A stretch of DNA of 64,000 bases, taken from contig NC_017243.1 in assembly GCF_000223215.1 (NCBI RefSeq), positions 2,232,001-2,296,000 on the forward strand, read 5' to 3'. The position numbers and the translations under genes are program-made. The DNA is from Brachyspira intermedia PWS/A (lineage in GTDB: Bacteria > Spirochaetota > Brachyspiria > Brachyspirales > Brachyspiraceae). Positions 1 to 64,000 of the stretch are shown here, piece by piece; the first letter of the stretch is position 1; every line of letters begins with the position of its first letter. Below the pieces are notes generated by a model, which had not been told where the DNA came from, did no database searches, and worked only from the letters and a program-made list of their open reading frames with translations.

Positions 1-233
1 TCTAATTGTTCATCTCCTGCATACATTAACTTTTTTTCATCATACTCTTTTCCTAGTACAATAATATTATCATTATCAAAGGAATGATTATTTATAGTTT
101 CTGTATAGTTTTCAGGTTTGAATATTTTAGTAGTAGTTGTGATTACTATTTTTTTATCTTTATTATTTTCTGCTATTTTTTTTATATATGAGGTTTTACC
201 CCCGGCACCGCATACAATAATAATTTCTGACAT
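1..233 (-). CDS. yqeC: YqeC-family protein (selenium-dependent hydroxylase accessory protein), partial
   Basis: Only the first 77 codons lie in the window; the gene runs off the left edge. The N-terminus begins MSEIIIVCGAGGKTS, a glycine-rich nucleotide-binding loop, followed by a TTTTKIFKP segment. Both are hallmarks of the YqeC family, which is linked to molybdenum/selenium-dependent hydroxylase maturation. The family assignment rests on these motifs; the role here is inferred from the family. The ATG lies 2 bp after the stop of the upstream potassium transporter gene, so the two are probably co-transcribed. The partnership with a potassium channel is unusual and is not explained by any known pathway. 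Confidence 0.7.
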   Translation of the reverse strand, partial: MSEIIIVCGAGGKTSYIKKIAENNKDKKIVITTTTKIFKPENYTETINNHSFDNDNIIVLGKEYDEKKLMYAGDEQL

Positions 234-235
234 AA

Positions 236-1993
236 TTATCCTATAGTTACTTCGCCTGTAGGTAAATCTATTATACCATATTTTCCTTTATTGATAGAAC
301 CTATACTCATAAATAAAGTAAGATAACCAACACGTCCTATAAACATTAAAACTATAAGTATTAATTTACTCCATACTGTAACTGTAGGAGTTATACCAAG
401 AGAAAGCCCTACTGTACTTATTGCAGATATAGCTTCAAAAAGTATAGGCATCATAGTATTTGACTTTTCTATATAAAACATAATAAATGAAGCTAATACA
501 GAAATAGCTATTGCAAGCGTAACTATAGCAACAGATTTATTAACTGTATCATCTTTTATTTTTCTGCCATTAACTACAATATATGGTCTATTAAAAATTG
601 CTGTGATTACTGAGAACATAAATACAAATAAAGTAGTAGTCTTTACTCCACCTCCTGTACTGTTTGGAGAAGCTCCTACAAACATTAAAAATATAACAAC
701 TCCTATAGTAACATTACTCATAGAATTATAGGCAATGGTTTCAAATCCTGCTGTTCTTGGACTTACACTCTGAAATAAAGAAACTAATATCTTTTCTTTT
801 AATGGCAAATCTTTAAGAGAATTTGAATATTCATTGAAAAATATAAAAGCACTTCCAGCCAATATAAGAATAATACTTGTAAATATTACTATTCTAGCCT
901 GAACATCAAATACATATCTTTGTCCTTTTATCTTATTAACTATAGCCCTAGTAACAGTAAGCATAACAGGATATCCTATACCTCCAAGAGTTATAAGAAG
1001 CATAATAGTAACATTAACTACAACATTTGCAGAATATTGATGTAGATTATCCGTATAAAGAGAAAATCCTGCATTACAAAATGCACTTATAGAATGAAAT
1101 ATTGAAGAAAATATACGCGTTCCTAATTTAGCATTAGTATCCATAACAGTAAATAAAGAAACAGCACCTAATAATTCTATTAAAAATGTGGATAAAAAGA
1201 TCACTTTTATAGTAGATTGTATTATATCTTTATTCTGTGTATTAAACATTTCTAAAGTTCTTACCCTATCCTGAACACTACCCTTACTTATAGAAAATAA
1301 AAGCACTATTGCAGATATGGACATAATACCAAGTCCGCCTATTTGAATAAGAGCAATCAATACAATTTGTCCAAATAAAGTAAATTCTTTTGAAATATCT
1401 ATAACACTAAGCCCCGTAACACATACTGCACTAGTCGCCGTAAATAAAGCATCTACAAATGATAATTTACCTGTTACTGTACTTAAAGGTAAATATAAAA
1501 GCAAACTTCCCAATGTTATAACAAATATAAAAGATGCTATAATCATCTGATATAATGTAAATTTAGAATATGAAAGCCTAAGCCAATTTATAACTATAAC
1601 TAAAAAGAAAAGTATAGAACCTGCTATAGTCCATATTATTCTATTTGCATATACATCATAATATTTTCTGCTGAAAAAATTTAAAAGAAGTAAGCCTACA
1701 AGCTGAATAATAGGCACAACTATATAGAGTTTCCTTGGTGCTATTCTTATTTGGTCTATAAGTATAAATACAAAACATATTGTAATAATATTTATAATCT
1801 TATCATAATTATATATATAAAAATTATAAATGCTTATCTGTCTTACCTGCATTAAAAGTACAAATATTGCAAATATAGAACCTGCTATTGCTATTAAATT
1901 TGATATTCTTCTTAAGAACTCATCTATAGCCTGAATAAATGTTTTATTTGGATTATTTTGATTATTAACTTTATTATTAAAAATATTTTTCAT
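236..1993 (-). CDS. TrkH/KtrB-family potassium uptake channel subunit
   Basis: A 585-residue polytopic membrane protein of the K+-translocating Trk/Ktr superfamily. The four pore-loop filter segments are visible in order: SAVCVTGLSV (about residue 190), SAFCNAGFSLY (about 305), SPRTAGFETIAYNS (about 410) and SAISTVGLSLG (about 525). Each carries the filter glycine. An N-terminal region of about 140 residues with four extra hydrophobic segments precedes the core, making it longer than a typical KtrB of about 450 residues. It should work with a cytosolic RCK (TrkA/KtrA) regulator, none of which is seen in the window. It lies 87 bp downstream of hydE, and yqeC follows after 2 bp. Confidence 0.9.
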   Translation of the reverse strand: MKNIFNNKVNNQNNPNKTFIQAIDEFLRRISNLIAIAGSIFAIFVLLMQVRQISIYNFYIYNYDKIINIITICFVFILIDQIRIAPRKLYIVVPIIQLVGLLLLNFFSRKYYDVYANRIIWTIAGSILFFLVIVINWLRLSYSKFTLYQMIIASFIFVITLGSLLLYLPLSTVTGKLSFVDALFTATSAVCVTGLSVIDISKEFTLFGQIVLIALIQIGGLGIMSISAIVLLFSISKGSVQDRVRTLEMFNTQNKDIIQSTIKVIFLSTFLIELLGAVSLFTVMDTNAKLGTRIFSSIFHSISAFCNAGFSLYTDNLHQYSANVVVNVTIMLLITLGGIGYPVMLTVTRAIVNKIKGQRYVFDVQARIVIFTSIILILAGSAFIFFNEYSNSLKDLPLKEKILVSLFQSVSPRTAGFETIAYNSMSNVTIGVVIFLMFVGASPNSTGGGVKTTTLFVFMFSVITAIFNRPYIVVNGRKIKDDTVNKSVAIVTLAIAISVLASFIMFYIEKSNTMMPILFEAISAISTVGLSLGITPTVTVWSKLILIVLMFIGRVGYLTLFMSIGSINKGKYGIIDLPTGEVTIG

Positions 1994-2080
1994 AACTAAT
2001 CTTTACTCTTATCATATAATTGTACTATTTTAATATATAATAGATTATATGTAAATATATAATTTTATTTTTTATAAAGT

Positions 2081-3202
2081 TTAAATATGTCTGTTAATAT
2101 CAAAATCGCCACGTTCTCCTGTGAGTATGTAGCCTATATCTAATATATTTTTTCTAAGACTTTCAACACCTTCAGCTGATTCGCTTCCTGTGGCAATTTT
2201 ATCATTATAAAGCAAATATTTTTTTCTGACATTCATAGGCGATAAATTAGGCATAACAACATTAGCTCCATAAAGTATGCCCATTTCACGTCCTCCTTCT
2301 TTAATAGTTCCAAGTGCCGTAGTAGCAGGTATCAATGATAAAGGAAAGATTAAACGAAGTACACTTATTAATATTAAAGTAAGTTCCAACTCTCCTTTTT
2401 TTTCATTAGCAAAAGGTGTGTCTTTATGAGGAAGAAAAGGTCCTATACCTATCATCTCCGGTTTTATCTCCTGCATAAAAATAAAATCATCAGCGATATT
2501 TTCCAAAGTTTGATAAGGGCTTCCAACCATTATACCTGTACCTGTTTGATATCCTAATTTTTTCAAAGTTCTTAAACACTCTTTTCTATTTTCTAAACTC
2601 ATATCATCAGGGTGAAGTTTTGAATAGTGAATATTATCAGAAGTTTCATGTCTAAGCAAAAATCTATTAGCACCTTTTTCTTTTAATATTTTATAATACT
2701 CTTCTTCTTTCTCACCTATTGATAATGTTAAAGCACAATCTGGATATTTTGTTTTAATTGATTCTACTATATCAGACATAATTTCTAAATTATAATAAGG
2801 GTCTTCACCGCCCTGAAGTACAAATGTTCTAAATCCTATCTCATAACCAAGTTTGCAGCATGATAAAATATCTTCTTTATCTAGTCTGTATCTTTCTGCA
2901 TTTTTATTGCTTTTTCTTATTCCGCAGTATATACAGTCATTCTTACAATAATTAGTAAACTCTATAAGCCCGCGCATAAAAACATATTTGCCGAATATTT
3001 TATCAGCCTTTTCTCTTGCCTTAATTCTTAAATATTCTTTTAATTTTTTTACTTCTTCTTTTTCTTCATCATTTAATTTTTTTATATTGATATTATTATC
3101 ATATTTAAAAGATGACAAAAGACTCAAAGCATCTTCTCTTGATATTTTTTCTTCTATTTCTATTCTGTTAATAATTTCTTTTACTTTATTTATATTAATC
3201 AA
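2081..3202 (-). CDS. hydE: [FeFe]-hydrogenase maturase HydE (radical SAM)
   Basis: A 373-residue radical SAM enzyme. The cluster motif CKNDCIYC (CX3CX2C) lies near residue 90, followed by the GGEDP-type SAM-binding segment (LQGGEDPYY). Length and order match HydE. In the established pathway HydE acts with HydG and HydF to build the 2Fe subcluster of the H-cluster, using a HydG-derived iron synthon. It sits 24 bp downstream of hydF on the same strand, the third maturase of one operon. No hydrogenase structural gene (hydA) is in the window. Confidence 0.95.
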   Translation of the reverse strand: MININKVKEIINRIEIEEKISREDALSLLSSFKYDNNINIKKLNDEEKEEVKKLKEYLRIKAREKADKIFGKYVFMRGLIEFTNYCKNDCIYCGIRKSNKNAERYRLDKEDILSCCKLGYEIGFRTFVLQGGEDPYYNLEIMSDIVESIKTKYPDCALTLSIGEKEEEYYKILKEKGANRFLLRHETSDNIHYSKLHPDDMSLENRKECLRTLKKLGYQTGTGIMVGSPYQTLENIADDFIFMQEIKPEMIGIGPFLPHKDTPFANEKKGELELTLILISVLRLIFPLSLIPATTALGTIKEGGREMGILYGANVVMPNLSPMNVRKKYLLYNDKIATGSESAEGVESLRKNILDIGYILTGERGDFDINRHI

Positions 3203-3226
3203 GTTTATATTTCCTTTTTAAAATTA

Positions 3227-4420
3227 TTATATATATTTCACTCCATTAATCTTTGCTATAGTCATTCCGTAATTAGTAATAGGTACATTCTGTTCTTTGC
3301 ATATTCTTATTCTATTTAAAATATGTTTTCTAGTACCCATGCAGCCGCCGCAATGTATAATCAAATCATATTTTGATAAATCATCTGGAAAATCATTTCC
3401 TGCCACATAATCTATATCAAACTCAAAACCAAATTTCTTTTTCAATAAATTTGGAATTTTTACTCTTCCTATATCTCCTTCCAAAGGGACATGAGTACAG
3501 CTTTCTGCTATTAATATTTTACTCTCCTTTGTTAAATTATCTATAAAATCAGCACCTTTTTTATATACTTCTTCATCTCCTTTATAACGGGCAAATAATA
3601 CAGAAAATGAAGTTAATAAACTTTCTTTAGGTTTTAATTTTTCTACTTCTTTAAAAACTTGAGAATCTGTTATTATTACTTTAGGTGCTTTGCTTAATGC
3701 TTTTAATGCATTTTCAAATTTATCAAAAGTCGAAGCCATTATCACAGATTTATTGTCTAAAATATCCCTTATAGTTTGAACTTGAGGAAGAATCAATCTG
3801 CCTTTAGGGGCTTGAATATCCTGAGGCATAACAAGCATTACTATATCATCTTCTTTTATTATATGCCCTGTTATACTTATTTCTTCTGTTTTTGGAATTG
3901 TTAATTTTATAGTTTCTATTAATGAATCTATATTAATATTATTAGAAGCACTTATTGAAACGGTTTCTAAATTAAAAATTTCTTTTATATTTTGTTCTAT
4001 ATTTTTATAATCAGTATTTAAATCTATTTTATTAAAAACCGCTATAATTGGTATCTCTAAAGTTTCAAGTTTATTTTTCCATTTCAACTCCAATGAATAA
4101 TCATTATCTTTAAAAGACGCATCAAAAACAAGCAAAGCTATATCGGATGACTCCATTATTTTTTTAGTTCTTTCTATTCTTAAAGCCCCAAGCTCTCCCT
4201 CATCATCAAAGCCTGCAGTATCAACAATAGTACATGCTCCTATGCCATTTATTTCTATAGCTTTTTTAACTGGGTCCGTAGTTGTTCCAGCAGTATCAGA
4301 AACTATTGCTATATTCTGATTGGCTATTGCATTTATAATACTAGATTTACCTGCATTTCTTCTTCCAAATATTGCAATATGAGTTCTATTTGAATTCGGT
4401 GTATCATTCATATTTTTCAC
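3227..4420 (-). CDS. hydF: [FeFe]-hydrogenase maturation GTPase/scaffold HydF
   Basis: A 397-residue HydF. The N-terminal Ras-like GTPase has a P-loop (GRRNAGKSS), switch/G3 (DTAGFDDEG) and G4 (NKID). A dimerisation domain is followed by a C-terminal [4Fe-4S] site with the CTH cysteine and the HCGGCMGTR motif. HydF is the scaffold that receives the 2Fe precursor and delivers it to apo-HydA; this role is family knowledge. The gene lies between hydG and hydE. The 115-bp gap on the hydG side holds a long stem-loop. Confidence 0.95.
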   Translation of the reverse strand: MKNMNDTPNSNRTHIAIFGRRNAGKSSIINAIANQNIAIVSDTAGTTTDPVKKAIEINGIGACTIVDTAGFDDEGELGALRIERTKKIMESSDIALLVFDASFKDNDYSLELKWKNKLETLEIPIIAVFNKIDLNTDYKNIEQNIKEIFNLETVSISASNNINIDSLIETIKLTIPKTEEISITGHIIKEDDIVMLVMPQDIQAPKGRLILPQVQTIRDILDNKSVIMASTFDKFENALKALSKAPKVIITDSQVFKEVEKLKPKESLLTSFSVLFARYKGDEEVYKKGADFIDNLTKESKILIAESCTHVPLEGDIGRVKIPNLLKKKFGFEFDIDYVAGNDFPDDLSKYDLIIHCGGCMGTRKHILNRIRICKEQNVPITNYGMTIAKINGVKYI

Positions 4421-4445
4421 ATATCCTATTCATAAATAAAATCAA

Positions 4446-4507
4446 TTCAGCTTTCTTAATACATATATTAAAAGTATATATTAATAGATGCAATTAAGAA
4501 AACTGAA
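4446..4507 (-). other. Stem-loop between hydG and hydF
   Basis: Arms at 4446-4460 and 4493-4507 are complementary over 15 bases with a single mismatch, around a 32-base A+T-rich loop. No U-run follows on the transcribed strand, so a terminator is unlikely. Its place between two maturase genes of one operon fits an mRNA processing or stability element, which would let hydG be expressed at a different level from hydF and hydE. That role is inference. Confidence 0.45.
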
Positions 4508-4535
4508 TCAATTATAAAATGAGTAACCCTAAAAA

Positions 4536-5960
4536 TTAAAATTTGAAATCTCTCCTTCCAGCATCTATACCTTTTAAAGAATCTACCAATTTTACCTTTA
4601 CCTTTTCATTAGGCACTTTTTCTATTTCATTTATTATAACTTTATCTATAGATTTTTTAGTTTCTTCTTTTGCATAATCATTCTCATATTCTTTTAAAGT
4701 TATTATAGCATTAGCCTGACAGAAATTTTTTATTTGTCCGCTTTTAGCAAATGCCATGAATCTATCTCCTGTTCTTCCCTCTCTATAGCAAGCAGTACAG
4801 AAACTAGGAAGATAATCTATATCAGCAAGCCATTTTATAATATCATCAAGAGAACGGTTATCTGAAATTTCAAACTGTTTGGAATTCTCTTCTTCCTCCT
4901 CAACATATCCTCCAACACTAGTTCTTGATCCACCGCTTATTTGAGAAACTCCAACCTCTAAAACTTCTTCTCTTGATTTCTGACTCTCTCTTGTAGAAAC
5001 AATAATACCAGTATAAGGAACAGCGATTCTTAAAACAGCAACTATTTTTTTGAATAAGCTATCAGTAATAGCATTAGGAAAACTTTTAACATCAACATCA
5101 TCAGCAGGTCTTATTCTTGGTACGCTTATAGTATGAGGGCCGCATCCAAAAGTATCTTCCAAATGTTTAGCATGATAAAGCATAGCAGTAAAATCATATT
5201 TATAATTATAAAGTCCGAACAATACTCCTATACCTACATCATCAATCCCACCTTCCATAGCTCTGTCCATTGCCTCTGTATGATATTCATAATTACTTTT
5301 TGGGCCGCTTGTGTGAACTTTCTCATAAGTTGGTTTATGGTATGTTTCTTGAAATAATACATAAGTACCAATGCCTGCATCTTTTAACTTCTTATAATTT
5401 TCTACTGTAGTTGCGGCAATATTAACATTAACTCTTCTAATAGCTCCGTTTTTATGCTTAATGCTGTATATTGTTTTTATTGATTCAAGTAAATATTCCA
5501 TACTAGCATAATCAGGATCTTCCCCAGTTTCTAATGCAAGTCTTTTATGTCCCATATCTTGCAATGCTATAACTTCAGCTCTAATTTCATCTTGAGTTAA
5601 TTGCTTTCTAGCTATATGTTTATTTTTAGCATGATAAGGACAGTAAACACATCCATTAATACAATAGTTTGATAAATAAAGAGGAGCAAATAAAACTATT
5701 CTTTTTCCGTATATTTCTAATTTTATTTTCTTAGCTATTTCAAACATTTCATTTTCAGCATCTTTATCATCGCAAAGTAGTAAAGCTAATGCCTCATTAG
5801 GTTCAAGCCCTTTCATCTCTTTAGCCTTATCCAATATATTTCTTATATTGTAATTACCGCTTTCCACCTGAGATATGGTTTTTAAAATTTCTTCATCATT
5901 GATAAATTCATTTGCATTTCTTGATTTTGAATCGTACTTAAACAAAGTAGCAGAAGACAT
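4536..5960 (-). CDS. hydG: [FeFe]-hydrogenase maturase HydG (tyrosine lyase)
   Basis: A 474-residue radical SAM tyrosine lyase. The N-terminal cluster motif is CINGCVYC (CX3CX2C, about residue 104) within a ThiH-like barrel. The C-terminal auxiliary cluster site is CTACYREGRTGDRFM followed by a later cysteine (KNFC), the CX2CX22C pattern that distinguishes HydG from ThiH. HydG cleaves tyrosine to make the CO and CN- ligands of the H-cluster. It is preceded by the small TM1266-family gene (43 bp gap), as in many hyd operons. Confidence 0.95.
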   Translation of the reverse strand: MSSATLFKYDSKSRNANEFINDEEILKTISQVESGNYNIRNILDKAKEMKGLEPNEALALLLCDDKDAENEMFEIAKKIKLEIYGKRIVLFAPLYLSNYCINGCVYCPYHAKNKHIARKQLTQDEIRAEVIALQDMGHKRLALETGEDPDYASMEYLLESIKTIYSIKHKNGAIRRVNVNIAATTVENYKKLKDAGIGTYVLFQETYHKPTYEKVHTSGPKSNYEYHTEAMDRAMEGGIDDVGIGVLFGLYNYKYDFTAMLYHAKHLEDTFGCGPHTISVPRIRPADDVDVKSFPNAITDSLFKKIVAVLRIAVPYTGIIVSTRESQKSREEVLEVGVSQISGGSRTSVGGYVEEEEENSKQFEISDNRSLDDIIKWLADIDYLPSFCTACYREGRTGDRFMAFAKSGQIKNFCQANAIITLKEYENDYAKEETKKSIDKVIINEIEKVPNEKVKVKLVDSLKGIDAGRRDFKF

Positions 5961-6003
5961 GATATAAACTCCTAATAATTAAACTGATAATATTCAATAG
6001 TTA

Positions 6004-6255
6004 TTATTTTTTATTTGCATAAAGTGCTTTTGCAGAAACACCTTCAAGCATACCAAGTTTGCCTGTTAAACTATTAATTTTATCATTAGGAGCATTTAAG
6101 ACTATACTGATTATATTTATATTCTCTTCTCTATAAGGAATTCCCATCCTTCCTATAATAAAATCGCTGTAATCATGCAGAATTTCATTAACTTTTGAAA
6201 CATTTTCTGTTTTTTCTACTATTATTCCTACAACAGCAATTCTATTATTTTCCAT
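6004..6255 (-). CDS. TM1266-family putative iron-only hydrogenase system regulator
   Basis: An 83-residue ACT-like small protein beginning MENNRIAVVGIIVE and containing the IIGRMGIPYREENINIISI segment typical of the TM1266 family found beside [FeFe]-hydrogenase genes. The family is usually annotated as a putative hydrogenase regulator; its biochemical role is not established. It is the first gene of the hyd operon here, 43 bp upstream of hydG. The fold resembles NikR-type ligand-binding domains, so metal or ligand sensing is possible, but no DNA-binding segment is present. Confidence 0.85.
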   Translation of the reverse strand: MENNRIAVVGIIVEKTENVSKVNEILHDYSDFIIGRMGIPYREENINIISIVLNAPNDKINSLTGKLGMLEGVSAKALYANKK

Positions 6256-6413
6256 AGGCTAATAAATCAGATTAATATAAATTTTAAATACCTTTATGAT
6301 AAACCTTAATAGTTACTCACTTAGGTTAATAATATTATAATAATTATTTTTAATTTGTAAATAGATATTTTCTAAGTTTATCAATTTTTTATTGTTATTT
6401 AAATAAAAATATT

Positions 6414-6655
6414 ACGCACGCAAAGCAAATCTATAACTATTCATTAATTATGAATTTTAAATTTCACCATATATAAAATTTGATAAAACGTGCGTTAATA
6501 AAGACTAAAAATTTAAATAACACTTGGGTGGGTACTTTATTTTCTGATTTAGTAAAAAATAAATATAAATTATAATTTTATAATTAAATACAAAATATTA
6601 AGGGGTGGGATATGTAATTAAAATTTTAAAATTTAATTTATACATACCCACTCTT
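6414..6655 (+). repeat. Dispersed structured repeat B, copy 1
   Basis: This fills most of the 457-bp gap between the MCP gene and the hyd operon. The order of parts is: a 7-bp terminal stem ACGCACG (6414-6420) with CGTGCGT (6489-6495); the shared stretch ACTAAAAATTTAAATAACA; a TTGGGTGGGTAC motif (about 6524); a variable A+T part; then GGGGTGGGATATG (about 6602), which can pair with TACATACCCAC near 6645. Two further copies at 35136-35337 (minus) and 50714-50950 (plus) keep the same order with different spacer sequence. The function is unknown. Confidence 0.6.
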
Positions 6656-6712
6656 TAATTTTATAATATCGCTTTAATTTTTAACTTAAAGTAATATAAA
6701 AAACTAATAATA

Positions 6713-8554
6713 TTATCTTTCTATTCTAAAGAAACTCATAACAGACTGAAGTTCTTTAGCATCATCATATAAAGCAAGTGATGAAGCTGTAGACTCTTCT
6801 ACTAATGCAGCATTCTCCTGAGTTATAGAATCCATTTCTGTTACTGCTTTATTTACCTGAGCTACTCCTGACTGCTGTTCTAAAGCTGCTGAACTAATAT
6901 CTTTTATAATATTTGCTGTTTCATCTATTTCATTTTTTATACTCATAAATAGTTCTTCTTGACTCTCTACTATTTTATTGGCTCTATTAATTTTTTCATA
7001 TACTTGATTAACTAACTCTGTGATATCTTTAGCTGAATCCTGACTGCTCTGTGCTAAACTTCTTACTTCGCTTGCTACTACCGCAAAACCTTTACCCTGA
7101 TCACCTGCTCTAGCTGCTTCTACTGCCGCATTTAAAGCTAATATATTAGTTTGAAATGCTATACCCTCAATAACTTTTATTATATCTTTAATCTTTTCAC
7201 TATCAGCATTAACTTCATTCATACTTCTAACTGTTTCTGATACAACTGATGTAGCATTGTCTATAGACTCCCTACAATGATTCATCATTTCATTACCTTT
7301 GACAGAATTACTTGTTGCCATAGATATAGCTGAAGATATTTCTTCCATAGATGATGCTGTTTCCTCAAGATTTGCTGCTGTATTTTCTGATCTTCTTGAT
7401 AAATCTTTATTGCCTGCTGCCAAGTTATTTGCGGCAAGTGACATTTTATCTGCATTATTTAAAGTTGTTTCTATTACTTCTATAAGTTTTATACGCATAG
7501 AAGTAAAAGAATGAGATAATTGTCCAAGTTCATCTTTTCTATTTAAAGGCTTTCTATTAATTACAAGTTTTCCCTCTTCTATTTCTTTAGCCTCTTCCAC
7601 TATTATATTTAAAGGTTTTATTATGCTCTTAGTAAATAGGAATACTACCAGTGTCATAAGCACCATAGATATTATACCTATAATAATACTAGTTACAAGT
7701 ATAGATTTATTTATCTCATAAATTTCTTCTTCATCCATAGCATAAGCTACTATCCAAGGATGAATTTTCATCTTTTTATAAAAACCCTCTCTAACATGAT
7801 TATTGGCAACATAACTAATATTTCCAGATACCGATCCGCTTTTAATTATATTATCATATTCATTAGGAGCATCTTTAGCTATTTCATTCGGATCTGTATC
7901 CATCACAACTTTAAGCTGATCATTAACTGCTACTATTCTTCCTGTTCTTCCCAACTTTATATTACTGAAATAATTATCATATATAACCATTATTTTTATA
8001 ATAGAGACTAAATATCCTATTAACTGATTATTATAATCAAGTATTCTTATACCTAAAGATATTGTAAGTTCTCCTGTAGCTGCTGACTGTTTAATTTCAT
8101 TTCCAAAAGCTAACTCTTCCCCGGCTAATAATTTTCGCATCATATCCGGTCTTAAATCCATAAAATTTCTTCCTATCAATTTTTCATTTTTATCAAAAAC
8201 TATTACACCATTAGTATTCATTATTGAAATATTTTCAATGAAATTATTGTTCTCTATATATGAAGTTATATCTAAATCAACATTATTTCTATAGGAATTA
8301 CTCATATCTGTAAGATAATTTCTAATATTAGCACTGCTGGAATAGGCTACATTTACCATTATTTGAGCATCTAATATAGAATCAAATAGATTCGCATATC
8401 CTTCTACTGTATTCTTGAAACCTGTATCTGTACTTTGTGTTATTCCTTTGTTTGAAAAAAATACAGATGCACTTAATAAAAACCCTAACATTATTATAGA
8501 CATTAAACTGATAGTAATCGGCAGTTTAAAAGACAGACTATTAAATCTACTCAT
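6713..8554 (-). CDS. Methyl-accepting chemotaxis protein (MCP1)
   Basis: A 613-residue chemoreceptor. TM1 lies at about residues 13-33, a periplasmic Cache-type sensor at about 35-280, TM2 at about 283-308 (ILVTSIIIGIISMVLM), HAMP at about 310-363 and a cytoplasmic methyl-accepting signalling domain follows. The signalling tip reads [20 protein letters not shown], the CheA/CheW-contacting hairpin. No CheB/CheR-tethering pentapeptide is visible at the C-terminus. The ligand is unknown, and the sensor lacks the amino-acid motif seen in MCP3. It is closely related to the neighbouring frameshifted MCP2, suggesting tandem duplication. Confidence 0.93.
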   Translation of the reverse strand: MSRFNSLSFKLPITISLMSIIMLGFLLSASVFFSNKGITQSTDTGFKNTVEGYANLFDSILDAQIMVNVAYSSSANIRNYLTDMSNSYRNNVDLDITSYIENNNFIENISIMNTNGVIVFDKNEKLIGRNFMDLRPDMMRKLLAGEELAFGNEIKQSAATGELTISLGIRILDYNNQLIGYLVSIIKIMVIYDNYFSNIKLGRTGRIVAVNDQLKVVMDTDPNEIAKDAPNEYDNIIKSGSVSGNISYVANNHVREGFYKKMKIHPWIVAYAMDEEEIYEINKSILVTSIIIGIISMVLMTLVVFLFTKSIIKPLNIIVEEAKEIEEGKLVINRKPLNRKDELGQLSHSFTSMRIKLIEVIETTLNNADKMSLAANNLAAGNKDLSRRSENTAANLEETASSMEEISSAISMATSNSVKGNEMMNHCRESIDNATSVVSETVRSMNEVNADSEKIKDIIKVIEGIAFQTNILALNAAVEAARAGDQGKGFAVVASEVRSLAQSSQDSAKDITELVNQVYEKINRANKIVESQEELFMSIKNEIDETANIIKDISSAALEQQSGVAQVNKAVTEMDSITQENAALVEESTASSLALYDDAKELQSVMSFFRIER

Positions 8555-8885
8555 AATTTACTCCTAACATTATTATAAAAATTTTATATAATACATAGAT
8601 TTATAAAAATCAACAAACTCCTATATATATAGTATATTCAAAAAAAATAGTTGTCAAGATAATAAAATATTTTTGAGTTTAATTATTTCTGTGATTATGT
8701 ATATTTAAAGCGTTAAACTAATAAATTAACTTAAATTTTAAGATACTATTAAGAAGAGTTTACGCTGATTTTTTATTATTATATTTAGTTTTAAAGTATT
8801 AAAAAATTATTTTATTTTTAATTTAAAAACTATAATAATTTACTAAATAAATTGTAGGATAATTTTATTATACTTTATAAATAAA

Positions 8886-8925
8886 AAATCCCTAGCAAAT
8901 ATTCTAAAAAACTTGCTAGAGATTT
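8886..8925 (-). terminator. Rho-independent terminator downstream of MCP2
   Basis: Inverted repeat AAATCCCTAGCAA / TTGCTAGAGATTT (one mismatch). On the minus strand it is followed by a T-rich run (ATTTTTTATTT). It lies about 107 bp beyond the MCP2 stop. The rest of the 478-bp gap at 8555-9032 is plain A+T-rich DNA in which I see no gene. Confidence 0.65.
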
Positions 8926-9032
8926 TAATAAGTAAATTTATATATAGCAATAAATTATTATCTTCATTAATAATAATAAAAATTTATAGATAAAAATATA
9001 TAATTTAGTAAATTTCTATACCATAATAATTT

Positions 9033-10869
9033 TTATTTTTCTATACTAAAGAAATTAATAATCTCCTGTAAATGTCTAGCATCATCATATAATGACATAG
9101 AAGATGCTGTAGACTCTTCAACCAAAGCAGCATTTTCCTGAGTTAAAGTATCCATTTCTTGAACAGCTTTATTAACCTGAGCTACTCCTTCTTTTTGCTC
9201 AACGGCTGCCTCAGTAATACTCCTTATTGTATCAGCTGTTTCCTCTATTTGTTCTTTTATTCCCACAAATAATTGTTCCTGACTTCCTACTATCTGATTT
9301 GCTCTGTTAATTTTTTCATATACTTGATTAATTAACTCCGTTATATCTTTAGCTGAATCCTGACTGCTTTGTGCCAAACTTCTTACTTCACTTGCTACTA
9401 CTGCAAAACCTTTACCCTGATCTCCAGCACGAGCAGCCTCTACTGCAGCATTAAGTGCTAATATATTAGTTTGGAATGCTATTCCTTCTATAACTTTAAT
9501 GATATTTTTTATTTTTTCACTATCAGCATTAACTTCGCTTATACTTCTCACAGTTTCTTCAACTACTGATGCAGCATTTTCTATAGCTATTTTACAATCA
9601 TTCATCATTTCATTTCCTTTAACGGAATTATTGATAGATACAGTGATTGCAGCTGCGATCTCTTCCATAAATGATCCTGTTTCTTCAAGATTGCCTGCTG
9701 TACTTTCCGCTTTTTCTGCTAAATCTTTATTTCCAGTTGCAAGACTATTAGCAGCTTGCGCCATTCTACTAGATTCATTCAAAGAAGTTTCTATTATATC
9801 TATAAGTTTATATTTCATATTATGGAAAGATCTTGATAATTCACCAATCTCATCTTTTCTATTTACTTTTCTGCCATGCATAACAAGTCTGCCTTCTTCT
9901 ATTTCTTTTGCTTCTTCAACAACTATACGAAGAGGTTTTGTAATTCTTCTAGCATACATAAACATAAATATAACTAAAGCAATTATAGAAAGAACAGCAA
10001 CTAAAATACTTACAAAAACAGTAGTTCTTATCTGTTCAAATATTTCATCTTCATTCATAGCATAAGTTACTATCCAAGGCTGAACATCCATTTTCTTATA
10101 GTATCCTATTCTCAATATATTACCATTTTTATAACTGTAAGGACCTTCATCTAAAGCATTATTAAATATATTTTTATATGCTTCAGGTGCAGGTTTATTG
10201 ATATTAGCAGGATCCATATCCATAGTAACTATAAAATTCTCATTAACAGCAACTATTCTTCCTGTTCTTCCTAATCTAACTTTTGAAAAATAATTATCAT
10301 GTATAACTGAACCTTTAATGGTACTAACTAAATAACCTATTGTATTATTTGTGAAATCTGTAACTATAGATCCAACACCCAATGTTATTTCTCCTGAAAC
10401 TGGGGATTCTCTAGGACTTCCAAATGCAACTTTTTCTCCTGTTGAAAGTTTTCTCCATAAATCAGGTCTTATATCAGCCATATTTCTATTTCTTAAAGCT
10501 TCTGATGTAGTAAGTAAAACATTTCCATTTATATCTGTTAAATAAAGACTTTCTACATAGCTATTTTTTTCTATAAAATTAGTCATATCTCTTCCACTGT
10601 ATACACTATAAACATCATCTCTAAAAATCATATAGTTTCTAATATTAGCATCACTTGCATAAGAGTTTGCAAGCAACATTTGTGCTTCTGTTAAAGCATC
10701 CAATAAGTAAGCATATCCTTCTACTGTATTTCTAAATCCAACATTTATTGATTCTGTAATACCTTTACTTGAAAAACAACGAAATTACTAAGAGTACAAT
10801 TATTATTATGCTACTTATACAACTAATGGACAAAGGCATTTTAAACGCTAAACTATTTAATTTTTTCAT
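9033..10869 (-). pseudogene. Methyl-accepting chemotaxis protein (MCP2), frameshifted near the N-terminus
   Basis: The natural start is the ATG at 10867-10869 (MKKLNSLAFKMPLSIS, matching the MCP1 N-terminus). The frame is lost at an A-run at 10772-10776 (T-run in the gene), inside TM1. The other frame then continues [19 protein letters not shown], the exact counterpart of MCP1 SNKGITQSTDTGFKNTVEG. Adding two Ts restores a receptor of 612 residues. Sensor, HAMP and signalling domains are otherwise intact, and the tip ([19 protein letters not shown]) is identical to MCP1. The frame also opens at a TTG at 10703, but starting there would remove TM1. Sequencing undercall, phase variation and true decay are all possible. 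Confidence 0.85.
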
Positions 10870-11037
10870 AGTTAATAATTATTTATAGTATAGATTACAA
10901 TGTGATATATTCTATAATATAGTAAAAATTATCAATATTGTCAAATTATACAATATTACTATTATATATTATAAAATATAAAATACCATAGTAGCTATGA
11001 AATAAAAGTTATTTTTATAAAATAAGAAATATAATAA

Positions 11038-12873
11038 TTAATTTTTAAATCTAAAGTATGATATATTATTTGCTATATTTCCTGTTTTATTTAATATTTC
11101 TTTACTTGATAAAGCACTATCATTTGCAAGCAAGCTATTTCTTTGTGTTATATTACTAATAGAAGAAACACTTACATTAATCTGCTCTATGTTATCCTTT
11201 TCTTCTTCTGCTGCATTTGATATATTTACCAACGCATTGGAAACATCAGTTACTAAATTATTTATTTCATTTAATAATGATGAAGATTCAGCAACAGTTT
11301 CATATCCTAAATTTATTTTTTGAATTGTACTTTCAACTATAGATGTTATATCATCTGCTGCTTTAGAAGAAGTTTGAGCAAGATTTCTTACTTCACTAGC
11401 TACAACAGCAAAACCTTTACCCTGTTCTCCAGCTCTAGCTGCTTCAACTGCTGCATTAAGTGCTAAAATATTGGTTTGAAATGCTATTGATTGTATCATT
11501 TTAATGATTTCTGAAATTTGCTTGCTTGCATCCGATATTTCTTCCATATTTGATGAAGTTTTAGAAACGATTTCCACTCCTCTAATACTGCATTCCAATG
11601 CTTTTTTACTTACTTCTTTAGCATTATTTGTATTATTATAAGTATCAGCTATAGAAGATGAAAGAAATTGTATAGCACTTGCTAATTCATTAATTGAAGA
11701 TGCCTGATCAATAGTTTTATCAGATAAATCATTATTTCCTAAAGATATTTTCTCCATTTCGCTATTAATAGAATCTATATCCAATTTTAAATTATAAATC
11801 ACTGAACTAATATTTTTCTGCATATCATATATAGAAGATGATAAAGCATGAGCTATATTATTATGTTTTTTAGAATCATTCTCTTTAGTATCAAAATTAC
11901 CTAAAGCCATATTATCTATATTATGAATAGCTTCATTTAAAGTATCTGTAATAGGTATAGTAATAACAGTTACTAAAACAACTTCCAATCCTATAGATAA
12001 AATAATAACTAAAAATAAGTAAAAAGTTAATTTATATATATTATTTTTTAACTCTTTGTCATTTCCTTTAGCTACTATGTACCAAGGAAAACCTTTTATT
12101 TCTTTAATACCATACCATTGATCTTTATATATAGATACTGCACTTCCATTTATCATGTTATTTTTAACATCTGAAAATTCCGGCATATTAAAAGCAGAAT
12201 ATCTATCATTAAGCAAATAATCTTTATTGCTATGATTAAGGTATCTACCGTCAGATAATATTACAAAAAACTCATAACCTTTATCATTTTTTATTTTATT
12301 CATTATTTCTTCTATTTTAGAGAAATACACATCCAATGCAGCAACTCCTTTAACAACTGATGAATTTTTAACAGCAATTGCTAAAGTAATAACAGAAGAA
12401 GAAGTTGAAGCATCTGTATATGGTTCACTAACATAAACATCATTTGTATTTATAGAATTAACATACCAATCTCTAGTAGTTTGATCATAATCACTTGGTA
12501 TAGTATCAGGAATGGCAGTTACAAAAAATCCGCCATTAGCATAAGGAATATCTCCTCCAAAATAAACATCCACCAACTCACTATCTAATGATTTCATTTT
12601 ATAAACAGCCGACATCATATCATTTATTGTCATATCTGTTTCAAAAAAACTACTTACAGTCTTTAATTGAATTTTGTATTCTAATATCCAACCTGATATA
12701 TCTAATGAAGCATTATCCATAATATCATATATACTATACAAAAAATTTTCTCTATACTGATTATAATAAGTTATATATACAGGAACACAAATTAATACAA
12801 AAAATATGAAGTATGGAATGACAAATTTTAATATAATCCTACTTCTTCTGATTCTTTTCTCTGTCTTAAGCAT
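11038..12873 (-). CDS. Methyl-accepting chemotaxis protein (MCP3) with amino-acid-sensing dCache_1 domain
   Basis: A 611-residue receptor. The start at 12873 is chosen because AGGAG lies 7 bases upstream; the frame extends 13 codons further without a better site. TM1 is at about residues 13-37, a dCache sensor at about 40-285, TM2 at about 290-315, then HAMP and a signalling domain ([17 protein letters not shown]). The sensor carries Y129-xxxx-R134-x-W136-Y137, then Y152, D154 and D181. This is the published dCache_1AA amino-acid-binding signature, and the spacings match those of Pseudomonas PctA. An amino acid ligand is therefore likely; which one cannot be read from the sequence. Confidence 0.92.
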
Positions 12874-13100
12874 ATCAAGACTCCTAAAATATATTAAAAA
12901 ATTGATATACATTATATAAAATAAAATATTATTGTCAATAAAAATTTATTTATTATATAATTACATTACTACTTTTAAAGTTAATTAATAATTATTTTTT
13001 ATCAATATTTTACAGTTTTAAGTTTTAATAATCATCATTTAAATGCTACAAATTCGATATAATTTGACTAATTATTTTTTTATTATAGAATATTTTTATT

Positions 13101-15689
13101 ATGGAAAAAATTATTAGAAGAATAGCATTAACTATAATATACACTTTGTTATTATCTATAATAGCAGTTTCAATTATATTCATACCAAAAGGATATAATT
13201 TTTATAAATACTGCAAAGAATATATCAATAAACCTTTTTCAGAAAATGAATTAAATATAAATGAAGAACGTGCTTTAAAAATATATGATAGAAACTTAAT
13301 ACTTATATCAACAATATTTCCAAAGCATGGAGGATTCTTTGAAGAAGTAAAATATAATGATTTATCAACAAATTTAATAAATGCTGTTGTAAGTGCTGAG
13401 GATAAAAATTTCTTTAATCATAACGGTATAGATTATAAAGCTATAATAAGAGCATTTTTATCAAATCTTATAAGCGGAAGAGTAGTATCAGGCGGAAGTA
13501 CTATAACTCAGCAGCTTGCTAAAAATATTATTCCTCGCGAAAGAACATATATAAATAAATTCTATGAAGCACTTGATGCAATAAGATTGGAAAGAAATCT
13601 CACAAAAGAACAAATAATTACAGAATATTTAAATAGAGTATTCTTTGGAAATAACTGTTATGGTGTAGGTGCTGCAAGCGATTTATACTTTCATAAAAAA
13701 GCAAAAGATTTAAATATCAATGAATCTGCAATGCTTGCTTCTATAATAAAATCCGGTACTAAATTTAATCCTTATAAATACGAAGAAAGATTAAAATCAA
13801 GAAGAATATATGTACTTGGAGAGATGAAGAATAATAACTTTATAACAGAAGAAAATTATAATCAATATACAAATGAAAAATTAAAAATTTTTGATGATAA
13901 AGAAAAATATACTTTCAAAGCTCCTCACTTCACAATGTATGCAAAAGAATCATTAGAGCAATTAAAATATACCGGAGTAATTGAATTAAGAACAACATTA
14001 GATTATAAAATGCAAAAGGAAGCTGTTTTAGTTATAAGCAATTCAAGTCAGTCGCTTCATACTTTCAATGTAAGAAATATATCATGTGTAATACTTAATG
14101 CCAAAACAGGCGAAGTTCTTTCAATGATAGGTTCTATGGATTACTTTGATGCTGAAACTCATGGTGCTGTTAATGGAGCTACTGCATTAAGACAAGCAGG
14201 AAGTACTTTAAAACCTTTTATGTATGCATATTTATTTGATAAAGGAGAATCCCCTGCTTCGGTTATAGCTGATATTAAAACTCATATAAATTCACCAGGC
14301 GGAGATTATATACCGGAAAATTTCGATCATAAATACAGAGGACCTGTTACCATAAGAGATGCATTAGCTAATTCACTTAATATACCTGCTGTTAAATGGC
14401 TGGCAAGATACAGTATAAAAGATTTTCAAAATATACTTTTAAAATCCGGATTAAGTTCTATAGATAAAAATCCTGATTATTATGGTTATTCTTTGGTTTT
14501 GGGAAGTGCTGAAGTACGTTTAGTTGATTTAGCTTCAGCATATACAATATTTCCAAATTCAGGAACATTTATAAATAATTATTCTATAACTTCATTAAAA
14601 AAAGCTAATGGAGAAGTTATTACTCTACCTAAAAAAACTACAAGAAAAGTAATATCTGAAGAAAGTGCATATTTAATAACAAGCATACTATCAGACAGAA
14701 ATGCCAGAATGGGTTCATTTAGAAGCTATAAAGGAATAGTTTATCCATTTTCTATAGCTATAAAAACAGGTACTTCAAAAGGTTCAAGAGATGCTTGGGC
14801 TATAGGATATACAAAAGATTATATAGTTGGCATTTGGCTTGGTGATTTTGCAGGAAGCGAGATGATAAATATAACTGGTGGTAATGGAGCTGTTCCTATA
14901 CTTTATGATTTATTTACTATGCTTAATAAAAGTCAGAAAGAAACTAAATGGAATAAGCCTGATACTATAGTAAAAAGAGAAATCTGTCTTATAAGCGGAA
15001 AACTTAGAGGAGAGTTCTGTAAAGAAACAAGAATGGAAGAGTTTTCTCATATAAATGTGCCAAAAGAAGAATGCGATGTACATAATCTATATATAAAAAC
15101 AAATTATGACGGTTCAATTAGTGAAAAAGTATTTGTAAACCTTCCAAGTGAATATAATGGCTGGATTAGAGAACAGCAAATAGAACGCCCTACTTCAGAA
15201 TGGACAAAAGTTAATAACATATATGCATACAATAGAATGAAAAATACTATCAATAATCAAAATAGCGGTTTAGAAACTCATACTGATAGTACAACAGAAA
15301 ATATTAATAATGCAGAAAATACTTTTGTATATGATTCAGCTGAAAGACCCCAAATGAATTTAAATGCTGTTCCTTATGCCTCACCTGAAAGAACTATAAA
15401 TATAAAAGAACGTCTATCAATAAAAGAGCCTACAGACAACTCTGTATATAAAATAGATTCTACACTTCCTATAGAATATCAAAATATATTCATATCTTCA
15501 TACATACCTAAAAATGTTGTAAGTGCTAATCTATACTGTAATAAAGAAATAATAGCAAATATTGATGATTTAAAAAAACAATACATAAGATGGAATTTGA
15601 AACATGGTGATTACATTTTTTATATAGAAGCAAAAACGGAAGAAGGAGAAACTATAAAAAGTTCGCCTGTTAAAATATATGTACAGTAA
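13101..15689 (+). CDS. pbpC: Penicillin-binding protein 1C
   Basis: An 862-residue bifunctional class A PBP of the 1C type. An N-terminal membrane anchor is at about residues 8-28. The GT51 glycosyltransferase domain includes SAEDKNFFNHNGID and GGSTITQQLAKN. The transpeptidase has SxxK at S368-K371 (STLK) and KTGTS at 555-559. A C-terminal BiPBP_C-type beta domain follows, with paired cysteines in the linker (CLISGKLRGEFC). It polymerises and cross-links peptidoglycan at the inner membrane. It is divergent from MCP3, and the FecR-domain gene follows after 78 bp. No clear Shine-Dalgarno sequence precedes the ATG. Confidence 0.93.
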   Translation: MEKIIRRIALTIIYTLLLSIIAVSIIFIPKGYNFYKYCKEYINKPFSENELNINEERALKIYDRNLILISTIFPKHGGFFEEVKYNDLSTNLINAVVSAEDKNFFNHNGIDYKAIIRAFLSNLISGRVVSGGSTITQQLAKNIIPRERTYINKFYEALDAIRLERNLTKEQIITEYLNRVFFGNNCYGVGAASDLYFHKKAKDLNINESAMLASIIKSGTKFNPYKYEERLKSRRIYVLGEMKNNNFITEENYNQYTNEKLKIFDDKEKYTFKAPHFTMYAKESLEQLKYTGVIELRTTLDYKMQKEAVLVISNSSQSLHTFNVRNISCVILNAKTGEVLSMIGSMDYFDAETHGAVNGATALRQAGSTLKPFMYAYLFDKGESPASVIADIKTHINSPGGDYIPENFDHKYRGPVTIRDALANSLNIPAVKWLARYSIKDFQNILLKSGLSSIDKNPDYYGYSLVLGSAEVRLVDLASAYTIFPNSGTFINNYSITSLKKANGEVITLPKKTTRKVISEESAYLITSILSDRNARMGSFRSYKGIVYPFSIAIKTGTSKGSRDAWAIGYTKDYIVGIWLGDFAGSEMINITGGNGAVPILYDLFTMLNKSQKETKWNKPDTIVKREICLISGKLRGEFCKETRMEEFSHINVPKEECDVHNLYIKTNYDGSISEKVFVNLPSEYNGWIREQQIERPTSEWTKVNNIYAYNRMKNTINNQNSGLETHTDSTTENINNAENTFVYDSAERPQMNLNAVPYASPERTINIKERLSIKEPTDNSVYKIDSTLPIEYQNIFISSYIPKNVVSANLYCNKEIIANIDDLKKQYIRWNLKHGDYIFYIEAKTEEGETIKSSPVKIYVQ

Positions 15690-15767
15690 AAAAAACAGTA
15701 TTGAATAATTTTTATAATACCGATAATATTAATAATATAATATGTAATTTTATATGGAGTTTTATTT

Positions 15768-16523
15768 ATGTTGAATAAAAAAATTATTTCTATATTGTTA
15801 ATGCTTTCTATAGCTTTTAGTTTGCAGTCAGCTTATAAAACAAATCAATATATGAAAGTAGTAGATGTAAAAGGAAAAGTAAAAATATCTTCTCAAAAGG
15901 CTATAGTAAAACCTGCACAAAACGGCGATTTATTATTCAGCAAAGATAATATTTCTACAGAAGCAAATTCTTCTCTCACTTCATATTTAGAGAGCAATAA
16001 TATATTCAAAGTTAAAGGAAACTCATCATTAAATATTGATGAATCTTATGATAAAGCAGGTAATACAAAATTGCATTTAAATAAAGGTGATTTTTTAATA
16101 GCAGCTTCATCTAATGCTAAACCGGATTCTATTATAATTTCTACTTCAAATGCTAATATTAAAGTATCAGGAGTAGCTGCTGTAACATATAATGATGGAA
16201 ATACAAAAGCACAATTCTTATATGGAGATGGTGAAGTAAATGGCACTAAAGTTGATCAATTTATGGAAGCTAATATAGATAATTCCAATAAAATATCTAT
16301 AAAAAATATAGAATTAAATCAGGATTTAACTAATACTATAAATGAAATAGCTTCAATGCCTTATGTTGAAACTGTTGTTCCTGAAAAAATAGATATTAAT
16401 GATATAAAAAATCAAGTAAGTACTGAAACTAATACAGTAGCAGAAATTACATCTATAGATTATGTAGGCAATACTAATGAAAACAGAACTACATTTGTAA
16501 TTACTAATGAAATAAGAAAATAA
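15768..16523 (+). CDS. FecR-domain exported protein
   Basis: A 251-residue protein with an N-terminal signal peptide (MLNKKIISILLMLSIAFSLQS). A FecR-like beta domain at about residues 30-160 includes VKGNSSLNIDES and GDFLIAASSN, with a low-complexity tail. GGAG lies just upstream of the ATG. FecR domains of this kind occur in exported spirochaete proteins that are not iron regulators; no TonB receptor or sigma factor is nearby. It may bind cell-wall material, given its position behind pbpC, but that is inference. Confidence 0.75.
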   Translation: MLNKKIISILLMLSIAFSLQSAYKTNQYMKVVDVKGKVKISSQKAIVKPAQNGDLLFSKDNISTEANSSLTSYLESNNIFKVKGNSSLNIDESYDKAGNTKLHLNKGDFLIAASSNAKPDSIIISTSNANIKVSGVAAVTYNDGNTKAQFLYGDGEVNGTKVDQFMEANIDNSNKISIKNIELNQDLTNTINEIASMPYVETVVPEKIDINDIKNQVSTETNTVAEITSIDYVGNTNENRTTFVITNEIRK

Positions 16524-16603
16524 TTAGGAATAAAATTATCATAATATAAAAATATATAATATTAGATATAAAATTCCGATATACTAAATGAAATATTTAA
16601 AGA

Positions 16604-17800
16604 GTGAGAAAATTGAGCAGTAAAACAACAGAATTTTATAAAACATTCACACATTGCATTCCTTCAGATAAAGAGATAGCCAAAAAAGAAGAAGAAATAT
16701 TAGAAAATATAATAAATATGTCTACTAAAGAAGTTACAGCTTATATAAGGCAGTATATAATAAAATTAACTTATTACCGTAAAAACTTTTTGGATGTAGA
16801 AACTGCAGAACTTATATCTAAAATGCTTTTGGAAATAAGCTTCGTGTTAAGAATACAATATCTTGATTATTTAAAAAATAAAGAAAATAATACATTAAAC
16901 AACGATGATTATGATATAAATAACTTATCTAAAATACTGCAGCTTCTAATATCAGAAATAGCTATGATAATATCTGTAAAAGAATATGAAACAAATAATA
17001 TGTTTAATAATTTTGATGCTCTAAAATCTGATACTACAATAGGACATAGTATTAGAATATTTATAATGATAATTGAAGCAGTAAATTTCTTTAATAAGAA
17101 ACTTAATCAAGGTGCTGCCAATAAAATGAGAATTGATTTTAAAAAAACATATTATAAATACTCAGAAAAAATATATCAAAGATATAATCTAATCAATGAG
17201 ATAAATACATTAGATTCAAATGTAAAATTAGGCGTAAGAAAGATAGAAAATAACACTATCTCAGAAATTGCTATAGGTGTATTAATGCATGATATTTCTT
17301 TGGATAAAGAAAAAGATTATATACCTATACCAAGCGAAGAAAAAGATAATCATTCTATAAAAGACTATGGTTTTGCTAAATATTTTATGAGAGGTAATGA
17401 AGGTGTTGCTTTGACTGTGTCTTTACATCATGAATATTATAGTCATGGCTACGGACTTTTTACAGAACTATATAAAGCAGTATTAAGAAGAAACCCTAAT
17501 CATAAAATAGAATATATAGTATCTTATGATTATAAAGATATATTAACATTGCAAAGCCTTACATATCTTCCTGCAAAAATGCTTGAAGTAATTGATATTT
17601 ATGATACTCTCACAAAAAATATGAAAAAAACTCCAAAAGAAGCTATTTTATTTATGACAGAAAATTTCTTGGAAAAAGATATAATGCTTGATCCTATAAT
17701 GACTGATGTATTCATAGAATATCTAAAAGAAGTAAAAAAATCAAACTATAATAAATTAAAAATAACTTTTAATAGTTTCCTTTATACCTTCTTTATCTAA
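16604..17800 (+). CDS. Divergent HD-GYP-like domain protein
   Basis: About 398 residues with no ATG start: GTG at 16604 or TTG at 16613, the latter being better placed behind AGAGTGAG. The C-terminal half resembles an HD-GYP phosphodiesterase: H148 in GHSIRIF, H229-D230, H275-H276, then HGYG where the GYP motif should be, and the conserved tail AKMLEVIDIYDTLT. The missing proline and altered motif suggest weak or changed cyclic-di-GMP activity. The N-terminal 140 residues are helical with no recognised domain. Its last 45 bp overlap the 3' end of dxs on the other strand. Confidence 0.65.
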   Translation: MRKLSSKTTEFYKTFTHCIPSDKEIAKKEEEILENIINMSTKEVTAYIRQYIIKLTYYRKNFLDVETAELISKMLLEISFVLRIQYLDYLKNKENNTLNNDDYDINNLSKILQLLISEIAMIISVKEYETNNMFNNFDALKSDTTIGHSIRIFIMIIEAVNFFNKKLNQGAANKMRIDFKKTYYKYSEKIYQRYNLINEINTLDSNVKLGVRKIENNTISEIAIGVLMHDISLDKEKDYIPIPSEEKDNHSIKDYGFAKYFMRGNEGVALTVSLHHEYYSHGYGLFTELYKAVLRRNPNHKIEYIVSYDYKDILTLQSLTYLPAKMLEVIDIYDTLTKNMKKTPKEAILFMTENFLEKDIMLDPIMTDVFIEYLKEVKKSNYNKLKITFNSFLYTFFI

Positions 17801-19609
17801 TTTATAAATTTTTAAAAGCTCATTTCTAGTGGCAACTTCAAAAAATTTATCCGGTAAAGCATGAACTTTTACATTTTTATATATTTCATTATCAGACATT
17901 AATTCTAATATTGCACTTCCAATACCGCCATTTTTTATACTTTCTTCTATTATTAAAATTTTATCTGCTTTTCTAATCATATTTAAAATAGTTTCTTCAT
18001 CGAGAGGCTTTAAAGTAGAAAGATTTATTATTGAACAGTCAAAATTAATTTCATCAACAGCATCAACTATATCAATAAGCGTAGGACCATAACTTATTAT
18101 AAGATTTTTTTCTTTATTAGATTCTCTTATAATATGAGCTTTTCCTATCTCAAAATTATCAGATACAATATTCGCCTTTAATTCTCTTACAGCTGATTTA
18201 TTATATCTCATAACCGTAGGACCTCTATATTCTACAGATTTTTGTACCATATCCCTAAAATCTTTTTCTCCAACCGGAGCCATAATTGTAATATTAGGTA
18301 TGATTCTTAAAAAAGATACATCAAATACACCCTGATGAGTATCTCCGTCTTCTGGAACAAGTCCTGCCCTATCTATCATAAGCTTAACATTAGCATTCAT
18401 TATACCAATATCATGTATAACCTGATCATATCCTCTTTGAAGGAATGTAGAATACAAACATACAAAAGGTATTATACCATTTTCAGAAAGCCCCACAGCA
18501 AAAGTAATAGCATGCTGTTCTGCTATACCGACATCAAAGAATCTATCTTTAAAAAGTTTTGCATATTCAGTTAAACCTGTACCTGATTCCATAGCAGCAG
18601 TTATAGCAACAATATTTTTATTTTCTTCGGCTGCTTTTATTATGCATTCTCCAGCTAAATTAGAGAAAGTTTTTGAAGAAGATTTATTTTTTAATTCTCC
18701 TGTTTCTATATCAAAAGGTCCTATACCATGAAATTTAGAAGGATTTTCTTCTGCTATTTTATATCCTTTACCTTTAATAGTATTAACCTGAACTAATCTA
18801 GGTCCTCTTATTGATTTTGCTTTCTGAAAAGTACTAATTAAATCTTCAAAACTATGACCATCAACAGGACCGAAATATTTAAATCCCATTTCTCTGAAAG
18901 CAATTCCAGGAGCTACAAAAGTTCTAATAGCACCTTTTCCTCTATCTATAAATTCATTAGCAATATCTCCAAAAGGCAAAGTTGACACAAGATCCCTCAC
19001 CTTCTCTGATGCTTCCTGAACTAAACTGTCATTTAATGTAGTATTTAAAAATTTTGATATAGCACCTATATTTTTACCTATAGACATTTCATTATTGTTC
19101 AAAACAATTATTATATCAGTATTTGTATTTGCAATATTATTCATAGCTTCTAAAGCCATTCCGCCTGTCATAGCACCATCCCCAATAATAGCTATAACTT
19201 CGCCTCTAAGTCCTAAAATCTCCTTTGAACATGCTAATCCGTAAGCAAATGATAATGAAGTAGATGAATGTCCTGTTTCTTCAATGTCATGTTCCGATTC
19301 CATTCTTTTAGGAAAGCCTGATATACCACCGTAAGTTCTTAAAGTGTTAAATTTATCTTTTCTTCCTGTGAGAATTTTATGAGTATATGACTGATGCCCA
19401 ACATCAAATATAAAAGCATCTTTAGGAGAATCAAATAAATAATGCAGTACCAAAGTTAAATCTACAACTCCTAAATTACTACCCAAATGTCCGCCTGTAT
19501 TAGATACATTATTTATTAAAAACTCTCTTATCTCTGAAGCTAATAATTTTAATTGTTCTATATCTAAATTTTTTATATCTGAAGGAGTATTGATAGATTC
19601 TAAGTACAT
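17756..19609 (-). CDS. dxs: 1-deoxy-D-xylulose-5-phosphate synthase
   Basis: A 617-residue thiamine-diphosphate enzyme that condenses pyruvate with glyceraldehyde-3-phosphate, the first step of the MEP isoprenoid pathway. Visible motifs are GHLGSNLG, DVGHQSYTHKILTGR, the ThDP motif GDGAMTGGMALEAMNN, the transketolase pyrimidine-binding segment and EDGDTHQGVFD. The start at 19609 (MYLESINTPS) is supported by AGGG 6 bases upstream; the frame opens 14 codons earlier without support. Convergent with the HD-GYP-like gene with a 45-bp overlap. Confidence 0.94.
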   Translation of the reverse strand: MYLESINTPSDIKNLDIEQLKLLASEIREFLINNVSNTGGHLGSNLGVVDLTLVLHYLFDSPKDAFIFDVGHQSYTHKILTGRKDKFNTLRTYGGISGFPKRMESEHDIEETGHSSTSLSFAYGLACSKEILGLRGEVIAIIGDGAMTGGMALEAMNNIANTNTDIIIVLNNNEMSIGKNIGAISKFLNTTLNDSLVQEASEKVRDLVSTLPFGDIANEFIDRGKGAIRTFVAPGIAFREMGFKYFGPVDGHSFEDLISTFQKAKSIRGPRLVQVNTIKGKGYKIAEENPSKFHGIGPFDIETGELKNKSSSKTFSNLAGECIIKAAEENKNIVAITAAMESGTGLTEYAKLFKDRFFDVGIAEQHAITFAVGLSENGIIPFVCLYSTFLQRGYDQVIHDIGIMNANVKLMIDRAGLVPEDGDTHQGVFDVSFLRIIPNITIMAPVGEKDFRDMVQKSVEYRGPTVMRYNKSAVRELKANIVSDNFEIGKAHIIRESNKEKNLIISYGPTLIDIVDAVDEINFDCSIINLSTLKPLDEETILNMIRKADKILIIEESIKNGGIGSAILELMSDNEIYKNVKVHALPDKFFEVATRNELLKIYKLDKEGIKETIKSYF

Positions 19610-19701
19610 ACACAACCCTATAATTAAACTTATAAATTTAATTATAACCATAAAACATTTTATTTCAATATATTAAAAATATATAAATGATAAATTTATA
19701 C

Positions 19702-19729
19702 TTGCTTTTTTTAATATACATGATACAAT
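19702..19729 (+). promoter_or_regulatory. Promoter of the pyr leader-pyrBC operon
   Basis: TTGCTT at 19702-19707 and TACAAT at 19724-19729 with a 16-bp spacer give a sigma-70-type promoter. Transcription would start near 19736, about 25 bases before the leader peptide ATG and about 200 bases before pyrB. Predicted from sequence only. Confidence 0.6.
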
Positions 19730-19759
19730 CCTTCCAATTTATAAAGAACGGGATAAAAA

Positions 19760-19918
19760 ATGAAAAACATATTTCTTAAATCCAAGATATTTTTTTATTT
19801 GCAAACCTATTCTATTTATTTAAATTTACTAAGTTGGAATTTTTTAAAAGGGAATAAAGTTGTTATCTTTAACAATTTTATTCCTTTTTTTATGCCAATT
19901 TTCAATAAAAACAATTAA
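19760..19918 (+). CDS. Putative pyr leader peptide (pyrL-like), 52 residues
   Basis: An ATG-started ORF (MKNIFLKSKIFFYLQTY...) ends 21 bp before the pyrB ATG. Its coding strand is rich in T runs (T7 at 19790-19796, T6 at 19841-19846). Codons from about 31 to 44 are the arms and U-run of an intrinsic terminator. This is the architecture of the enterobacterial pyrBI leader. There, at low UTP, RNA polymerase pauses on U-rich RNA, the following ribosome catches up and melts the attenuator hairpin, and pyrB is transcribed. The peptide itself need not have a function. I see no known family for the peptide sequence. Confidence 0.6.
   Translation: MKNIFLKSKIFFYLQTYSIYLNLLSWNFLKGNKVVIFNNFIPFFMPIFNKNN
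19850..19891 (+). terminator. Intrinsic terminator in the pyrB leader (candidate attenuator)
   Basis: Arms GGAATAAAGTTGTTA (19851-19865) and TAACAATTTTATTCC (19870-19884) pair over 15 bp with one G-U, around the 4-base loop TCTT. Seven Ts follow at 19885-19891. It lies wholly inside the leader ORF and about 50 bp before pyrB, so without antitermination it should block pyrBC transcription. Confidence 0.8.
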
Positions 19919-19939
19919 CTATTTTTTAAGGGAGAAATA

Positions 19940-21019
19940 ATGAGGAACTTTATATCTATCAAAGAGTTATCAAAAGAGGAAGTTATTGAAGTATTAGATG
20001 TAGCTAAGGAGTTGGATAACACTGATAGTAGAGAAAGAAGAAAATTAATGGACGGAATGATAATGACAAGTATATTCTTCGAGCCTTCTACAAGGACAAG
20101 ATTATCATTCACATCAGCTGCTTACAGATTGGGATGCAAAGAGTTAGGATTTGATAACCCAGATCAAAGTTCTATAAAAAAAGGAGAATCTTTAAGAGAC
20201 ACTATAATCATGGTTTCTGCCTATTCAGATATTATAGTTATGAGGCATAGTATTGACGGAGCTGCTAAATTTGCTGAAGAAGTTACAAACTGTCCTATCA
20301 TAAATGCCGGAGACGGTGCTAACGAACACCCTAGTCAAACTTTATTGGATTTATACACATTAAGAGAAGAATTAGGAACTATAGAAAATAAAAAACTTGC
20401 TTTTGTAGGGGACACAAGATACGGAAGAACTGTTCACTCTTTAGTTGATGGTTTAATGATGTTCAATGGTGAGTTCTATTTTATATCTCCTGATGTTATA
20501 CAAATACCTGATTATATATTAAAAGAATTGGATAATGCAAATATAAAATACAAAAAACTTAGCAATTATGAAGAAGTATTAAAAGAAATAGACTGTCTAT
20601 ATATGACTAGGGTACAAAAAGAAAGATTTGATGATATCAATGAATATGAAGAAGTTAAACATGCATTCAGAATATCAAAAGATAGTATTGTTGGAAAATG
20701 TAAAGATGATATGATAATACTTCACCCTCTTCCAAGAGTTGATGAAATTAATATAGATTTAGATGATACAAAATACGCTAAATATTTTATACAGGCTAGA
20801 AACGGAGTTCCTACAAGAATGGCTATGATGGCTTTGGCTACAGATGCTATAAAATCTAAAGTAAAAAGAAAAGAAATGAATTATGAAGTTGTAGAAAATA
20901 AAGAAATAGTTTGTCCTAATAATAAATGCGTTACACATTTTGAAGAAACAAAAAATAGAGTTGTGAAAAAAGGTTATGGAGATTTCTGCTATTACTGCAA
21001 TAGAGAAATAGGAAAATAA
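19940..21019 (+). CDS. pyrB: Aspartate carbamoyltransferase, catalytic chain fused to a PyrI-type zinc domain
   Basis: A 359-residue protein. Residues 1 to about 305 are the catalytic chain, with the carbamoyl-phosphate loop FEPSTRTRLSF (47-57), HPSQTLLD and HPLPR. It forms carbamoyl aspartate in de novo pyrimidine synthesis. The C-terminal tail has C325-x4-C330 and C350-x2-C353 in a CPNNKCVTHFE...CYYC context, matching the zinc-binding domain of the regulatory subunit PyrI. Only about 20 residues separate the two parts, so the PyrI nucleotide-binding domain is absent. AGGGAG lies 6 bases before the ATG. pyrC follows after 16 bp. Confidence 0.93.
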   Translation: MRNFISIKELSKEEVIEVLDVAKELDNTDSRERRKLMDGMIMTSIFFEPSTRTRLSFTSAAYRLGCKELGFDNPDQSSIKKGESLRDTIIMVSAYSDIIVMRHSIDGAAKFAEEVTNCPIINAGDGANEHPSQTLLDLYTLREELGTIENKKLAFVGDTRYGRTVHSLVDGLMMFNGEFYFISPDVIQIPDYILKELDNANIKYKKLSNYEEVLKEIDCLYMTRVQKERFDDINEYEEVKHAFRISKDSIVGKCKDDMIILHPLPRVDEINIDLDDTKYAKYFIQARNGVPTRMAMMALATDAIKSKVKRKEMNYEVVENKEIVCPNNKCVTHFEETKNRVVKKGYGDFCYYCNREIGK

Positions 21020-21035
21020 ACTATTCAGGTAAATT

Positions 21036-22268
21036 ATGATAATAAAAAATGCTAAAATCCCAAATAATGAAAAAATAGTATCTATAATAATAGAAAATGA
21101 AAAAATAAAAAATATAGATTATGATAATAATTTTGAGAAATATATATCTGATAATAAAACAGATGATATAATAGATGCTAATTATAATTATGTGCTTTCA
21201 GGAATAATAGACCCTCATACACATATGAGAGATCCAGGACTTACTCATAAAGAGGATTTTAATTCTGGAAGTAAAGCCTGTGCAAGAGGTGGTGTTACAG
21301 TATTTTTGGATATGCCTAATACTGTACCAAACACCATTTCAAAAGAAAATCTAATCTCAAAAAAATCTATGATGATTGGAAAATCTTATGTAGATTACGG
21401 CTTTCATTTCGGAGGAAGCAAAGCAGATAACAGCGATGATATAAAAAATATTATCAATGATGCCGCATCTACAAAAATTTTCTTTAATGCCTCTACAGGA
21501 AATATGCTTGTAGAAGATGATAAAATATTAGAAAAATTATTTGAAGTTTCAAAAATAGTTACAGTTCATGCTGAAGATAAAATGGTTGATAAGGCAATAA
21601 AAATAGCAAAAAATACTAATACCCCATTATATTTATGCCATTTATCACTTGAAAGCGAAATTGATTCACTAAGAAAAGCAAAAGACTCTGGAATGATAAT
21701 TTACGGAGAAGCTACTCCTCATCATTTATTTTTAAATACAGAAGATGTAAATAAAAATGATAGAAATAAAATGCTCCTTAGAATGAAACCTGAATTAAGA
21801 GAAAAGTCCGACAATAAAGCATTATGGAACGCAATATTAGACGGCACTATAGATACTATAGGCACAGATCATGCTCCTCATTTGATAAGTGAGAAATTAG
21901 AAAAACTTACATTCGGAGTTCCTTCTGTTGAACATTCTCTTGAGTTGATGCTCAAAAAAGTTAATGATAATACTATAGATTTAAAATTACTTACAAAAAT
22001 TATGAGTGAAAAATCTGCTGAAATTTTCTCTATGAAGGATAAAGGCTTATTAAAAGAAAATTATGATGCCGATTTAGTAATAATAGATTTAAATGACCAT
22101 TCAGAAATAGAAGAAAAAGATATAATCACTAAAGCAGGCTGGTCACCTTATATAGGTTATCAAAGAGGCGGAAAAGTTTTAACTACTATAGTACGAGGAA
22201 ATATAGTATATAATAATGGCAAATTCACTGACAATTTTATAGGAAAAGAGATAACTTATAGTAATTAA
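21036..22268 (+). CDS. pyrC: Dihydroorotase
   Basis: A 410-residue amidohydrolase that cyclises carbamoyl aspartate to dihydroorotate. Metal-site motifs are DPHTHMRDPGLTHKEDF (about residue 58), a histidine in VHAEDK, CHLSLESE, ATPHHLFL and GTDHAPH with the catalytic aspartate. The pattern is that of class I bacterial dihydroorotases. It sits 16 bp behind pyrB, so the leader attenuator should control both. An element resembling the repeat at 41543 begins right after its stop. Confidence 0.93.
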   Translation: MIIKNAKIPNNEKIVSIIIENEKIKNIDYDNNFEKYISDNKTDDIIDANYNYVLSGIIDPHTHMRDPGLTHKEDFNSGSKACARGGVTVFLDMPNTVPNTISKENLISKKSMMIGKSYVDYGFHFGGSKADNSDDIKNIINDAASTKIFFNASTGNMLVEDDKILEKLFEVSKIVTVHAEDKMVDKAIKIAKNTNTPLYLCHLSLESEIDSLRKAKDSGMIIYGEATPHHLFLNTEDVNKNDRNKMLLRMKPELREKSDNKALWNAILDGTIDTIGTDHAPHLISEKLEKLTFGVPSVEHSLELMLKKVNDNTIDLKLLTKIMSEKSAEIFSMKDKGLLKENYDADLVIIDLNDHSEIEEKDIITKAGWSPYIGYQRGGKVLTTIVRGNIVYNNGKFTDNFIGKEITYSN

Positions 22269-22342
22269 AGCGAGTTGAAGCCAGCTAGTAACTTTAGTCA
22301 CTAGTTTATTATAGACTAAGGTGAGTATAACAATAATAATAA
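22269..22342 (+). repeat. Dispersed element D, copy 1
   Basis: Directly follows the pyrC stop. GCGAGTTGAAGCCAGCTAGTA is followed by a 20-bp near-palindrome at 22285-22304 (CTAGTAACT / AGTCACTAG), then AAGGTGAGTATAACAATAAT. The order of short blocks (CCAGC-AGTA, AAGT or TAGT, AGGTG-GT, CAATAATAA) resembles the sequence at 41543-41628. The alignment is loose, so homology is tentative. Confidence 0.35.
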
Positions 22343-22411
22343 ATTGTTATTGATTTTAATTTTTATACATTATAATATTTATTTTATTAAAAAATAATGA
22401 GAGGAATTCAA

Positions 22412-23440
22412 ATGATAAAAATTAAAATCTTTATTACTATTTTATCAAGTATTATAATTCTAAGCTGTTCTGCAAACAATAATACAGCAGAAACAAAATT
22501 AACCGATTATTCAGACAAAAATAATTGGCTTAGTATACCTTCAACATCAAATGAAGTAGATGTATTTTATTTATATTCTACAACTTGGACAAGAGCAAAT
22601 AGTAATGACAGTATAGTATGCCCAATAGACTATGAACCAATGAGAAGTACCATTACAAATTCAATGCTTGAACAAACAGGAATATTCGAAGAAGTTGGAA
22701 ATGTATATGCTCCGTTTTACAGACAAGCTGATGCTTTATATTTAATGAATACAAATAATAATATAAGCAAAGAAGAACAGGATAAATATTTTTATTCTTC
22801 GCCTAAAGAAGATGCAATAGCGGCATTCGATTATTATATAAAAAATTATAATAATGGAAAACCATTCATATTAGCAGGACATTCTCAAGGTGCTATGATG
22901 ATAAAAGAAATATTAATAGACTATTTCAAAACAAATGAAAATTTAAAAAACAGAATGGTAGCAGCTTATATATTCGGATATTCAGTTACTCAGCAAGATT
23001 TAGATGAAAATCCTCATTTGAGATTTGCAAATGGTGAATATGATACAGGAGTAATAATTTCTTATAATACAGAAGCCCCAGATTTTAACGGATATAATCC
23101 CGTACTTCTTGAAGGAGCAATTTCAATAAATCCTATATCTTGGACATTAGATGAAACTTTGGCTACTAAAGAACAAAGTTTAGGTGCTAATATATCACAT
23201 AATTACGGAAACCCTAAAGCTAATATAGTTACAAATGCAGGAAAACCTTCAAAGATAGCCGATGCTAAAGTTGATAAGGCAAGAGGTGTTATAAGATGCA
23301 GCACTATAAACATTGATGATTTTTATGTTAGAGGTGGCGGAGTTTTTGAAAAAGGTGTTTACCATGTTTATGATATTGCTCTTTATTATTATGATTTAAA
23401 AGAAAATGTAAGAAAAAGAGTAGGAGCTTTTTGGAAATAA
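22412..23440 (+). CDS. DUF3089-family alpha/beta-hydrolase-like lipoprotein
   Basis: A 342-residue lipoprotein. The start at 22412 is chosen because GAGAGGA lies 7 bases upstream; an ATG at 22397 overlaps that site. The signal peptide ends in a lipobox (IILSC-S). Residues of the DUF3089 family follow, including the nucleophile elbow GHSQGAMM, DVFYLYSTTW and a C-terminal HVYDIALYYYDL. The family is alpha/beta-hydrolase-like with no proven substrate. It stands alone between pyrC and a convergent zinc-import cluster. Confidence 0.8.
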   Translation: MIKIKIFITILSSIIILSCSANNNTAETKLTDYSDKNNWLSIPSTSNEVDVFYLYSTTWTRANSNDSIVCPIDYEPMRSTITNSMLEQTGIFEEVGNVYAPFYRQADALYLMNTNNNISKEEQDKYFYSSPKEDAIAAFDYYIKNYNNGKPFILAGHSQGAMMIKEILIDYFKTNENLKNRMVAAYIFGYSVTQQDLDENPHLRFANGEYDTGVIISYNTEAPDFNGYNPVLLEGAISINPISWTLDETLATKEQSLGANISHNYGNPKANIVTNAGKPSKIADAKVDKARGVIRCSTINIDDFYVRGGGVFEKGVYHVYDIALYYYDLKENVRKRVGAFWK

Positions 23441-23467
23441 TTATATAAATTAAGACATAAAAATGGA

Positions 23468-23494
23468 CAGGATAATATATCCCTTATTATCCTG
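23468..23494. terminator. Bidirectional hairpin between convergent genes
   Basis: CAGGATAATA (23468-23477) and TATTATCCTG (23485-23494) form a perfect 10-bp stem with a 7-base loop, between the stops of the DUF3089 gene and the minus-strand zinc cluster. The U-run is poor on both sides, so its termination strength is uncertain. Confidence 0.5.
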
Positions 23495-23540
23495 CCCGCA
23501 ACATGGTTTATAAAATATAAATATACGAAATTATCAAAAG

Positions 23541-24116
23541 TTAATTAGCAACAAATTCTTTGCCCCTTTTATCTAAAACATTCAAACTTATTGCATTAAG
23601 CCTTACAGTTTCATAATTATCTATTTCTAATATTTCTACAACACCAACAACTTCTATCCAATCCTGAGGATTAGGTATATTGCCTTTATAATCGAATTCA
23701 AATCCGGCAACCCCATCATATCCGCAGCATCCCGGTCCGTATCTGAATACAAAATTAAGTTTCTCCCCTGTTTCTTTATCAGTAAATCCGTCATATATTC
23801 CCTGCAATTTTATTAACTTTCCTCTGTAATCATCAGGATTCAAATAAACATCATTACATTGATTTATAAACATTCTCTCTTTTATCTCTATTACATTATT
23901 CATATCAAGTGTTGATGTATCTATTTTATCCTGTTTAAGCTCATTATTATTTTGAGAATTATTAGCAGATTTAGTTCCTACACTGCTATAATCATATTTT
24001 TTTTGAGGTATATCCACATAATTTTTTTCTATATCAAACCAACCATCATTGTATTCTTTTTTTGAACAAGAAGAAAATGCTAATAATACAGCAAATAAAA
24101 ATAATACTTTTTTCAT
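23541..24116 (-). CDS. Lipoprotein with YcgQ/DUF1980-like C-terminal domain
   Basis: A 191-residue lipoprotein (FSSC-S lipobox). After an N/Q/S-rich linker, residues about 85-190 contain DYRGKLIKLQG, FRYGPGCCGYDG and WIEVVGVVEI. This order resembles the C-terminal domain of YcgQ-type (TIGR03943/DUF1980) proteins, which are encoded near zinc-responsive genes in other bacteria. It lies 15 bp behind the permease of the zinc importer, so a role in periplasmic zinc handling is plausible. The CC pair could bind metal. The similarity is motif-level only. Confidence 0.6.
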   Translation of the reverse strand: MKKVLFLFAVLLAFSSCSKKEYNDGWFDIEKNYVDIPQKKYDYSSVGTKSANNSQNNNELKQDKIDTSTLDMNNVIEIKERMFINQCNDVYLNPDDYRGKLIKLQGIYDGFTDKETGEKLNFVFRYGPGCCGYDGVAGFEFDYKGNIPNPQDWIEVVGVVEILEIDNYETVRLNAISLNVLDKRGKEFVAN

Positions 24117-24131
24117 ACAATATCCCTCCTT

Positions 24132-24959
24132 TTATTTAGCCCCTAATTTTATAAACCTTCCTACAATAGAAAAAATTAAAAGCATAGCTAAATTTACCAT
24201 AACAATGCAAGCTCCTGTAGGATATTCAAGCTGAAAAGAAACTATTATACCTATAAAAAAGCAGAATACAGATAATATAGCCGATGAAATTACCACGCTC
24301 TTAAAAGTATTAAATATACGCATAGAGGTAAGTGCCGGAAATATTATCAAACTTGATATAAGCATAGCTCCCATCATTCTCATACCTAATACTATAATCA
24401 AAGATGTTAGTATAGATATAAGCATATTATAAAATTCAGCATTTATTCCAACAGCACGGGCAAAATTCTCATCGAATGTTACTAAAAATATTTTATTATA
24501 GAAAAGAACATAAAGCACTATAACTACAATACTTACAGCAATACTTATATAAACATCGCTTTTGCTCATAGCAAGTATACTGCCAAACATATAATTACAT
24601 ACATCTGTATTTATACCCGTCTTTACAGTGATGGCTATGATACCAACCGCTAAAGATACACTAGATATCAAAGCAATAGCAGCATCTCCTTTTATTTTAC
24701 TGTTTTCGCTTAATCTCAAAAGCAGTATTGAAGCAATGGCAACTATAGGTATTGAAAGCTGAAGAGTAGAAAATCCAAACATTAAAGAAAGAGATAAAGC
24801 TCCAAATCCTACATTAGAAAGCCCAATACCAATCATAGAATATCTTTTTAAAACCAAATTAACACCTAAAAGTGCTGCACATAATGATACTAATATGCCT
24901 ACTATAACTGCCCTTACAATGAAGGTATATGAAAAAAGTTCCTGAATCAAAGCAATCAT
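24132..24959 (-). CDS. znuB: Zinc/manganese ABC transporter permease
   Basis: A 275-residue ABC-3 family permease with about eight hydrophobic segments and the conserved cytoplasmic coupling region GINAEFYNMLISILTSL. It forms the membrane channel for metal released by the binding protein. Its ATG overlaps the ATPase stop by 4 bp (ATGA), showing translational coupling. Zinc rather than manganese is favoured by the His-rich loop of the partner ZnuA. Confidence 0.88.
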   Translation of the reverse strand: MIALIQELFSYTFIVRAVIVGILVSLCAALLGVNLVLKRYSMIGIGLSNVGFGALSLSLMFGFSTLQLSIPIVAIASILLLRLSENSKIKGDAAIALISSVSLAVGIIAITVKTGINTDVCNYMFGSILAMSKSDVYISIAVSIVVIVLYVLFYNKIFLVTFDENFARAVGINAEFYNMLISILTSLIIVLGMRMMGAMLISSLIIFPALTSMRIFNTFKSVVISSAILSVFCFFIGIIVSFQLEYPTGACIVMVNLAMLLIFSIVGRFIKLGAK

Positions 24960-25648
24960 CTCATATCCTCCCCTGATATTTTTCTGTATATATCCGTTTT
25001 TGTATAATCTTCTGTGCTTCCGAAGAAAAGAATATTTTTATTTATATGAAGTATTTTATTAGAGTATTTAACAGCATTCGCTATATCATGCGAAACCATT
25101 ATAATAGTTACTTCATCATTTAATTTTTTTATTAAATTATATAAATCAGCTGTAGCTATAGGGTCAAGTCCTGTAGAAGGCTCATCAAGTATGAGTAATT
25201 CTTTAGTAGAACATAATGCTCTAGCTAATGCTACTCTCTGCTGTTGTCCTCCTGATAAATCTTTATATGACTTATTTTTTAAATTTTCTATATTAAGTTT
25301 TTTCAAATTATCTAAAGTGATTTTTTTATCTTTAGAAGTGTAAAACGGAAGAAACTTTTTCTTATTCAATCTTCCTGAAATAACAACTTCAAATACGCTT
25401 GCTGGAAATGATTTCTGCACTATTCCCTGCTGAGGCAAATACCCTATTTCATTTTTCTTTATACTGTTAAAAGATATACTTCCTTTCTTAGGTTTTATTA
25501 ATCCTAGTATTGTTTTTATTAAAGTGGTTTTACCAGAGCCATTCTCACCTATTATAGAAAGATAATCTCCTTTATTTAGAGAAAAATTGATATTAGATAA
25601 TACCTCATTACTATCATAAAATACCGATAAATCTTTTATATTCAACAT
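24956..25648 (-). CDS. znuC: Zinc/manganese ABC transporter ATP-binding protein
   Basis: A 230-residue ABC ATPase with Walker A GENGSGKTT, Q-loop LPQQG, signature LSGGQQQR, Walker B LLILDEPS and switch histidine SHD. The ATG at 25648 shares its A with the TGA of znuA; a TTG one codon earlier is not needed. It energises ZnuB. Confidence 0.9.
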   Translation of the reverse strand: MLNIKDLSVFYDSNEVLSNINFSLNKGDYLSIIGENGSGKTTLIKTILGLIKPKKGSISFNSIKKNEIGYLPQQGIVQKSFPASVFEVVISGRLNKKKFLPFYTSKDKKITLDNLKKLNIENLKNKSYKDLSGGQQQRVALARALCSTKELLILDEPSTGLDPIATADLYNLIKKLNDEVTIIMVSHDIANAVKYSNKILHINKNILFFGSTEDYTKTDIYRKISGEDMR

Positions 25649-26661
25649 CAATTTAAACCCTTTTTCAAACTCTCTAAATTATCCCTCATAATAGATAAAT
25701 ATGTAACGCCTGAATCAAATTCATCTTTGCTTACATTTTGTCCTGAATGAAGCTTTAATTTTTCTGCACCTGTTTGTTCTATTAAAGTATTTGCTATTTT
25801 TTCATTACTCAATTCTATATAGTATAGATAAGGTATTTTATTGTCTTTAATATAATTCATCAAATAAGCAATAGTTTTTGGGCTAGCATCCACTTGGCTG
25901 CTGCATCCTGTAAAAGGCGCTCTATATTCCAATCCGTATTCCTCTGCTAAATATCTGAATGGAAATCTATCTCCAAATACTATATTTTTTCTTTTAGATG
26001 AGTTTACTGCATTTCTTATTTCTTCATCTAAAGCTGTTAATTCTTGATTATATTTATCAGCATTTGTTTTATATATACCAGCATTATTAGCATCAATTTC
26101 TGATAATGCATTGCATATTGCTGTAACCATTAATTGAGCATTTTTTGGAGAAGTCCATATATGTTCATCATAAACACCTTCATGAGTATGGCTTTCTTCA
26201 GTATGATTTTCATGCTCTTCATGATTTGCTTCTTCTTCATAATTATGATCTATATCATGCTCCATACCTTCAACAATCTCTTCATCTAATGCTTTTACAT
26301 AATCTATAAGTCTTATTATCTTTTTACTATTAGTATTCATAGAAGATATAATTTTTTCAGCCCAAGCCTCACTTTCACCACCTATATAAATAAATACATC
26401 AGCATTTTGTATATCTATTACATCAGCAGGTGTAGTATTGAATGAATGAATCTCTATACCTGGTTTTATTATCATTTGAAGATTAACATTATCTCCAGCT
26501 ATATTTCTAGTAAAATCATATATTGGAAATATTGTAGTTACTACTTTTAGTTTACTATTATCAATTTCTTTATTATTTTCTTTACTGCTTTTATTAGCAT
26601 CATTACATGAAATAATAATTGAAAATAATAAAGTTAAAACAATTAATATCTTTTTTTGCAT
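25648..26661 (-). CDS. znuA: Zinc-binding lipoprotein of the ABC importer
   Basis: A 337-residue cluster A-I solute-binding protein. The lipobox is ISC-N at about residue 19. Metal-ligand histidine contexts include GIEIHSFNTTPADV and DEHIWTSPKNA. A His/Glu-rich loop at about residues 137-165 (HNYEEEANHEEHENH...) is typical of zinc-specific ZnuA. A conserved GCSSQVDASPKT segment follows. It captures zinc in the periplasm for ZnuBC. The His-rich membrane protein lies 65 bp upstream on the same strand. Confidence 0.9.
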   Translation of the reverse strand: MQKKILIVLTLLFSIIISCNDANKSSKENNKEIDNSKLKVVTTIFPIYDFTRNIAGDNVNLQMIIKPGIEIHSFNTTPADVIDIQNADVFIYIGGESEAWAEKIISSMNTNSKKIIRLIDYVKALDEEIVEGMEHDIDHNYEEEANHEEHENHTEESHTHEGVYDEHIWTSPKNAQLMVTAICNALSEIDANNAGIYKTNADKYNQELTALDEEIRNAVNSSKRKNIVFGDRFPFRYLAEEYGLEYRAPFTGCSSQVDASPKTIAYLMNYIKDNKIPYLYYIELSNEKIANTLIEQTGAEKLKLHSGQNVSKDEFDSGVTYLSIMRDNLESLKKGLN

Positions 26662-26726
26662 TTAAAATCCTTTATATTTAAAAATTATATAACAAATTAA
26701 ATCATTAAAATATAAAAGATCTTAAA

Positions 26727-27020
26727 TCAATTTATCAGCTTCACTTTCAGGCTTGTGGGGTTATTATTTAAAGAAAATATATACTTTCTTATTTTTACAA
26801 AAAATATACATGAAATAGATAAATATATTATTACAGAATTATATATATTATGAAATTTTATTATTTTACTTACTGCTTTCACTATAGAAAATATTTCCAT
26901 ACAAGTTTCGCAGTCCTCACTTAAATGATGTACATGATGATGTGAATGATGAATTACATAAAATGCTGGAAAAACATATACAGATAGGATAAAAACAAGC
27001 AGTATTAATATTAATCTCAT
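26727..27020 (-). CDS. Small His-rich membrane protein at the head of the zinc operon
   Basis: 97 residues with two hydrophobic segments (about 2-22 and 60-77). Between them lies a metal-ligand cluster: HHSHHHVHHLSEDCETC, with seven histidines and a CxxC pair. I recognise no named family, but short membrane proteins with HxHHH...CxxC loops occur beside zinc importers. Zinc sensing, buffering or delivery to ZnuA is inferred from the ligands and the operon position. The start lies 14 bp downstream of a 25-bp palindrome. Confidence 0.7.
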   Translation of the reverse strand: MRLILILLVFILSVYVFPAFYVIHHSHHHVHHLSEDCETCMEIFSIVKAVSKIIKFHNIYNSVIIYLSISCIFFVKIRKYIFSLNNNPTSLKVKLIN

Positions 27021-27034
27021 AATATCGTTATTAT

Positions 27035-27059
27035 AATTGATAATAAATAATTGTCAATT
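27035..27059. promoter_or_regulatory. Palindromic operator candidate (Zur/Fur-like) before the zinc operon
   Basis: Arms AATTGATAAT (27035-27044) and ATTGTCAATT (27050-27059) are inverted repeats matching at 9 of 10 positions around a 5-base centre. The size and place, just before the first gene of the zinc operon, fit a Fur-superfamily repressor site such as Zur. No regulator gene is in the window, and an A+T-rich palindrome can also arise by chance. Confidence 0.45.
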
Positions 27060-27112
27060 ATGAATATTTATTTTTATTGTTCAATATGAAATACATATAA
27101 TAATATTTTTTA

Positions 27113-27721
27113 TTATAATTCAATATATAAAACAGGGTTATTCATACCTGAAAATATAGGAATTTCTATTAAAAATGCATCTCTTAAATCATAAACATTA
27201 ACATCTTTTATATCATCATAAGAAGAAAGATAGCATGAACTTACAGTCGGTATATAAGATTTTGAAACTATTAATTTCATTTTCATAGAGCTATACATAG
27301 ATTCATATTCTTTATATTCAGATGTATTTTCAGAATCTTTAAAAGGTGTAAATAAAAATTTATTTCCATTTCTTACAGGCAATAATGAATTATCATCTTC
27401 TGTTATATCACTTTCTTTTAAAACACCATTTACATAAAGTCCTATTTCATTATCATTATTTATATATTTAAATTTAAAATTTCTAGGATAAGAAGTTTTA
27501 GCTTCACTTTCCATATCTCTTAATATATCTTCATAATAATAATCAGGAACACCCTCCTCATAACCTTCTGAATAGGCCGCCAATTCTATTAAAGATTTAG
27601 ACACTGTAACTATTGCAACAACTGTTACATTTTTATTTTCATCTACAGTTACATACTGAGTATAATCTAAACAGCTTACAAAAAATAGACAAAGAAATAT
27701 AGAAAGTATAATATTTTTCAT
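27113..27721 (-). CDS. Lipoprotein of unknown function
   Basis: 202 residues with a signal peptide and lipobox (FVSC-L). The mature part begins YTQYVTVDENKNVTVVAIVTVSKSLIELAA. It is mostly beta-strand-like with a Ser/Tyr-rich middle and no cysteine-rich or repeat structure. I do not recognise a family. It lies upstream of the zinc operon on the same strand but is separated by the palindrome and a 92-bp gap, so it is probably a separate unit. Confidence 0.65.
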   Translation of the reverse strand: MKNIILSIFLCLFFVSCLDYTQYVTVDENKNVTVVAIVTVSKSLIELAAYSEGYEEGVPDYYYEDILRDMESEAKTSYPRNFKFKYINNDNEIGLYVNGVLKESDITEDDNSLLPVRNGNKFLFTPFKDSENTSEYKEYESMYSSMKMKLIVSKSYIPTVSSCYLSSYDDIKDVNVYDLRDAFLIEIPIFSGMNNPVLYIEL

Positions 27722-27864
27722 AAAAATCCTTAATTTTACTTTGTATATAATATCATAAAAATAACAAATAACAATACAATATTATATTTTTACTATTGAT
27801 ATTTATTTTATGATATATTAAAATCAGTGGCAATAAGATACAAATATTTTCGGAGTTATTATAT

Positions 27865-28478
27865 ATGTCAAAATTAATCGATAAAAAATTAGCGGATTAT
27901 ATAAATGATGTTGATAGTTCTCTTCCTGCTCCAGGAGGCGGAAGTGTTATGGGAGCTGTAGGAAGTTTGGCTTGTGCATTAGCTGGTATGGTTGGACATC
28001 TTACAGTTAATAAAAAAAAGTTCTTGGAATTAAGTCAGCAGGAACAAGATAATTTTAATAAGGCTATAGAAAATATAAGAAATATAAAAAGCAGATTAAT
28101 GGACATAGTTGATAAGGATGCAGAAAGTTTTAATGCATTTATGGAAGCTATGAAACTTCCTAAAAATACAGATGAAGAAAAAGCAAAAAGAAAAACTGCT
28201 ATATCTGATGCTGCCAAAAAAGCTATAGATATTCCTTTCAGTGCTTTGAAATCTTGTTATGAATTGATGCCTTTTTTGAAATAGTAATTAAATATGGAAA
28301 CAGTAATGTTGTTACTGATATTGCTTCAGCTTATGTTTTAGCATTTGCATGTGCTAAAGGCTCTGTACTTAATATTAATATAAATATACCTCTTATAGAT
28401 GATGATACATTTTTAAATAACATAAAAATAAATACAAAAGAATATATCAATACTATAGAAAATAATTTTATAACATAG
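27865..28478 (+). pseudogene. Cyclodeaminase/cyclohydrolase-family (FTCD C-terminal-like) gene, frameshifted
   Basis: The first 139 codons match the FTCD_C/FchA family (LPAPGGGSVMGAVGSLACALAGMV), then stop after LMPFLK. The frame breaks in a T6 run at 28272-28277. With one more T it reads on as FFEIVIKYGNSNVVTDIASAYVL...NNFIT to a stop at 28476-28478, giving 204 residues, the normal family size. The family acts on formimino- or methenyl-tetrahydrofolate. The start is supported by CGGAG upstream. The loss is either a sequencing undercall or real. Confidence 0.8.
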
Positions 28479-28484
28479 AAAAAG

Positions 28485-28523
28485 AAATATTATTATTTAG
28501 AATATAATAAGATAATAATATTT
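28485..28523 (+). terminator. Hairpin after the cyclodeaminase-family gene
   Basis: AAATATTATTAT (28485-28496) and ATAATAATATTT (28512-28523) form a perfect 12-bp stem followed shortly by TTCTTTTT. A plausible intrinsic terminator, though the stem is all A+T. In the remaining sequence up to 28832 I see only A+T-rich DNA, apart from the GGAGG site of the next gene. Confidence 0.45.
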
Positions 28524-28832
28524 ATTATGTTCTTTTTGTATAAAATGATGTTATAAATATAAGATTTGTTATACAAAATTCCAATTTTATTTTTCATATT
28601 GATATTTTATTCATATTATGATAATCTTTATCATACAACAAGGGTTTATAAAATATATATTGGAATAAAAATATATTAGATTATCTATATATTTTGACAT
28701 AATTTACCTAAATTATTTTTTGATATTTTAACAAATATATTTTATTCTTTGACTATATTTTTATAATTTTATTCTTAAAAATCTCTTTATCCTTAATGTT
28801 AGTTATATGTATTCTTTTAATAGGAGGTTCGA

Positions 28833-29129
28833 ATGAGTATAACAACTAAACACATGATATCCTTAAGTGAAGAGGAGAAGGAAAAAATCAAAGAATTTAT
28901 TAAAAAGGAAGGAAAATCAAAAAGACTCATTTCTAGAGCAAATATCATTTTGGCATTAGATGAAAAGAAAAATACAGGACTTACTCACACTGATATAGCA
29001 AAACAATATAATGTTACTTATCACACAGTAGTAAACATTATTAATGAATATGTTAAATCAGGATTAGATGAAACTCTAACATATAAGAGAAATCCTAACA
29101 GTAATAGGAAAAAGAAACAGGCCAATTGA
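28833..29129 (+). mobile_element. Truncated IS630-type transposase (N-terminal DNA-binding part only)
   Basis: 98 codons after a strong GGAGG site. Residues about 10-90 form the helix-turn-helix of IS630-family transposases (EEKEKIKEFIKKEGKSKRLI...GLTHTDIAKQYNVTYHTVVNII). The frame ends at KKKQAN where the DDE catalytic domain should begin, and the downstream DNA is the 3' end of a glycoside hydrolase gene. No terminal inverted repeats were found. It is a fragment and cannot transpose on its own; a residual DNA-binding role cannot be excluded. Confidence 0.7.
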
Positions 29130-29159
29130 AATTAATGATATTTCTATGTGCGGGATGAA

Positions 29160-30245
29160 TTATTTTTCTGAAATTATTTTTAATAATCTCGCACATGAAA
29201 TGATATCAGCATCTATATCTTCAAACATATACTCTACATTTTCATATACATTACTTATCAAATTAATACCAAAATTAATTCCTTTATCAATGTTTCCTGT
29301 CATAGCCAAATCATCTGTAATAATTACCCCATTAAAGCCTAAATCTTTTTCTAATATATCAGCATATTTTTTTGACATACTAGCAGTATTTTTATTGTCT
29401 ATATATTTATTTTTTATATGAGCAACCAAAACCATTTCTGCCCCTGCATCTATACCGCTTTTAAAAGGAATAAACTCATTTGATAATAATTCATTTGTAG
29501 TTTTATTAATGCTTGGAAAATCGTTATGAGAGTTTACAGCAGTATCTCCATGTCCCGGAAAATGTTTTAATACACTTATAATTCCTGCATCTCTTTGAGC
29601 CTTAACTGTATTTGAAACCATTTCAGCAACTATATTAACATTCGTTGAAAAACTTCTATTATATAGATAAGAATTTGTATCATTAGGAATATCGCATAAA
29701 GGTCCTAATATCATATTAATTCCTAAATCCAATAAGAACTTAGATTTTTGATAAGCTATATTATAAGCATATTCTGCACTATTTGAATCTCCTATATTCT
29801 TTGGAGATATATTTTTTAACTTATCAAAATTAATGCGATTGACCTCCCCTCCTTCCTGATCTATAGAAATTAACATATTTGGGTTAACATATTTCCTTAA
29901 ATCTGATGTTAACTTTTTTAGCTGTTTTTCATCTGTAATATTATAATCAAATAGTATTACACCCATTATATGATTATCTTTAAGAGTTTTAATAGTCTCT
30001 TCTGAAAGCACCTTATCCTTTATACCTACCATCAAAAGTAAACCTTTTCTCTCTTTATCACTCATTTCTGCTACTTTATCTATATAAGATGATAAATCAG
30101 GATAAGATTGTTTTAACTCATCTATATAACTTTGTTCTTCCATAACACTAGAAGCACTTTTACATGCATAAAATAATAATAATATTAAAAACAAAGTTAA
30201 TACTATATTTATAATCTTTCTATTAATTTTAATACTTTTGAACAT
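29160..30245 (-). CDS. Glycoside hydrolase family 3 lipoprotein (NagZ-like beta-N-acetylhexosaminidase)
   Basis: 361 residues. An N-terminal hydrophobic segment ends in a lipobox-like FYAC-K. The GH3 barrel has ISIDQEGGEVNRI, the catalytic His/Asp loop KHFPGHGDTAVNSHND and the nucleophile motif ITDDLAM. The KHFPGHG loop is diagnostic for NagZ-type enzymes that cleave N-acetylglucosamine from peptidoglycan fragments. Being lipid-anchored it probably acts in the periplasm. Its start overlaps the end of the degenerate paralogue by 37 bp. Confidence 0.88.
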   Translation of the reverse strand: MFKSIKINRKIINIVLTLFLILLLFYACKSASSVMEEQSYIDELKQSYPDLSSYIDKVAEMSDKERKGLLLMVGIKDKVLSEETIKTLKDNHIMGVILFDYNITDEKQLKKLTSDLRKYVNPNMLISIDQEGGEVNRINFDKLKNISPKNIGDSNSAEYAYNIAYQKSKFLLDLGINMILGPLCDIPNDTNSYLYNRSFSTNVNIVAEMVSNTVKAQRDAGIISVLKHFPGHGDTAVNSHNDFPSINKTTNELLSNEFIPFKSGIDAGAEMVLVAHIKNKYIDNKNTASMSKKYADILEKDLGFNGVIITDDLAMTGNIDKGINFGINLISNVYENVEYMFEDIDADIISCARLLKIISEK

Positions 30246-31159
30246 ACTTCCAGATCCATTTCTTTTATATTATTTTTTATCATATTCTTTATATTTTTAT
30301 TTCTATAATAATTATAGGAAAAAACATTAATTCCATAACTAATTATATTTTTACTGTCATTAATATAATCAGTCATTATAATGCCTTTAAACTTCATATT
30401 GTTAATAAGAAAATCTTTGTATTTATCAGCATTCTTTATATGCGACATCACTATAATATCCGCATTAGCTTTTATTCCTGCTAAAAATGTTTCTCTATTA
30501 TCCAATACGTTTTCTACATTATCTATTTTTTCATCTATATATAACTCATCATCATAGTATTTTGGAAAATATTTTAATGCAGTTATAATTCCTGCATCTT
30601 TCTGAGCTTTTACAGTTTGATATATGAGTCTTGAAGCAAGTATTTTATCATTTGTAAATATATTCTCTTTTAAATGTGATTTTTCATTACAATAGGTATT
30701 GCATATAGGCGATAAAATCATATTAATACCTAAAGACTTTAATTTTAATGCTCTTTCATAGGCTATTTTATAAGCATATTCTTCGCTTTCTCTCTCCCCT
30801 ATATAACTAGGATAAACTTTAAACTTCTGATGATAGGCTATATTATAAGTGGATTTATAATCCTGATCCAATGCTATGAATATTTTTCTATTAATACTTC
30901 TTTTAATAGTTTTTATAATATTATAAAGCGTATCAATATCCAAATTATCAATATTTATTATAATTCCTGATATTTTAGTTGTATTTATTATGTTAATTAA
31001 TTCATTATCATAATTCTTTACAGATATAAAAGTTAATATTTCTTTATCATTATCAATATTATTTAAATATGTTTTTTCCTCATTATTATTAAAATGAGTG
31101 ATGAATAAAAAAACTAATACAAAAAGTAGTATTATAGTAATTATGATAATATAAAGCAT
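30209..31159 (-). CDS. Degenerate GH3-family paralogue (predicted pseudoenzyme)
   Basis: 316 residues with an N-terminal membrane anchor (about 2-20). It aligns along its length with the following NagZ-like protein: GINMILSPICNTYCNEKSHL matches GINMILGPLCDIPNDTNSYL, and TVKAQKDAGIITALKYFP matches TVKAQRDAGIISVLKHFP. The catalytic loop KHFPGHGDT has become KYFPKYYDD and the nucleophile motif ITDDLAM has become MTDYIND. The residues needed for hydrolysis are therefore missing. Binding or regulation of muropeptides is possible; this is inference. Confidence 0.8.
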   Translation of the reverse strand: MLYIIIITIILLFVLVFLFITHFNNNEEKTYLNNIDNDKEILTFISVKNYDNELINIINTTKISGIIINIDNLDIDTLYNIIKTIKRSINRKIFIALDQDYKSTYNIAYHQKFKVYPSYIGERESEEYAYKIAYERALKLKSLGINMILSPICNTYCNEKSHLKENIFTNDKILASRLIYQTVKAQKDAGIITALKYFPKYYDDELYIDEKIDNVENVLDNRETFLAGIKANADIIVMSHIKNADKYKDFLINNMKFKGIIMTDYINDSKNIISYGINVFSYNYYRNKNIKNMIKNNIKEMDLEVCSKVLKLIERL

Positions 31160-31165
31160 TATTAT

Positions 31166-32377
31166 TTAATTCAAATACTTAATTATGTTAAGTGCAATAT
31201 ACTCAGCATCTTCTTCCTTTAATGTGCTGTATAAAGGCAATGTTATTTGATTTTTATATAAATTAAATGCATTTTTATAATCATCCATTTTGTAACCCAA
31301 ATCTATATAAGCCTTATGTGCTGGCAAAGGCAAATAATGAACATTTAATGTTATACCTAATTCTGACATTTTATCTATAAATAAATCTCTGTCTTCTTCT
31401 TCAAAATCTTGTATTCTTATTAAATATAAATGATATGAAGATTCACTGTGATCATCTTTGAAATTAGGAAGTATTATTCTTTTATTTTTACTTAAAATAT
31501 AATTATATATATCTACTATTTTTTTTCTGTGATTAAGCATTGAATCATATCTTCTTAACTGCGATAAACCAATAGCAGCATGCAAATCGCTCATATTACA
31601 TTTATATCCAGGCAATTCTATATTATATCTCCAAGCACCTTTACCGCCTTTGTTTTTATCGAAAGCACTTTTATTTTGTCCATGTAAAGATAATATAGAA
31701 AGTTCTTTATATATATCATCAGCATTTAAATTTCCTATATCATTAAAAGACAATGCTCCACCTTCTGAAGTTGTTATATTTTTTACAGCATGAAAAGAGA
31801 AAGAAGACATATCAGCCTGCGAACCTGTTCTTTTTCCTTTATAAACGGCACCTATTGAATGAGCTGCATCAAGTAAAAATAATGGTCTTTTTAATTCTTT
31901 TTGATATTTGTTTTCTGATGCATTAAATAATTCTTTTTTACTCTCTAAAATTTTTATAATAGCATCATAATCGCAAGGTTTTCCGCCAATATCAACTGCA
32001 ATAACAGCTTTAGTTTTATTAGTTATAGCTTTTTCAAGTCTTTCTAAATCTATATTAAAATCATCTTCTTTGGCATCTATAAATACTACTTTAGCACCCA
32101 AATGAACTACAACATTAGCAGTAGAAGCATAAGTATAAGCAGGCACTATTACTTCATCACCATCGCCTACTCCAAATATTTTTAAAGCCAATTCCATAGC
32201 TGAAGTGGCACTGGAAAATAATTTTACTCTTTTTACATCTATATATTTGCAAAGTTCTTCTTCAAATTCTTTATTTACTGTACCTGTTGTAATCCAGCCC
32301 GATTTTAATACATTAACTACTGCATTAATTTCGCTGTCTGTTATATCTGGAGGTGAAAAAGGTATTTTCTTATTCAT
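31166..32377 (-). CDS. DegT/DnrJ/EryC1/StrS-family aminotransferase
   Basis: A 403-residue PLP enzyme. It starts IPFSPPDITDSEINAV, has the PLP lysine in SFHAVKNITTSEGG, and shows conserved GWITTG, DAAHSIGA and the C-terminal LPLPAHKAYIDLGY. Family members transfer an amino group to nucleotide-linked keto-sugars for LPS, glycan or antibiotic synthesis. The sequence does not fix which sugar. AGGGA precedes the ATG. It is 6 bp upstream of the degenerate GH3 gene, so the three genes probably form one envelope-related operon. Confidence 0.88.
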   Translation of the reverse strand: MNKKIPFSPPDITDSEINAVVNVLKSGWITTGTVNKEFEEELCKYIDVKRVKLFSSATSAMELALKIFGVGDGDEVIVPAYTYASTANVVVHLGAKVVFIDAKEDDFNIDLERLEKAITNKTKAVIAVDIGGKPCDYDAIIKILESKKELFNASENKYQKELKRPLFLLDAAHSIGAVYKGKRTGSQADMSSFSFHAVKNITTSEGGALSFNDIGNLNADDIYKELSILSLHGQNKSAFDKNKGGKGAWRYNIELPGYKCNMSDLHAAIGLSQLRRYDSMLNHRKKIVDIYNYILSKNKRIILPNFKDDHSESSYHLYLIRIQDFEEEDRDLFIDKMSELGITLNVHYLPLPAHKAYIDLGYKMDDYKNAFNLYKNQITLPLYSTLKEEDAEYIALNIIKYLN

Positions 32378-32492
32378 AGTTTATCCCTTACATACAATAT
32401 TATGTTTAGTTTACATATTAAAAGATTATGTTTACTAAATAATTAATATATAACATATAAAAAATAAATCAATAAGAATTCATATAAATTAT

Positions 32493-32567
32493 TTGACAAA
32501 AAAACATCAAAGATATAATATCTATTGCTAATAAAAATTGTTTTATCTTTATTAATAAAACAATTTT
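32493..32567 (+). promoter_or_regulatory. Promoter and 5'-UTR hairpin of the TSUP gene
   Basis: TTGACA (32493-32498) and TAATAT (32516-32521) with a 17-bp spacer give a good promoter. Just after the expected start, AAAAATTGTTTTAT and ATAAAACAATTTTT form a perfect 14-bp inverted repeat with an 8-base loop, about 45 bases before the ATG. The hairpin is all A+T apart from two pairs and ends in five Ts, so it could be an attenuator or an mRNA-stabilising stem. Confidence 0.45.
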
Positions 32568-32610
32568 TATAATTACTTTTAATATTTAAAAGATTATTTG
32601 TACTGATATT

Positions 32611-33378
32611 ATGCTTAGTATAGAAAATTTAATAATTATAATAATAGGCTGTTCCATAGCAGGTTTTGTTGATGCTGCTGCAGGAGGCGGCGGACTTATA
32701 AGTTTGCCTGCTTATTTGATAGCCGGAATTCCTCCTCATACTGCATTAGCTACAAATAAATTTACTTCAACATCAGGAGCTATAGTTTCTGCTTTTACAT
32801 TTTTCAAAAATGGTAAACTTACAACCAAACTAATAAAGTTTTTAATACCAATGACAATATTAGGCTCTATTGTGGGTGTTCAGGTCATAGTATTAATAGA
32901 TGCTAAAATATTGCAGCCTTTAATAATGATACTTATTTTAGCCGTTGGTATTTACACTTTATTTTCAAAAACTTTCGGTACAGAAAATCAATTCGATGAA
33001 AATAATCTAAAAACTAAAAACTATATAGTAGGAATGTTTCTTGCTTTTCTTTTGGGTTTTTATGATGCGGTATTCGGACCTGGTACAGGAAGTTTTTTAA
33101 TAATGTTTTTTGTACTTTATTATAAAATGGATTTTCTTCTTGCCTCTGGTAATGCTAAGGCTTTGAACCTCACAAGCAATTTATGTTCATTAATAATATT
33201 TGCTATAGAGGGAAAAGTAAACTATATGGCTGGTGTATTCGTTATACCTTTCATAATGACATCAACTTACTTCGGTGCTAAGTTCGCTATAAAGAAAGGA
33301 ATAAAAGTTATAAAACCAATATTCGTAAGTATTTCCTTACTAACTACATTAAAAATTTTATTAGATATAATTAGATAA
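32611..33378 (+). CDS. TSUP (TauE/SafE)-family membrane permease
   Basis: 255 residues with about eight membrane segments in two homologous halves. The family signature GFVDAAAGGGGLISLPAYLIAGIPP is at the N-terminus, and GFYDAVFGPGTGSFL opens the second half. TSUP proteins export or import sulfite, sulfoacetate or related organic anions; the substrate here is unknown. It is a single-gene unit with a 5'-UTR hairpin, followed by two dispersed repeats. Confidence 0.9.
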   Translation: MLSIENLIIIIIGCSIAGFVDAAAGGGGLISLPAYLIAGIPPHTALATNKFTSTSGAIVSAFTFFKNGKLTTKLIKFLIPMTILGSIVGVQVIVLIDAKILQPLIMILILAVGIYTLFSKTFGTENQFDENNLKTKNYIVGMFLAFLLGFYDAVFGPGTGSFLIMFFVLYYKMDFLLASGNAKALNLTSNLCSLIIFAIEGKVNYMAGVFVIPFIMTSTYFGAKFAIKKGIKVIKPIFVSISLLTTLKILLDIIR

Positions 33379-33430
33379 CAATATAGTAGTATATAGTGAA
33401 ATTTTTCAAATTTGTTAATTTTTTATTGTT

Positions 33431-33466
33431 CTTTTTCCCGCCGCAAAAAGAACCAAAAAGTGCAAT
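33431..33466 (+). repeat. Dispersed hairpin repeat C, copy 1
   Basis: TTCTTTTT and AAAAAGAA form a perfect 8-bp stem around the loop CCCGCCGC, followed by CCAAAAAGTGCAA. The element at 55917-55970 (minus strand) has the same CCCGCCGC core and AAAAGTGCAA tail, but a different self-complementary stem (CAACTTT / AAAGTTG). The C+G-rich core stands out from the A+T-rich surroundings. Confidence 0.5.
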
Positions 33467-33494
33467 TATAAAATTAGTACTAAATAATACTAAA

Positions 33495-33643
33495 ATTGTT
33501 TTACCTGTAAGATAAATTATTAATTTTTGTATAATAATAGGTAATCAACCGCACATATAGTTGACATTTGATAAGATGAAACAGTGCCGTGCGGGAAGGT
33601 GCCTCAGCTCGCGGTTGACAAACTTAAAAATTTTCAGTATATA
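33495..33643 (+). repeat. Dispersed repeat A, copy 1, with outward promoter
   Basis: About 145 bp closely similar to 56172-56317. The inner part has CAACCGC (33546-33552) and GCGGTTG (33611-33617) as distant inverted repeats, plus CCGCAC/GTGCGG. The last 31 bp, from GCGGTTGACA to CAGTATAT, are identical in the two copies. They contain TTGACA (33615-33620), a 17-bp spacer and TATATA (33638-33643), a sigma-70-type promoter. Here the promoter points into the 3' end of the convergent nuclease gene and would make antisense RNA. Confidence 0.6.
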
Positions 33644-33651
33644 TCAAATAA

Positions 33652-35074
33652 TCATAAATTCTCTTTCAAAAGATTATAAAGCTTAATCATAGCTTCAGCA
33701 ATTTCCTCTGGGCTGTCTTTTTCTGTATCTATATTATAACGATAAACATAATTTTTATCTTCATAAAACTTACAAAATATTTTATTTATTTCTAAATTTA
33801 ATTTTTTCTTAAAATATTATATTTCTTATTATCATTTAAATTATACAAGTAAATATGAAGAAAAAACAATCTTTACTACTCTCCAATATCAACTCAACTT
33901 CTCCATTACAAAAACTATATTTTATATTATGAGAATATCCTTCTTGATATATATCATTAATAATTTTTCTTTCAGTCAAAAAAATATAATATTTTGATTT
34001 ATCATTATTTTTTAAATACTCTAATACTTTTTCTGTAAACTCAATATGTGGTTTAACTATTATGTGAATTTGTTTTTGGTTAATAATATCTATAACACTA
34101 GTAAATATTTTTCTATATTCTTCCGCGTCCTCTACAGTTTGTATGTCTTTAAAAATATTGGCTTCCAATAGTTCTTGTATTTTTGATTTTGTCATATCAA
34201 GCTCCTTTGTATTATTGCTTATCATGTTGGCATTATGTATAGTCTGTATAATAGCAGATTTCAAAAGCCTATAATCTTTTATATATTTATTATCATTATC
34301 TTTAAATAAAATATTTGAATCATGAAGAAAAGAATATTTTTCATTTTCTAAAATATTCTCAAGCCATAAAGCTATATCGCTATGCTTTAATGTTTGAAAA
34401 TTATTTCCAAGTTCTTTTTTGGATTTTTCTGATAAAGTATAAGGCTCATAGCCTGAAGGAGTGAGAAAAATCATATATAAATTTTTATAATTATCTTTTT
34501 TCTTATTCTGATAATAATCATCTAATTGATTATCTTGCTCTCCAGCGTATATTTTATTTTCTATTATAATTGCAAAGTCTTTTTTATAAGATATAAATAA
34601 ATCTATTCTTCTGCTACCTGCATATTCTTCTCTTTTTATTTTTATATCTAAATGATTTATTTCTTCTAATTCTTCAATATTTTTTAATCCATAATAACCC
34701 CATTTAAATTTATCATTTAAATAAATTAGAAAATCTTTAACAAAACTTAATTCAGTACCTTCATTCTCTATATTTATTTTAAGAAACTTGGCAAGTAAAT
34801 TACTATTATAATTCTCATGTCTTTGTAAATTTACCACATCAAATATACAAAACTGAGGAGGAAATTTTTTCATTTCATTTTTTACTTTTTCTATTATTAT
34901 TTTAATTTTAGAGAAGATTTCATTTAATCTATTTGTTTTTAATTCTTCTTCATATAAAAATGATTTATGAATAGAATATATAGTATTGCTTACAGCGTTA
35001 TATTTTTCTTCTTCATCTTTTTTGAATTCATTTATTAAAGTTAATAATATGTTTTCAATAATTTCTTTATTCAT
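33652..35074 (-). pseudogene. PD-(D/E)XK nuclease-family protein with two C-terminal frameshifts
   Basis: The intact part has the nuclease motif RRIDLFISYKKDFAIIIENKIYAGEQDNQL (D...ExK, about residue 150). The open frame ends ...SKDCFFFIFTCII. One extra base in the A6 run at 33861-33866 and one in the T6 run at 33802-33807 restore a continuation LHIYLYNLNDNKKYN...KKLNLEINKIFCKFYEDKNYVYRYNID...LYNLLKENL to a stop at 33652. The start at 35074 (MNKEII) is preferred over a GTG 24 codons earlier that lies in a repeat. No SD is visible; a TTGATT/TATACT promoter would put the start site almost at the ATG. The target is unknown. Confidence 0.7.
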
Positions 35075-35135
35075 ATATTGAGTATAATAAACAAGAATAA
35101 AAAAATCAATTAATTTAATATTTAAAAAATTATTT

Positions 35136-35337
35136 ACACACCCCACCCTATATACTTATTATTTTATTTCAAATTTTAATCTTTATTTCCTTACTGCTTC
35201 AAATAAAAAAGCATGCCCGCCCAAGTTTTGATTAGATTTATAATTAACTAAACGCACGATTAAGAAAGTATTTTTAATATTAATAATATTGTGTATTATA
35301 ACTTAATTTATATTTTTTATATTACTTACCGTGCGGT
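35136..35337 (-). repeat. Dispersed structured repeat B, copy 2
   Basis: Read on the minus strand: CCGCACG (35330-35336) and CGTGCG (35253-35258) form the terminal stem. They are followed by CTTGGGCGGGCATGC (about 35211-35225) and GGGTGGGG (about 35141-35148). Same order as copies at 6414 and 50714. The closing CCC arm of the last hairpin seems to be missing here, next to the nuclease gene's 5' end. Confidence 0.55.
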
Positions 35338-35408
35338 ATTGAATTTGTTAATTAAATAAAAATTAATGATTGACATTTTGTAAGTTTTATAATAGAGTAA
35401 TTGACTAT

Positions 35409-35740
35409 GCGGAGTGGGTAAACGCGGTATTTAAGTAACTAATACTGAGGAAAGTCCGTACCTCTAAAGGGCTTCATGCAAGCTAACGGCTTGAAGGCGA
35501 AAGCCTATGGAAAGTGCAGCAGAAAATATACCGCCAATTTGGTAAGGGTGAAAAGGCATGGTAAGAGCATACCGCATTCGTGGCGACATGAATGGCAGTG
35601 TAAACCCCATGAGAGGCAAGAGCAAACAGAAACGGATTGCCCTTTTCCTATGTTTCAGGTGGCTCGCTAAAGCATTGTAGTGATATAATGCACAGATAAA
35701 TGTTTACCTTAAATGACAGAATACGGCTTATAGCTCCGCT
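35409..35740 (+). ncRNA. rnpB: RNase P RNA (bacterial type A)
   Basis: The catalytic RNA of RNase P, which trims tRNA 5' leaders. Diagnostic conserved segments are present: GAGGAAAGTCC near 35447, GAAAGTGCAGCAGAAA near 35511, GGTAAGGGTGAAAAGG near 35540, and ACAGAATACGGCTTATAG near 35717. GCGGAG at 35409-35414 pairs with CTCCGC at 35734-35739 as helix P1, fixing the ends. A TATAAT at 35388-35393 is the likely -10 element. The protein-like ORF reading through 35476-35670 is spurious. Confidence 0.95.
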
Positions 35741-35847
35741 TTTTATTATAATTTATACATCATCAAATTAAAAATAGTTAAATAATATTGTTATTTTTTT
35801 ATTATGAATATATTATTTATCAATCATAAATAAAAATTGGTAAATAA

Positions 35848-36684
35848 ATGGTAAGTATAATTATAACAACTAAAAACTCAGAAAATTTTATCGCTGATTG
35901 TATCAATGCAGTAAAAAATTCTAATTATAAAGATACAGAAATAATACTAGTAGATAACAGCTCAACTGATAGAACCGTAGAAATAGCCAAAGAATTAGGA
36001 GCAAAAACTTTTATAAAAGGCCCTGAGCGTTCTGCACAAAGAAATTATGGAGCTGAAATGTCAAGCGGTGAAATAATAGGATTTTTAGATGTTGACATGA
36101 CTATATCAGAAAATGTTATAACAGAATGTTTAGAATTTTTTGAAAATAATAAAGATGTGCAGGCTCTTTATATACCAGAAAAAATTTATGGAAATACTTT
36201 TTTTAACAGAGTAAGAAATTTTGAACGTTCTTTTTATGATGCCACAGTTATAGATGCTGTTAGATTCTTTAGAAGAGAAGCATTCATAAAAATAGGCGGT
36301 TTTGATTTAAATTTAAATTCTGCAGAAGATTGGGATATAGATAGAAGAATAAAAGAAATAGGAAAAGTTGATATAATAAAATCACCATTATATCATCATG
36401 AAAATCATACTCTAAAACAATATATAATAAAAAAAAGTTATTATGCTTCAAGCTTCAATAATTATTTCAATAAATGGGGACATGATGAAACAACTAAAAA
36501 ACAATTTGGTATGTTTTATCGTTATATAGGCGTATATGTAGAAAAAGGAAAATGGAAAAAATTATTACTACACCCTATTTATTCAATATCAATGTACTTC
36601 CTAAGATTTTTAATAGGTGTTGTTTATATACTTTCAAAATTTAATATATCAAAGAAAGAAAATGTTTACAAGGATAAAAAATGA
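35848..36684 (+). CDS. Family 2 glycosyltransferase
   Basis: 278 residues with a GT-A fold: SIIITTKNSENFIADCINAV at the start, EIILVDNSSTDRT, a metal-binding DVDM at about residue 87, and the acceptor-side motif SAEDWDIDRRIK (ED) at about 165. A C-terminal hydrophobic segment suggests membrane association. It transfers a sugar from a nucleotide-sugar donor to a lipid or polysaccharide acceptor. Its stop overlaps the start of the GT-C-like gene (ATGA), so the two are likely partners in making a lipid-linked or surface glycan. Confidence 0.88.
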   Translation: MVSIIITTKNSENFIADCINAVKNSNYKDTEIILVDNSSTDRTVEIAKELGAKTFIKGPERSAQRNYGAEMSSGEIIGFLDVDMTISENVITECLEFFENNKDVQALYIPEKIYGNTFFNRVRNFERSFYDATVIDAVRFFRREAFIKIGGFDLNLNSAEDWDIDRRIKEIGKVDIIKSPLYHHENHTLKQYIIKKSYYASSFNNYFNKWGHDETTKKQFGMFYRYIGVYVEKGKWKKLLLHPIYSISMYFLRFLIGVVYILSKFNISKKENVYKDKK

Positions 36685-37946
36685 TAAATATAAATAATAA
36701 AAAGTTATTAATAATACTTTCAGTAACAGCTATTATCATTGGAATATTTTTAAGATTTTATATATACAATAAAACAATTCTAGGTAATCCTCCAAGATTA
36801 GATGAACAGTATCAATTCTATCAAACAAAAAAACATATTAAAGAAAAAAGATTACCAATTGAAGGTGCATTTTTAAATACTCCTGAAACTTATGATAGCG
36901 AAGAGGATTCAAGAGTACCAGGAGGTTATTTTTATTTAACATATATGATTAAATATTTAATCGGTGGGCAAACTTACGAAGGTGCAAGACTTGTTAATTT
37001 AATTACTTCTATATTAATAAGTATTATATTTTTTGTTTGGCTTTATAAGAGATTTTCACTCACTACGTTTACTATTATTTTAATGCTGATGTCGGTTAAT
37101 GTGTATTTTCTAAGGGCAGGAAATGATATATATAATCCTCATAACCCTTTTATATTATCATTTATATTTTTACCTGTACTTTATGAATATTTATATAATG
37201 AAAAAAAATTTATATACGCTGTTTTATTATTTCCTATATTAGCTTTATCAGCACAATGTCATTTTTCCAACTTTTTTTCTATAATTCCTTCATTAATAGT
37301 GTTTTTAATAATAAGATGGAAAAAAGATACTAAAAAAAATATTATTCCTTTATCAATAGGTGTATTTATATCATTTTTAACATATCTTCCTTATTTGATA
37401 TATCAATTCAAAAATAACTTTGAAAGTTTATCAAAAATATTGGGTAGAAAATCAGAATTAGCTCATTATGTAATACAGCCTCCTCAAATTTATTCTATAT
37501 TTCTATTTACTACTAATGAATCCGGAGGTAAATATACTAATGGAATAAAAGACATAATAAATGCATATTTTGGAAGCAACCCTTTATATGCTTTTACTTT
37601 TATATTTTATATATTATCATTACTATTTGCATTAACAGCATTAATATATACTTATAAACATTTCTTTACTAAAAAAATGGTGACAGATAATGATAAAAAA
37701 ACAAATGCCTTAAAAGATTTATTATTTTTCTATATTGTATATATAATTTCTACTATAGTATTTTATATGGTAGGCGGTATTGCCGGAGGAGGAAGACCTC
37801 ATTATTTTTATTCATCATTTACTTTAGGATTCGTACCTATAATCTATTTTATAGAAAATATAAATTATATAAAATCGAAATATATTAACTATATTTGTTT
37901 ATATGCTTTATTAAATATGATTGCAATCTTTATTTATAGAATATAA
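36681..37946 (+). CDS. Polytopic GT-C-type (ArnT/PMT-like) membrane glycosyltransferase
   Basis: 421 residues with about ten membrane segments. The first external loop carries acidic residues (RLDEQYQF, DSEEDSRVPGGYFYL), as in GT-C enzymes that use polyprenyl-phosphate sugars. Length and pattern fit the family, but no diagnostic subfamily motif is certain. It is translationally coupled to the family 2 glycosyltransferase, which could make its lipid-linked donor. The gene ends directly against the minus-strand nucleotidyltransferase gene with no spacer. Confidence 0.7.
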   Translation: MININNKKLLIILSVTAIIIGIFLRFYIYNKTILGNPPRLDEQYQFYQTKKHIKEKRLPIEGAFLNTPETYDSEEDSRVPGGYFYLTYMIKYLIGGQTYEGARLVNLITSILISIIFFVWLYKRFSLTTFTIILMLMSVNVYFLRAGNDIYNPHNPFILSFIFLPVLYEYLYNEKKFIYAVLLFPILALSAQCHFSNFFSIIPSLIVFLIIRWKKDTKKNIIPLSIGVFISFLTYLPYLIYQFKNNFESLSKILGRKSELAHYVIQPPQIYSIFLFTTNESGGKYTNGIKDIINAYFGSNPLYAFTFIFYILSLLFALTALIYTYKHFFTKKMVTDNDKKTNALKDLLFFYIVYIISTIVFYMVGGIAGGGRPHYFYSSFTLGFVPIIYFIENINYIKSKYINYICLYALLNMIAIFIYRI

Positions 37947-38549
37947 CTAAAATTCTATAATACCATTAAATATATGTTTATCTCTCCATTTCATAAACTC
38001 TTCAAAGGTTGTAATATTATATTTTAAAACGGCTTTATAGTATTCTATACCCATTATTTTTATATCATTAGGAGTTTCATATTTTAATTTTAATATTATA
38101 TTTCTTTTTTCTTCAGTAAGCATATTCATTATATCATCAGCAACTTTTTCAAAATATCCGTCATAATAAGAACCTTCCAGTATATGAATGATATCAATCT
38201 GCCAATTTTCATTATCATCTTTATCATTGCCTTTATAAAACAAATGCCATTCTATACAATGCTCCTCTGTTTCTATTAAATTCGTATAAGTAATTTTTTG
38301 TATTTTTTTATTTGAAGCTATTTTTGATATTGCTAAAAAACTTTTTTCTATATTTAATTCAGGTGTATAAACATGAAAATCAATATCTCTATTTTTCATT
38401 AATAGCCCCATTTTTAAAGAACCTACTAAATTAATTCTTGCCCCAATACCTTTAAAAGCATTTTCAATATCAAGCTCTTTTACAATATCAAATGCTTTTT
38501 TCTGATTGTTATTAGCAATTTCTATAATTTTATTAATATCATTATTCAT
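37947..38549 (-). CDS. Nucleotidyltransferase-fold protein
   Basis: 200 residues. The motif VGSLKMGLLMKNRDIDFHVY fits the GS...DxD signature of the DNA polymerase beta-like nucleotidyltransferase fold. A later acidic WQIDIIHI supplies the third carboxylate. It could modify a small molecule, RNA or protein; the substrate cannot be read from the sequence. It is a single gene, with its stop abutting the stop of the GT-C gene. Confidence 0.65.
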   Translation of the reverse strand: MNNDINKIIEIANNNQKKAFDIVKELDIENAFKGIGARINLVGSLKMGLLMKNRDIDFHVYTPELNIEKSFLAISKIASNKKIQKITYTNLIETEEHCIEWHLFYKGNDKDDNENWQIDIIHILEGSYYDGYFEKVADDIMNMLTEEKRNIILKLKYETPNDIKIMGIEYYKAVLKYNITTFEEFMKWRDKHIFNGIIEF

Positions 38550-38583
38550 AATTTAACTCTGCAATTAAATAGTAAAAATAAAA

Positions 38584-38622
38584 AAGAAACAGTTATCTAA
38601 ATTAAAGATAAACTATTTCTTT
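38584..38622 (-). terminator. Intrinsic terminator downstream of the outer-membrane protein gene
   Basis: AAGAAACAGTTATCT and AGATAAACTATTTCTT form an imperfect stem with a T-run on the minus strand (CTTTTTTATTTT), about 36 bp after the stop at 38658. Confidence 0.6.
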
Positions 38623-38657
38623 TTATTATTCAATAAATTATAATATTTTATTTTGTT

Positions 38658-39428
38658 TTATTTTGTTCTAGGTCCGAATTTAAATCCTAATTGTATACCT
38701 ATATCAAAACTAGAGTAACTCACTTCATCAACTACTAAAGTATTATTACCTAAATTCCAATTTGGAAGCCCTGTATTAATGAAATATAAATTAGGTTCTA
38801 CTCCAAAATCATATCCAAGATATAAACCTATATTAAATGCCATCTTTTCTGTAAAGAAAATAGAATAATCAAAAGTAAATTTTATATAAGGAATAACACC
38901 TGTTTTGAAATTTCTTTTCATATAATCCGAATCTATTTTTGTATCAGTACTAATTGATCCAATTTTTGAATGATAATTTCCAGCCATAGGAAATTTAATA
39001 CCTCCTCCAATTCCTACAGAAAAATTAAAGAAGTTAAATTTAGGAAGTATACCAATCTGTATACTTTCAAAAGAATATGTATATGAAATATTTTTATCAA
39101 GTTTACTAATATAAGAATAAGTATCATGACTATATCCTACTTCACCAAGAACACTTAATCCCAATTTATCAGTAAATTTAAACATATAACCAAGCTGAGC
39201 AGTCACACCTATATCAAAACCAACTCCACTATTTCTTCCTACATTATTTCTTATTTCACCATTAAGCCAAACATCAAGGTTTTCAGCTCTATCAGTTAAA
39301 TCATAATCATAAACACCAACACTCATTCCAATAGGTACATTCAATATAAACTCAAAACCGCCGTTAACCGCAAATGATGTGGATGCAATAGCGATAAACA
39401 TTATAATAGAAAGTATTATTTTTCTCAT
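38658..39428 (-). CDS. Predicted outer-membrane beta-barrel protein
   Basis: 256 residues with a signal peptide (MRKIILSIIMFIAIASTSFA). Alternating hydrophobic strands follow with glycine-aromatic pairs (GEVGYSHDTYSY, NIGLYLGYDFGV) and a C-terminal strand SFDIGIQLGFKFGPRTK, typical of small spirochaete beta-barrels. No named family was recognised. It is followed by its own terminator and is probably monocistronic. Confidence 0.7.
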   Translation of the reverse strand: MRKIILSIIMFIAIASTSFAVNGGFEFILNVPIGMSVGVYDYDLTDRAENLDVWLNGEIRNNVGRNSGVGFDIGVTAQLGYMFKFTDKLGLSVLGEVGYSHDTYSYISKLDKNISYTYSFESIQIGILPKFNFFNFSVGIGGGIKFPMAGNYHSKIGSISTDTKIDSDYMKRNFKTGVIPYIKFTFDYSIFFTEKMAFNIGLYLGYDFGVEPNLYFINTGLPNWNLGNNTLVVDEVSYSSFDIGIQLGFKFGPRTK

Positions 39429-39682
39429 AAGTTTTCATACTCCTTAATAATTTAATATGTATATTTAAACTTTAACATTTTAAAGATATTTTACAATACA
39501 AAAATTATTATTTTACATATATTTAATATGAAATATTGATATATATGTATAATAATTTTAATAAAAAACAAATTATATAGATGTTCAATTTTAATAATAC
39601 TTTACATTCTTGACAATTTAAAATTTTATAGTATAAAGAATTAACATAATATTAATTCTATTGAATATCATAAGGAAAATAA

Positions 39683-40518
39683 ATGAAAAAAGGCAAAAAA
39701 TCTGAAATAAAAAAATTAAGAGTGAAAAAGCATAAAAATCTTTTACTTGTGAAAAGCGACAGCGAAGAAGATATAAAAAATTGGAAATAATAAGAGATAT
39801 ACTCATAAATGATAATGAAGATCAATCTAAATATGATTTGCATAATTATTTTTTGAATAATAAAGGAGAAGCTATTTTCAAACATCTGCCTTTTTTTGAT
39901 ATATATGAAAGGCATTTCTCTAAATATAGAGGTAAAGATATTAATATGATGGAAATTGGTGTTGGAAGCGGAGGAGCTGTGAAGATGTGGAGGGAATATT
40001 TCAGAAACAATAACCCTGATGCAAATATCAACATATATGCAATAGATAGAAACCCTAAATGCAAACAATTTGAACAAGATAATATAAAAATCTTCATAGG
40101 CTCTCAAGATGACAGAGAATTTTTAAAAGAAGTAAAAAGCCAAATTCCAAAATTAGATATTTTAATAGATGATGGCGGACATAGAATGAATCAGCAAATA
40201 ACTACTTTTGAAGAGATGTATGAACATGTAAAAGATGATGGAATTTATTTATGTGAAGATGTTTATACTTCATATTGGCCTAATTTCGGAGGCGGTTATA
40301 AAAATCCTAATTCATATATAGAATACACAAAAAATTTAATAGACTCCCTTAATGCCTATTGGGCTACTGAAGAAGATGATTTATACCCAAATGCTTTTAC
40401 AGACAGTGCCTACTCTATTCATTATTATGACGGTATAGTAATAATAGAAAAAAGAAAAAGAGATACCAGATATAATGATATATGTCAGCAGGCTATTATA
40501 GGAAAAACTAAAGAATGA
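39683..40518 (+). CDS. Class I SAM-dependent methyltransferase, apparent frameshift near the N-terminus
   Basis: The Rossmann core shows motif I MMEIGVGSGGAVKMWREYF, the acidic strand IYAIDRNPKCKQF and LDILIDDGGHRMNQQ, as in CmcI-type methyltransferases. The open frame from 39781 would need a TTG start. An ATG at 39683 with AAGGA upstream begins a Lys-rich tail (MKKGKKSEIKKLRV...SEEDIKN) that enters this frame if one A is added to the A6 run at 39775-39780. I take 39683 as the intended start. The core is intact either way. The substrate is unknown. Confidence 0.75.
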
Positions 40519-40578
40519 TTAATAGTAAATATGAAATAAATTTTTAAAAGATTTTATAAAAAATAAAACTATTAAATT

Positions 40579-40914
40579 TTATTTTCCTTTTCTTTTTGCT
40601 AATATATAAGCAAAACTATCAAAATATTTCATAATGCTTTCATCTGTATTATATTCATTATCCCCAAGCAAATAATCACATAAAACTTCTCTAAGCCTTG
40701 TAAATTCTTTTATACTATGTTTTTTGTATTGGGCTAATATAGTCAAGTCAATAAGCTCTAAAGCTCTATATGCAGCATTTTTAGAATATTCAAAATTATT
40801 TTTATTTTTAAATTTTATTGCTCTGTAAACTTCACTTCCAATATTAGCCATCTGTTCGGCAAGACTCAAAGTATTCCATTTTCCATTTGCTGAATCTTTA
40901 TGCATATAACTCAT
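40579..40914 (-). CDS. Conserved helical protein partnered with DUF5674
   Basis: 111 residues, all predicted helix, starting MSYMHKDSANGKWNTLSLAEQMANIGSE and containing RALELIDLTI and LREVLCDYLLGDNEYNTDES. I know related short proteins of this pattern from diverse bacteria, but no function. It lies 11 bp downstream of the DUF5674 gene and is almost certainly co-transcribed. A possible two-gene functional module. Confidence 0.65.
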   Translation of the reverse strand: MSYMHKDSANGKWNTLSLAEQMANIGSEVYRAIKFKNKNNFEYSKNAAYRALELIDLTILAQYKKHSIKEFTRLREVLCDYLLGDNEYNTDESIMKYFDSFAYILAKRKGK

Positions 40915-40925
40915 AAATATACCTA

Positions 40926-41267
40926 TTACTTAATTATTAAATTATTTAATATTTCTATTATTTTATTTCTAATATTTTCATCTTCAACATATCTGCTTCT
41001 ATTATTATCAGCAGGTCTTATATTAATTAAAGAATCAAACTCTATAAAATCTTCATCATCTAATTCAGGATAAATATTAATACCCCATAAATTCTTTTGT
41101 AAAGAACCATTTTCTATGAGTAAAGATTCCAAATCACTATGAAGCTCCGCATCTAAAGCTAATTCATTTTTTTCTATATCAACAACACCTTTAACCATAT
41201 CAGTAAAAAAATTTCCAAGCATATTCTTAATTTCTGAAACTTCAATACTTTCTTTTATAATTATCAT
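40926..41267 (-). CDS. DUF5674-family protein
   Basis: 113 residues. The family pattern is visible as IIIKESIEVSEIKNM, MVKGVVDIEKNELALDAELHSD, NLWGINIYPE and FDSLINIRP..NRSRYVED. No biochemical function is established. It is the first gene of the pair with the helical protein behind it. A single-strand antitoxin/toxin-like arrangement is conceivable from size and spacing, but no toxin motif is present. Confidence 0.75.
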   Translation of the reverse strand: MIIIKESIEVSEIKNMLGNFFTDMVKGVVDIEKNELALDAELHSDLESLLIENGSLQKNLWGINIYPELDDEDFIEFDSLINIRPADNNRSRYVEDENIRNKIIEILNNLIIK

Positions 41268-41362
41268 AAAATATTAATACTCCATAAACATATTTAATTA
41301 ACATAATATTAACGGAAATGTAATTTTTTATAAAGTAAATTTAATATCATCTATATGTATGT

Positions 41363-41527
41363 ATGAATGTTTTTTATAATTTATATTCCGATAATAAGAA
41401 TAGTTTTTATTATTGTTATAAAAATAATAAAAATTTAAATGCTATAATTAATGCTAATTTTAAAGCTATAAATGAGCAGTTTAAACTAACTAAGGAAGTT
41501 GTAAGCTTATTAAAAGCGAGTTTATAG
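41363..41527 (+). CDS. Possible small ORF, 54 residues
   Basis: ATG at 41363, no Shine-Dalgarno sequence, ends NFKAINEQFKLTKEVVSLLKASL. The C-terminal half looks protein-like (amphipathic helix), whereas the first half is Asn/Tyr-rich. It may be the remnant of a longer gene whose tail survives. It is directly followed by element D and a strong terminator, suggesting one transcribed unit. Low confidence as a gene. Confidence 0.3.
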   Translation: MNVFYNLYSDNKNSFYYCYKNNKNLNAIINANFKAINEQFKLTKEVVSLLKASL

Positions 41528-41542
41528 CTAGCAATAATAAAA

Positions 41543-41628
41543 AAAGTGAGCCAAAACCAGCAAGTAGGTTATTGCAGGCGTACCAAGTAGGCACCATACA
41601 GGTGGGTGAACATAGCAATAATAAAAAA
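41543..41628 (+). repeat. Dispersed element D, copy 2
   Basis: A G+C-richer stretch in A+T-rich surroundings: AAAGTGAGCCAAAACCAGC, two copies of CAAGTAGG (41560 and 41584) and CACC-ATACA-GGTG, then CATAGCAATAATAAA. Block order resembles 22269-22342 behind pyrC. It could be a folded RNA element ahead of the terminator at 41664. Confidence 0.35.
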
Positions 41629-41663
41629 TTTTTACTAATAATAAAAATATAAAAATTGTGAGC

Positions 41664-41693
41664 GTATAGCAAATTTATTTGCTATACTTTTTT
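41664..41693 (+). terminator. Intrinsic terminator upstream of flgL
   Basis: GTATAGCAAA (41664-41673) and TTTGCTATAC (41678-41687) form a perfect 10-bp stem with a 4-base loop, then six Ts. It ends any transcript crossing the small ORF and element D, about 108 bp before flgL. Confidence 0.8.
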
Positions 41694-41800
41694 GGCGAAC
41701 AATTTTTATTAATAATAAAAAAATAATAAAAGAATTTTAGATTATTACGAAAATGGAAACGATATAAAAATCATTTCTATATTAAAACAGGAGATAAAAA

Positions 41801-43054
41801 ATGAGAGTTACTGAACAAGCCCAATTTAATAGAACAGTTAGTACAATAAAAAGAAACTATAATGAGATGGAAGCTTCTCAAACTAGATTATCTACTGGTC
41901 AAAGGGTGCAGTACCCTCACCAGAATGTTACTTCAACTATTAATTCTATATACTATAGAACTAGAATGTCTTCAGTAGACAGATATCAAAGCAATATAGT
42001 TGATGGAAAAGAAAAATTAAGCGTAGCACATGATTCTATGTCAGCTATCACTCAGGCCTTGAATAGAGCAAGAGATTTAGCAGTTCAAGGTGCAAACAGC
42101 ACTTACGGAGCAGATGACAGAGCAAAAATGGCTATGGAAGTAGAAGAAATGATAGAGAGAATATATGATATATCAAAAACTCAAAGCAAAGGTGAGTATA
42201 TATTCTCAGGAACAAGTATAAAAACAGCACCTTTCAGAGCATTCTACGGATATGATGAAAAAGCAGGCCGTTCTATCGTAAAATCCGTTATGTATGAAGG
42301 CGATGGAAATGCTCAAAACAGAGAAGTAGAAAATGGACAACTTATCAATGTAGCAACTCCAGGTAATTATGCTTTCTGGGGTACTGATATGGAAATAATA
42401 TCTACAACAGATGCTTCAACTTATGTTGCTGCTGAAGATCAGGATATTATGATAGATGATATGGTTGTAAATATTAAACAAGGCGATAATATTGAAGCCA
42501 TAGTTCAGAGAATAAATGATGCTAATGGTAATGTAAGTGCAAGTATAGGAGATTTAAGAGGCGGAGAAAAAGTTATACAATTAAAAACAGGTTCTCCTCA
42601 TAAAATACTTTTACAAGATTTAGCAGGCGGTACAGTTTTACAAGATATAGGATTAGTAAGAGAAGGTGCTGCTAATAATCTAGAAAACAACTATGAACCT
42701 AGTGCTTTAGTTACAGGAAAAAGCGTATTTGAAACTCTTATTTATTTAAGAGATGCTATGCTTAATGATGATGTAAGAGCTATAGGAAGTGAGGCTTTAG
42801 GTTATATAGATAGTTCTTTGGATAATGTTGCTACTGTTCAGGCTAATGCATCTTCTAAAGTTACAAGACTTGATATGGGTTATGCTAGCTTTGAAGATCA
42901 GAAATTAGCTATTGAAGAGGCTTTGGCTAAAAATGAAAATATTGACTATGCTGAAGAAATTGTTAATTTCAATATGTGGCAATATGCTCATAATGCTTCA
43001 TTACAAACAGCAGGAAGATTATTAGGCAGAACTCTTATGGATTATTTAAGATAA
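41801..43054 (+). CDS. flgL: Flagellar hook-associated protein 3
   Basis: A 417-residue hook-filament junction protein. The flagellin-like N-terminal coil (MRVTEQAQFNRTVSTIKRNYNEMEASQTRLSTGQRVQYPHQN region) and C-terminal coil (YAEEIVNFNMWQYAHNASLQTAGRLLGRTLMDYLR region) match FlgL. In spirochaetes it lies at the base of the periplasmic filament. GGAG precedes the ATG. fliW and csrA follow, a common FlgL-FliW-CsrA order. Confidence 0.93.
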   Translation: MRVTEQAQFNRTVSTIKRNYNEMEASQTRLSTGQRVQYPHQNVTSTINSIYYRTRMSSVDRYQSNIVDGKEKLSVAHDSMSAITQALNRARDLAVQGANSTYGADDRAKMAMEVEEMIERIYDISKTQSKGEYIFSGTSIKTAPFRAFYGYDEKAGRSIVKSVMYEGDGNAQNREVENGQLINVATPGNYAFWGTDMEIISTTDASTYVAAEDQDIMIDDMVVNIKQGDNIEAIVQRINDANGNVSASIGDLRGGEKVIQLKTGSPHKILLQDLAGGTVLQDIGLVREGAANNLENNYEPSALVTGKSVFETLIYLRDAMLNDDVRAIGSEALGYIDSSLDNVATVQANASSKVTRLDMGYASFEDQKLAIEEALAKNENIDYAEEIVNFNMWQYAHNASLQTAGRLLGRTLMDYLR

Positions 43055-43123
43055 TCTAAATAAGATAAAAAATAAAATGCTGACAATATAAAATATTATT
43101 AATGTATAAAAGGAAATAATTAT

Positions 43124-43588
43124 ATGCCGGAAATAGAATCTAGGATACTAGGAAAAATAGAAGTTTCAGATGATTCATTATATCACTTAAATGGTACTAT
43201 ATTAGCATTTGAGGCTTATGATGAATTTTATCTTGTCAATATGGACGAGGAAGGAACTTTTAAAATACTTCAGTCTAAAGATGATAAAAATGTATGCTTT
43301 ATACTTATAGATCCATTTTTAATATTCAAAAATTATGAACCTGATGTACATGATGATGATATAAAATATTTAGGTATAGAGAATAATGAAGATTTATACC
43401 TTCTTACTATTGTCAGCATTCCAAATAGTGATTTTAAATCTATGAGTGCTAATTTAGTAGCCCCTGTAGTTTTTAATATAAAAAATCACAAAGCTAAACA
43501 GTGTACCGTTTCAGGTGATAAATACACTACTAGACATTCTATTCTTTTAGAAGATAATGATTCCAATACAGAAGAAAGGAGTTCATAA
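43124..43588 (+). CDS. fliW: Flagellar assembly factor FliW
   Basis: A 154-residue FliW with the family pattern [29 protein letters not shown] and [17 protein letters not shown]. FliW binds flagellin and antagonises CsrA, coupling filament assembly to flagellin mRNA translation (established in Bacillus). It lies 69 bp after flgL and 2 bp before csrA, so antagonist and target are co-expressed. AAAGGAAAT before its ATG contains a GGA that CsrA could also bind. Confidence 0.93.
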
Positions 43589-43590
43589 CA

Positions 43591-43839
43591 ATGCTTGTAC
43601 TTTCTAGAAAAATCAATCAAAGCATAGTAATAGGAGATAATATAGAAATAATGCTCGTAGATATACGAGGCGATCAAATCAAACTAGGTATTAATGCTCC
43701 TAAAAATGTAAAAATATTCAGAAAAGAAGTTTATGAAGAAATAGAAAGCCAAAACTTAGAGGCATCAAAAGAGGCTACTGCTGATAAATTGAATATTTTA
43801 AGTAATTTTGTTAAAAATAAATTTGGTAAAAAACAATAA
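43591..43839 (+). CDS. csrA: Carbon storage regulator CsrA
   Basis: 82 residues starting [25 protein letters not shown], with the RNA-binding R/K strands and a C-terminal alpha tail longer than the 61-residue E. coli protein. It binds GGA-containing hairpins in mRNA leaders and represses translation, including flagellin. It sits 2 bp behind fliW with GGAG upstream. The tail (about residues 55-82) may be the FliW-binding extension known from Gram-positive CsrA. Confidence 0.95.
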
Positions 43840-43924
43840 TAAACAATCTTATTTTTTCTTAAAACTATTCTAAAATCTAATATTAATTATATTTTTGAAT
43901 CATAATAAAGTTTACTATCTACTA

Positions 43925-44833
43925 TCAGCTTGTAAATGGATTAATTAAACTTCTATTTTTTATTAAATTAATAGGAGTTAAAATTATATATGATATTAGA
44001 AAATTGAATAATGATATTATAGCCGAAAATATTAACAGCATATTATATGTTTCTAGAATTCTATTAAAAAACTGATTTATAAAAATAGGAATATCCAATT
44101 TAAAAAATACTTTCATTATAATAAATAATGTGTTTAATATTAATGACAAAGCAAATATAACTATAATACCTTTTGAAGCATGTGAAATATCAGCAGGGCT
44201 TAACTCCATATGAGAAGCTATTGCTATTGATAAATATAAAAATATCCAAAAAGTAATATTCTTAAAAGAAGAATACGCTATCACATTTTTGATAATATTG
44301 ATAAATATATTATAGGTATATACAAATATATTTGATATTGTATAGTAGAATATTGAAAGTATATCCGAATTAAATACTTGTTTATATTTAATGACAGGTA
44401 TTTCAAATACATTATTCTTTAATTCAGGGGCTAGCAATATAAATAATAAATAAACTATTAAAGTTCCAATAATAATCGGCCCTACCCCTATAAAAAAATT
44501 GCCCATTTGCTGATACCAACTTCTTGAATCATAACTATGAAGAACATATCCTATAGTATCAGATTTTGTGTTAAATAATTTTATATCATTAATTTTATGT
44601 TTGAATAATAAACAAAATAAGGCATGTGATAGTTCATGTATAGGAGTGCCTATCCAGCCTGTAATATATACTTCTGTTTTAGAGCCTAATGTTTTAGCAA
44701 ATATTCTTCTAGTGATAGATGATAGAACATATAAAATAAATCCGAATATTATAATACTTCCAAATGATCTAAATAAATCTATTATAGTTTTAGATAGTAT
44801 TATAACTATAAAATAAAAAAAATCTTTTATCAT
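43925..44833 (-). CDS. Polytopic membrane protein with M50-like HExxH motif
   Basis: 302 residues with six to seven membrane segments. PIHELSHALF at about residue 68 is a zinc-protease HExxH motif inside a membrane helix, as in M50/site-2 protease relatives. The second metal-ligand motif (NxxPxxxxDG) is not visible, so it may be a non-canonical or inactive member. It lies convergent to csrA with no terminator seen between. The substrate is unknown. Confidence 0.6.
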   Translation of the reverse strand: MIKDFFYFIVIILSKTIIDLFRSFGSIIIFGFILYVLSSITRRIFAKTLGSKTEVYITGWIGTPIHELSHALFCLLFKHKINDIKLFNTKSDTIGYVLHSYDSRSWYQQMGNFFIGVGPIIIGTLIVYLLFILLAPELKNNVFEIPVIKYKQVFNSDILSIFYYTISNIFVYTYNIFINIIKNVIAYSSFKNITFWIFLYLSIAIASHMELSPADISHASKGIIVIFALSLILNTLFIIMKVFFKLDIPIFINQFFNRILETYNMLLIFSAIISLFNFLISYIILTPINLIKNRSLINPFTS

Positions 44834-45042
44834 TTTTAATTCCGTATGTGAATTTATCGGAAGAAAACACCTTTTAATTTACTTTTTGAATGATGTAAAA
44901 AATAGGCACTTGAAAAAATAGTGTTTCTGCTATAAACTAGTGTAGCAATTAAATTATATAAAATATATAATTATATTTACACTATTTACATTATTAAATA
45001 AAATCTGTTTTGTAATATGAGTATAAGACAAGTGGAGAAAAA

Positions 45043-46128
45043 ATGAAAAAAATAATATTCCTGATGCTGTTAATATTAAATTCTTTTGCTTTTGCTATAG
45101 ACGATATAGTAGATAAAGATAATATGCATAACTTGATAGAAGGAGTTACTTCAACAAGATTTGGATCTGATAGAGTAAGTACAATATACGATTTTGCTCC
45201 GCTTATGAATCATAACACCCCTTTCAAATTAGGAGTATCAATATTAGATTTATCACATATAGTAAATAATAGTTATACAAATGCTGATGGAGGAAGAAAA
45301 TTAGCATTTCTACCTAAAGGTTTTGTAGGGTTAAGTTACGGTATATTTGGCTTTGGATATCAATTTAATTTATATAATGAGCTTAGTGAAAAAAAGATGC
45401 CTGTTGCTCATAGCCATTCATTTTCTTTTGGTTTAGCTACAGAAAAATATAGATTTACATTACCTTTCTCATTTTCTCTTGGAGATGAAAAATATTATGG
45501 TGGAAAATTATCATTAAGTACAACACCTAAATTTTCTTTTATGTTTAGAGGCGGTTTATTAGATGAATTTACTATGTCGCTTCATTATGGTATACAGCTT
45601 TCAACTGTTACAAATGATGTAGCAGGAACACAAATAGCTCCTATGGTATTAGGAGGATCTGTATACGGAAGTATAATGCTTACAAGATTTGATAATTATC
45701 CTGTACAAATAAGTCTTCCTGTAAAATTGGCTTTCTATTATGGTATAGGAGCTAGATGGGCTACTATAGATGCAGGATATGCAGAAGATGCTTTACTTAA
45801 CTATCTTTATGATGATGAAGGTGGAAGATCTACTGACAGTATGTATTTCTATGTATTGTTGCCAGCGAAATTCGAGGCTAAATTAGGAGCTATATATACT
45901 TATGTAATGCCTAGACTTATGTTTGAGGGTAAAATATATAAGGTAGATGGTGAATATAATTTGCATTATGGAGTTGAGGGAGAAGTTCGAGTGACTCTAG
46001 TAGAAAATTTCACATTTGGTTTGACTGGATATGCTGAAGGTCAGGGAATAATGAAAAAAAGTGCTGACTTCAATATATATAATGCATTTGGCGGCGGAAT
46101 AGATGTTTGGGGAATTTGGAGATACTAA
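45043..46128 (+). CDS. Predicted outer-membrane beta-barrel protein
   Basis: 361 residues: signal peptide (MKKIIFLMLLILNSFAFA), then many alternating strands rich in glycine and aromatic residues (FVGLSYGIFGFGYQFNLY, GVEGEVRVTLVENFTFGLTGY). It ends with an aromatic residue (IWRY), as outer-membrane proteins often do. No family was recognised. GGAG precedes the ATG, and a hairpin terminator follows 34 bp after the stop. Confidence 0.65.
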   Translation: MKKIIFLMLLILNSFAFAIDDIVDKDNMHNLIEGVTSTRFGSDRVSTIYDFAPLMNHNTPFKLGVSILDLSHIVNNSYTNADGGRKLAFLPKGFVGLSYGIFGFGYQFNLYNELSEKKMPVAHSHSFSFGLATEKYRFTLPFSFSLGDEKYYGGKLSLSTTPKFSFMFRGGLLDEFTMSLHYGIQLSTVTNDVAGTQIAPMVLGGSVYGSIMLTRFDNYPVQISLPVKLAFYYGIGARWATIDAGYAEDALLNYLYDDEGGRSTDSMYFYVLLPAKFEAKLGAIYTYVMPRLMFEGKIYKVDGEYNLHYGVEGEVRVTLVENFTFGLTGYAEGQGIMKKSADFNIYNAFGGGIDVWGIWRY

Positions 46129-46161
46129 TTAGATTATAATAGTAAAACAATAAAAATATAT

Positions 46162-46195
46162 AAAGCAATGTATAAACAAAATGCATTGCTTTTTT
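46162..46195 (+). terminator. Intrinsic terminator after the beta-barrel gene
   Basis: AAAGCAATG (46162-46170) and CATTGCTTT (46184-46192) pair perfectly, followed by a T-run. From here to about 46550 (roughly 355 bp) I see no gene or clear element, only A+T-rich DNA. Confidence 0.75.
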
Positions 46196-46552
46196 ATATG
46201 CATCATAACAAAACTTTACTGATATTTTATTAAGTAAATTTAGTAATATTTTTTATTATTGCTATCCTACCCTACATCTAATACTCTATACTTGATAATC
46301 TATATAATAATAAATTAATTGATCTGTAAAGCTAATCTATTGAACTTAGTTTTTATATTTTATAACAACTTATTTTTTCTACTACTTCAATATGATTATA
46401 ATATAGAATTATATTTTACTATTTTTTGTTTAACTCAAAAATATATGTCAATAAGTAATTTTCAATTTAATCTATAATTTTAAATATATTCAAATTTATT
46501 TAAAAAATTTATTGCCTTTATTATACAAATTGTTATATTATTAATAGATGGT

Positions 46553-46634
46553 TGTGATAATTAATTACAATATAAAGTTTTTATATCACATAAAAAAGCT
46601 AAGGTTTATTTATGAATGAAAAAAGGAGGTATAT
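46553..46634 (+). promoter_or_regulatory. Conserved leader of microprotein cassette 1
   Basis: TGTGATA (46553-46559) and TATCACA (46584-46590) form a 7-bp stem, followed by CATAAAAAA, then TAAGGTTTA-TTATGAATGAAAAAAGGAG leading to the start codon (split here to show the blocks). The same blocks occur in cassette 2, 320 bp downstream. The ATGAATGAA mini-frame is in frame with the ORF here but not in copy 2, so it is not the true start. Confidence 0.6.
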
Positions 46635-46635
46635 T

Positions 46636-46746
46636 ATGACTAAACTATTTAATATATTAGATAATGAATGTACTTTTATTAATGATGAAGATTATAGGGT
46701 ATTAATAAGTGAATATTATGAGATAATAAGGAAATATGAAGAATGA
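46636..46746 (+). CDS. 36-residue acidic microprotein, copy 1
   Basis: Starts MTKLFNILDNECTFINDEDY and ends LISEYYEIIRKYEE. AAAAGGAGG lies 6 bases upstream, an excellent ribosome site. The second copy (46957) is also exactly 36 codons with the same pattern: MTKL.N.L.N.C...(D/N)DE(D/E)Y..LISEY..II...EE. Conserved length, frame and residues in a diverged tandem pair argue for selection on the protein. No transmembrane segment or signal peptide. No family is known to me. Confidence 0.6.
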   Translation: MTKLFNILDNECTFINDEDYRVLISEYYEIIRKYEE

Positions 46747-46770
46747 ACGATATTATTTGTTTCTCCTTAA

Positions 46771-46799
46771 GCCTATGCATTAACTGCATAGGCTTTTTT
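46771..46799 (+). terminator. Terminator of microprotein cassette 1
   Basis: GCCTATGCA (46771-46779) and TGCATAGGC (46785-46793) form a perfect 9-bp stem with a 5-base loop, then six Ts. Nearly the same hairpin ends cassette 2. Confidence 0.85.
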
Positions 46800-46874
46800 A
46801 TTATCTATAATTAAATAAATACATAAAAAGTTATTGCTTTTCTATATTAATTTCTTATATTTTTAGTATAAATC

Positions 46875-46955
46875 GTGATAACAAACCACAATATAAACTC
46901 TATATATCACATAAAAAATTAAGGTTTACTTATGAATGAAAAAAGGAGATCTACA
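46875..46955 (+). promoter_or_regulatory. Conserved leader of microprotein cassette 2
   Basis: GTGATA (46875-46880) and TATCAC (46905-46910) form the same stem as in cassette 1. CATAAAAAA, TAAGGTTTAC and TTATGAATGAAAAAAGGAG follow. Here the ATGAATGAA mini-frame is out of frame with the ORF and stops after 17 codons. Confidence 0.6.
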
Positions 46956-46956
46956 C

Positions 46957-47067
46957 ATGACAAAATTATTAAATACTTTGAATAATGACTGTATTTTATT
47001 AGATGATGAAGAATATAATTTATTAATCAGCGAATATAACGACATAATAGAAAATGTGGAAGAATAA
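46957..47067 (+). CDS. 36-residue acidic microprotein, copy 2
   Basis: Starts MTKLLNTLNNDCILLDDEEY and ends LISEYNDIIENVEE. AAAAGGAG precedes the ATG. Same length and residue pattern as copy 1. It is followed by its own terminator, 155 bp before the large DUF4132 gene. An association with DUF4132 is possible but rests on position only. Confidence 0.6.
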   Translation: MTKLLNTLNNDCILLDDEEYNLLISEYNDIIENVEE

Positions 47068-47087
47068 GATTTATTTTTTCCTATTGA

Positions 47088-47116
47088 GCCTATGCGGTAA
47101 GTGCATAGGCTTTTTT
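47088..47116 (+). terminator. Terminator of microprotein cassette 2
   Basis: GCCTATGC (47088-47095) and GCATAGGC (47103-47110) pair around a 7-base loop, followed by six Ts. Confidence 0.85.
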
Positions 47117-47222
47117 ATTATTAAGAATGTTATTGATATTTGTATTATATTATCTCTATTGACAATAAATAAAAAATACATATACTATATATTAATATAG
47201 ATTAATAATAAGAGGTGAATTT

Positions 47223-50200
47223 ATGGACTTAGAAGAAAAACTTGCAATATATTATCAAGGCTCTGCTATAGAAGATGATATGGCAAAATGTGAAGCTACA
47301 AATGATTTCAGTAAAATAAAAAGACATCCTTATGACTATTTCCATTATAAAGAGGAGTTTTTGAAAGATTATTTTTCTATAGAAGATGAAAAATTAAAAA
47401 AAAGATATGAACATTTCATGAAGATACTTATTTATGGAAAAGATAAGGAAGGAGAAGGCGGAACTAGATATGTTATTTTTGATTATATAGTCAATAGAGA
47501 TTTTGAAAAGTCACTTAGATATCTTGTTTATGGATATGAGAAAAGATATAAAGAGCAGGCAAGAACTTTAAATGGTGAAAGTTTAATATATACAGTTTTT
47601 GAAGATTTTAATAAATACTTCAGTAAAGAGTTTCAAGAATACACAGATAAATATATTGATATTATTAATAACAATGATAATAAAAAAATATTAAAAAAAA
47701 TGGATAGAGATGCTGTAATACCATTGATTGCAATATGTTCTGTTATAAAAAATAATAAAGAATGTGATGAGAAATATATAAATGCAGCTATAAAATCATT
47801 CGATGTTCTTCCTAATCTTTATGATACTTTAAATGTAATTGCTGCTATCTTAGATAAAAATGAGTCTATAAAAAATAAATTTATAGAAGTGCTTAATAAA
47901 AATGAAGAATATATAATTGACATTAATATTATACTTGGATACCATTTAAGATCATTAGATTATAACAATCCTTATAAAGCTAGAGAGAAATTCTTTAATG
48001 CAATAAATTATCCAAATGATTTCGCATTTATAGCTCAGCATTTTGAGGACTATTTTCATTATGCCTTCATTTATGGGGCAAGAGATTTATATTTGAATCA
48101 TAAAGAAGATTTTTATAAAATTTATAATTTTGTAGAAAATAGTTTAAATAGTGATAGGTATAATAATAATAGAAATAATGATAGAAATAAAAGAATATTT
48201 ATAGTGCTTAGCGGTGTTTTACTAGAACATAATAATAATAAAATAGACACAAATAATTTAAAAAATGCAGTAAGTGTATTAGAAACTATAGTTAATAAAT
48301 TTACAAAAGATAATTCTGATAGATATAATAAAAGACCAGCATTCACTACTACAGTAAAAATAGAAGAAATATTTGATAAAGATAAAAATAAACTCTTTGA
48401 TACGCTTATAGATTATTATACAGACAAAAAAAATACATACAATCTATACAGCACATACAGATGGGGAAATACTCTCCCTGAATATTGTCTTAATACAGAA
48501 CTTTATTATTTATTCTCTTTATTTAATTATGACATTGATGAAATGAAAAACTATAAAAAGTTTGCTCTCGATATTCTTAAATATTTACCAATTCAGATTG
48601 GAATAAGAAAATATATAGAAGTTCAGGCATCTATAGGAACTAAAACTTTAAAAGAAGTTATTGATAGTCTATTAAATAATAAAGAATTGAATATTACATT
48701 AAAAGAAATTTTATTATCATACTATTTTGATTATGCAGGAGATCTTTCAAATTATTATTATGACTATGGCGGAAAATCTCTTCCTACATTATATAAAGAA
48801 CTTAGATGCGTAGATGAAAATAATAATGTTATTATAAATAGCGTAAAAGATGAGTTATTAAAAAGCTATTTTGATGAAGTTGTAAATATATTAAATGATG
48901 ATAAGTTTATAAAAGATAATATAGCAAGCAATAAAAATACAGCCTTAGATATATTAAGAACATTGTATAATAAATGTCATTATAATGATTATCATTTAGT
49001 TTATACGATTCTTGAAAATACAAAGAGAGTAGAAGTAAAAAGGCATTGTATTAAAGTTATTTCTGATAATGAATCTATTACAAGAGAATATGTTGAGAAG
49101 ATGTCAGAGAAAGCAAGATCATCAGAACTTAAAGGAGCATTAAAAAATATTATTAAGAATTGGAATCTTAAAAAATACGGGGAGTATTTCAAAAGTATCG
49201 ATGAGGCTTTGGAGTTTATTGACACTTACTACAATACAAACTATGAAAAAAATATAAAATTCTTAGAAGATGTTCATTTGACAAAAGTTTTATACAATAA
49301 TGGAACATTGGCTGATGAGAGAATATTTAAATATATCATTATGGAATATATGAATTTAGTAGAGCCATCAAGATTAAAAGACTGCGATATGCTTGCTGAA
49401 ATTCTTGATACTACTTCATTTACTAATGCTTTGGAGATGCTATATATTCATTGGAAAGATTCTAATTATGAAGCTACAAAAAAGAATATTTTAATACCTT
49501 ATTTAATATATTCTGATGATTTGAAAATAGATAAAGTTTATCCTCTTATAAAAGAATTTGCTAAGGGATCTCGTACTGTTATGGCAGCATTTATTGTAAA
49601 ATGTATGGCATTAAACGGAAAGAACTATGCATTAATACTAGTAGACGGACTTACAAGAAAATCACCTACAGCAAAAATAAAAGAAGTGGCAATAGAAACT
49701 ATGGAGAATGCTGCTTATATGCTTGATATGACAGCCGATGAACTTTCAGACAGAATAATACCTAATTTCGGATTTAGTCAAAAAGGTGAAAGAGTTTTAA
49801 ACTACGGCGGAGAAGCAAGAAGAACATTCACATTATCAATAGACAATAATCTTGAACTTACAATTACAGATAATGAAAAACAAAAAGTAATAAAATCACT
49901 TCCAGCACCAAACAGCAAAGACGACAAAGCAGAAGCTGACAGTGCTAAAAAAGAATGCACTACTCTTAAGAAAGAAATAAAAACTTTGATACAGAATCAG
50001 AAAATAAGGCTTCAAAAAGTTTTATTAAACGGCAGAAAATGGACTTACAACAATTTTAAAACTGTATTTGTTGAAAACCCAATAATGAACATATTTGCTT
50101 TGAAGCTTATTTGGGGTGCTTATGACGAAAACAACAATTTAATACAAAGTTTCAGATACATGGAAGACGGCACTTTCAATACAGTTGATGAAGAAGAGTA

Positions 50201-50690
50201 CACTTTACCGGAGAACAGTTTAATAACTTTGGTTCACCCTTCAGAATTAGATGCTGACACTATAGCCAAATGGAAAACTCAATTATCAGATTATGAGATA
50301 TCACAGCCTATAGAACAGCTTGATTTCAAATATGAAGAGATTAAAGAAGAAGACATAAAAGAAGATAAAATTCATTCTCTTGACTCTAAAACAATAAAGG
50401 CTGGTGTATTGATGTCATTAGCTACTAAGTATGATATGGCTAGAGGTGAGGCTATGGACGGAGGAACTTTCTGCGAGTACATATTAAAAGATACTTATCT
50501 CAACATATCAGTTCATCTCTCATTCGACTATATGTATTTCGGAATGGACGGTAATGAAGATATTAATTTCGGTGATATTGAGTTCTGCGAAATTACTGAC
50601 GGTATTGAAACTTTGATTAATCCTTTAAAAGTTAATAAGAGATTTGCTTCTTCAATTTACAGTATAGTGAAAAGTGTTTTTGTAGATTAA
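47223..50690 (+). CDS. Large DUF4132-domain protein
   Basis: 1155 residues, soluble. The C-terminal 230 residues contain the DUF4132 core: W1006-type TYNNFKTVFVENPIMNIFALKLIWGAYD, RYMEDGTFN and LVHPSELD. The preceding 900 residues are helical and repeat-like (HEAT-like spacing), with no enzyme motif seen. Relatives include E. coli YehI-type proteins of unknown role. AGAGGTG lies 5 bases before the ATG. The 3' end is closed by the hairpin inside repeat B copy 3. Confidence 0.75.
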   Translation: MDLEEKLAIYYQGSAIEDDMAKCEATNDFSKIKRHPYDYFHYKEEFLKDYFSIEDEKLKKRYEHFMKILIYGKDKEGEGGTRYVIFDYIVNRDFEKSLRYLVYGYEKRYKEQARTLNGESLIYTVFEDFNKYFSKEFQEYTDKYIDIINNNDNKKILKKMDRDAVIPLIAICSVIKNNKECDEKYINAAIKSFDVLPNLYDTLNVIAAILDKNESIKNKFIEVLNKNEEYIIDINIILGYHLRSLDYNNPYKAREKFFNAINYPNDFAFIAQHFEDYFHYAFIYGARDLYLNHKEDFYKIYNFVENSLNSDRYNNNRNNDRNKRIFIVLSGVLLEHNNNKIDTNNLKNAVSVLETIVNKFTKDNSDRYNKRPAFTTTVKIEEIFDKDKNKLFDTLIDYYTDKKNTYNLYSTYRWGNTLPEYCLNTELYYLFSLFNYDIDEMKNYKKFALDILKYLPIQIGIRKYIEVQASIGTKTLKEVIDSLLNNKELNITLKEILLSYYFDYAGDLSNYYYDYGGKSLPTLYKELRCVDENNNVIINSVKDELLKSYFDEVVNILNDDKFIKDNIASNKNTALDILRTLYNKCHYNDYHLVYTILENTKRVEVKRHCIKVISDNESITREYVEKMSEKARSSELKGALKNIIKNWNLKKYGEYFKSIDEALEFIDTYYNTNYEKNIKFLEDVHLTKVLYNNGTLADERIFKYIIMEYMNLVEPSRLKDCDMLAEILDTTSFTNALEMLYIHWKDSNYEATKKNILIPYLIYSDDLKIDKVYPLIKEFAKGSRTVMAAFIVKCMALNGKNYALILVDGLTRKSPTAKIKEVAIETMENAAYMLDMTADELSDRIIPNFGFSQKGERVLNYGGEARRTFTLSIDNNLELTITDNEKQKVIKSLPAPNSKDDKAEADSAKKECTTLKKEIKTLIQNQKIRLQKVLLNGRKWTYNNFKTVFVENPIMNIFALKLIWGAYDENNNLIQSFRYMEDGTFNTVDEEEYTLPENSLITLVHPSELDADTIAKWKTQLSDYEISQPIEQLDFKYEEIKEEDIKEDKIHSLDSKTIKAGVLMSLATKYDMARGEAMDGGTFCEYILKDTYLNISVHLSFDYMYFGMDGNEDINFGDIEFCEITDGIETLINPLKVNKRFASSIYSIVKSVFVD

Positions 50691-50713
50691 TTTTTATTTA
50701 TTAATAGCAAATA

Positions 50714-50950
50714 CGCACGGTAAATAGATTTTAAATTTAAAGTAGTTAATAATACGGTTTGTATTGTTAACTACTTTTTTATTTATCGTGCGGTTTATAC
50801 ACTAAAAATTTAAATAACATTAGGGCGGGTGCTTTTAAATTCTATTTGAGCAAATAAGAAATAACAAATTAAAATTGCAAATGAAATTAATAAAGAATAA
50901 TGGGCGGGAAGTGAAAATAAATTTTAAAATATTTTTAACTATCCCTACCC
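50714..50950 (+). repeat. Dispersed structured repeat B, copy 3, including a terminator hairpin
   Basis: The terminal stem CGCACGGTAAAT (50714-50725) / ATTTATCGTGCG (50781-50792) encloses a 17-bp hairpin (50739-50755 with 50761-50777, one G-U). It is followed by TTT and could terminate the DUF4132 transcript. Then come the shared ACTAAAAATTTAAATAACA, TAGGGCGGGTGC and TGGGCGGGAAGTG, whose G-run can pair with TCCCTACCC at 50942. Order as in copies 1 and 2. Confidence 0.6.
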
Positions 50951-50962
50951 TAATTTATACAG

Positions 50963-51381
50963 TTATTTTGAAGGCTCTATTACAAACATAGTAGCTATCA
51001 TTTTGGCAAGCATATTGTCCTCTTCATCTCTTACAGTAGTTTCCACTATAATTAATCTTTTACCAGCACTTAAAACCTCTCCTGTAGCTATTACCTTTTT
51101 TGAAACAACAGGCTTCAAAAAATGTATTTTTAATTCAGAAGTTACTGTTTTATAACCTTCTTTAAGCATAGTAGCTGCAGCATGTCCTCCGGCAGTGTCG
51201 GCAATAGCTGAAACCATACCGCCATGCATATATCCTAAATATTGAGAAAATTCCTTTTTATTTTCACAAGATATTACAGCCTTACCTTTATCTACATGCT
51301 CAAGCTTCATTCCAACAAAAGATAAAAAATCCTGAGAATCAAATCTTTTTTTATTCTTTCACAAACTTCTTTTTCTAACAT
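50963..51381 (-). pseudogene. PaaI-family hotdog thioesterase, frameshifted near the N-terminus
   Basis: The hotdog core is intact: YLGYMHGGMVSAIADTAGGHAA, ELKIHFLKPV and the beta strands to FVIEPSK. The ATG at 51379-51381 with AAGGAG upstream begins MLEKEVCERIKK. The frame breaks in a T7 run at 51346-51352 (A-run in the gene). One added base gives RFDSQDFLSFVGMKLEHV and a normal 139-residue thioesterase. If the break is real, translation could restart at the ATG at 51310 but would lose the first helix. The acyl-CoA substrate is unknown. Confidence 0.8.
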
Positions 51382-51621
51382 TTTAATCAACTCCTTACAT
51401 AAAATTTATAATAATTTCAAAAATAATTTATTTTATAAAGTAATTGCTTTCATAGGACATTTATTTATATATAGCATGAAATACAATTAGATTTGCTTCA
51501 TATATTATTATCATTATTTACATTTAAAGTCAAATTTTATATTAAAACATAATTTCACAAGTTTACAAAATAAAAATTATAAAAAGTAATTTCATACAAC
51601 TATAATATAATAATTTTTTAT

Positions 51622-51651
51622 AAAAAAAGCCAAGTATAAAAATACTTGGCT
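51622..51651 (-). terminator. Intrinsic terminator after the SNF transporter gene
   Basis: Minus strand AGCCAAGTAT / ATACTTGGCT forms a perfect 10-bp stem with a 4-base loop, followed by seven Ts. It is 20 bp beyond the transporter stop. The remaining gap toward 51381 shows nothing else. Confidence 0.85.
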
Positions 51652-51671
51652 ATGAAATCTAATCTAATATT

Positions 51672-53060
51672 TTATAGGAAAAATTTATATATATAATTAA
51701 TAATAAATATAGCAAATAATATTACAGGAAGAACATAAGTTATATATATTCTTGAGAATTTAGGAAATTTTATTCCAGATCCAGAATCTACTTCCTTAAT
51801 AAAATTATCCCATCCCCAGCCATATTTAGATACACAGAATATTATTATATATATACCTCCAAGCTCAACTAAATTATAGCTTATTATAAAATCAAATAAA
51901 TCTAAGAAACTAGTATTTTTTCCCATAGGCTGTATGAATGACAATACATTAAATCCCAAAGCCGTAGGAAGAGAACATATAAATACAACTATTCCCACTA
52001 ATATAGAAGCTTTATTCCTAGGCATATCAAATTGAGACATAGTAAAAGCTATTAAATTTTCAAATACAGTAACAACTGTAGTTAATGCCGCCATAGATAA
52101 AAATAAGAAGAACAATGTTCCCCATACTCTAGGCATAGGCATAGAATTAAATATATTAGGCAATGTTACAAATGCTAAACCAGCTCCCTCTCCAGGATTA
52201 ACTCCGAAAGCAAAACAAGCAGGAAATATAACAAGTCCTGCAAGGAAAGCTATTGAAGTATCTAATATTACTATTATTATAGATTCATTAGTTAAAGATC
52301 TTTCTTTTCCTATATAACTTCCGAATATAGTCATACTTCCAACACCGATTCCCAATGTAAAAAATGCCTGTCCTAAAGCTGCATATATAACCTCAAAAAA
52401 ATTACCTATTCCTCCATTAAACATTTTAGATAAATCAGGAAGCAAATAGAATTTTATACCTTCAATAGCACCGTCTAAGGTAATGGATCTCATTATTAAT
52501 ATTATTACTATAACAAACAATGAAGACATCATAATTTTAGAAGCTCTTTCAACCCCTTTTTGGAGCCCTTTAAAACATATTAATGTTCCCAAAAATACAG
52601 CAATAAATAAACTTAAAATCATTATAGCAGGATTAGAAAGCATTTTTCCAAAAAACTCTGATATTCCATCAGGTGTAAGTCCTAAAGTAGCACCTGTTGC
52701 CATATAATATGCATAGGTAATAGTCCATCCTGTAACACTAGTATAAAACATCATAAGTATTAAACAGCCAAGCATTTGTACATAACCTATTAAATGCCAT
52801 TTACTACCTTCTTTTTCTATTACTTTATATGAACCTGCAATATCTTTTTGTCCGGCTCTTCCTATACTAAATTCCATTATAAGTATTGGAAGCCCTATAA
52901 GAGCTAGACATATTAAATATATAATAACAAAAAGAGCTCCGCCGTATTTTCCAGTTATATAAGGAAAACGCCATATATTTCCAAGACCTATAGCACATCC
53001 GGCTGATACAAGAATAAAACCAATTCTACTAGATAATCTCTCTCTTTTTTCATTATTCAT
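51672..53060 (-). CDS. Sodium:neurotransmitter-symporter (SNF)-family transporter
   Basis: 462 residues with about eleven to twelve membrane helices. The SNF signature GCAIGLGNIWRFPYITGKYGGALF occupies TM1, and GQAFFTLGIGVGSM lies in TM6. Bacterial members such as LeuT and Tyt1 take up amino acids with Na+. The specific substrate is not readable. Monocistronic with its own terminator. Confidence 0.92.
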   Translation of the reverse strand: MNNEKRERLSSRIGFILVSAGCAIGLGNIWRFPYITGKYGGALFVIIYLICLALIGLPILIMEFSIGRAGQKDIAGSYKVIEKEGSKWHLIGYVQMLGCLILMMFYTSVTGWTITYAYYMATGATLGLTPDGISEFFGKMLSNPAIMILSLFIAVFLGTLICFKGLQKGVERASKIMMSSLFVIVIILIMRSITLDGAIEGIKFYLLPDLSKMFNGGIGNFFEVIYAALGQAFFTLGIGVGSMTIFGSYIGKERSLTNESIIIVILDTSIAFLAGLVIFPACFAFGVNPGEGAGLAFVTLPNIFNSMPMPRVWGTLFFLFLSMAALTTVVTVFENLIAFTMSQFDMPRNKASILVGIVVFICSLPTALGFNVLSFIQPMGKNTSFLDLFDFIISYNLVELGGIYIIIFCVSKYGWGWDNFIKEVDSGSGIKFPKFSRIYITYVLPVILFAIFIINYIYKFFL

Positions 53061-53244
53061 ATAGAATCACTCCATAAAGTTTATTAATCATAATATTATA
53101 CAAAATTTATTACTTACTTCAAGTAGTAATAAGTAAAATATTAATTTTTTAATAATTTTTTTATATTTTAAATATTCATAATAATTAGTACAATATATGT
53201 ATTATAAGTTATAAAAAATTAAATAAATATAAAGAATATGTTAT

Positions 53245-54088
53245 TTATACATCAAGTCCTAATTTATTTATATCAATATCTTTAAAATCATTATCTATTA
53301 ACATTTTTATATATTTGAAACCAATTTTTTTTAATTCATCAGCAGTTTCAAAATAACAATTATCTATATTATTACATTGATGAGCATCTGAATTTATAGT
53401 AATAGGAATATTTTTTCTAATAATTTTTTATAGTTGTTTTATTAGGATAATGAGCATTCAAATTATTTTTGTTCATAAGTTTAGTATTTACCTCAACTAT
53501 ACATCCATTTTTCTCAATAACATCTATGACTTCATCTACCTTTTTAATATACCAATCTTCCTCTTCAGTAAAATATTCTTTATTCAAATTATATTTTCTC
53601 ACCAAATCTAAATGTCCTATAATATCAGGCTTTTGAGTTTCTATCATTTTTATAACATTATCATAATATCTAAAAATCACTTCTTTAATATTTCCAAAAT
53701 GTTTGATAGTTTCATTAAAAGTATCTTTGGACATATCTATAGGAAAGTAGGAATTATTACCATCATCAATATAATGTACAGAGCCTATTCTATAATCAAG
53801 TCCCATTTCTTTATCAGTATCTTTATTTAAATTTGAATAATAATCGCCTTCTATTCCTAAATAAACCTGTATCTTATCTTTATAAATATATTTTGCTTTT
53901 TTTATATTCTCTAAATATTTAATAGTATTCTCTTCTGACATAGAAGTATCATCTATATAAAAATGAGAATGACCTGAAAAACCTAAACTTATTAATTCCT
54001 TATCTATAGCATATTGAATATTTTCTTCGACTGTATTTTTACCATCGCAGTATATAGTATGCGTATGCAAATTTGATATATATTTCAT
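53245..54088 (-). pseudogene. PHP-family histidinol-phosphatase-like gene with two adjacent frameshifts
   Basis: The N-terminal 223 codons carry PHP-domain metal motifs (NLHTHTIYCDGKN, GFSGHSHFY, GIEGDYY, RIGSVHYIDD, IIGHLDLVRKYN). The frame then ends TTIKNY. Adding one base to each of two T6 runs (53424-53429 and 53411-53416) gives KKLLEKNIPITINSDAHQCNN...LGLDV to a stop at 53245, including the DAH metal motif. The restored length of 281 residues fits HisK-type histidinol phosphatase. No other his gene is nearby, so the true substrate is open. Confidence 0.82.
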
Positions 54089-54174
54089 TTATATTTCCTT
54101 ATTAAAAAATAAACAATAATATAAATATATATCAAAAAATATTTTTTTAAATACTAAATTGAAAATAATAATAT

Positions 54175-54202
54175 TTGACAAAATAATAATTTAATATATA
54201 AT
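54175..54202 (+). promoter_or_regulatory. Promoter of tRNA-Leu
   Basis: TTGACA (54175-54180), 16-bp spacer, TATAAT (54197-54202): a perfect consensus promoter placing the start near 54209, 13 bases before the tRNA. Confidence 0.8.
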
Positions 54203-54221
54203 TGTCTTCGTTAATATTTAA

Positions 54222-54303
54222 GCTCGGGTGGTGGAATAGGTAGACACAACAGCTTGAGGTGCTGTCGGGTAACACCGTGCTGGTTCAAGTCCAGTCTCGA
54301 GCA
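54222..54303 (+). tRNA. tRNA-Leu (anticodon GAG)
   Basis: 82-nt class II tRNA. The acceptor GCTCGGG pairs with CTCGAGC, with A as discriminator. Anticodon stem ACAGC/GCTGT holds the loop TTGAGGT (anticodon GAG). The T-loop region is GGTTCAAGTCC, and the extra arm is long (leucine type). CCA is not encoded. It reads CTC/CTT leucine codons. Confidence 0.95.
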
Positions 54304-54328
54304 AATATCTTTTTAATAAATTCTAATA

Positions 54329-55627
54329 CTATTCATTATCTAAAGTTTTATTTTCATCAGTCTTTTCTATTTTATTTACAATAACTTTATCTATTCTGGC
54401 TCCGTCCATATCAACAACTTCTAAATTTAAATTTTTCCATTCTAAAGATTCGCCTTCACTAGGTACATGCTGAAGTAATTCTAATATCAAACCGCTTATT
54501 GTATTATAATGATTTGAAGCATTTTCATCTTCTATTTCAAAATACTCTAAGAAATCATATATAGGACACTGACCATCCACAAACCATCCTCCGCTCTTTC
54601 TCTTTCTAATATCCTTACTCTCTTTTCCTTCTGCTACAGAACCCACTAAAGCCTCAAATATATCGCTTTGAGTAATCATTCCGTCTATATTACCAAACTC
54701 ATCTGATACAAGCCCTATTTTAGTATTATTCTTTTTCATCTCTTCAAGCACCAAATAAACTTCCATATTATTATGAAAGTAATTGGCCTTTTTAACAAAC
54801 TTTTCTATTTTAGCCTTTGAAGTATTTAATTTATCAAATATATCAGTTACTCTCACAACACCAATAATATTATCCAAATTTTTATCAACAACAGGATAAG
54901 CAGAAAAAGAATGTTTTGATACTATCTTTTTTATCTCATCATTACTCATATTCACATCTAAAAATACTATATCATTTCTATGAGTCATTATAGATTCTAT
55001 TTTTCTATCCCCTAAAAAGAAAGCCCTCTCTATAATATCCTGTTCTATCTCCTTAACTTCTCCACCTTGTCTACCCTCTTCTATCATAGATTTTATTTCT
55101 TCTTCAGTAACAGGACTTTTATCATCTTTTATTCCTAAAACTCTTGAAACTAATAATGCACTATTAGATAATATCCACACAAAAGGAGCACCTATCTTTG
55201 CAAGTATTGTCATAGGAGCTGCAACAACTTTTGCTATTCTTTCAGGCATTACCATACCGATTCTTTTTGGTACAAGCTCTCCAAATATCAATGTAAGATA
55301 TGTTACTAATGCCACAACTAATACCTGAGCTATCAAAGAAGCATAAGATAATGGTACATTTATTTTTACAAGTAAATTTGAAACTTCTTTGGCAACTGTA
55401 TCGCCTGAGTAAATACCAGTCAATATACCTATTAAAGTTATACCTATTTGTATTGTAGATAAAAATTTATCAGGATTATCTGCTAAAGCTAATGCTGTCT
55501 TTGCACCTTTATTTCCTTCTTTGCTGTCTTTCATAAGTGAAGATTTTCTAGCAGAAATTACTGCAATTTCCGACATGGCAAAAATACCATTTAAAAGTAT
55601 TAACACTATTATTATAATTATATCCAT
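54329..55627 (-). CDS. CNNM/CorC-type (HlyC/CorC) membrane protein
   Basis: 432 residues: a DUF21/CNNM membrane domain (residues 1 to about 190, about four membrane segments, with ESA-type MSEIAVISARKSSL at the start), a tandem CBS pair (about 205-330) and a C-terminal CorC_HlyC domain (about 345-425). Relatives are linked to Mg2+/Co2+ efflux; CBS pairs bind adenosine nucleotides. The older hemolysin label has no support here. Single gene between tRNA-Leu and a repeat-rich gap. Confidence 0.9.
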   Translation of the reverse strand: MDIIIIIVLILLNGIFAMSEIAVISARKSSLMKDSKEGNKGAKTALALADNPDKFLSTIQIGITLIGILTGIYSGDTVAKEVSNLLVKINVPLSYASLIAQVLVVALVTYLTLIFGELVPKRIGMVMPERIAKVVAAPMTILAKIGAPFVWILSNSALLVSRVLGIKDDKSPVTEEEIKSMIEEGRQGGEVKEIEQDIIERAFFLGDRKIESIMTHRNDIVFLDVNMSNDEIKKIVSKHSFSAYPVVDKNLDNIIGVVRVTDIFDKLNTSKAKIEKFVKKANYFHNNMEVYLVLEEMKKNNTKIGLVSDEFGNIDGMITQSDIFEALVGSVAEGKESKDIRKRKSGGWFVDGQCPIYDFLEYFEIEDENASNHYNTISGLILELLQHVPSEGESLEWKNLNLEVVDMDGARIDKVIVNKIEKTDENKTLDNE

Positions 55628-55916
55628 TTTGATTTATCCTTAAAATAAAAAATATTTATTAGATTTAAAAAATTGAAAAAGAAAATAATACGATTTTACA
55701 GAGGGAAGTATTAAAATATTTGTATAAAAAGAGTAAGTACTGAAAGTATTATCCTTAAAAAATTATTTTCGTGATAAATATTATAATATAATTTATATAA
55801 AACTTCAAGTATTTGTAAATAAAATTTTACTATATAGTATTAATTTATTTTTAATTATATAGTCATTTATTTATCCTTTATTTCGTATAAATAAAAATTC
55901 ATATAATTATAATATT

Positions 55917-55970
55917 TGCACTTTTGCAACTTTGACGAAGTCCGCCTGTGGCGTGCGGCGGGAAAAGTTG
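55917..55970 (-). repeat. Dispersed hairpin repeat C, copy 2
   Basis: Minus strand: CAACTTT (stem) TCCCGCCGC, a small CCGC/GCGG hairpin region, then AAAGTTG (stem) and CAAAAGTGCAA. Compared with copy 1 at 33431, core and tail are kept while both stem arms changed together. It lies in the 723-bp gap 55628-56350, which otherwise holds an inverted repeat and repeat A; its first 290 bp are featureless A+T-rich DNA. Confidence 0.5.
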
Positions 55971-56053
55971 ATAAAATATATTTCACATTTTATTTATACA
56001 ATAGCAAAATCTTGATAATATTCAAAATTTATATAATAAGAGTTAATTAAATA

Positions 56054-56115
56054 AAACATTGACAAAATAAAGTCATTTTAGTATATACCTAAACAACTAC
56101 ATTTTGTCAATGTTT
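56054..56115 (+). repeat. 15-bp perfect inverted repeat with embedded promoter
   Basis: AAACATTGACAAAAT (56054-56068) and ATTTTGTCAATGTTT (56101-56115) are perfect inverted repeats with a 32-base loop. The left arm supplies TTGACA (56059-56064), and TATATA follows after 17 bp (56082-56087), so one arm is also a -35 element. The structure could be a small inverted-repeat element or an operator overlapping a promoter. Confidence 0.5.
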
Positions 56116-56171
56116 AATTATTTTTGAATGTAATTATAATTTATAAAATATTAAGACATAATAGTAAAATA

Positions 56172-56317
56172 TGTTTTATCTGTAATATAAATTGTTAATT
56201 TTGTACGATAACAAGTAATCAGCCGCACGTATAGCGGACGTTTGATAAGAGTAAGCAATACTGTGCGGGAATGTGCCGCAGCTCGCGGTTGACAAACTTA
56301 AAAATTTTCAGTATATT
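56172..56317 (+). repeat. Dispersed repeat A, copy 2, supplying the promoter of the PP-loop gene
   Basis: Second copy of the 33495-33643 repeat. CAGCCGC (56220-56226) pairs with GCGGTTG (56285-56291); the A-to-G change relative to copy 1 keeps pairing as G-U. The invariant 3' end carries TTGACA (56289-56294), a 17-bp spacer and TATATT (56312-56317). The expected start near 56324 is 27 bases before the ATG at 56351, so the repeat end probably drives this gene. Confidence 0.65.
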
Positions 56318-56350
56318 ATAAAATTAAATTATAATTAAAAGGAAAATTTG

Positions 56351-57421
56351 ATGAGCGATAAAAAAGCAAAAGCTATTTTACTATTATCCGGCGGATTAGA
56401 CAGTATGCTTGTAGGAGCTATACTAAAAAGAGAAAATATTGATGTTCTTGCTTTAAGATTTGTTACAGGATTGGAATATGCTGTTATAAAAGAAGAATTA
56501 CTTGAAATATATAGCGAAGACCCTGCCAAAAAGGCTGCTGATTTTCTTAATATACCAATAAGATTTGTATCATTAAAAGATGTTTATTTAGATATGTTTT
56601 TAAATCCTAAATATGGATACGGAAGTGCTATTAATCCATGTTTAGACTGTCATATATTAATGCTTAAAACTGCTAAAAAAATAATGGAAGAGGAAGGATA
56701 CGATTTTATAGCTACAGGCGAAGTTAAAGGACAAAGACCTATGAGTCAGAAATCGCAGGACTTAATCAATGCTATAAAAGAAAGCGGACTTGAAGGAAGA
56801 TTATTAAGACCATTATCTGCAAAACTTCTGCCTATAACAAAAGCTGAAGAAGAAGGATTGATAAACAGAGAAAATCTTTATGATATATACGGAAGAAGCA
56901 GAAATGTACAAATGAAATTAGCTGAAGAGTTCGGAATAACAGACTACCCTATTCCAGCAGGTGCAGGATGTGCTATAGTAGACAAAGGATATGCTAGAAG
57001 ATATAATGATTTAGTTTCTAATAATGGAAAAGATATACTTAATATAGAGCTTATGCAGTATTTGGCTATAGGCAGACATATAAGAATGAATAAAAATGTT
57101 AAGCTTTTACTTGGAAGAAATGAAAAAGAAAATGATGCTTTGGAAAAAAGAAAAAGAATAAACTGCATAGTATTAAGACCTAATTATAATAGAGGACCTT
57201 TTGGCTATTCAGAAATATACGATGATAAATCAGAAAATATTGATAAGGATATAATATATAAATCTGCTATGATAATGGGATATTTTTCAAAAGAAGAAAA
57301 GGATACTCTATCAATAACAGCATCATACTATAACAATTCTGATAATAAAGAATATAAAAGCGAGATAATAGAAATAGATAATAAAGAATCTAAAAACACA
57401 AAATTTGAACAAATAGTTTAA
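56351..57421 (+). CDS. PP-loop ATP pyrophosphatase, tRNA thiolation-like (MnmA/ThiI superfamily)
   Basis: 356 residues. The ATG at 56351 is preceded by AAAAGGAAAA; a TTG one codon earlier is not needed. The N-terminal PP-loop is LLLSGGLDSML (about residue 12), then NPCLDCHILML with a CxxC pair and ATGEVKGQRPMSQ. The later PAGAGCAIVDKGYARR adds another conserved cysteine. The pattern fits sulfur-transferring tRNA thiouridylases rather than QueC or NAD synthetase. The C-terminal 120 residues (AIGRHIRMNKNVKLLLGR...VLRPNYNRGPFG) are family-specific. The exact tRNA position is unknown. Confidence 0.75.
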   Translation: MSDKKAKAILLLSGGLDSMLVGAILKRENIDVLALRFVTGLEYAVIKEELLEIYSEDPAKKAADFLNIPIRFVSLKDVYLDMFLNPKYGYGSAINPCLDCHILMLKTAKKIMEEEGYDFIATGEVKGQRPMSQKSQDLINAIKESGLEGRLLRPLSAKLLPITKAEEEGLINRENLYDIYGRSRNVQMKLAEEFGITDYPIPAGAGCAIVDKGYARRYNDLVSNNGKDILNIELMQYLAIGRHIRMNKNVKLLLGRNEKENDALEKRKRINCIVLRPNYNRGPFGYSEIYDDKSENIDKDIIYKSAMIMGYFSKEEKDTLSITASYYNNSDNKEYKSEIIEIDNKESKNTKFEQIV

Positions 57422-57431
57422 AATAATAATA

Positions 57432-57457
57432 CCCTTCTAAATTTTCATTTAAAAGGG
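57432..57457. terminator. Hairpin between convergent PP-loop and SPOR genes
   Basis: CCCTTCTAAAT (57432-57442) and ATTTAAAAGGG (57447-57457) pair with one mismatch around a 4-base loop; it could serve both strands. Confidence 0.5.
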
Positions 57458-57486
57458 CATCACTATAACTTTTAGGATATTTTTAT

Positions 57487-58305
57487 TTAACTTACTTTCT
57501 TATCGGAATAAATGTAACTATCTTTATATGCTGGAATCTTTTTTATTTCAGCTAAAGCCTTTTGAGCTTCTTCTCTAGTTTCATATCTGCCTACTTTTAA
57601 CTTATACATCATTTTTCCGTCAGACATAGTTTCTTCTTTGATAAAAGCCTTTGGGAATTTAGCTTTTAAACTATCTCTAGCAGAATAAGTATTATCTTTG
57701 TCATAACCTACAGCAACCTGTATAAAGTATATAGAATCTGCTGAAGAACTTCTAGTATAAGGAACAGTACTCTTTTTAGTAGTAGTTGTTGTTGTCTTAA
57801 CAGGAGCTATACTAGCCATTTGCTGAGGAGGAGTATAAGTAGTGTTAGGTGCTAATCCAGCTGTATCTTTTTCTTTGATATTTTCATTTATAGCATCTAA
57901 TTCAGAAGCCAAATTCTGAGTATACTCATTGTATCTGTCTGCTGAAGTATTGCCTTCTCTAATAATGCTATTATTAACTGCAGCATCATATTCACTTAAT
58001 GCAGTAATATCATTATTTGGCATATCTGCAGTGCTTACTTCTGTTGCTGCCATATTTTCACTGTCCTGAGCATTTCTCATTAAAGCTGCAATAGAATCAT
58101 CAGTATTATTTGCATGAACAGGTTTTGAACCGCCTAAATGAAAACCTAATACAAATATAAATAAAATTAAAGCAACAGAACTGATAGAAAATATCAATAA
58201 TCTTATAGGGGTAAAATTAACTATATAAAGAGTTTTTTTTCTGCCAATATTGTGATTAATAGAAGCGCCTTTTTCTTCTACGTTTGGATTTTGATTTAAC
58301 TCCAT
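57487..58305 (-). CDS. SPOR-domain membrane protein
   Basis: 272 residues: cytoplasmic N-terminus, one membrane helix (about 35-58), a Thr/Ala-rich periplasmic linker with a TTTTTKK stretch, and a C-terminal SPOR domain (about 193-270: YFIQVAVGYDKDNTYSARDSL...YKLKVGRYETREEAQKAL). SPOR domains bind denuded glycan at the division septum, fitting the ftsZ cluster. The ATG follows GGAAGG and overlaps the end of coaE by 50 bp. Confidence 0.85.
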   Translation of the reverse strand: MELNQNPNVEEKGASINHNIGRKKTLYIVNFTPIRLLIFSISSVALILFIFVLGFHLGGSKPVHANNTDDSIAALMRNAQDSENMAATEVSTADMPNNDITALSEYDAAVNNSIIREGNTSADRYNEYTQNLASELDAINENIKEKDTAGLAPNTTYTPPQQMASIAPVKTTTTTTKKSTVPYTRSSSADSIYFIQVAVGYDKDNTYSARDSLKAKFPKAFIKEETMSDGKMMYKLKVGRYETREEAQKALAEIKKIPAYKDSYIYSDKKVS

Positions 58306-58876
58306 AATACCTTCCTAATTTTTTAGAGATCATAATTAAATTATTATAATCTTTCATGTTGTTTATTAGAATATCGGCATCGAATCTATTATTTTTAACA
58401 TCTCTTTGCATTTTTAATCTTTTTCTTGCTTCTCTTTCTGAAATATTTCTAGTTTTTTTCATTCTTTTGATAATATCAGAAGTTTTTGCATTAACATATA
58501 TCAAGCTGCTGCATATAGCAGGTATTTTACTTCTCATAATGAGAGCTGCCTCTATAACAACATCTTTATCTGTACTATCAACCATTTCTTTTACTTTATT
58601 TTCTATATAAGGATAATTAAGTTCTTGAAGTTTTTTTAATTTTTTAGCATTACAAAATACTATACCGCCTAGTTTTTTTCTGTCTATATTATTGTTTTCA
58701 TCTAATATAGATGATGAAAATTCTTTGACTATATTATCTTTATTTTCGATCAAAGCCTTATGCCCTATCAAATCGGCATCAATATATAATGCATTCATTT
58801 CCTTAGCTAGCATTTTAGAAAATGAACTTTTTCCAGAGCATATTAGTCCGTATACTCCTACAATATTTCTTTCCAT
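58256..58876 (-). CDS. coaE: Dephospho-CoA kinase
   Basis: 206 residues as read. P-loop VYGLICSGKSSFSK, then IDADLIGHKAL and RKKLGGIVF, are CoaE motifs; the enzyme phosphorylates dephospho-CoA in the last step of CoA synthesis. The C-terminal GVKSKSKRRRKRRFY lies entirely over the start of the SPOR gene and looks unnatural. One added base in the T6 run at 58319-58324 would end the protein at ISKKIRKVLWS with a much shorter overlap. I suspect an undercall there, but the core is intact. Confidence 0.85.
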   Translation of the reverse strand: MERNIVGVYGLICSGKSSFSKMLAKEMNALYIDADLIGHKALIENKDNIVKEFSSSILDENNNIDRKKLGGIVFCNAKKLKKLQELNYPYIENKVKEMVDSTDKDVVIEAALIMRSKIPAICSSLIYVNAKTSDIIKRMKKTRNISEREARKRLKMQRDVKNNRFDADILINNMKDYNNLIMISKKLGRYYGVKSKSKRRRKRRFY

Positions 58877-58895
58877 AATTTTTAACTATTTAAAA

Positions 58896-60824
58896 TTAAT
58901 TAACAGCATTAGTATTAGTGTTTTGAACTGTATTTGTTATATAAGGCATTACTATTTGATTTAAATTAACTTTATTTAAAAGCCTTCCGTCTATAAGCTT
59001 AGCCAAAGAAACATTTTCATCTGCTGTTATAACCTTTATCATACCTATAGCTCTGTTATAACCTCTAGTAGATAAATCAGTTCTAGGAGCTGAAGTATCA
59101 TAAAGAATCAAATTCATATTGTTAGTTACACCTTGCATTCTTCCAGCATTTATGTATATATTATCATTATGAATCTTTATAACTTTAGAATAGAAAGGAA
59201 TACTATTGTTTACAACTCTTCCTGCCATAACAGCAGCACCCATTACCTTTTCTCTGCCTCTAGTCATAACAGTAAAATTAGTAACAACTTTTTCACTCTT
59301 AACATCTACTAAATCAAGCATAATAGTAAAAGTATCATTATTCTGAAAAGCAGAACCTCTTAAAAAATAATCAACATTTCTGCTATTAAGTTCTCTATAT
59401 AAATCTATTGTATCATAATAGTTTGTATACATCTCCAATACTTTAAATCTTCCGAATTGAGGAAGCACATAGGCTAATGTCTGATATAAAGATGTATTCA
59501 AAAATAAAGGACTATCTTTCTGTGCTGTAATAGTATCTGTTATAGCAACTGTAAATCCGGGAGTTTCAAGATTATACTGCTCTATTCCCCAAGATTTTGA
59601 AACTATATTTTTATCTAATTTTCTTTTATAACTATCATATTTGTATATAATAGATTTTTCTTCTGGGTTAACATTTTTTGCTATTTCTAATTCTTCTAAA
59701 GACTTTTCTTCTAATCCCATTCTTCTATAAACATCTGAAAGCATTAATCTAGCATAAGTATTGGCTGGATTTAATTTTAACATATGTTTTAAATATGCCT
59801 GAGCTCTTATATTATCTGCAAGTCTTGTATAATAAGAAGCTAAATTTCCATAGTATAAAGCTGCCCTATCTCTCTCATAATCTGGAGTAGGATTTGTATG
59901 AAGCAATACTCTTTCATAAGCAAGTCTTCCAAGTTCATCATCAGGCTTAGTTCTAAGATAATTTATATATGCATTTTTTGCACGTACATAATTATCAGCA
60001 CCCTCATAAACATTACCTATATAATAATATTTGAAATTATCTTGAAATCCTGTATCAGGCATATATTCTAATATAGCTATTGCCTCATCATATTTACCCA
60101 AAGAAATATATACATTGGCTTTCAATATTTTAGCATCATTATAATTTGTATAATAAAATAAAGCATTATTGATTTCATTTAAAGATTTATTATAATCCTT
60201 ATTCAAATAATAATAATTAGCTAAATGATAATAAGATTCAGCCATTCTAGGATTATTAGTCATATTTTCATTGAATAAATTTAAAGCTATTTGATTATCG
60301 CCATTAGCTAAATGCAAATATGCTAAAGCCACAGTAGCTTCAGGTCTTACTCTGTCAATAACCCTAGCTCTTTCATACATATTCATAGCTGTCTGATAGT
60401 ATCCTGCTCTTTCACTTAAAACACCTTCGCTATAATTGGCTATATAATTTTTACTATCTAATCTTTTTATATCATTAACTGTTGTTCTAGCTTCTGAATT
60501 TCTATTATTCATAAGCTCCATCATTAATTTTCTTTCAAGTAATTTATAATTTCTTGAATGATAACGCTCGGCATCAGCTATTAAAGTTTCAACCATAGCA
60601 AAGTTATTAAGCTTCATATAATTATCTATAAGTAAAAGATATGAATCTAAATCACTAGGCTTAACATTAAGAGATTCTAATATTCTTATAGAACTTTCAT
60701 AATTTCTTTCATTATACAATTTCAAAGCATCTTCTACAGTATTTTGAGAAAATGCATGAAAAGTAAATATTTGAAAAATAAAAAGACTTAATAATAATCT
60801 TTTTTTAAAAATATTTTTCTTCAT
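58896..60824 (-). CDS. Exported TPR-repeat protein
   Basis: 642 residues: signal peptide (RLLLSLFIFQIFTFHAFS), then at least eight TPR-like repeats (about 27-400; for example NERNYESSIRILESL, AMNMYERARVIDRVRPEATVALAYLHLANGD). A C-terminal mixed domain (about 430-640, VAITDTITAQKDSPLF...VDVKSEKVVTNFTV) resembles lipoprotein-type GNA1162/CsgG-like folds, uncertainly. A periplasmic scaffold role in division or envelope assembly is inferred from the TPRs and its place 15 bp after ftsZ. Confidence 0.75.
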   Translation of the reverse strand: MKKNIFKKRLLLSLFIFQIFTFHAFSQNTVEDALKLYNERNYESSIRILESLNVKPSDLDSYLLLIDNYMKLNNFAMVETLIADAERYHSRNYKLLERKLMMELMNNRNSEARTTVNDIKRLDSKNYIANYSEGVLSERAGYYQTAMNMYERARVIDRVRPEATVALAYLHLANGDNQIALNLFNENMTNNPRMAESYYHLANYYYLNKDYNKSLNEINNALFYYTNYNDAKILKANVYISLGKYDEAIAILEYMPDTGFQDNFKYYYIGNVYEGADNYVRAKNAYINYLRTKPDDELGRLAYERVLLHTNPTPDYERDRAALYYGNLASYYTRLADNIRAQAYLKHMLKLNPANTYARLMLSDVYRRMGLEEKSLEELEIAKNVNPEEKSIIYKYDSYKRKLDKNIVSKSWGIEQYNLETPGFTVAITDTITAQKDSPLFLNTSLYQTLAYVLPQFGRFKVLEMYTNYYDTIDLYRELNSRNVDYFLRGSAFQNNDTFTIMLDLVDVKSEKVVTNFTVMTRGREKVMGAAVMAGRVVNNSIPFYSKVIKIHNDNIYINAGRMQGVTNNMNLILYDTSAPRTDLSTRGYNRAIGMIKVITADENVSLAKLIDGRLLNKVNLNQIVMPYITNTVQNTNTNAVN

Positions 60825-60839
60825 ATTTTAAATAACACC

Positions 60840-62780
60840 TTATCTCATAGTATTTCTTGCCTGTATTTGACGTCTCAAAAAAGCAGGTTTTTCCAAATCA
60901 TTATCAACTGTATAAGTTTCACCAAATATAGACATTTTAGAACCCATTTTATTATGTTTTTCCATATAATCATCTGATACTATATCAAATGGTTTTTTAT
61001 GATAATCTGAATGAGGATTATTATGCTTCTCTTCATCTTCAAAACGCATCTCTTCTGATATTCTTTCTTTTGTTTCATATCTATGAGCATATTCTGAATT
61101 ATTATTAACTATAGTTCTATTAAATGTTTCTATAATATCATCATTTTTATTATAATTTTCCTCATTACTAATACTGCTTTTATTTTCTTCTTCTATAAAA
61201 GTATTTTCATTGATATTATTAAATCTATTTGTTTTAGTTATTAGAGGCTTTTTAAGATTTCTAATATTATTTTCAAATTTATATTCTTTAGTTTCCTGAA
61301 TATCATTATTATTTGAAACTAATACTTGTTCTTTAATTTCTTGTTTTTCTTCCTCTACTACTATTTTATCTGCTGATTTATTATTTATTACATTAATATT
61401 ATTAACTGCTTCAATTTCTGTTTTAGTCTGTGCAGTTTCAAGTTCAACTTCTTTTTCTTCTTCCGGTTCTTTTACTATTGTATTAATATTATCTATTTCA
61501 ACGATATTTTCAGCTATATTTTTTGATGCTGTTTTACTTTCAGCTATAATCTTTTCATTTATTTCTACTTTATTAACTTCTACTTTATTAATTTCTGGTT
61601 TATTATTTACTTCTTCTTTATCATTAACTTTTTTATCATCAACTTTATTATCAGACTTACTTTCTACAACAGGTTCAGCTGTTTTATTAGTAACTGTATC
61701 ATTAGAAGTATTAGTATTATTATTTATAACTTCATCTTTTTTATTAGATGTTACAGACTTATTTATTATATCATTTGCATGTGAATCTACATCTTTATTT
61801 TCAGAATCATTTTTTGAATTAGCATCAAATCCTGTAGCAACTATTGTAACGATAATTTCATCTTTAATATCTTCTTTAGGACAAACACCTATTTTTATAT
61901 TAGCATTATCATTAGCATAATTATTGATGATTTTACTAGCTTCTCTATACTCTTTCATAGCAAAATCTTTAGGACAAACTATATTAGCAAGTATACCTCT
62001 AGCATTTTTGATACTAGAAACATCTAAAAGAGGATTTTCAAAGGCATTAGTTATAGCTTTTTGAAGTCTGTCATCGCCTTTACCTACTCCTATACCTAAA
62101 TGAGCTCTTCCATTAGATAAAGAAATCATAGTTTTTACATCAGCAAAGTCAACATTGATGAATCCTGTTTGAGTAATTATATCAGATATACCTTGTACGC
62201 CCTGACGAAGTATATCATCTACTACAGATAAAGCTTCTTCATAGCTGTAATCGTCCATATCAACCATATCATAAAGGTTTTCATTAGGTATTATGATAAG
62301 AGAGTCCACTACTGAAAGCATTTTATCTATACCAGATTCAGCACGGCTCATTTTTAATTTACCTTCATATTCAAAAGGTTTAGTAACAACACCTATAGTT
62401 AAAGCTCCAGCCTTTTTAGCAGCTTCAGCAACTACCGGACTTGCTCCTGTTCCTGTACCGCCTCCAAAACTGCTGGCAATAAATACCAAATTAGCTCCGC
62501 TTACAACTTCTTCTATATTAGCAATATCTTCTCTGGCAGCTTCAGCACCTTTATCTGGATCTGTACCTGCTCCCAAACCTTGAGTTACTCTGTCTCCCAA
62601 AACTATTCTTGTAGGAGCATTAGAACGAGATAATGCCTGAGCATCTGTATTCATGGCAATAAACTCTACATCTTTTAAACCTTCTTCTATCATTCTGTTT
62701 ACAGCATTACATCCGCCGTTTCCGACTCCTATTACTTTTATTACTGTATCCAATGATGAAGAATCATTCTTAAATGCCAT
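60840..62780 (-). CDS. ftsZ: Cell division protein FtsZ with very long C-terminal linker
   Basis: 646 residues. The start at 62780 (MAFKNDSSSL) has AAGGGAG 7 bases upstream; the frame opens 18 codons earlier without such support. The tubulin-like GTPase shows the signature GGGTGTG (106-112) and GVGNGGCNAV near the start. After about residue 325 comes a roughly 300-residue linker rich in Asn, Lys, Glu and Val (repeated KVE(V/I)N). It ends in the conserved peptide EKPAFLRRQIQ that binds FtsA-type anchors. Typical FtsZ is about 380 residues. It is first in an operon with the TPR, coaE and SPOR genes. Confidence 0.94.
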   Translation of the reverse strand: MAFKNDSSSLDTVIKVIGVGNGGCNAVNRMIEEGLKDVEFIAMNTDAQALSRSNAPTRIVLGDRVTQGLGAGTDPDKGAEAAREDIANIEEVVSGANLVFIASSFGGGTGTGASPVVAEAAKKAGALTIGVVTKPFEYEGKLKMSRAESGIDKMLSVVDSLIIIPNENLYDMVDMDDYSYEEALSVVDDILRQGVQGISDIITQTGFINVDFADVKTMISLSNGRAHLGIGVGKGDDRLQKAITNAFENPLLDVSSIKNARGILANIVCPKDFAMKEYREASKIINNYANDNANIKIGVCPKEDIKDEIIVTIVATGFDANSKNDSENKDVDSHANDIINKSVTSNKKDEVINNNTNTSNDTVTNKTAEPVVESKSDNKVDDKKVNDKEEVNNKPEINKVEVNKVEINEKIIAESKTASKNIAENIVEIDNINTIVKEPEEEKEVELETAQTKTEIEAVNNINVINNKSADKIVVEEEKQEIKEQVLVSNNNDIQETKEYKFENNIRNLKKPLITKTNRFNNINENTFIEEENKSSISNEENYNKNDDIIETFNRTIVNNNSEYAHRYETKERISEEMRFEDEEKHNNPHSDYHKKPFDIVSDDYMEKHNKMGSKMSIFGETYTVDNDLEKPAFLRRQIQARNTMR

Positions 62781-63135
62781 TTTTTCGCTCCCTTTCATAT
62801 TATCTGCCAATTGTATGCGATAGTTAGGATTCATTGCAGCTCCCCTTACTATATATTAGATTTTTTAATCAAAATTTCTTTAAATTTATAATAAACATAT
62901 TTCAATAAACATAATTATATTAACATAACTGTCAAATTCCGCAAGTAGTAAAAATAAAAAAATATGTTATTATGTTAATCGGATTTTTTAACTTTTAATT
63001 ATAAAAATATTATGTTAATTGTTTTTTATTGTTTGTATTATTCTTATTTTAAATATATACTAATAGATAACTAATATTACTTTTAAATAAAAAATAATAA
63101 CAATAAAACAACAATAATATACAAAGAGAATATTT

Positions 63136-64000
63136 ATGAATATACATATACATACTTTTGGATGCCGACTCAATCAATATGAAAGTGAGAAAATATCATA
63201 CGAATTAAAAAACTTAGGGGCAAATATAACCGAATTAGACAATGCAGAAGCTATAGCTATAAATACATGCACTGTTACTAATGACAGTGATAAAAAACTC
63301 ATATCATATTTAGAAAAATTGGGAGATATACAAGATAAAAAAGTATTTCTAATAGGATGTTATGTTTCAAAAAAAGATAAAGATTCTTCTATATTTAAAG
63401 ATAATATTGTATTGATACCAAATGAAAAGAAAGAAGAGGCCTCTGAAATAATATTCAATACTTTACATAATAATTCAAACAATAAAATAGACAATCCAAT
63501 ATTCTTTCCTCAGGAACAGAGCAGAGCCTATTTAAAAATACAGGACGGATGCAATGTTTTTTGTACCTATTGTATAGTATCAAGGGTAAGAGGAAGTCAC
63601 AGAAGTGTTGAGCCTTCAAAAATATATGATGCTATAAAAATTGCTAATGATTACAATTATAAAGAAATTGTTCTAACAGGCTTAAATCTTGGTTCATATA
63701 ACTATAATAATGAAATAAACTTCACAAAAATACTGCAAAATATACTAGAACATTCATCTAAATATGGTATAAGAATAAGACTTTCATCTATTGAGCCTAT
63801 TTATTTTGATGATGAGCTTATAAGTCTATTTAAAAATGATGATATACTTTGTCCGCATGCTCATATACCTTTACAGTCTGGAAGCAATAAAATATTACAG
63901 CTTATGAACAGAAGATATACAAGGGAAGATTATCTAAATATCACAGAAAAACTGTATAAAACTAATTCAAATATGTCTATAAGCAGTGATGTAATGGTTG
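63136..64000 (+). CDS. mtaB: tRNA methylthiotransferase MtaB, partial
   Basis: The gene starts at ATG 63136 (AAAGAGA upstream) and runs off the right edge after 288 codons. The N-terminal UPF0004 domain starts HTFGCRLNQYESEK, which is the MtaB-type variant, with further cluster cysteines in NTCTVTND and IGCYVS. The radical SAM motif is CNVFCTYCIV (CX3CX2C). MtaB adds a methylthio group to t6A37 of tRNAs reading ANN codons. Divergent from ftsZ; the 300-bp spacer between them is A+T-rich with no clear element. Confidence 0.92.
   Translation, partial: MNIHIHTFGCRLNQYESEKISYELKNLGANITELDNAEAIAINTCTVTNDSDKKLISYLEKLGDIQDKKVFLIGCYVSKKDKDSSIFKDNIVLIPNEKKEEASEIIFNTLHNNSNNKIDNPIFFPQEQSRAYLKIQDGCNVFCTYCIVSRVRGSHRSVEPSKIYDAIKIANDYNYKEIVLTGLNLGSYNYNNEINFTKILQNILEHSSKYGIRIRLSSIEPIYFDDELISLFKNDDILCPHAHIPLQSGSNKILQLMNRRYTREDYLNITEKLYKTNSNMSISSDVMV

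Follow-up and report, generated by a model that had tools for sequence, protein, structure and literature searches.

The SinI-type antirepressor domain (PF08671) is small, its acidic helix follows the pattern LDxEWxxLIxEA, and it acts by binding a partner protein. Spo0E-like aspartyl phosphatases (PF09388) are likewise small, forming a two-helix hairpin with a motif like SQELDxLIxxY. Among regulatory RNAs, SR1/SR1P is a dual-function small RNA, in which a short stand-alone transcript carries a small ORF, with a pyrimidine tract ahead of the terminator. The two small genes described here, from a Brachyspira genome, recall each of these systems. Their family pattern, LDDEEYxxLIxEY, resembles that of SinI; a small, modelled two-helix shape and a similar motif are shared with the Spo0E-like proteins; and with SR1/SR1P they share a short predicted stand-alone transcript that contains a small ORF and, ahead of its terminator, a pyrimidine tract. 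Unlike dual-function small RNAs of that kind, however, the units have no Rfam match above threshold, and conservation of their tract does not extend to the whole family. Membership in either protein family is rejected: no SinI match passes the cut-off in the 26 Brachyspira genomes searched, the weak matches not being at family loci, and no Spo0E-like match passes the cut-off in the genus, the weak matches lying in other genes than the family's. The SQELD motif is also absent from the family alignment, where that position is taken by D[DE]E[DE]Y. With genus-restricted small-protein families in general, the genes have in common their shortness, their conservation, the lack of a known domain, and the confinement to a single clade, the difference being that one branch here has a private, geometrically fixed leader.

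The window analysed is a stretch of 64,000 nt from Brachyspira intermedia PWS/A, whose 3.3 Mb genome was searched together with 25 other Brachyspira genomes (26 in total). Within it, two units, a and b, lie head to tail between an unassigned 361-aa ORF and a DUF4132 gene. Each begins with a promoter-like site and a conserved leader, followed by a Shine-Dalgarno (SD) site, an acidic ORF of 36 codons, and a strong intrinsic terminator (Table 1). The original prediction, made from the sequence of this locus, had described two tandem units with leader, ORF, and terminator, and all of the sequence elements that it described are present. It had also reported a near-identical TAAGGTTTA...AAAAAAGGAG segment in both units. 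This holds within the B. intermedia genome and its close relatives, but identity across species is only ~65%, and recent homogenisation between copies is therefore a more likely source of the resemblance than strong constraint.

Table 1. Features of units a and b and of the adjoining DUF4132 gene, with positions counted in the window.
Feature	Position	Strand	Remarks
Predicted promoter, unit a (TTGCCT, 16 nt, TATATT)	46512..46539	+	9/12 matches; TG before second hexamer
Leader element, unit a	46554..46594	+	Boxes GTGAT 46554-46558, ACAATATA 46567-46574, TCACA 46586-46590
SD site of ORF a	46623..46629	+	AAGGAGG; 0.98 identity from SD to ATG among a copies
ORF a, 36 aa, MTKLFNILDNECTFINDEDYRVLISEYYEIIRKYEE	46636..46746	+	dN/dS 0.16 among 9 orthologues; profile E 1e-18
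Pyrimidine-rich 3' UTR tract, unit a (TTTGTTTCTCCTT)	46752..46768	+	0.95 identity among a copies
Intrinsic terminator, unit a	46769..46801	+	11 pairs, 5 G-C, T tail
Predicted promoter, unit b (TTGCTT, 16 nt, TATATT)	46834..46861	+	From homology to unit a and orthologues; below scan threshold
Leader element, unit b	46875..46915	+	Boxes GTGAT 46875-46879, ACAATATA 46888-46895, TCACA 46907-46911
SD site of ORF b	46943..46949	+	AAGGAGA, from sequence
ORF b, 36 aa, MTKLLNTLNNDCILLDDEEYNLLISEYNDIIENVEE	46957..47067	+	dN/dS 0.15 among b and b-like orthologues; profile E 2e-18
Pyrimidine-rich 3' UTR tract, unit b	47070..47085	+	Less conserved (0.66)
Intrinsic terminator, unit b	47086..47118	+	Terminator scan
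Promoter-like site for DUF4132 gene (TTGACA, 16 nt, TATACT)	47159..47186	+	11/12 matches
DUF4132 protein gene	47223..50690	+	Pfam PF13569, E 3.5e-39; neighbour, not an obligatory part

A DNA search finds orthologues of the units intact, at orthologous places, in half of the genomes (13/26): five have both a and b copies (G000, G007, G022, G023, G025), four have an a copy alone (G004, G005, G006, G024), and four have a b-like copy (G008, G009, G014, G015). When these were checked for frameshifts and stop codons, every orthologue was found to be open, and the claim of a real gene stands. The dN/dS ratios from Nei-Gojobori counts are 0.16 among a copies, 0.15 among b copies including the b-like ones, and 0.34 between a and b. 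Values of ~0.15 indicate purifying selection, with the ORFs conserved as protein. Both ORFs have 36 codons if translation starts at MTKL; this start is conserved as MTKL/MSRL, and the ATG upstream of MTKL is not conserved, its context differing between copies a and b. It is thus nearly certain that the ORFs belong to a selected protein family, and the original proposal is borne out in that the small gene is protein-coding, is duplicated, falls in no known family, and comes with a leader and a terminator of its own.

With a profile built from 23 aligned members, we find 52 family loci (E<1e-3) in 18 of the 26 Brachyspira genomes. The core motif is D[DE]E[DE]Yx[LS]LIxEY, and the invariant residues of the alignment are M1, Y20, L23, E26, and Y27. 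Among 296 genomes of the phylum, no credible member occurs outside the genus, the three weak matches all lying inside long ORFs, and a low-sensitivity search with one short pattern in 84,980 species genomes had all its matches in Brachyspira. A viral origin is rejected, as viral contigs contain no relative. No family match was obtained in Pfam, NCBIfam, or PDB sequences (best PDB match E 0.25); the best PHROG match (E 0.0036) is to a family without known function, weakly matched by six members. A literature search by title and abstract on Brachyspira small proteins and transcriptomes and on DUF4132 gave nothing relevant. The family is apparently undescribed and specific to Brachyspira. It adds a selected, genus-wide set of ~50 proteins, mostly 30-45 residues long, to a group of animal-gut spirochaetes in which regulation has hardly been studied.

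An AlphaFold2 model made with the family alignment has helices at residues 2-9 and 17-35 (mean pLDDT 81, pTM 0.45), although models of a 36-residue helical peptide such as this one are weak evidence. The longer helix is amphipathic and contains the family motif, and its hydrophobic face (Y20, L23, I24, Y27) holds the conserved residues. A Foldseek search against the PDB returned nothing at E 10 or better, a 36-residue query having little power. The microprotein is small, acidic, and probably cytosolic and, as modelled, would have a short helix, a turn, and the longer amphipathic helix. Because the modelled protein has no room for an active site or a membrane segment, the most likely role would be docking on a partner protein, either as an adaptor or as an antagonist, and we give such protein-protein docking about an even chance.

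Aligned leaders show three blocks, GTGAT, ACAATATA, and TCACATAAA, the second of which is an imperfect repeat in many copies. All copies measured have the same 32-nt span from GTGAT (box 1) to TCACA (box 3); the distance from box 3 to the SD site is variable (29 to 39 nt), as is that from the -10 site to box 1 in diverged copies (12 to 29 nt). A degenerate leader pattern allowing ≤3 mismatches has 21 matches in the 26 genomes, 20 of them before family ORFs. A sequence-only model of the leader gives 20 matches at E<1e-7, all before family ORFs, with the next best at E 0.002; as the matches include the sequences used to build the model, the telling result is this gap in E and the absence of a strong match elsewhere. 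Since no strong matches occur away from family ORFs, the element is private to one branch of the family (a, b, and b-like), which it marks unambiguously as a cis element. One unit b (G023; L009/L033) has lost part of the element from its leader, and its ORF is intact. Family members with a DUF6198 gene downstream (L082:7234-7344; G020:C128 homologue, L109) have a different conserved leader, GCGGGGTAGGTTAYAAAATGGAGG.

In the original prediction, the leader was read as a GTGATA/TATCAC stem. The sequence is indeed conserved, but the idea of a conserved RNA hairpin did not survive the comparison: 86% of the pairs are standard, yet there is no compensatory change and several breaks are one-sided. 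An alternative inner stem likewise lacks covariation, RNAalifold predicts no pair on the leaders, and no covarying base pairs that would signal a structured RNA leader or riboswitch are found in the alignment. We instead infer a three-box element of fixed spacing that is more like a protein-binding site than an RNA hairpin. The half-sites GTRAT, AYYAC, and ATCAC are spaced roughly 10 and 21 bp, or about one and two helical turns, which favours a DNA-bound regulator. A DNA operator is accordingly a plausible reading of the leader, to which we assign somewhat less than an even chance; the confinement of the sites to family ORFs, with no genome-wide set, is unusual for a DNA operator and counts against it, as do the imperfect box 2 of many copies, the damaged leader ahead of an intact ORF in unit b of G023, and the variable spacing of the -10 site and box 1. 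The leader would then be a protein-binding site just downstream of the predicted transcription start, where a putative regulator would repress or tune transcription of the microprotein gene. This control could be autoregulatory, given that the leader is private to its branch.

The same boxes could in principle act in RNA, with box 1 pairing with either box 2 or box 3 and a ligand or protein deciding between them to control translation. Box 1 is able to pair with both, the single folds differ between the units (inner stem in a, outer stem in b), and the element lies within the predicted 5' UTR. Besides the lack of compensatory change in either stem and of any RNAalifold pair, however, the folds are about as stable as those of shuffled sequences (z -0.85 and 0.28), and the loop length never varies, which is unusual for an RNA loop. 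We consider such a switch unlikely. The same low probability applies to a further proposal, that the leader is a new dedicated control element (an operator of three half-sites, or an RNA switch based on the choice of box 1 between boxes 2 and 3) tied to one branch, with the microprotein feeding back on its regulator.

The predicted promoters rest on conservation, as the promoter scan itself is no better than chance (11 found, 11.6 expected): the unit a promoter region has 0.85 identity among a copies, compared to 0.55 for the sequence upstream. The terminators of the original prediction are far beyond chance (2 found versus 0.1 expected in shuffles), and units a and b each have the look of an independent transcription unit that ends in a terminator of its own. 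The pyrimidine-rich tract that separates the stop codon from the terminator is more conserved among the a copies than their third codon positions are (0.95 versus 0.79, with 0.55 upstream of the promoter), and in the a copies it is complementary to the SD site. One explanation would be a dual-function RNA that encodes the protein and also base-pairs through a CUCCUU tract with AAGGAG sites, either on other mRNAs or at its own SD site. The conservation of the tract, the predicted stand-alone transcript with a strong terminator, and the pairing of tract and SD predicted for some of the a copies (G000a, G024a, and G006a, P 0.5-0.64) are all consistent with this. In most copies, however, the pairing probability is near zero, and the b copies carry a different tract, conservation in the b/x copies being lower (0.66). 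Nothing in Rfam exceeds the gathering threshold, the best match being RsaH at 22.2 bits versus 50. An Hfq-linked small RNA is rejected, as no match to PF17209 at the Pfam cut-off was found in any of the 26 Brachyspira genomes, with five control genomes matching. A small-RNA side function of the tract is possible; we regard the dual-function RNA as an improbable account of the units.

Beyond the a and b loci, the more constant partner of the family is not DUF4132 but a PepSY-like gene (PF11396), located 38-145 bp downstream on the same strand in 18 of the 32 further members examined. The PepSY-like block usually includes TPR-like and CoA-disulfide reductase-like genes (labelled from sequence only), and fabV, labelled by Pfam, is often upstream. 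That a PepSY-like gene follows many copies suggests a link to the envelope or to redox functions. The remaining members include some that follow a flavin reductase-rubredoxin gene and some that precede a DUF6198 gene. Members at L084:6848-6946, L080, L081, L112, L120, and L123 begin 87-97 bp after the flavin reductase-rubredoxin gene, behind a hairpin, and at L080, L081, and L084 the member converges with a methylase-like gene on the opposite strand. A role in a type I or type II toxin-antitoxin pair would suit the microprotein's small size and its multicopy, tandem, patchy occurrence within the genus, but the protein is acidic and soluble and lacks a membrane helix, unlike a typical type I toxin, and no constant small partner gene adjoins the family members, so that we find such a role very unlikely.

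In one genome (G014, L076:6230-7079), three tandem members lie between fabV and the PepSY-like gene, and this array joins both leader types, with the private leader before copies 1 and 2 and the leader type of the PepSY group before copy 3. Since both branches are kept in tandem at that place, the simplest history is that the copies were duplicated in tandem there and dispersed later, and this is the probable origin. The mechanism in full, namely a selected, acidic two-helix docking protein, a leader operator, and duplication with dispersal, is a tentative scheme that we judge less likely than not to hold as a whole.

The original prediction had placed the units in front of a large DUF4132 gene. 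This adjacency holds in most genomes with a or b units and occurs in three different chromosomal settings, but it is not obligatory: other genes intervene in G008 and G014, unit and gene are ~230 kb apart in G009, and a close DUF4132 homologue is present without any family member in G010, G012, G013, and G016. Moreover, DUF4132-related proteins make up a large family of paralogues in the genus, with as many as 20 matches in one genome, and their number makes the adjacency weak evidence. The promoter-like site ahead of the DUF4132 gene suggests that this gene is transcribed separately. Although a short ORF, a terminator, and a large gene in the same direction follow one another in most a/b loci, it is hardly credible that the ORFs are leader peptides with terminators that attenuate the DUF4132 gene, given this near-consensus site, the exceptions to adjacency above, and conservation of amino acid sequence rather than of a codon run. 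Separately, one DUF4132 copy in G002 is broken by several stops.
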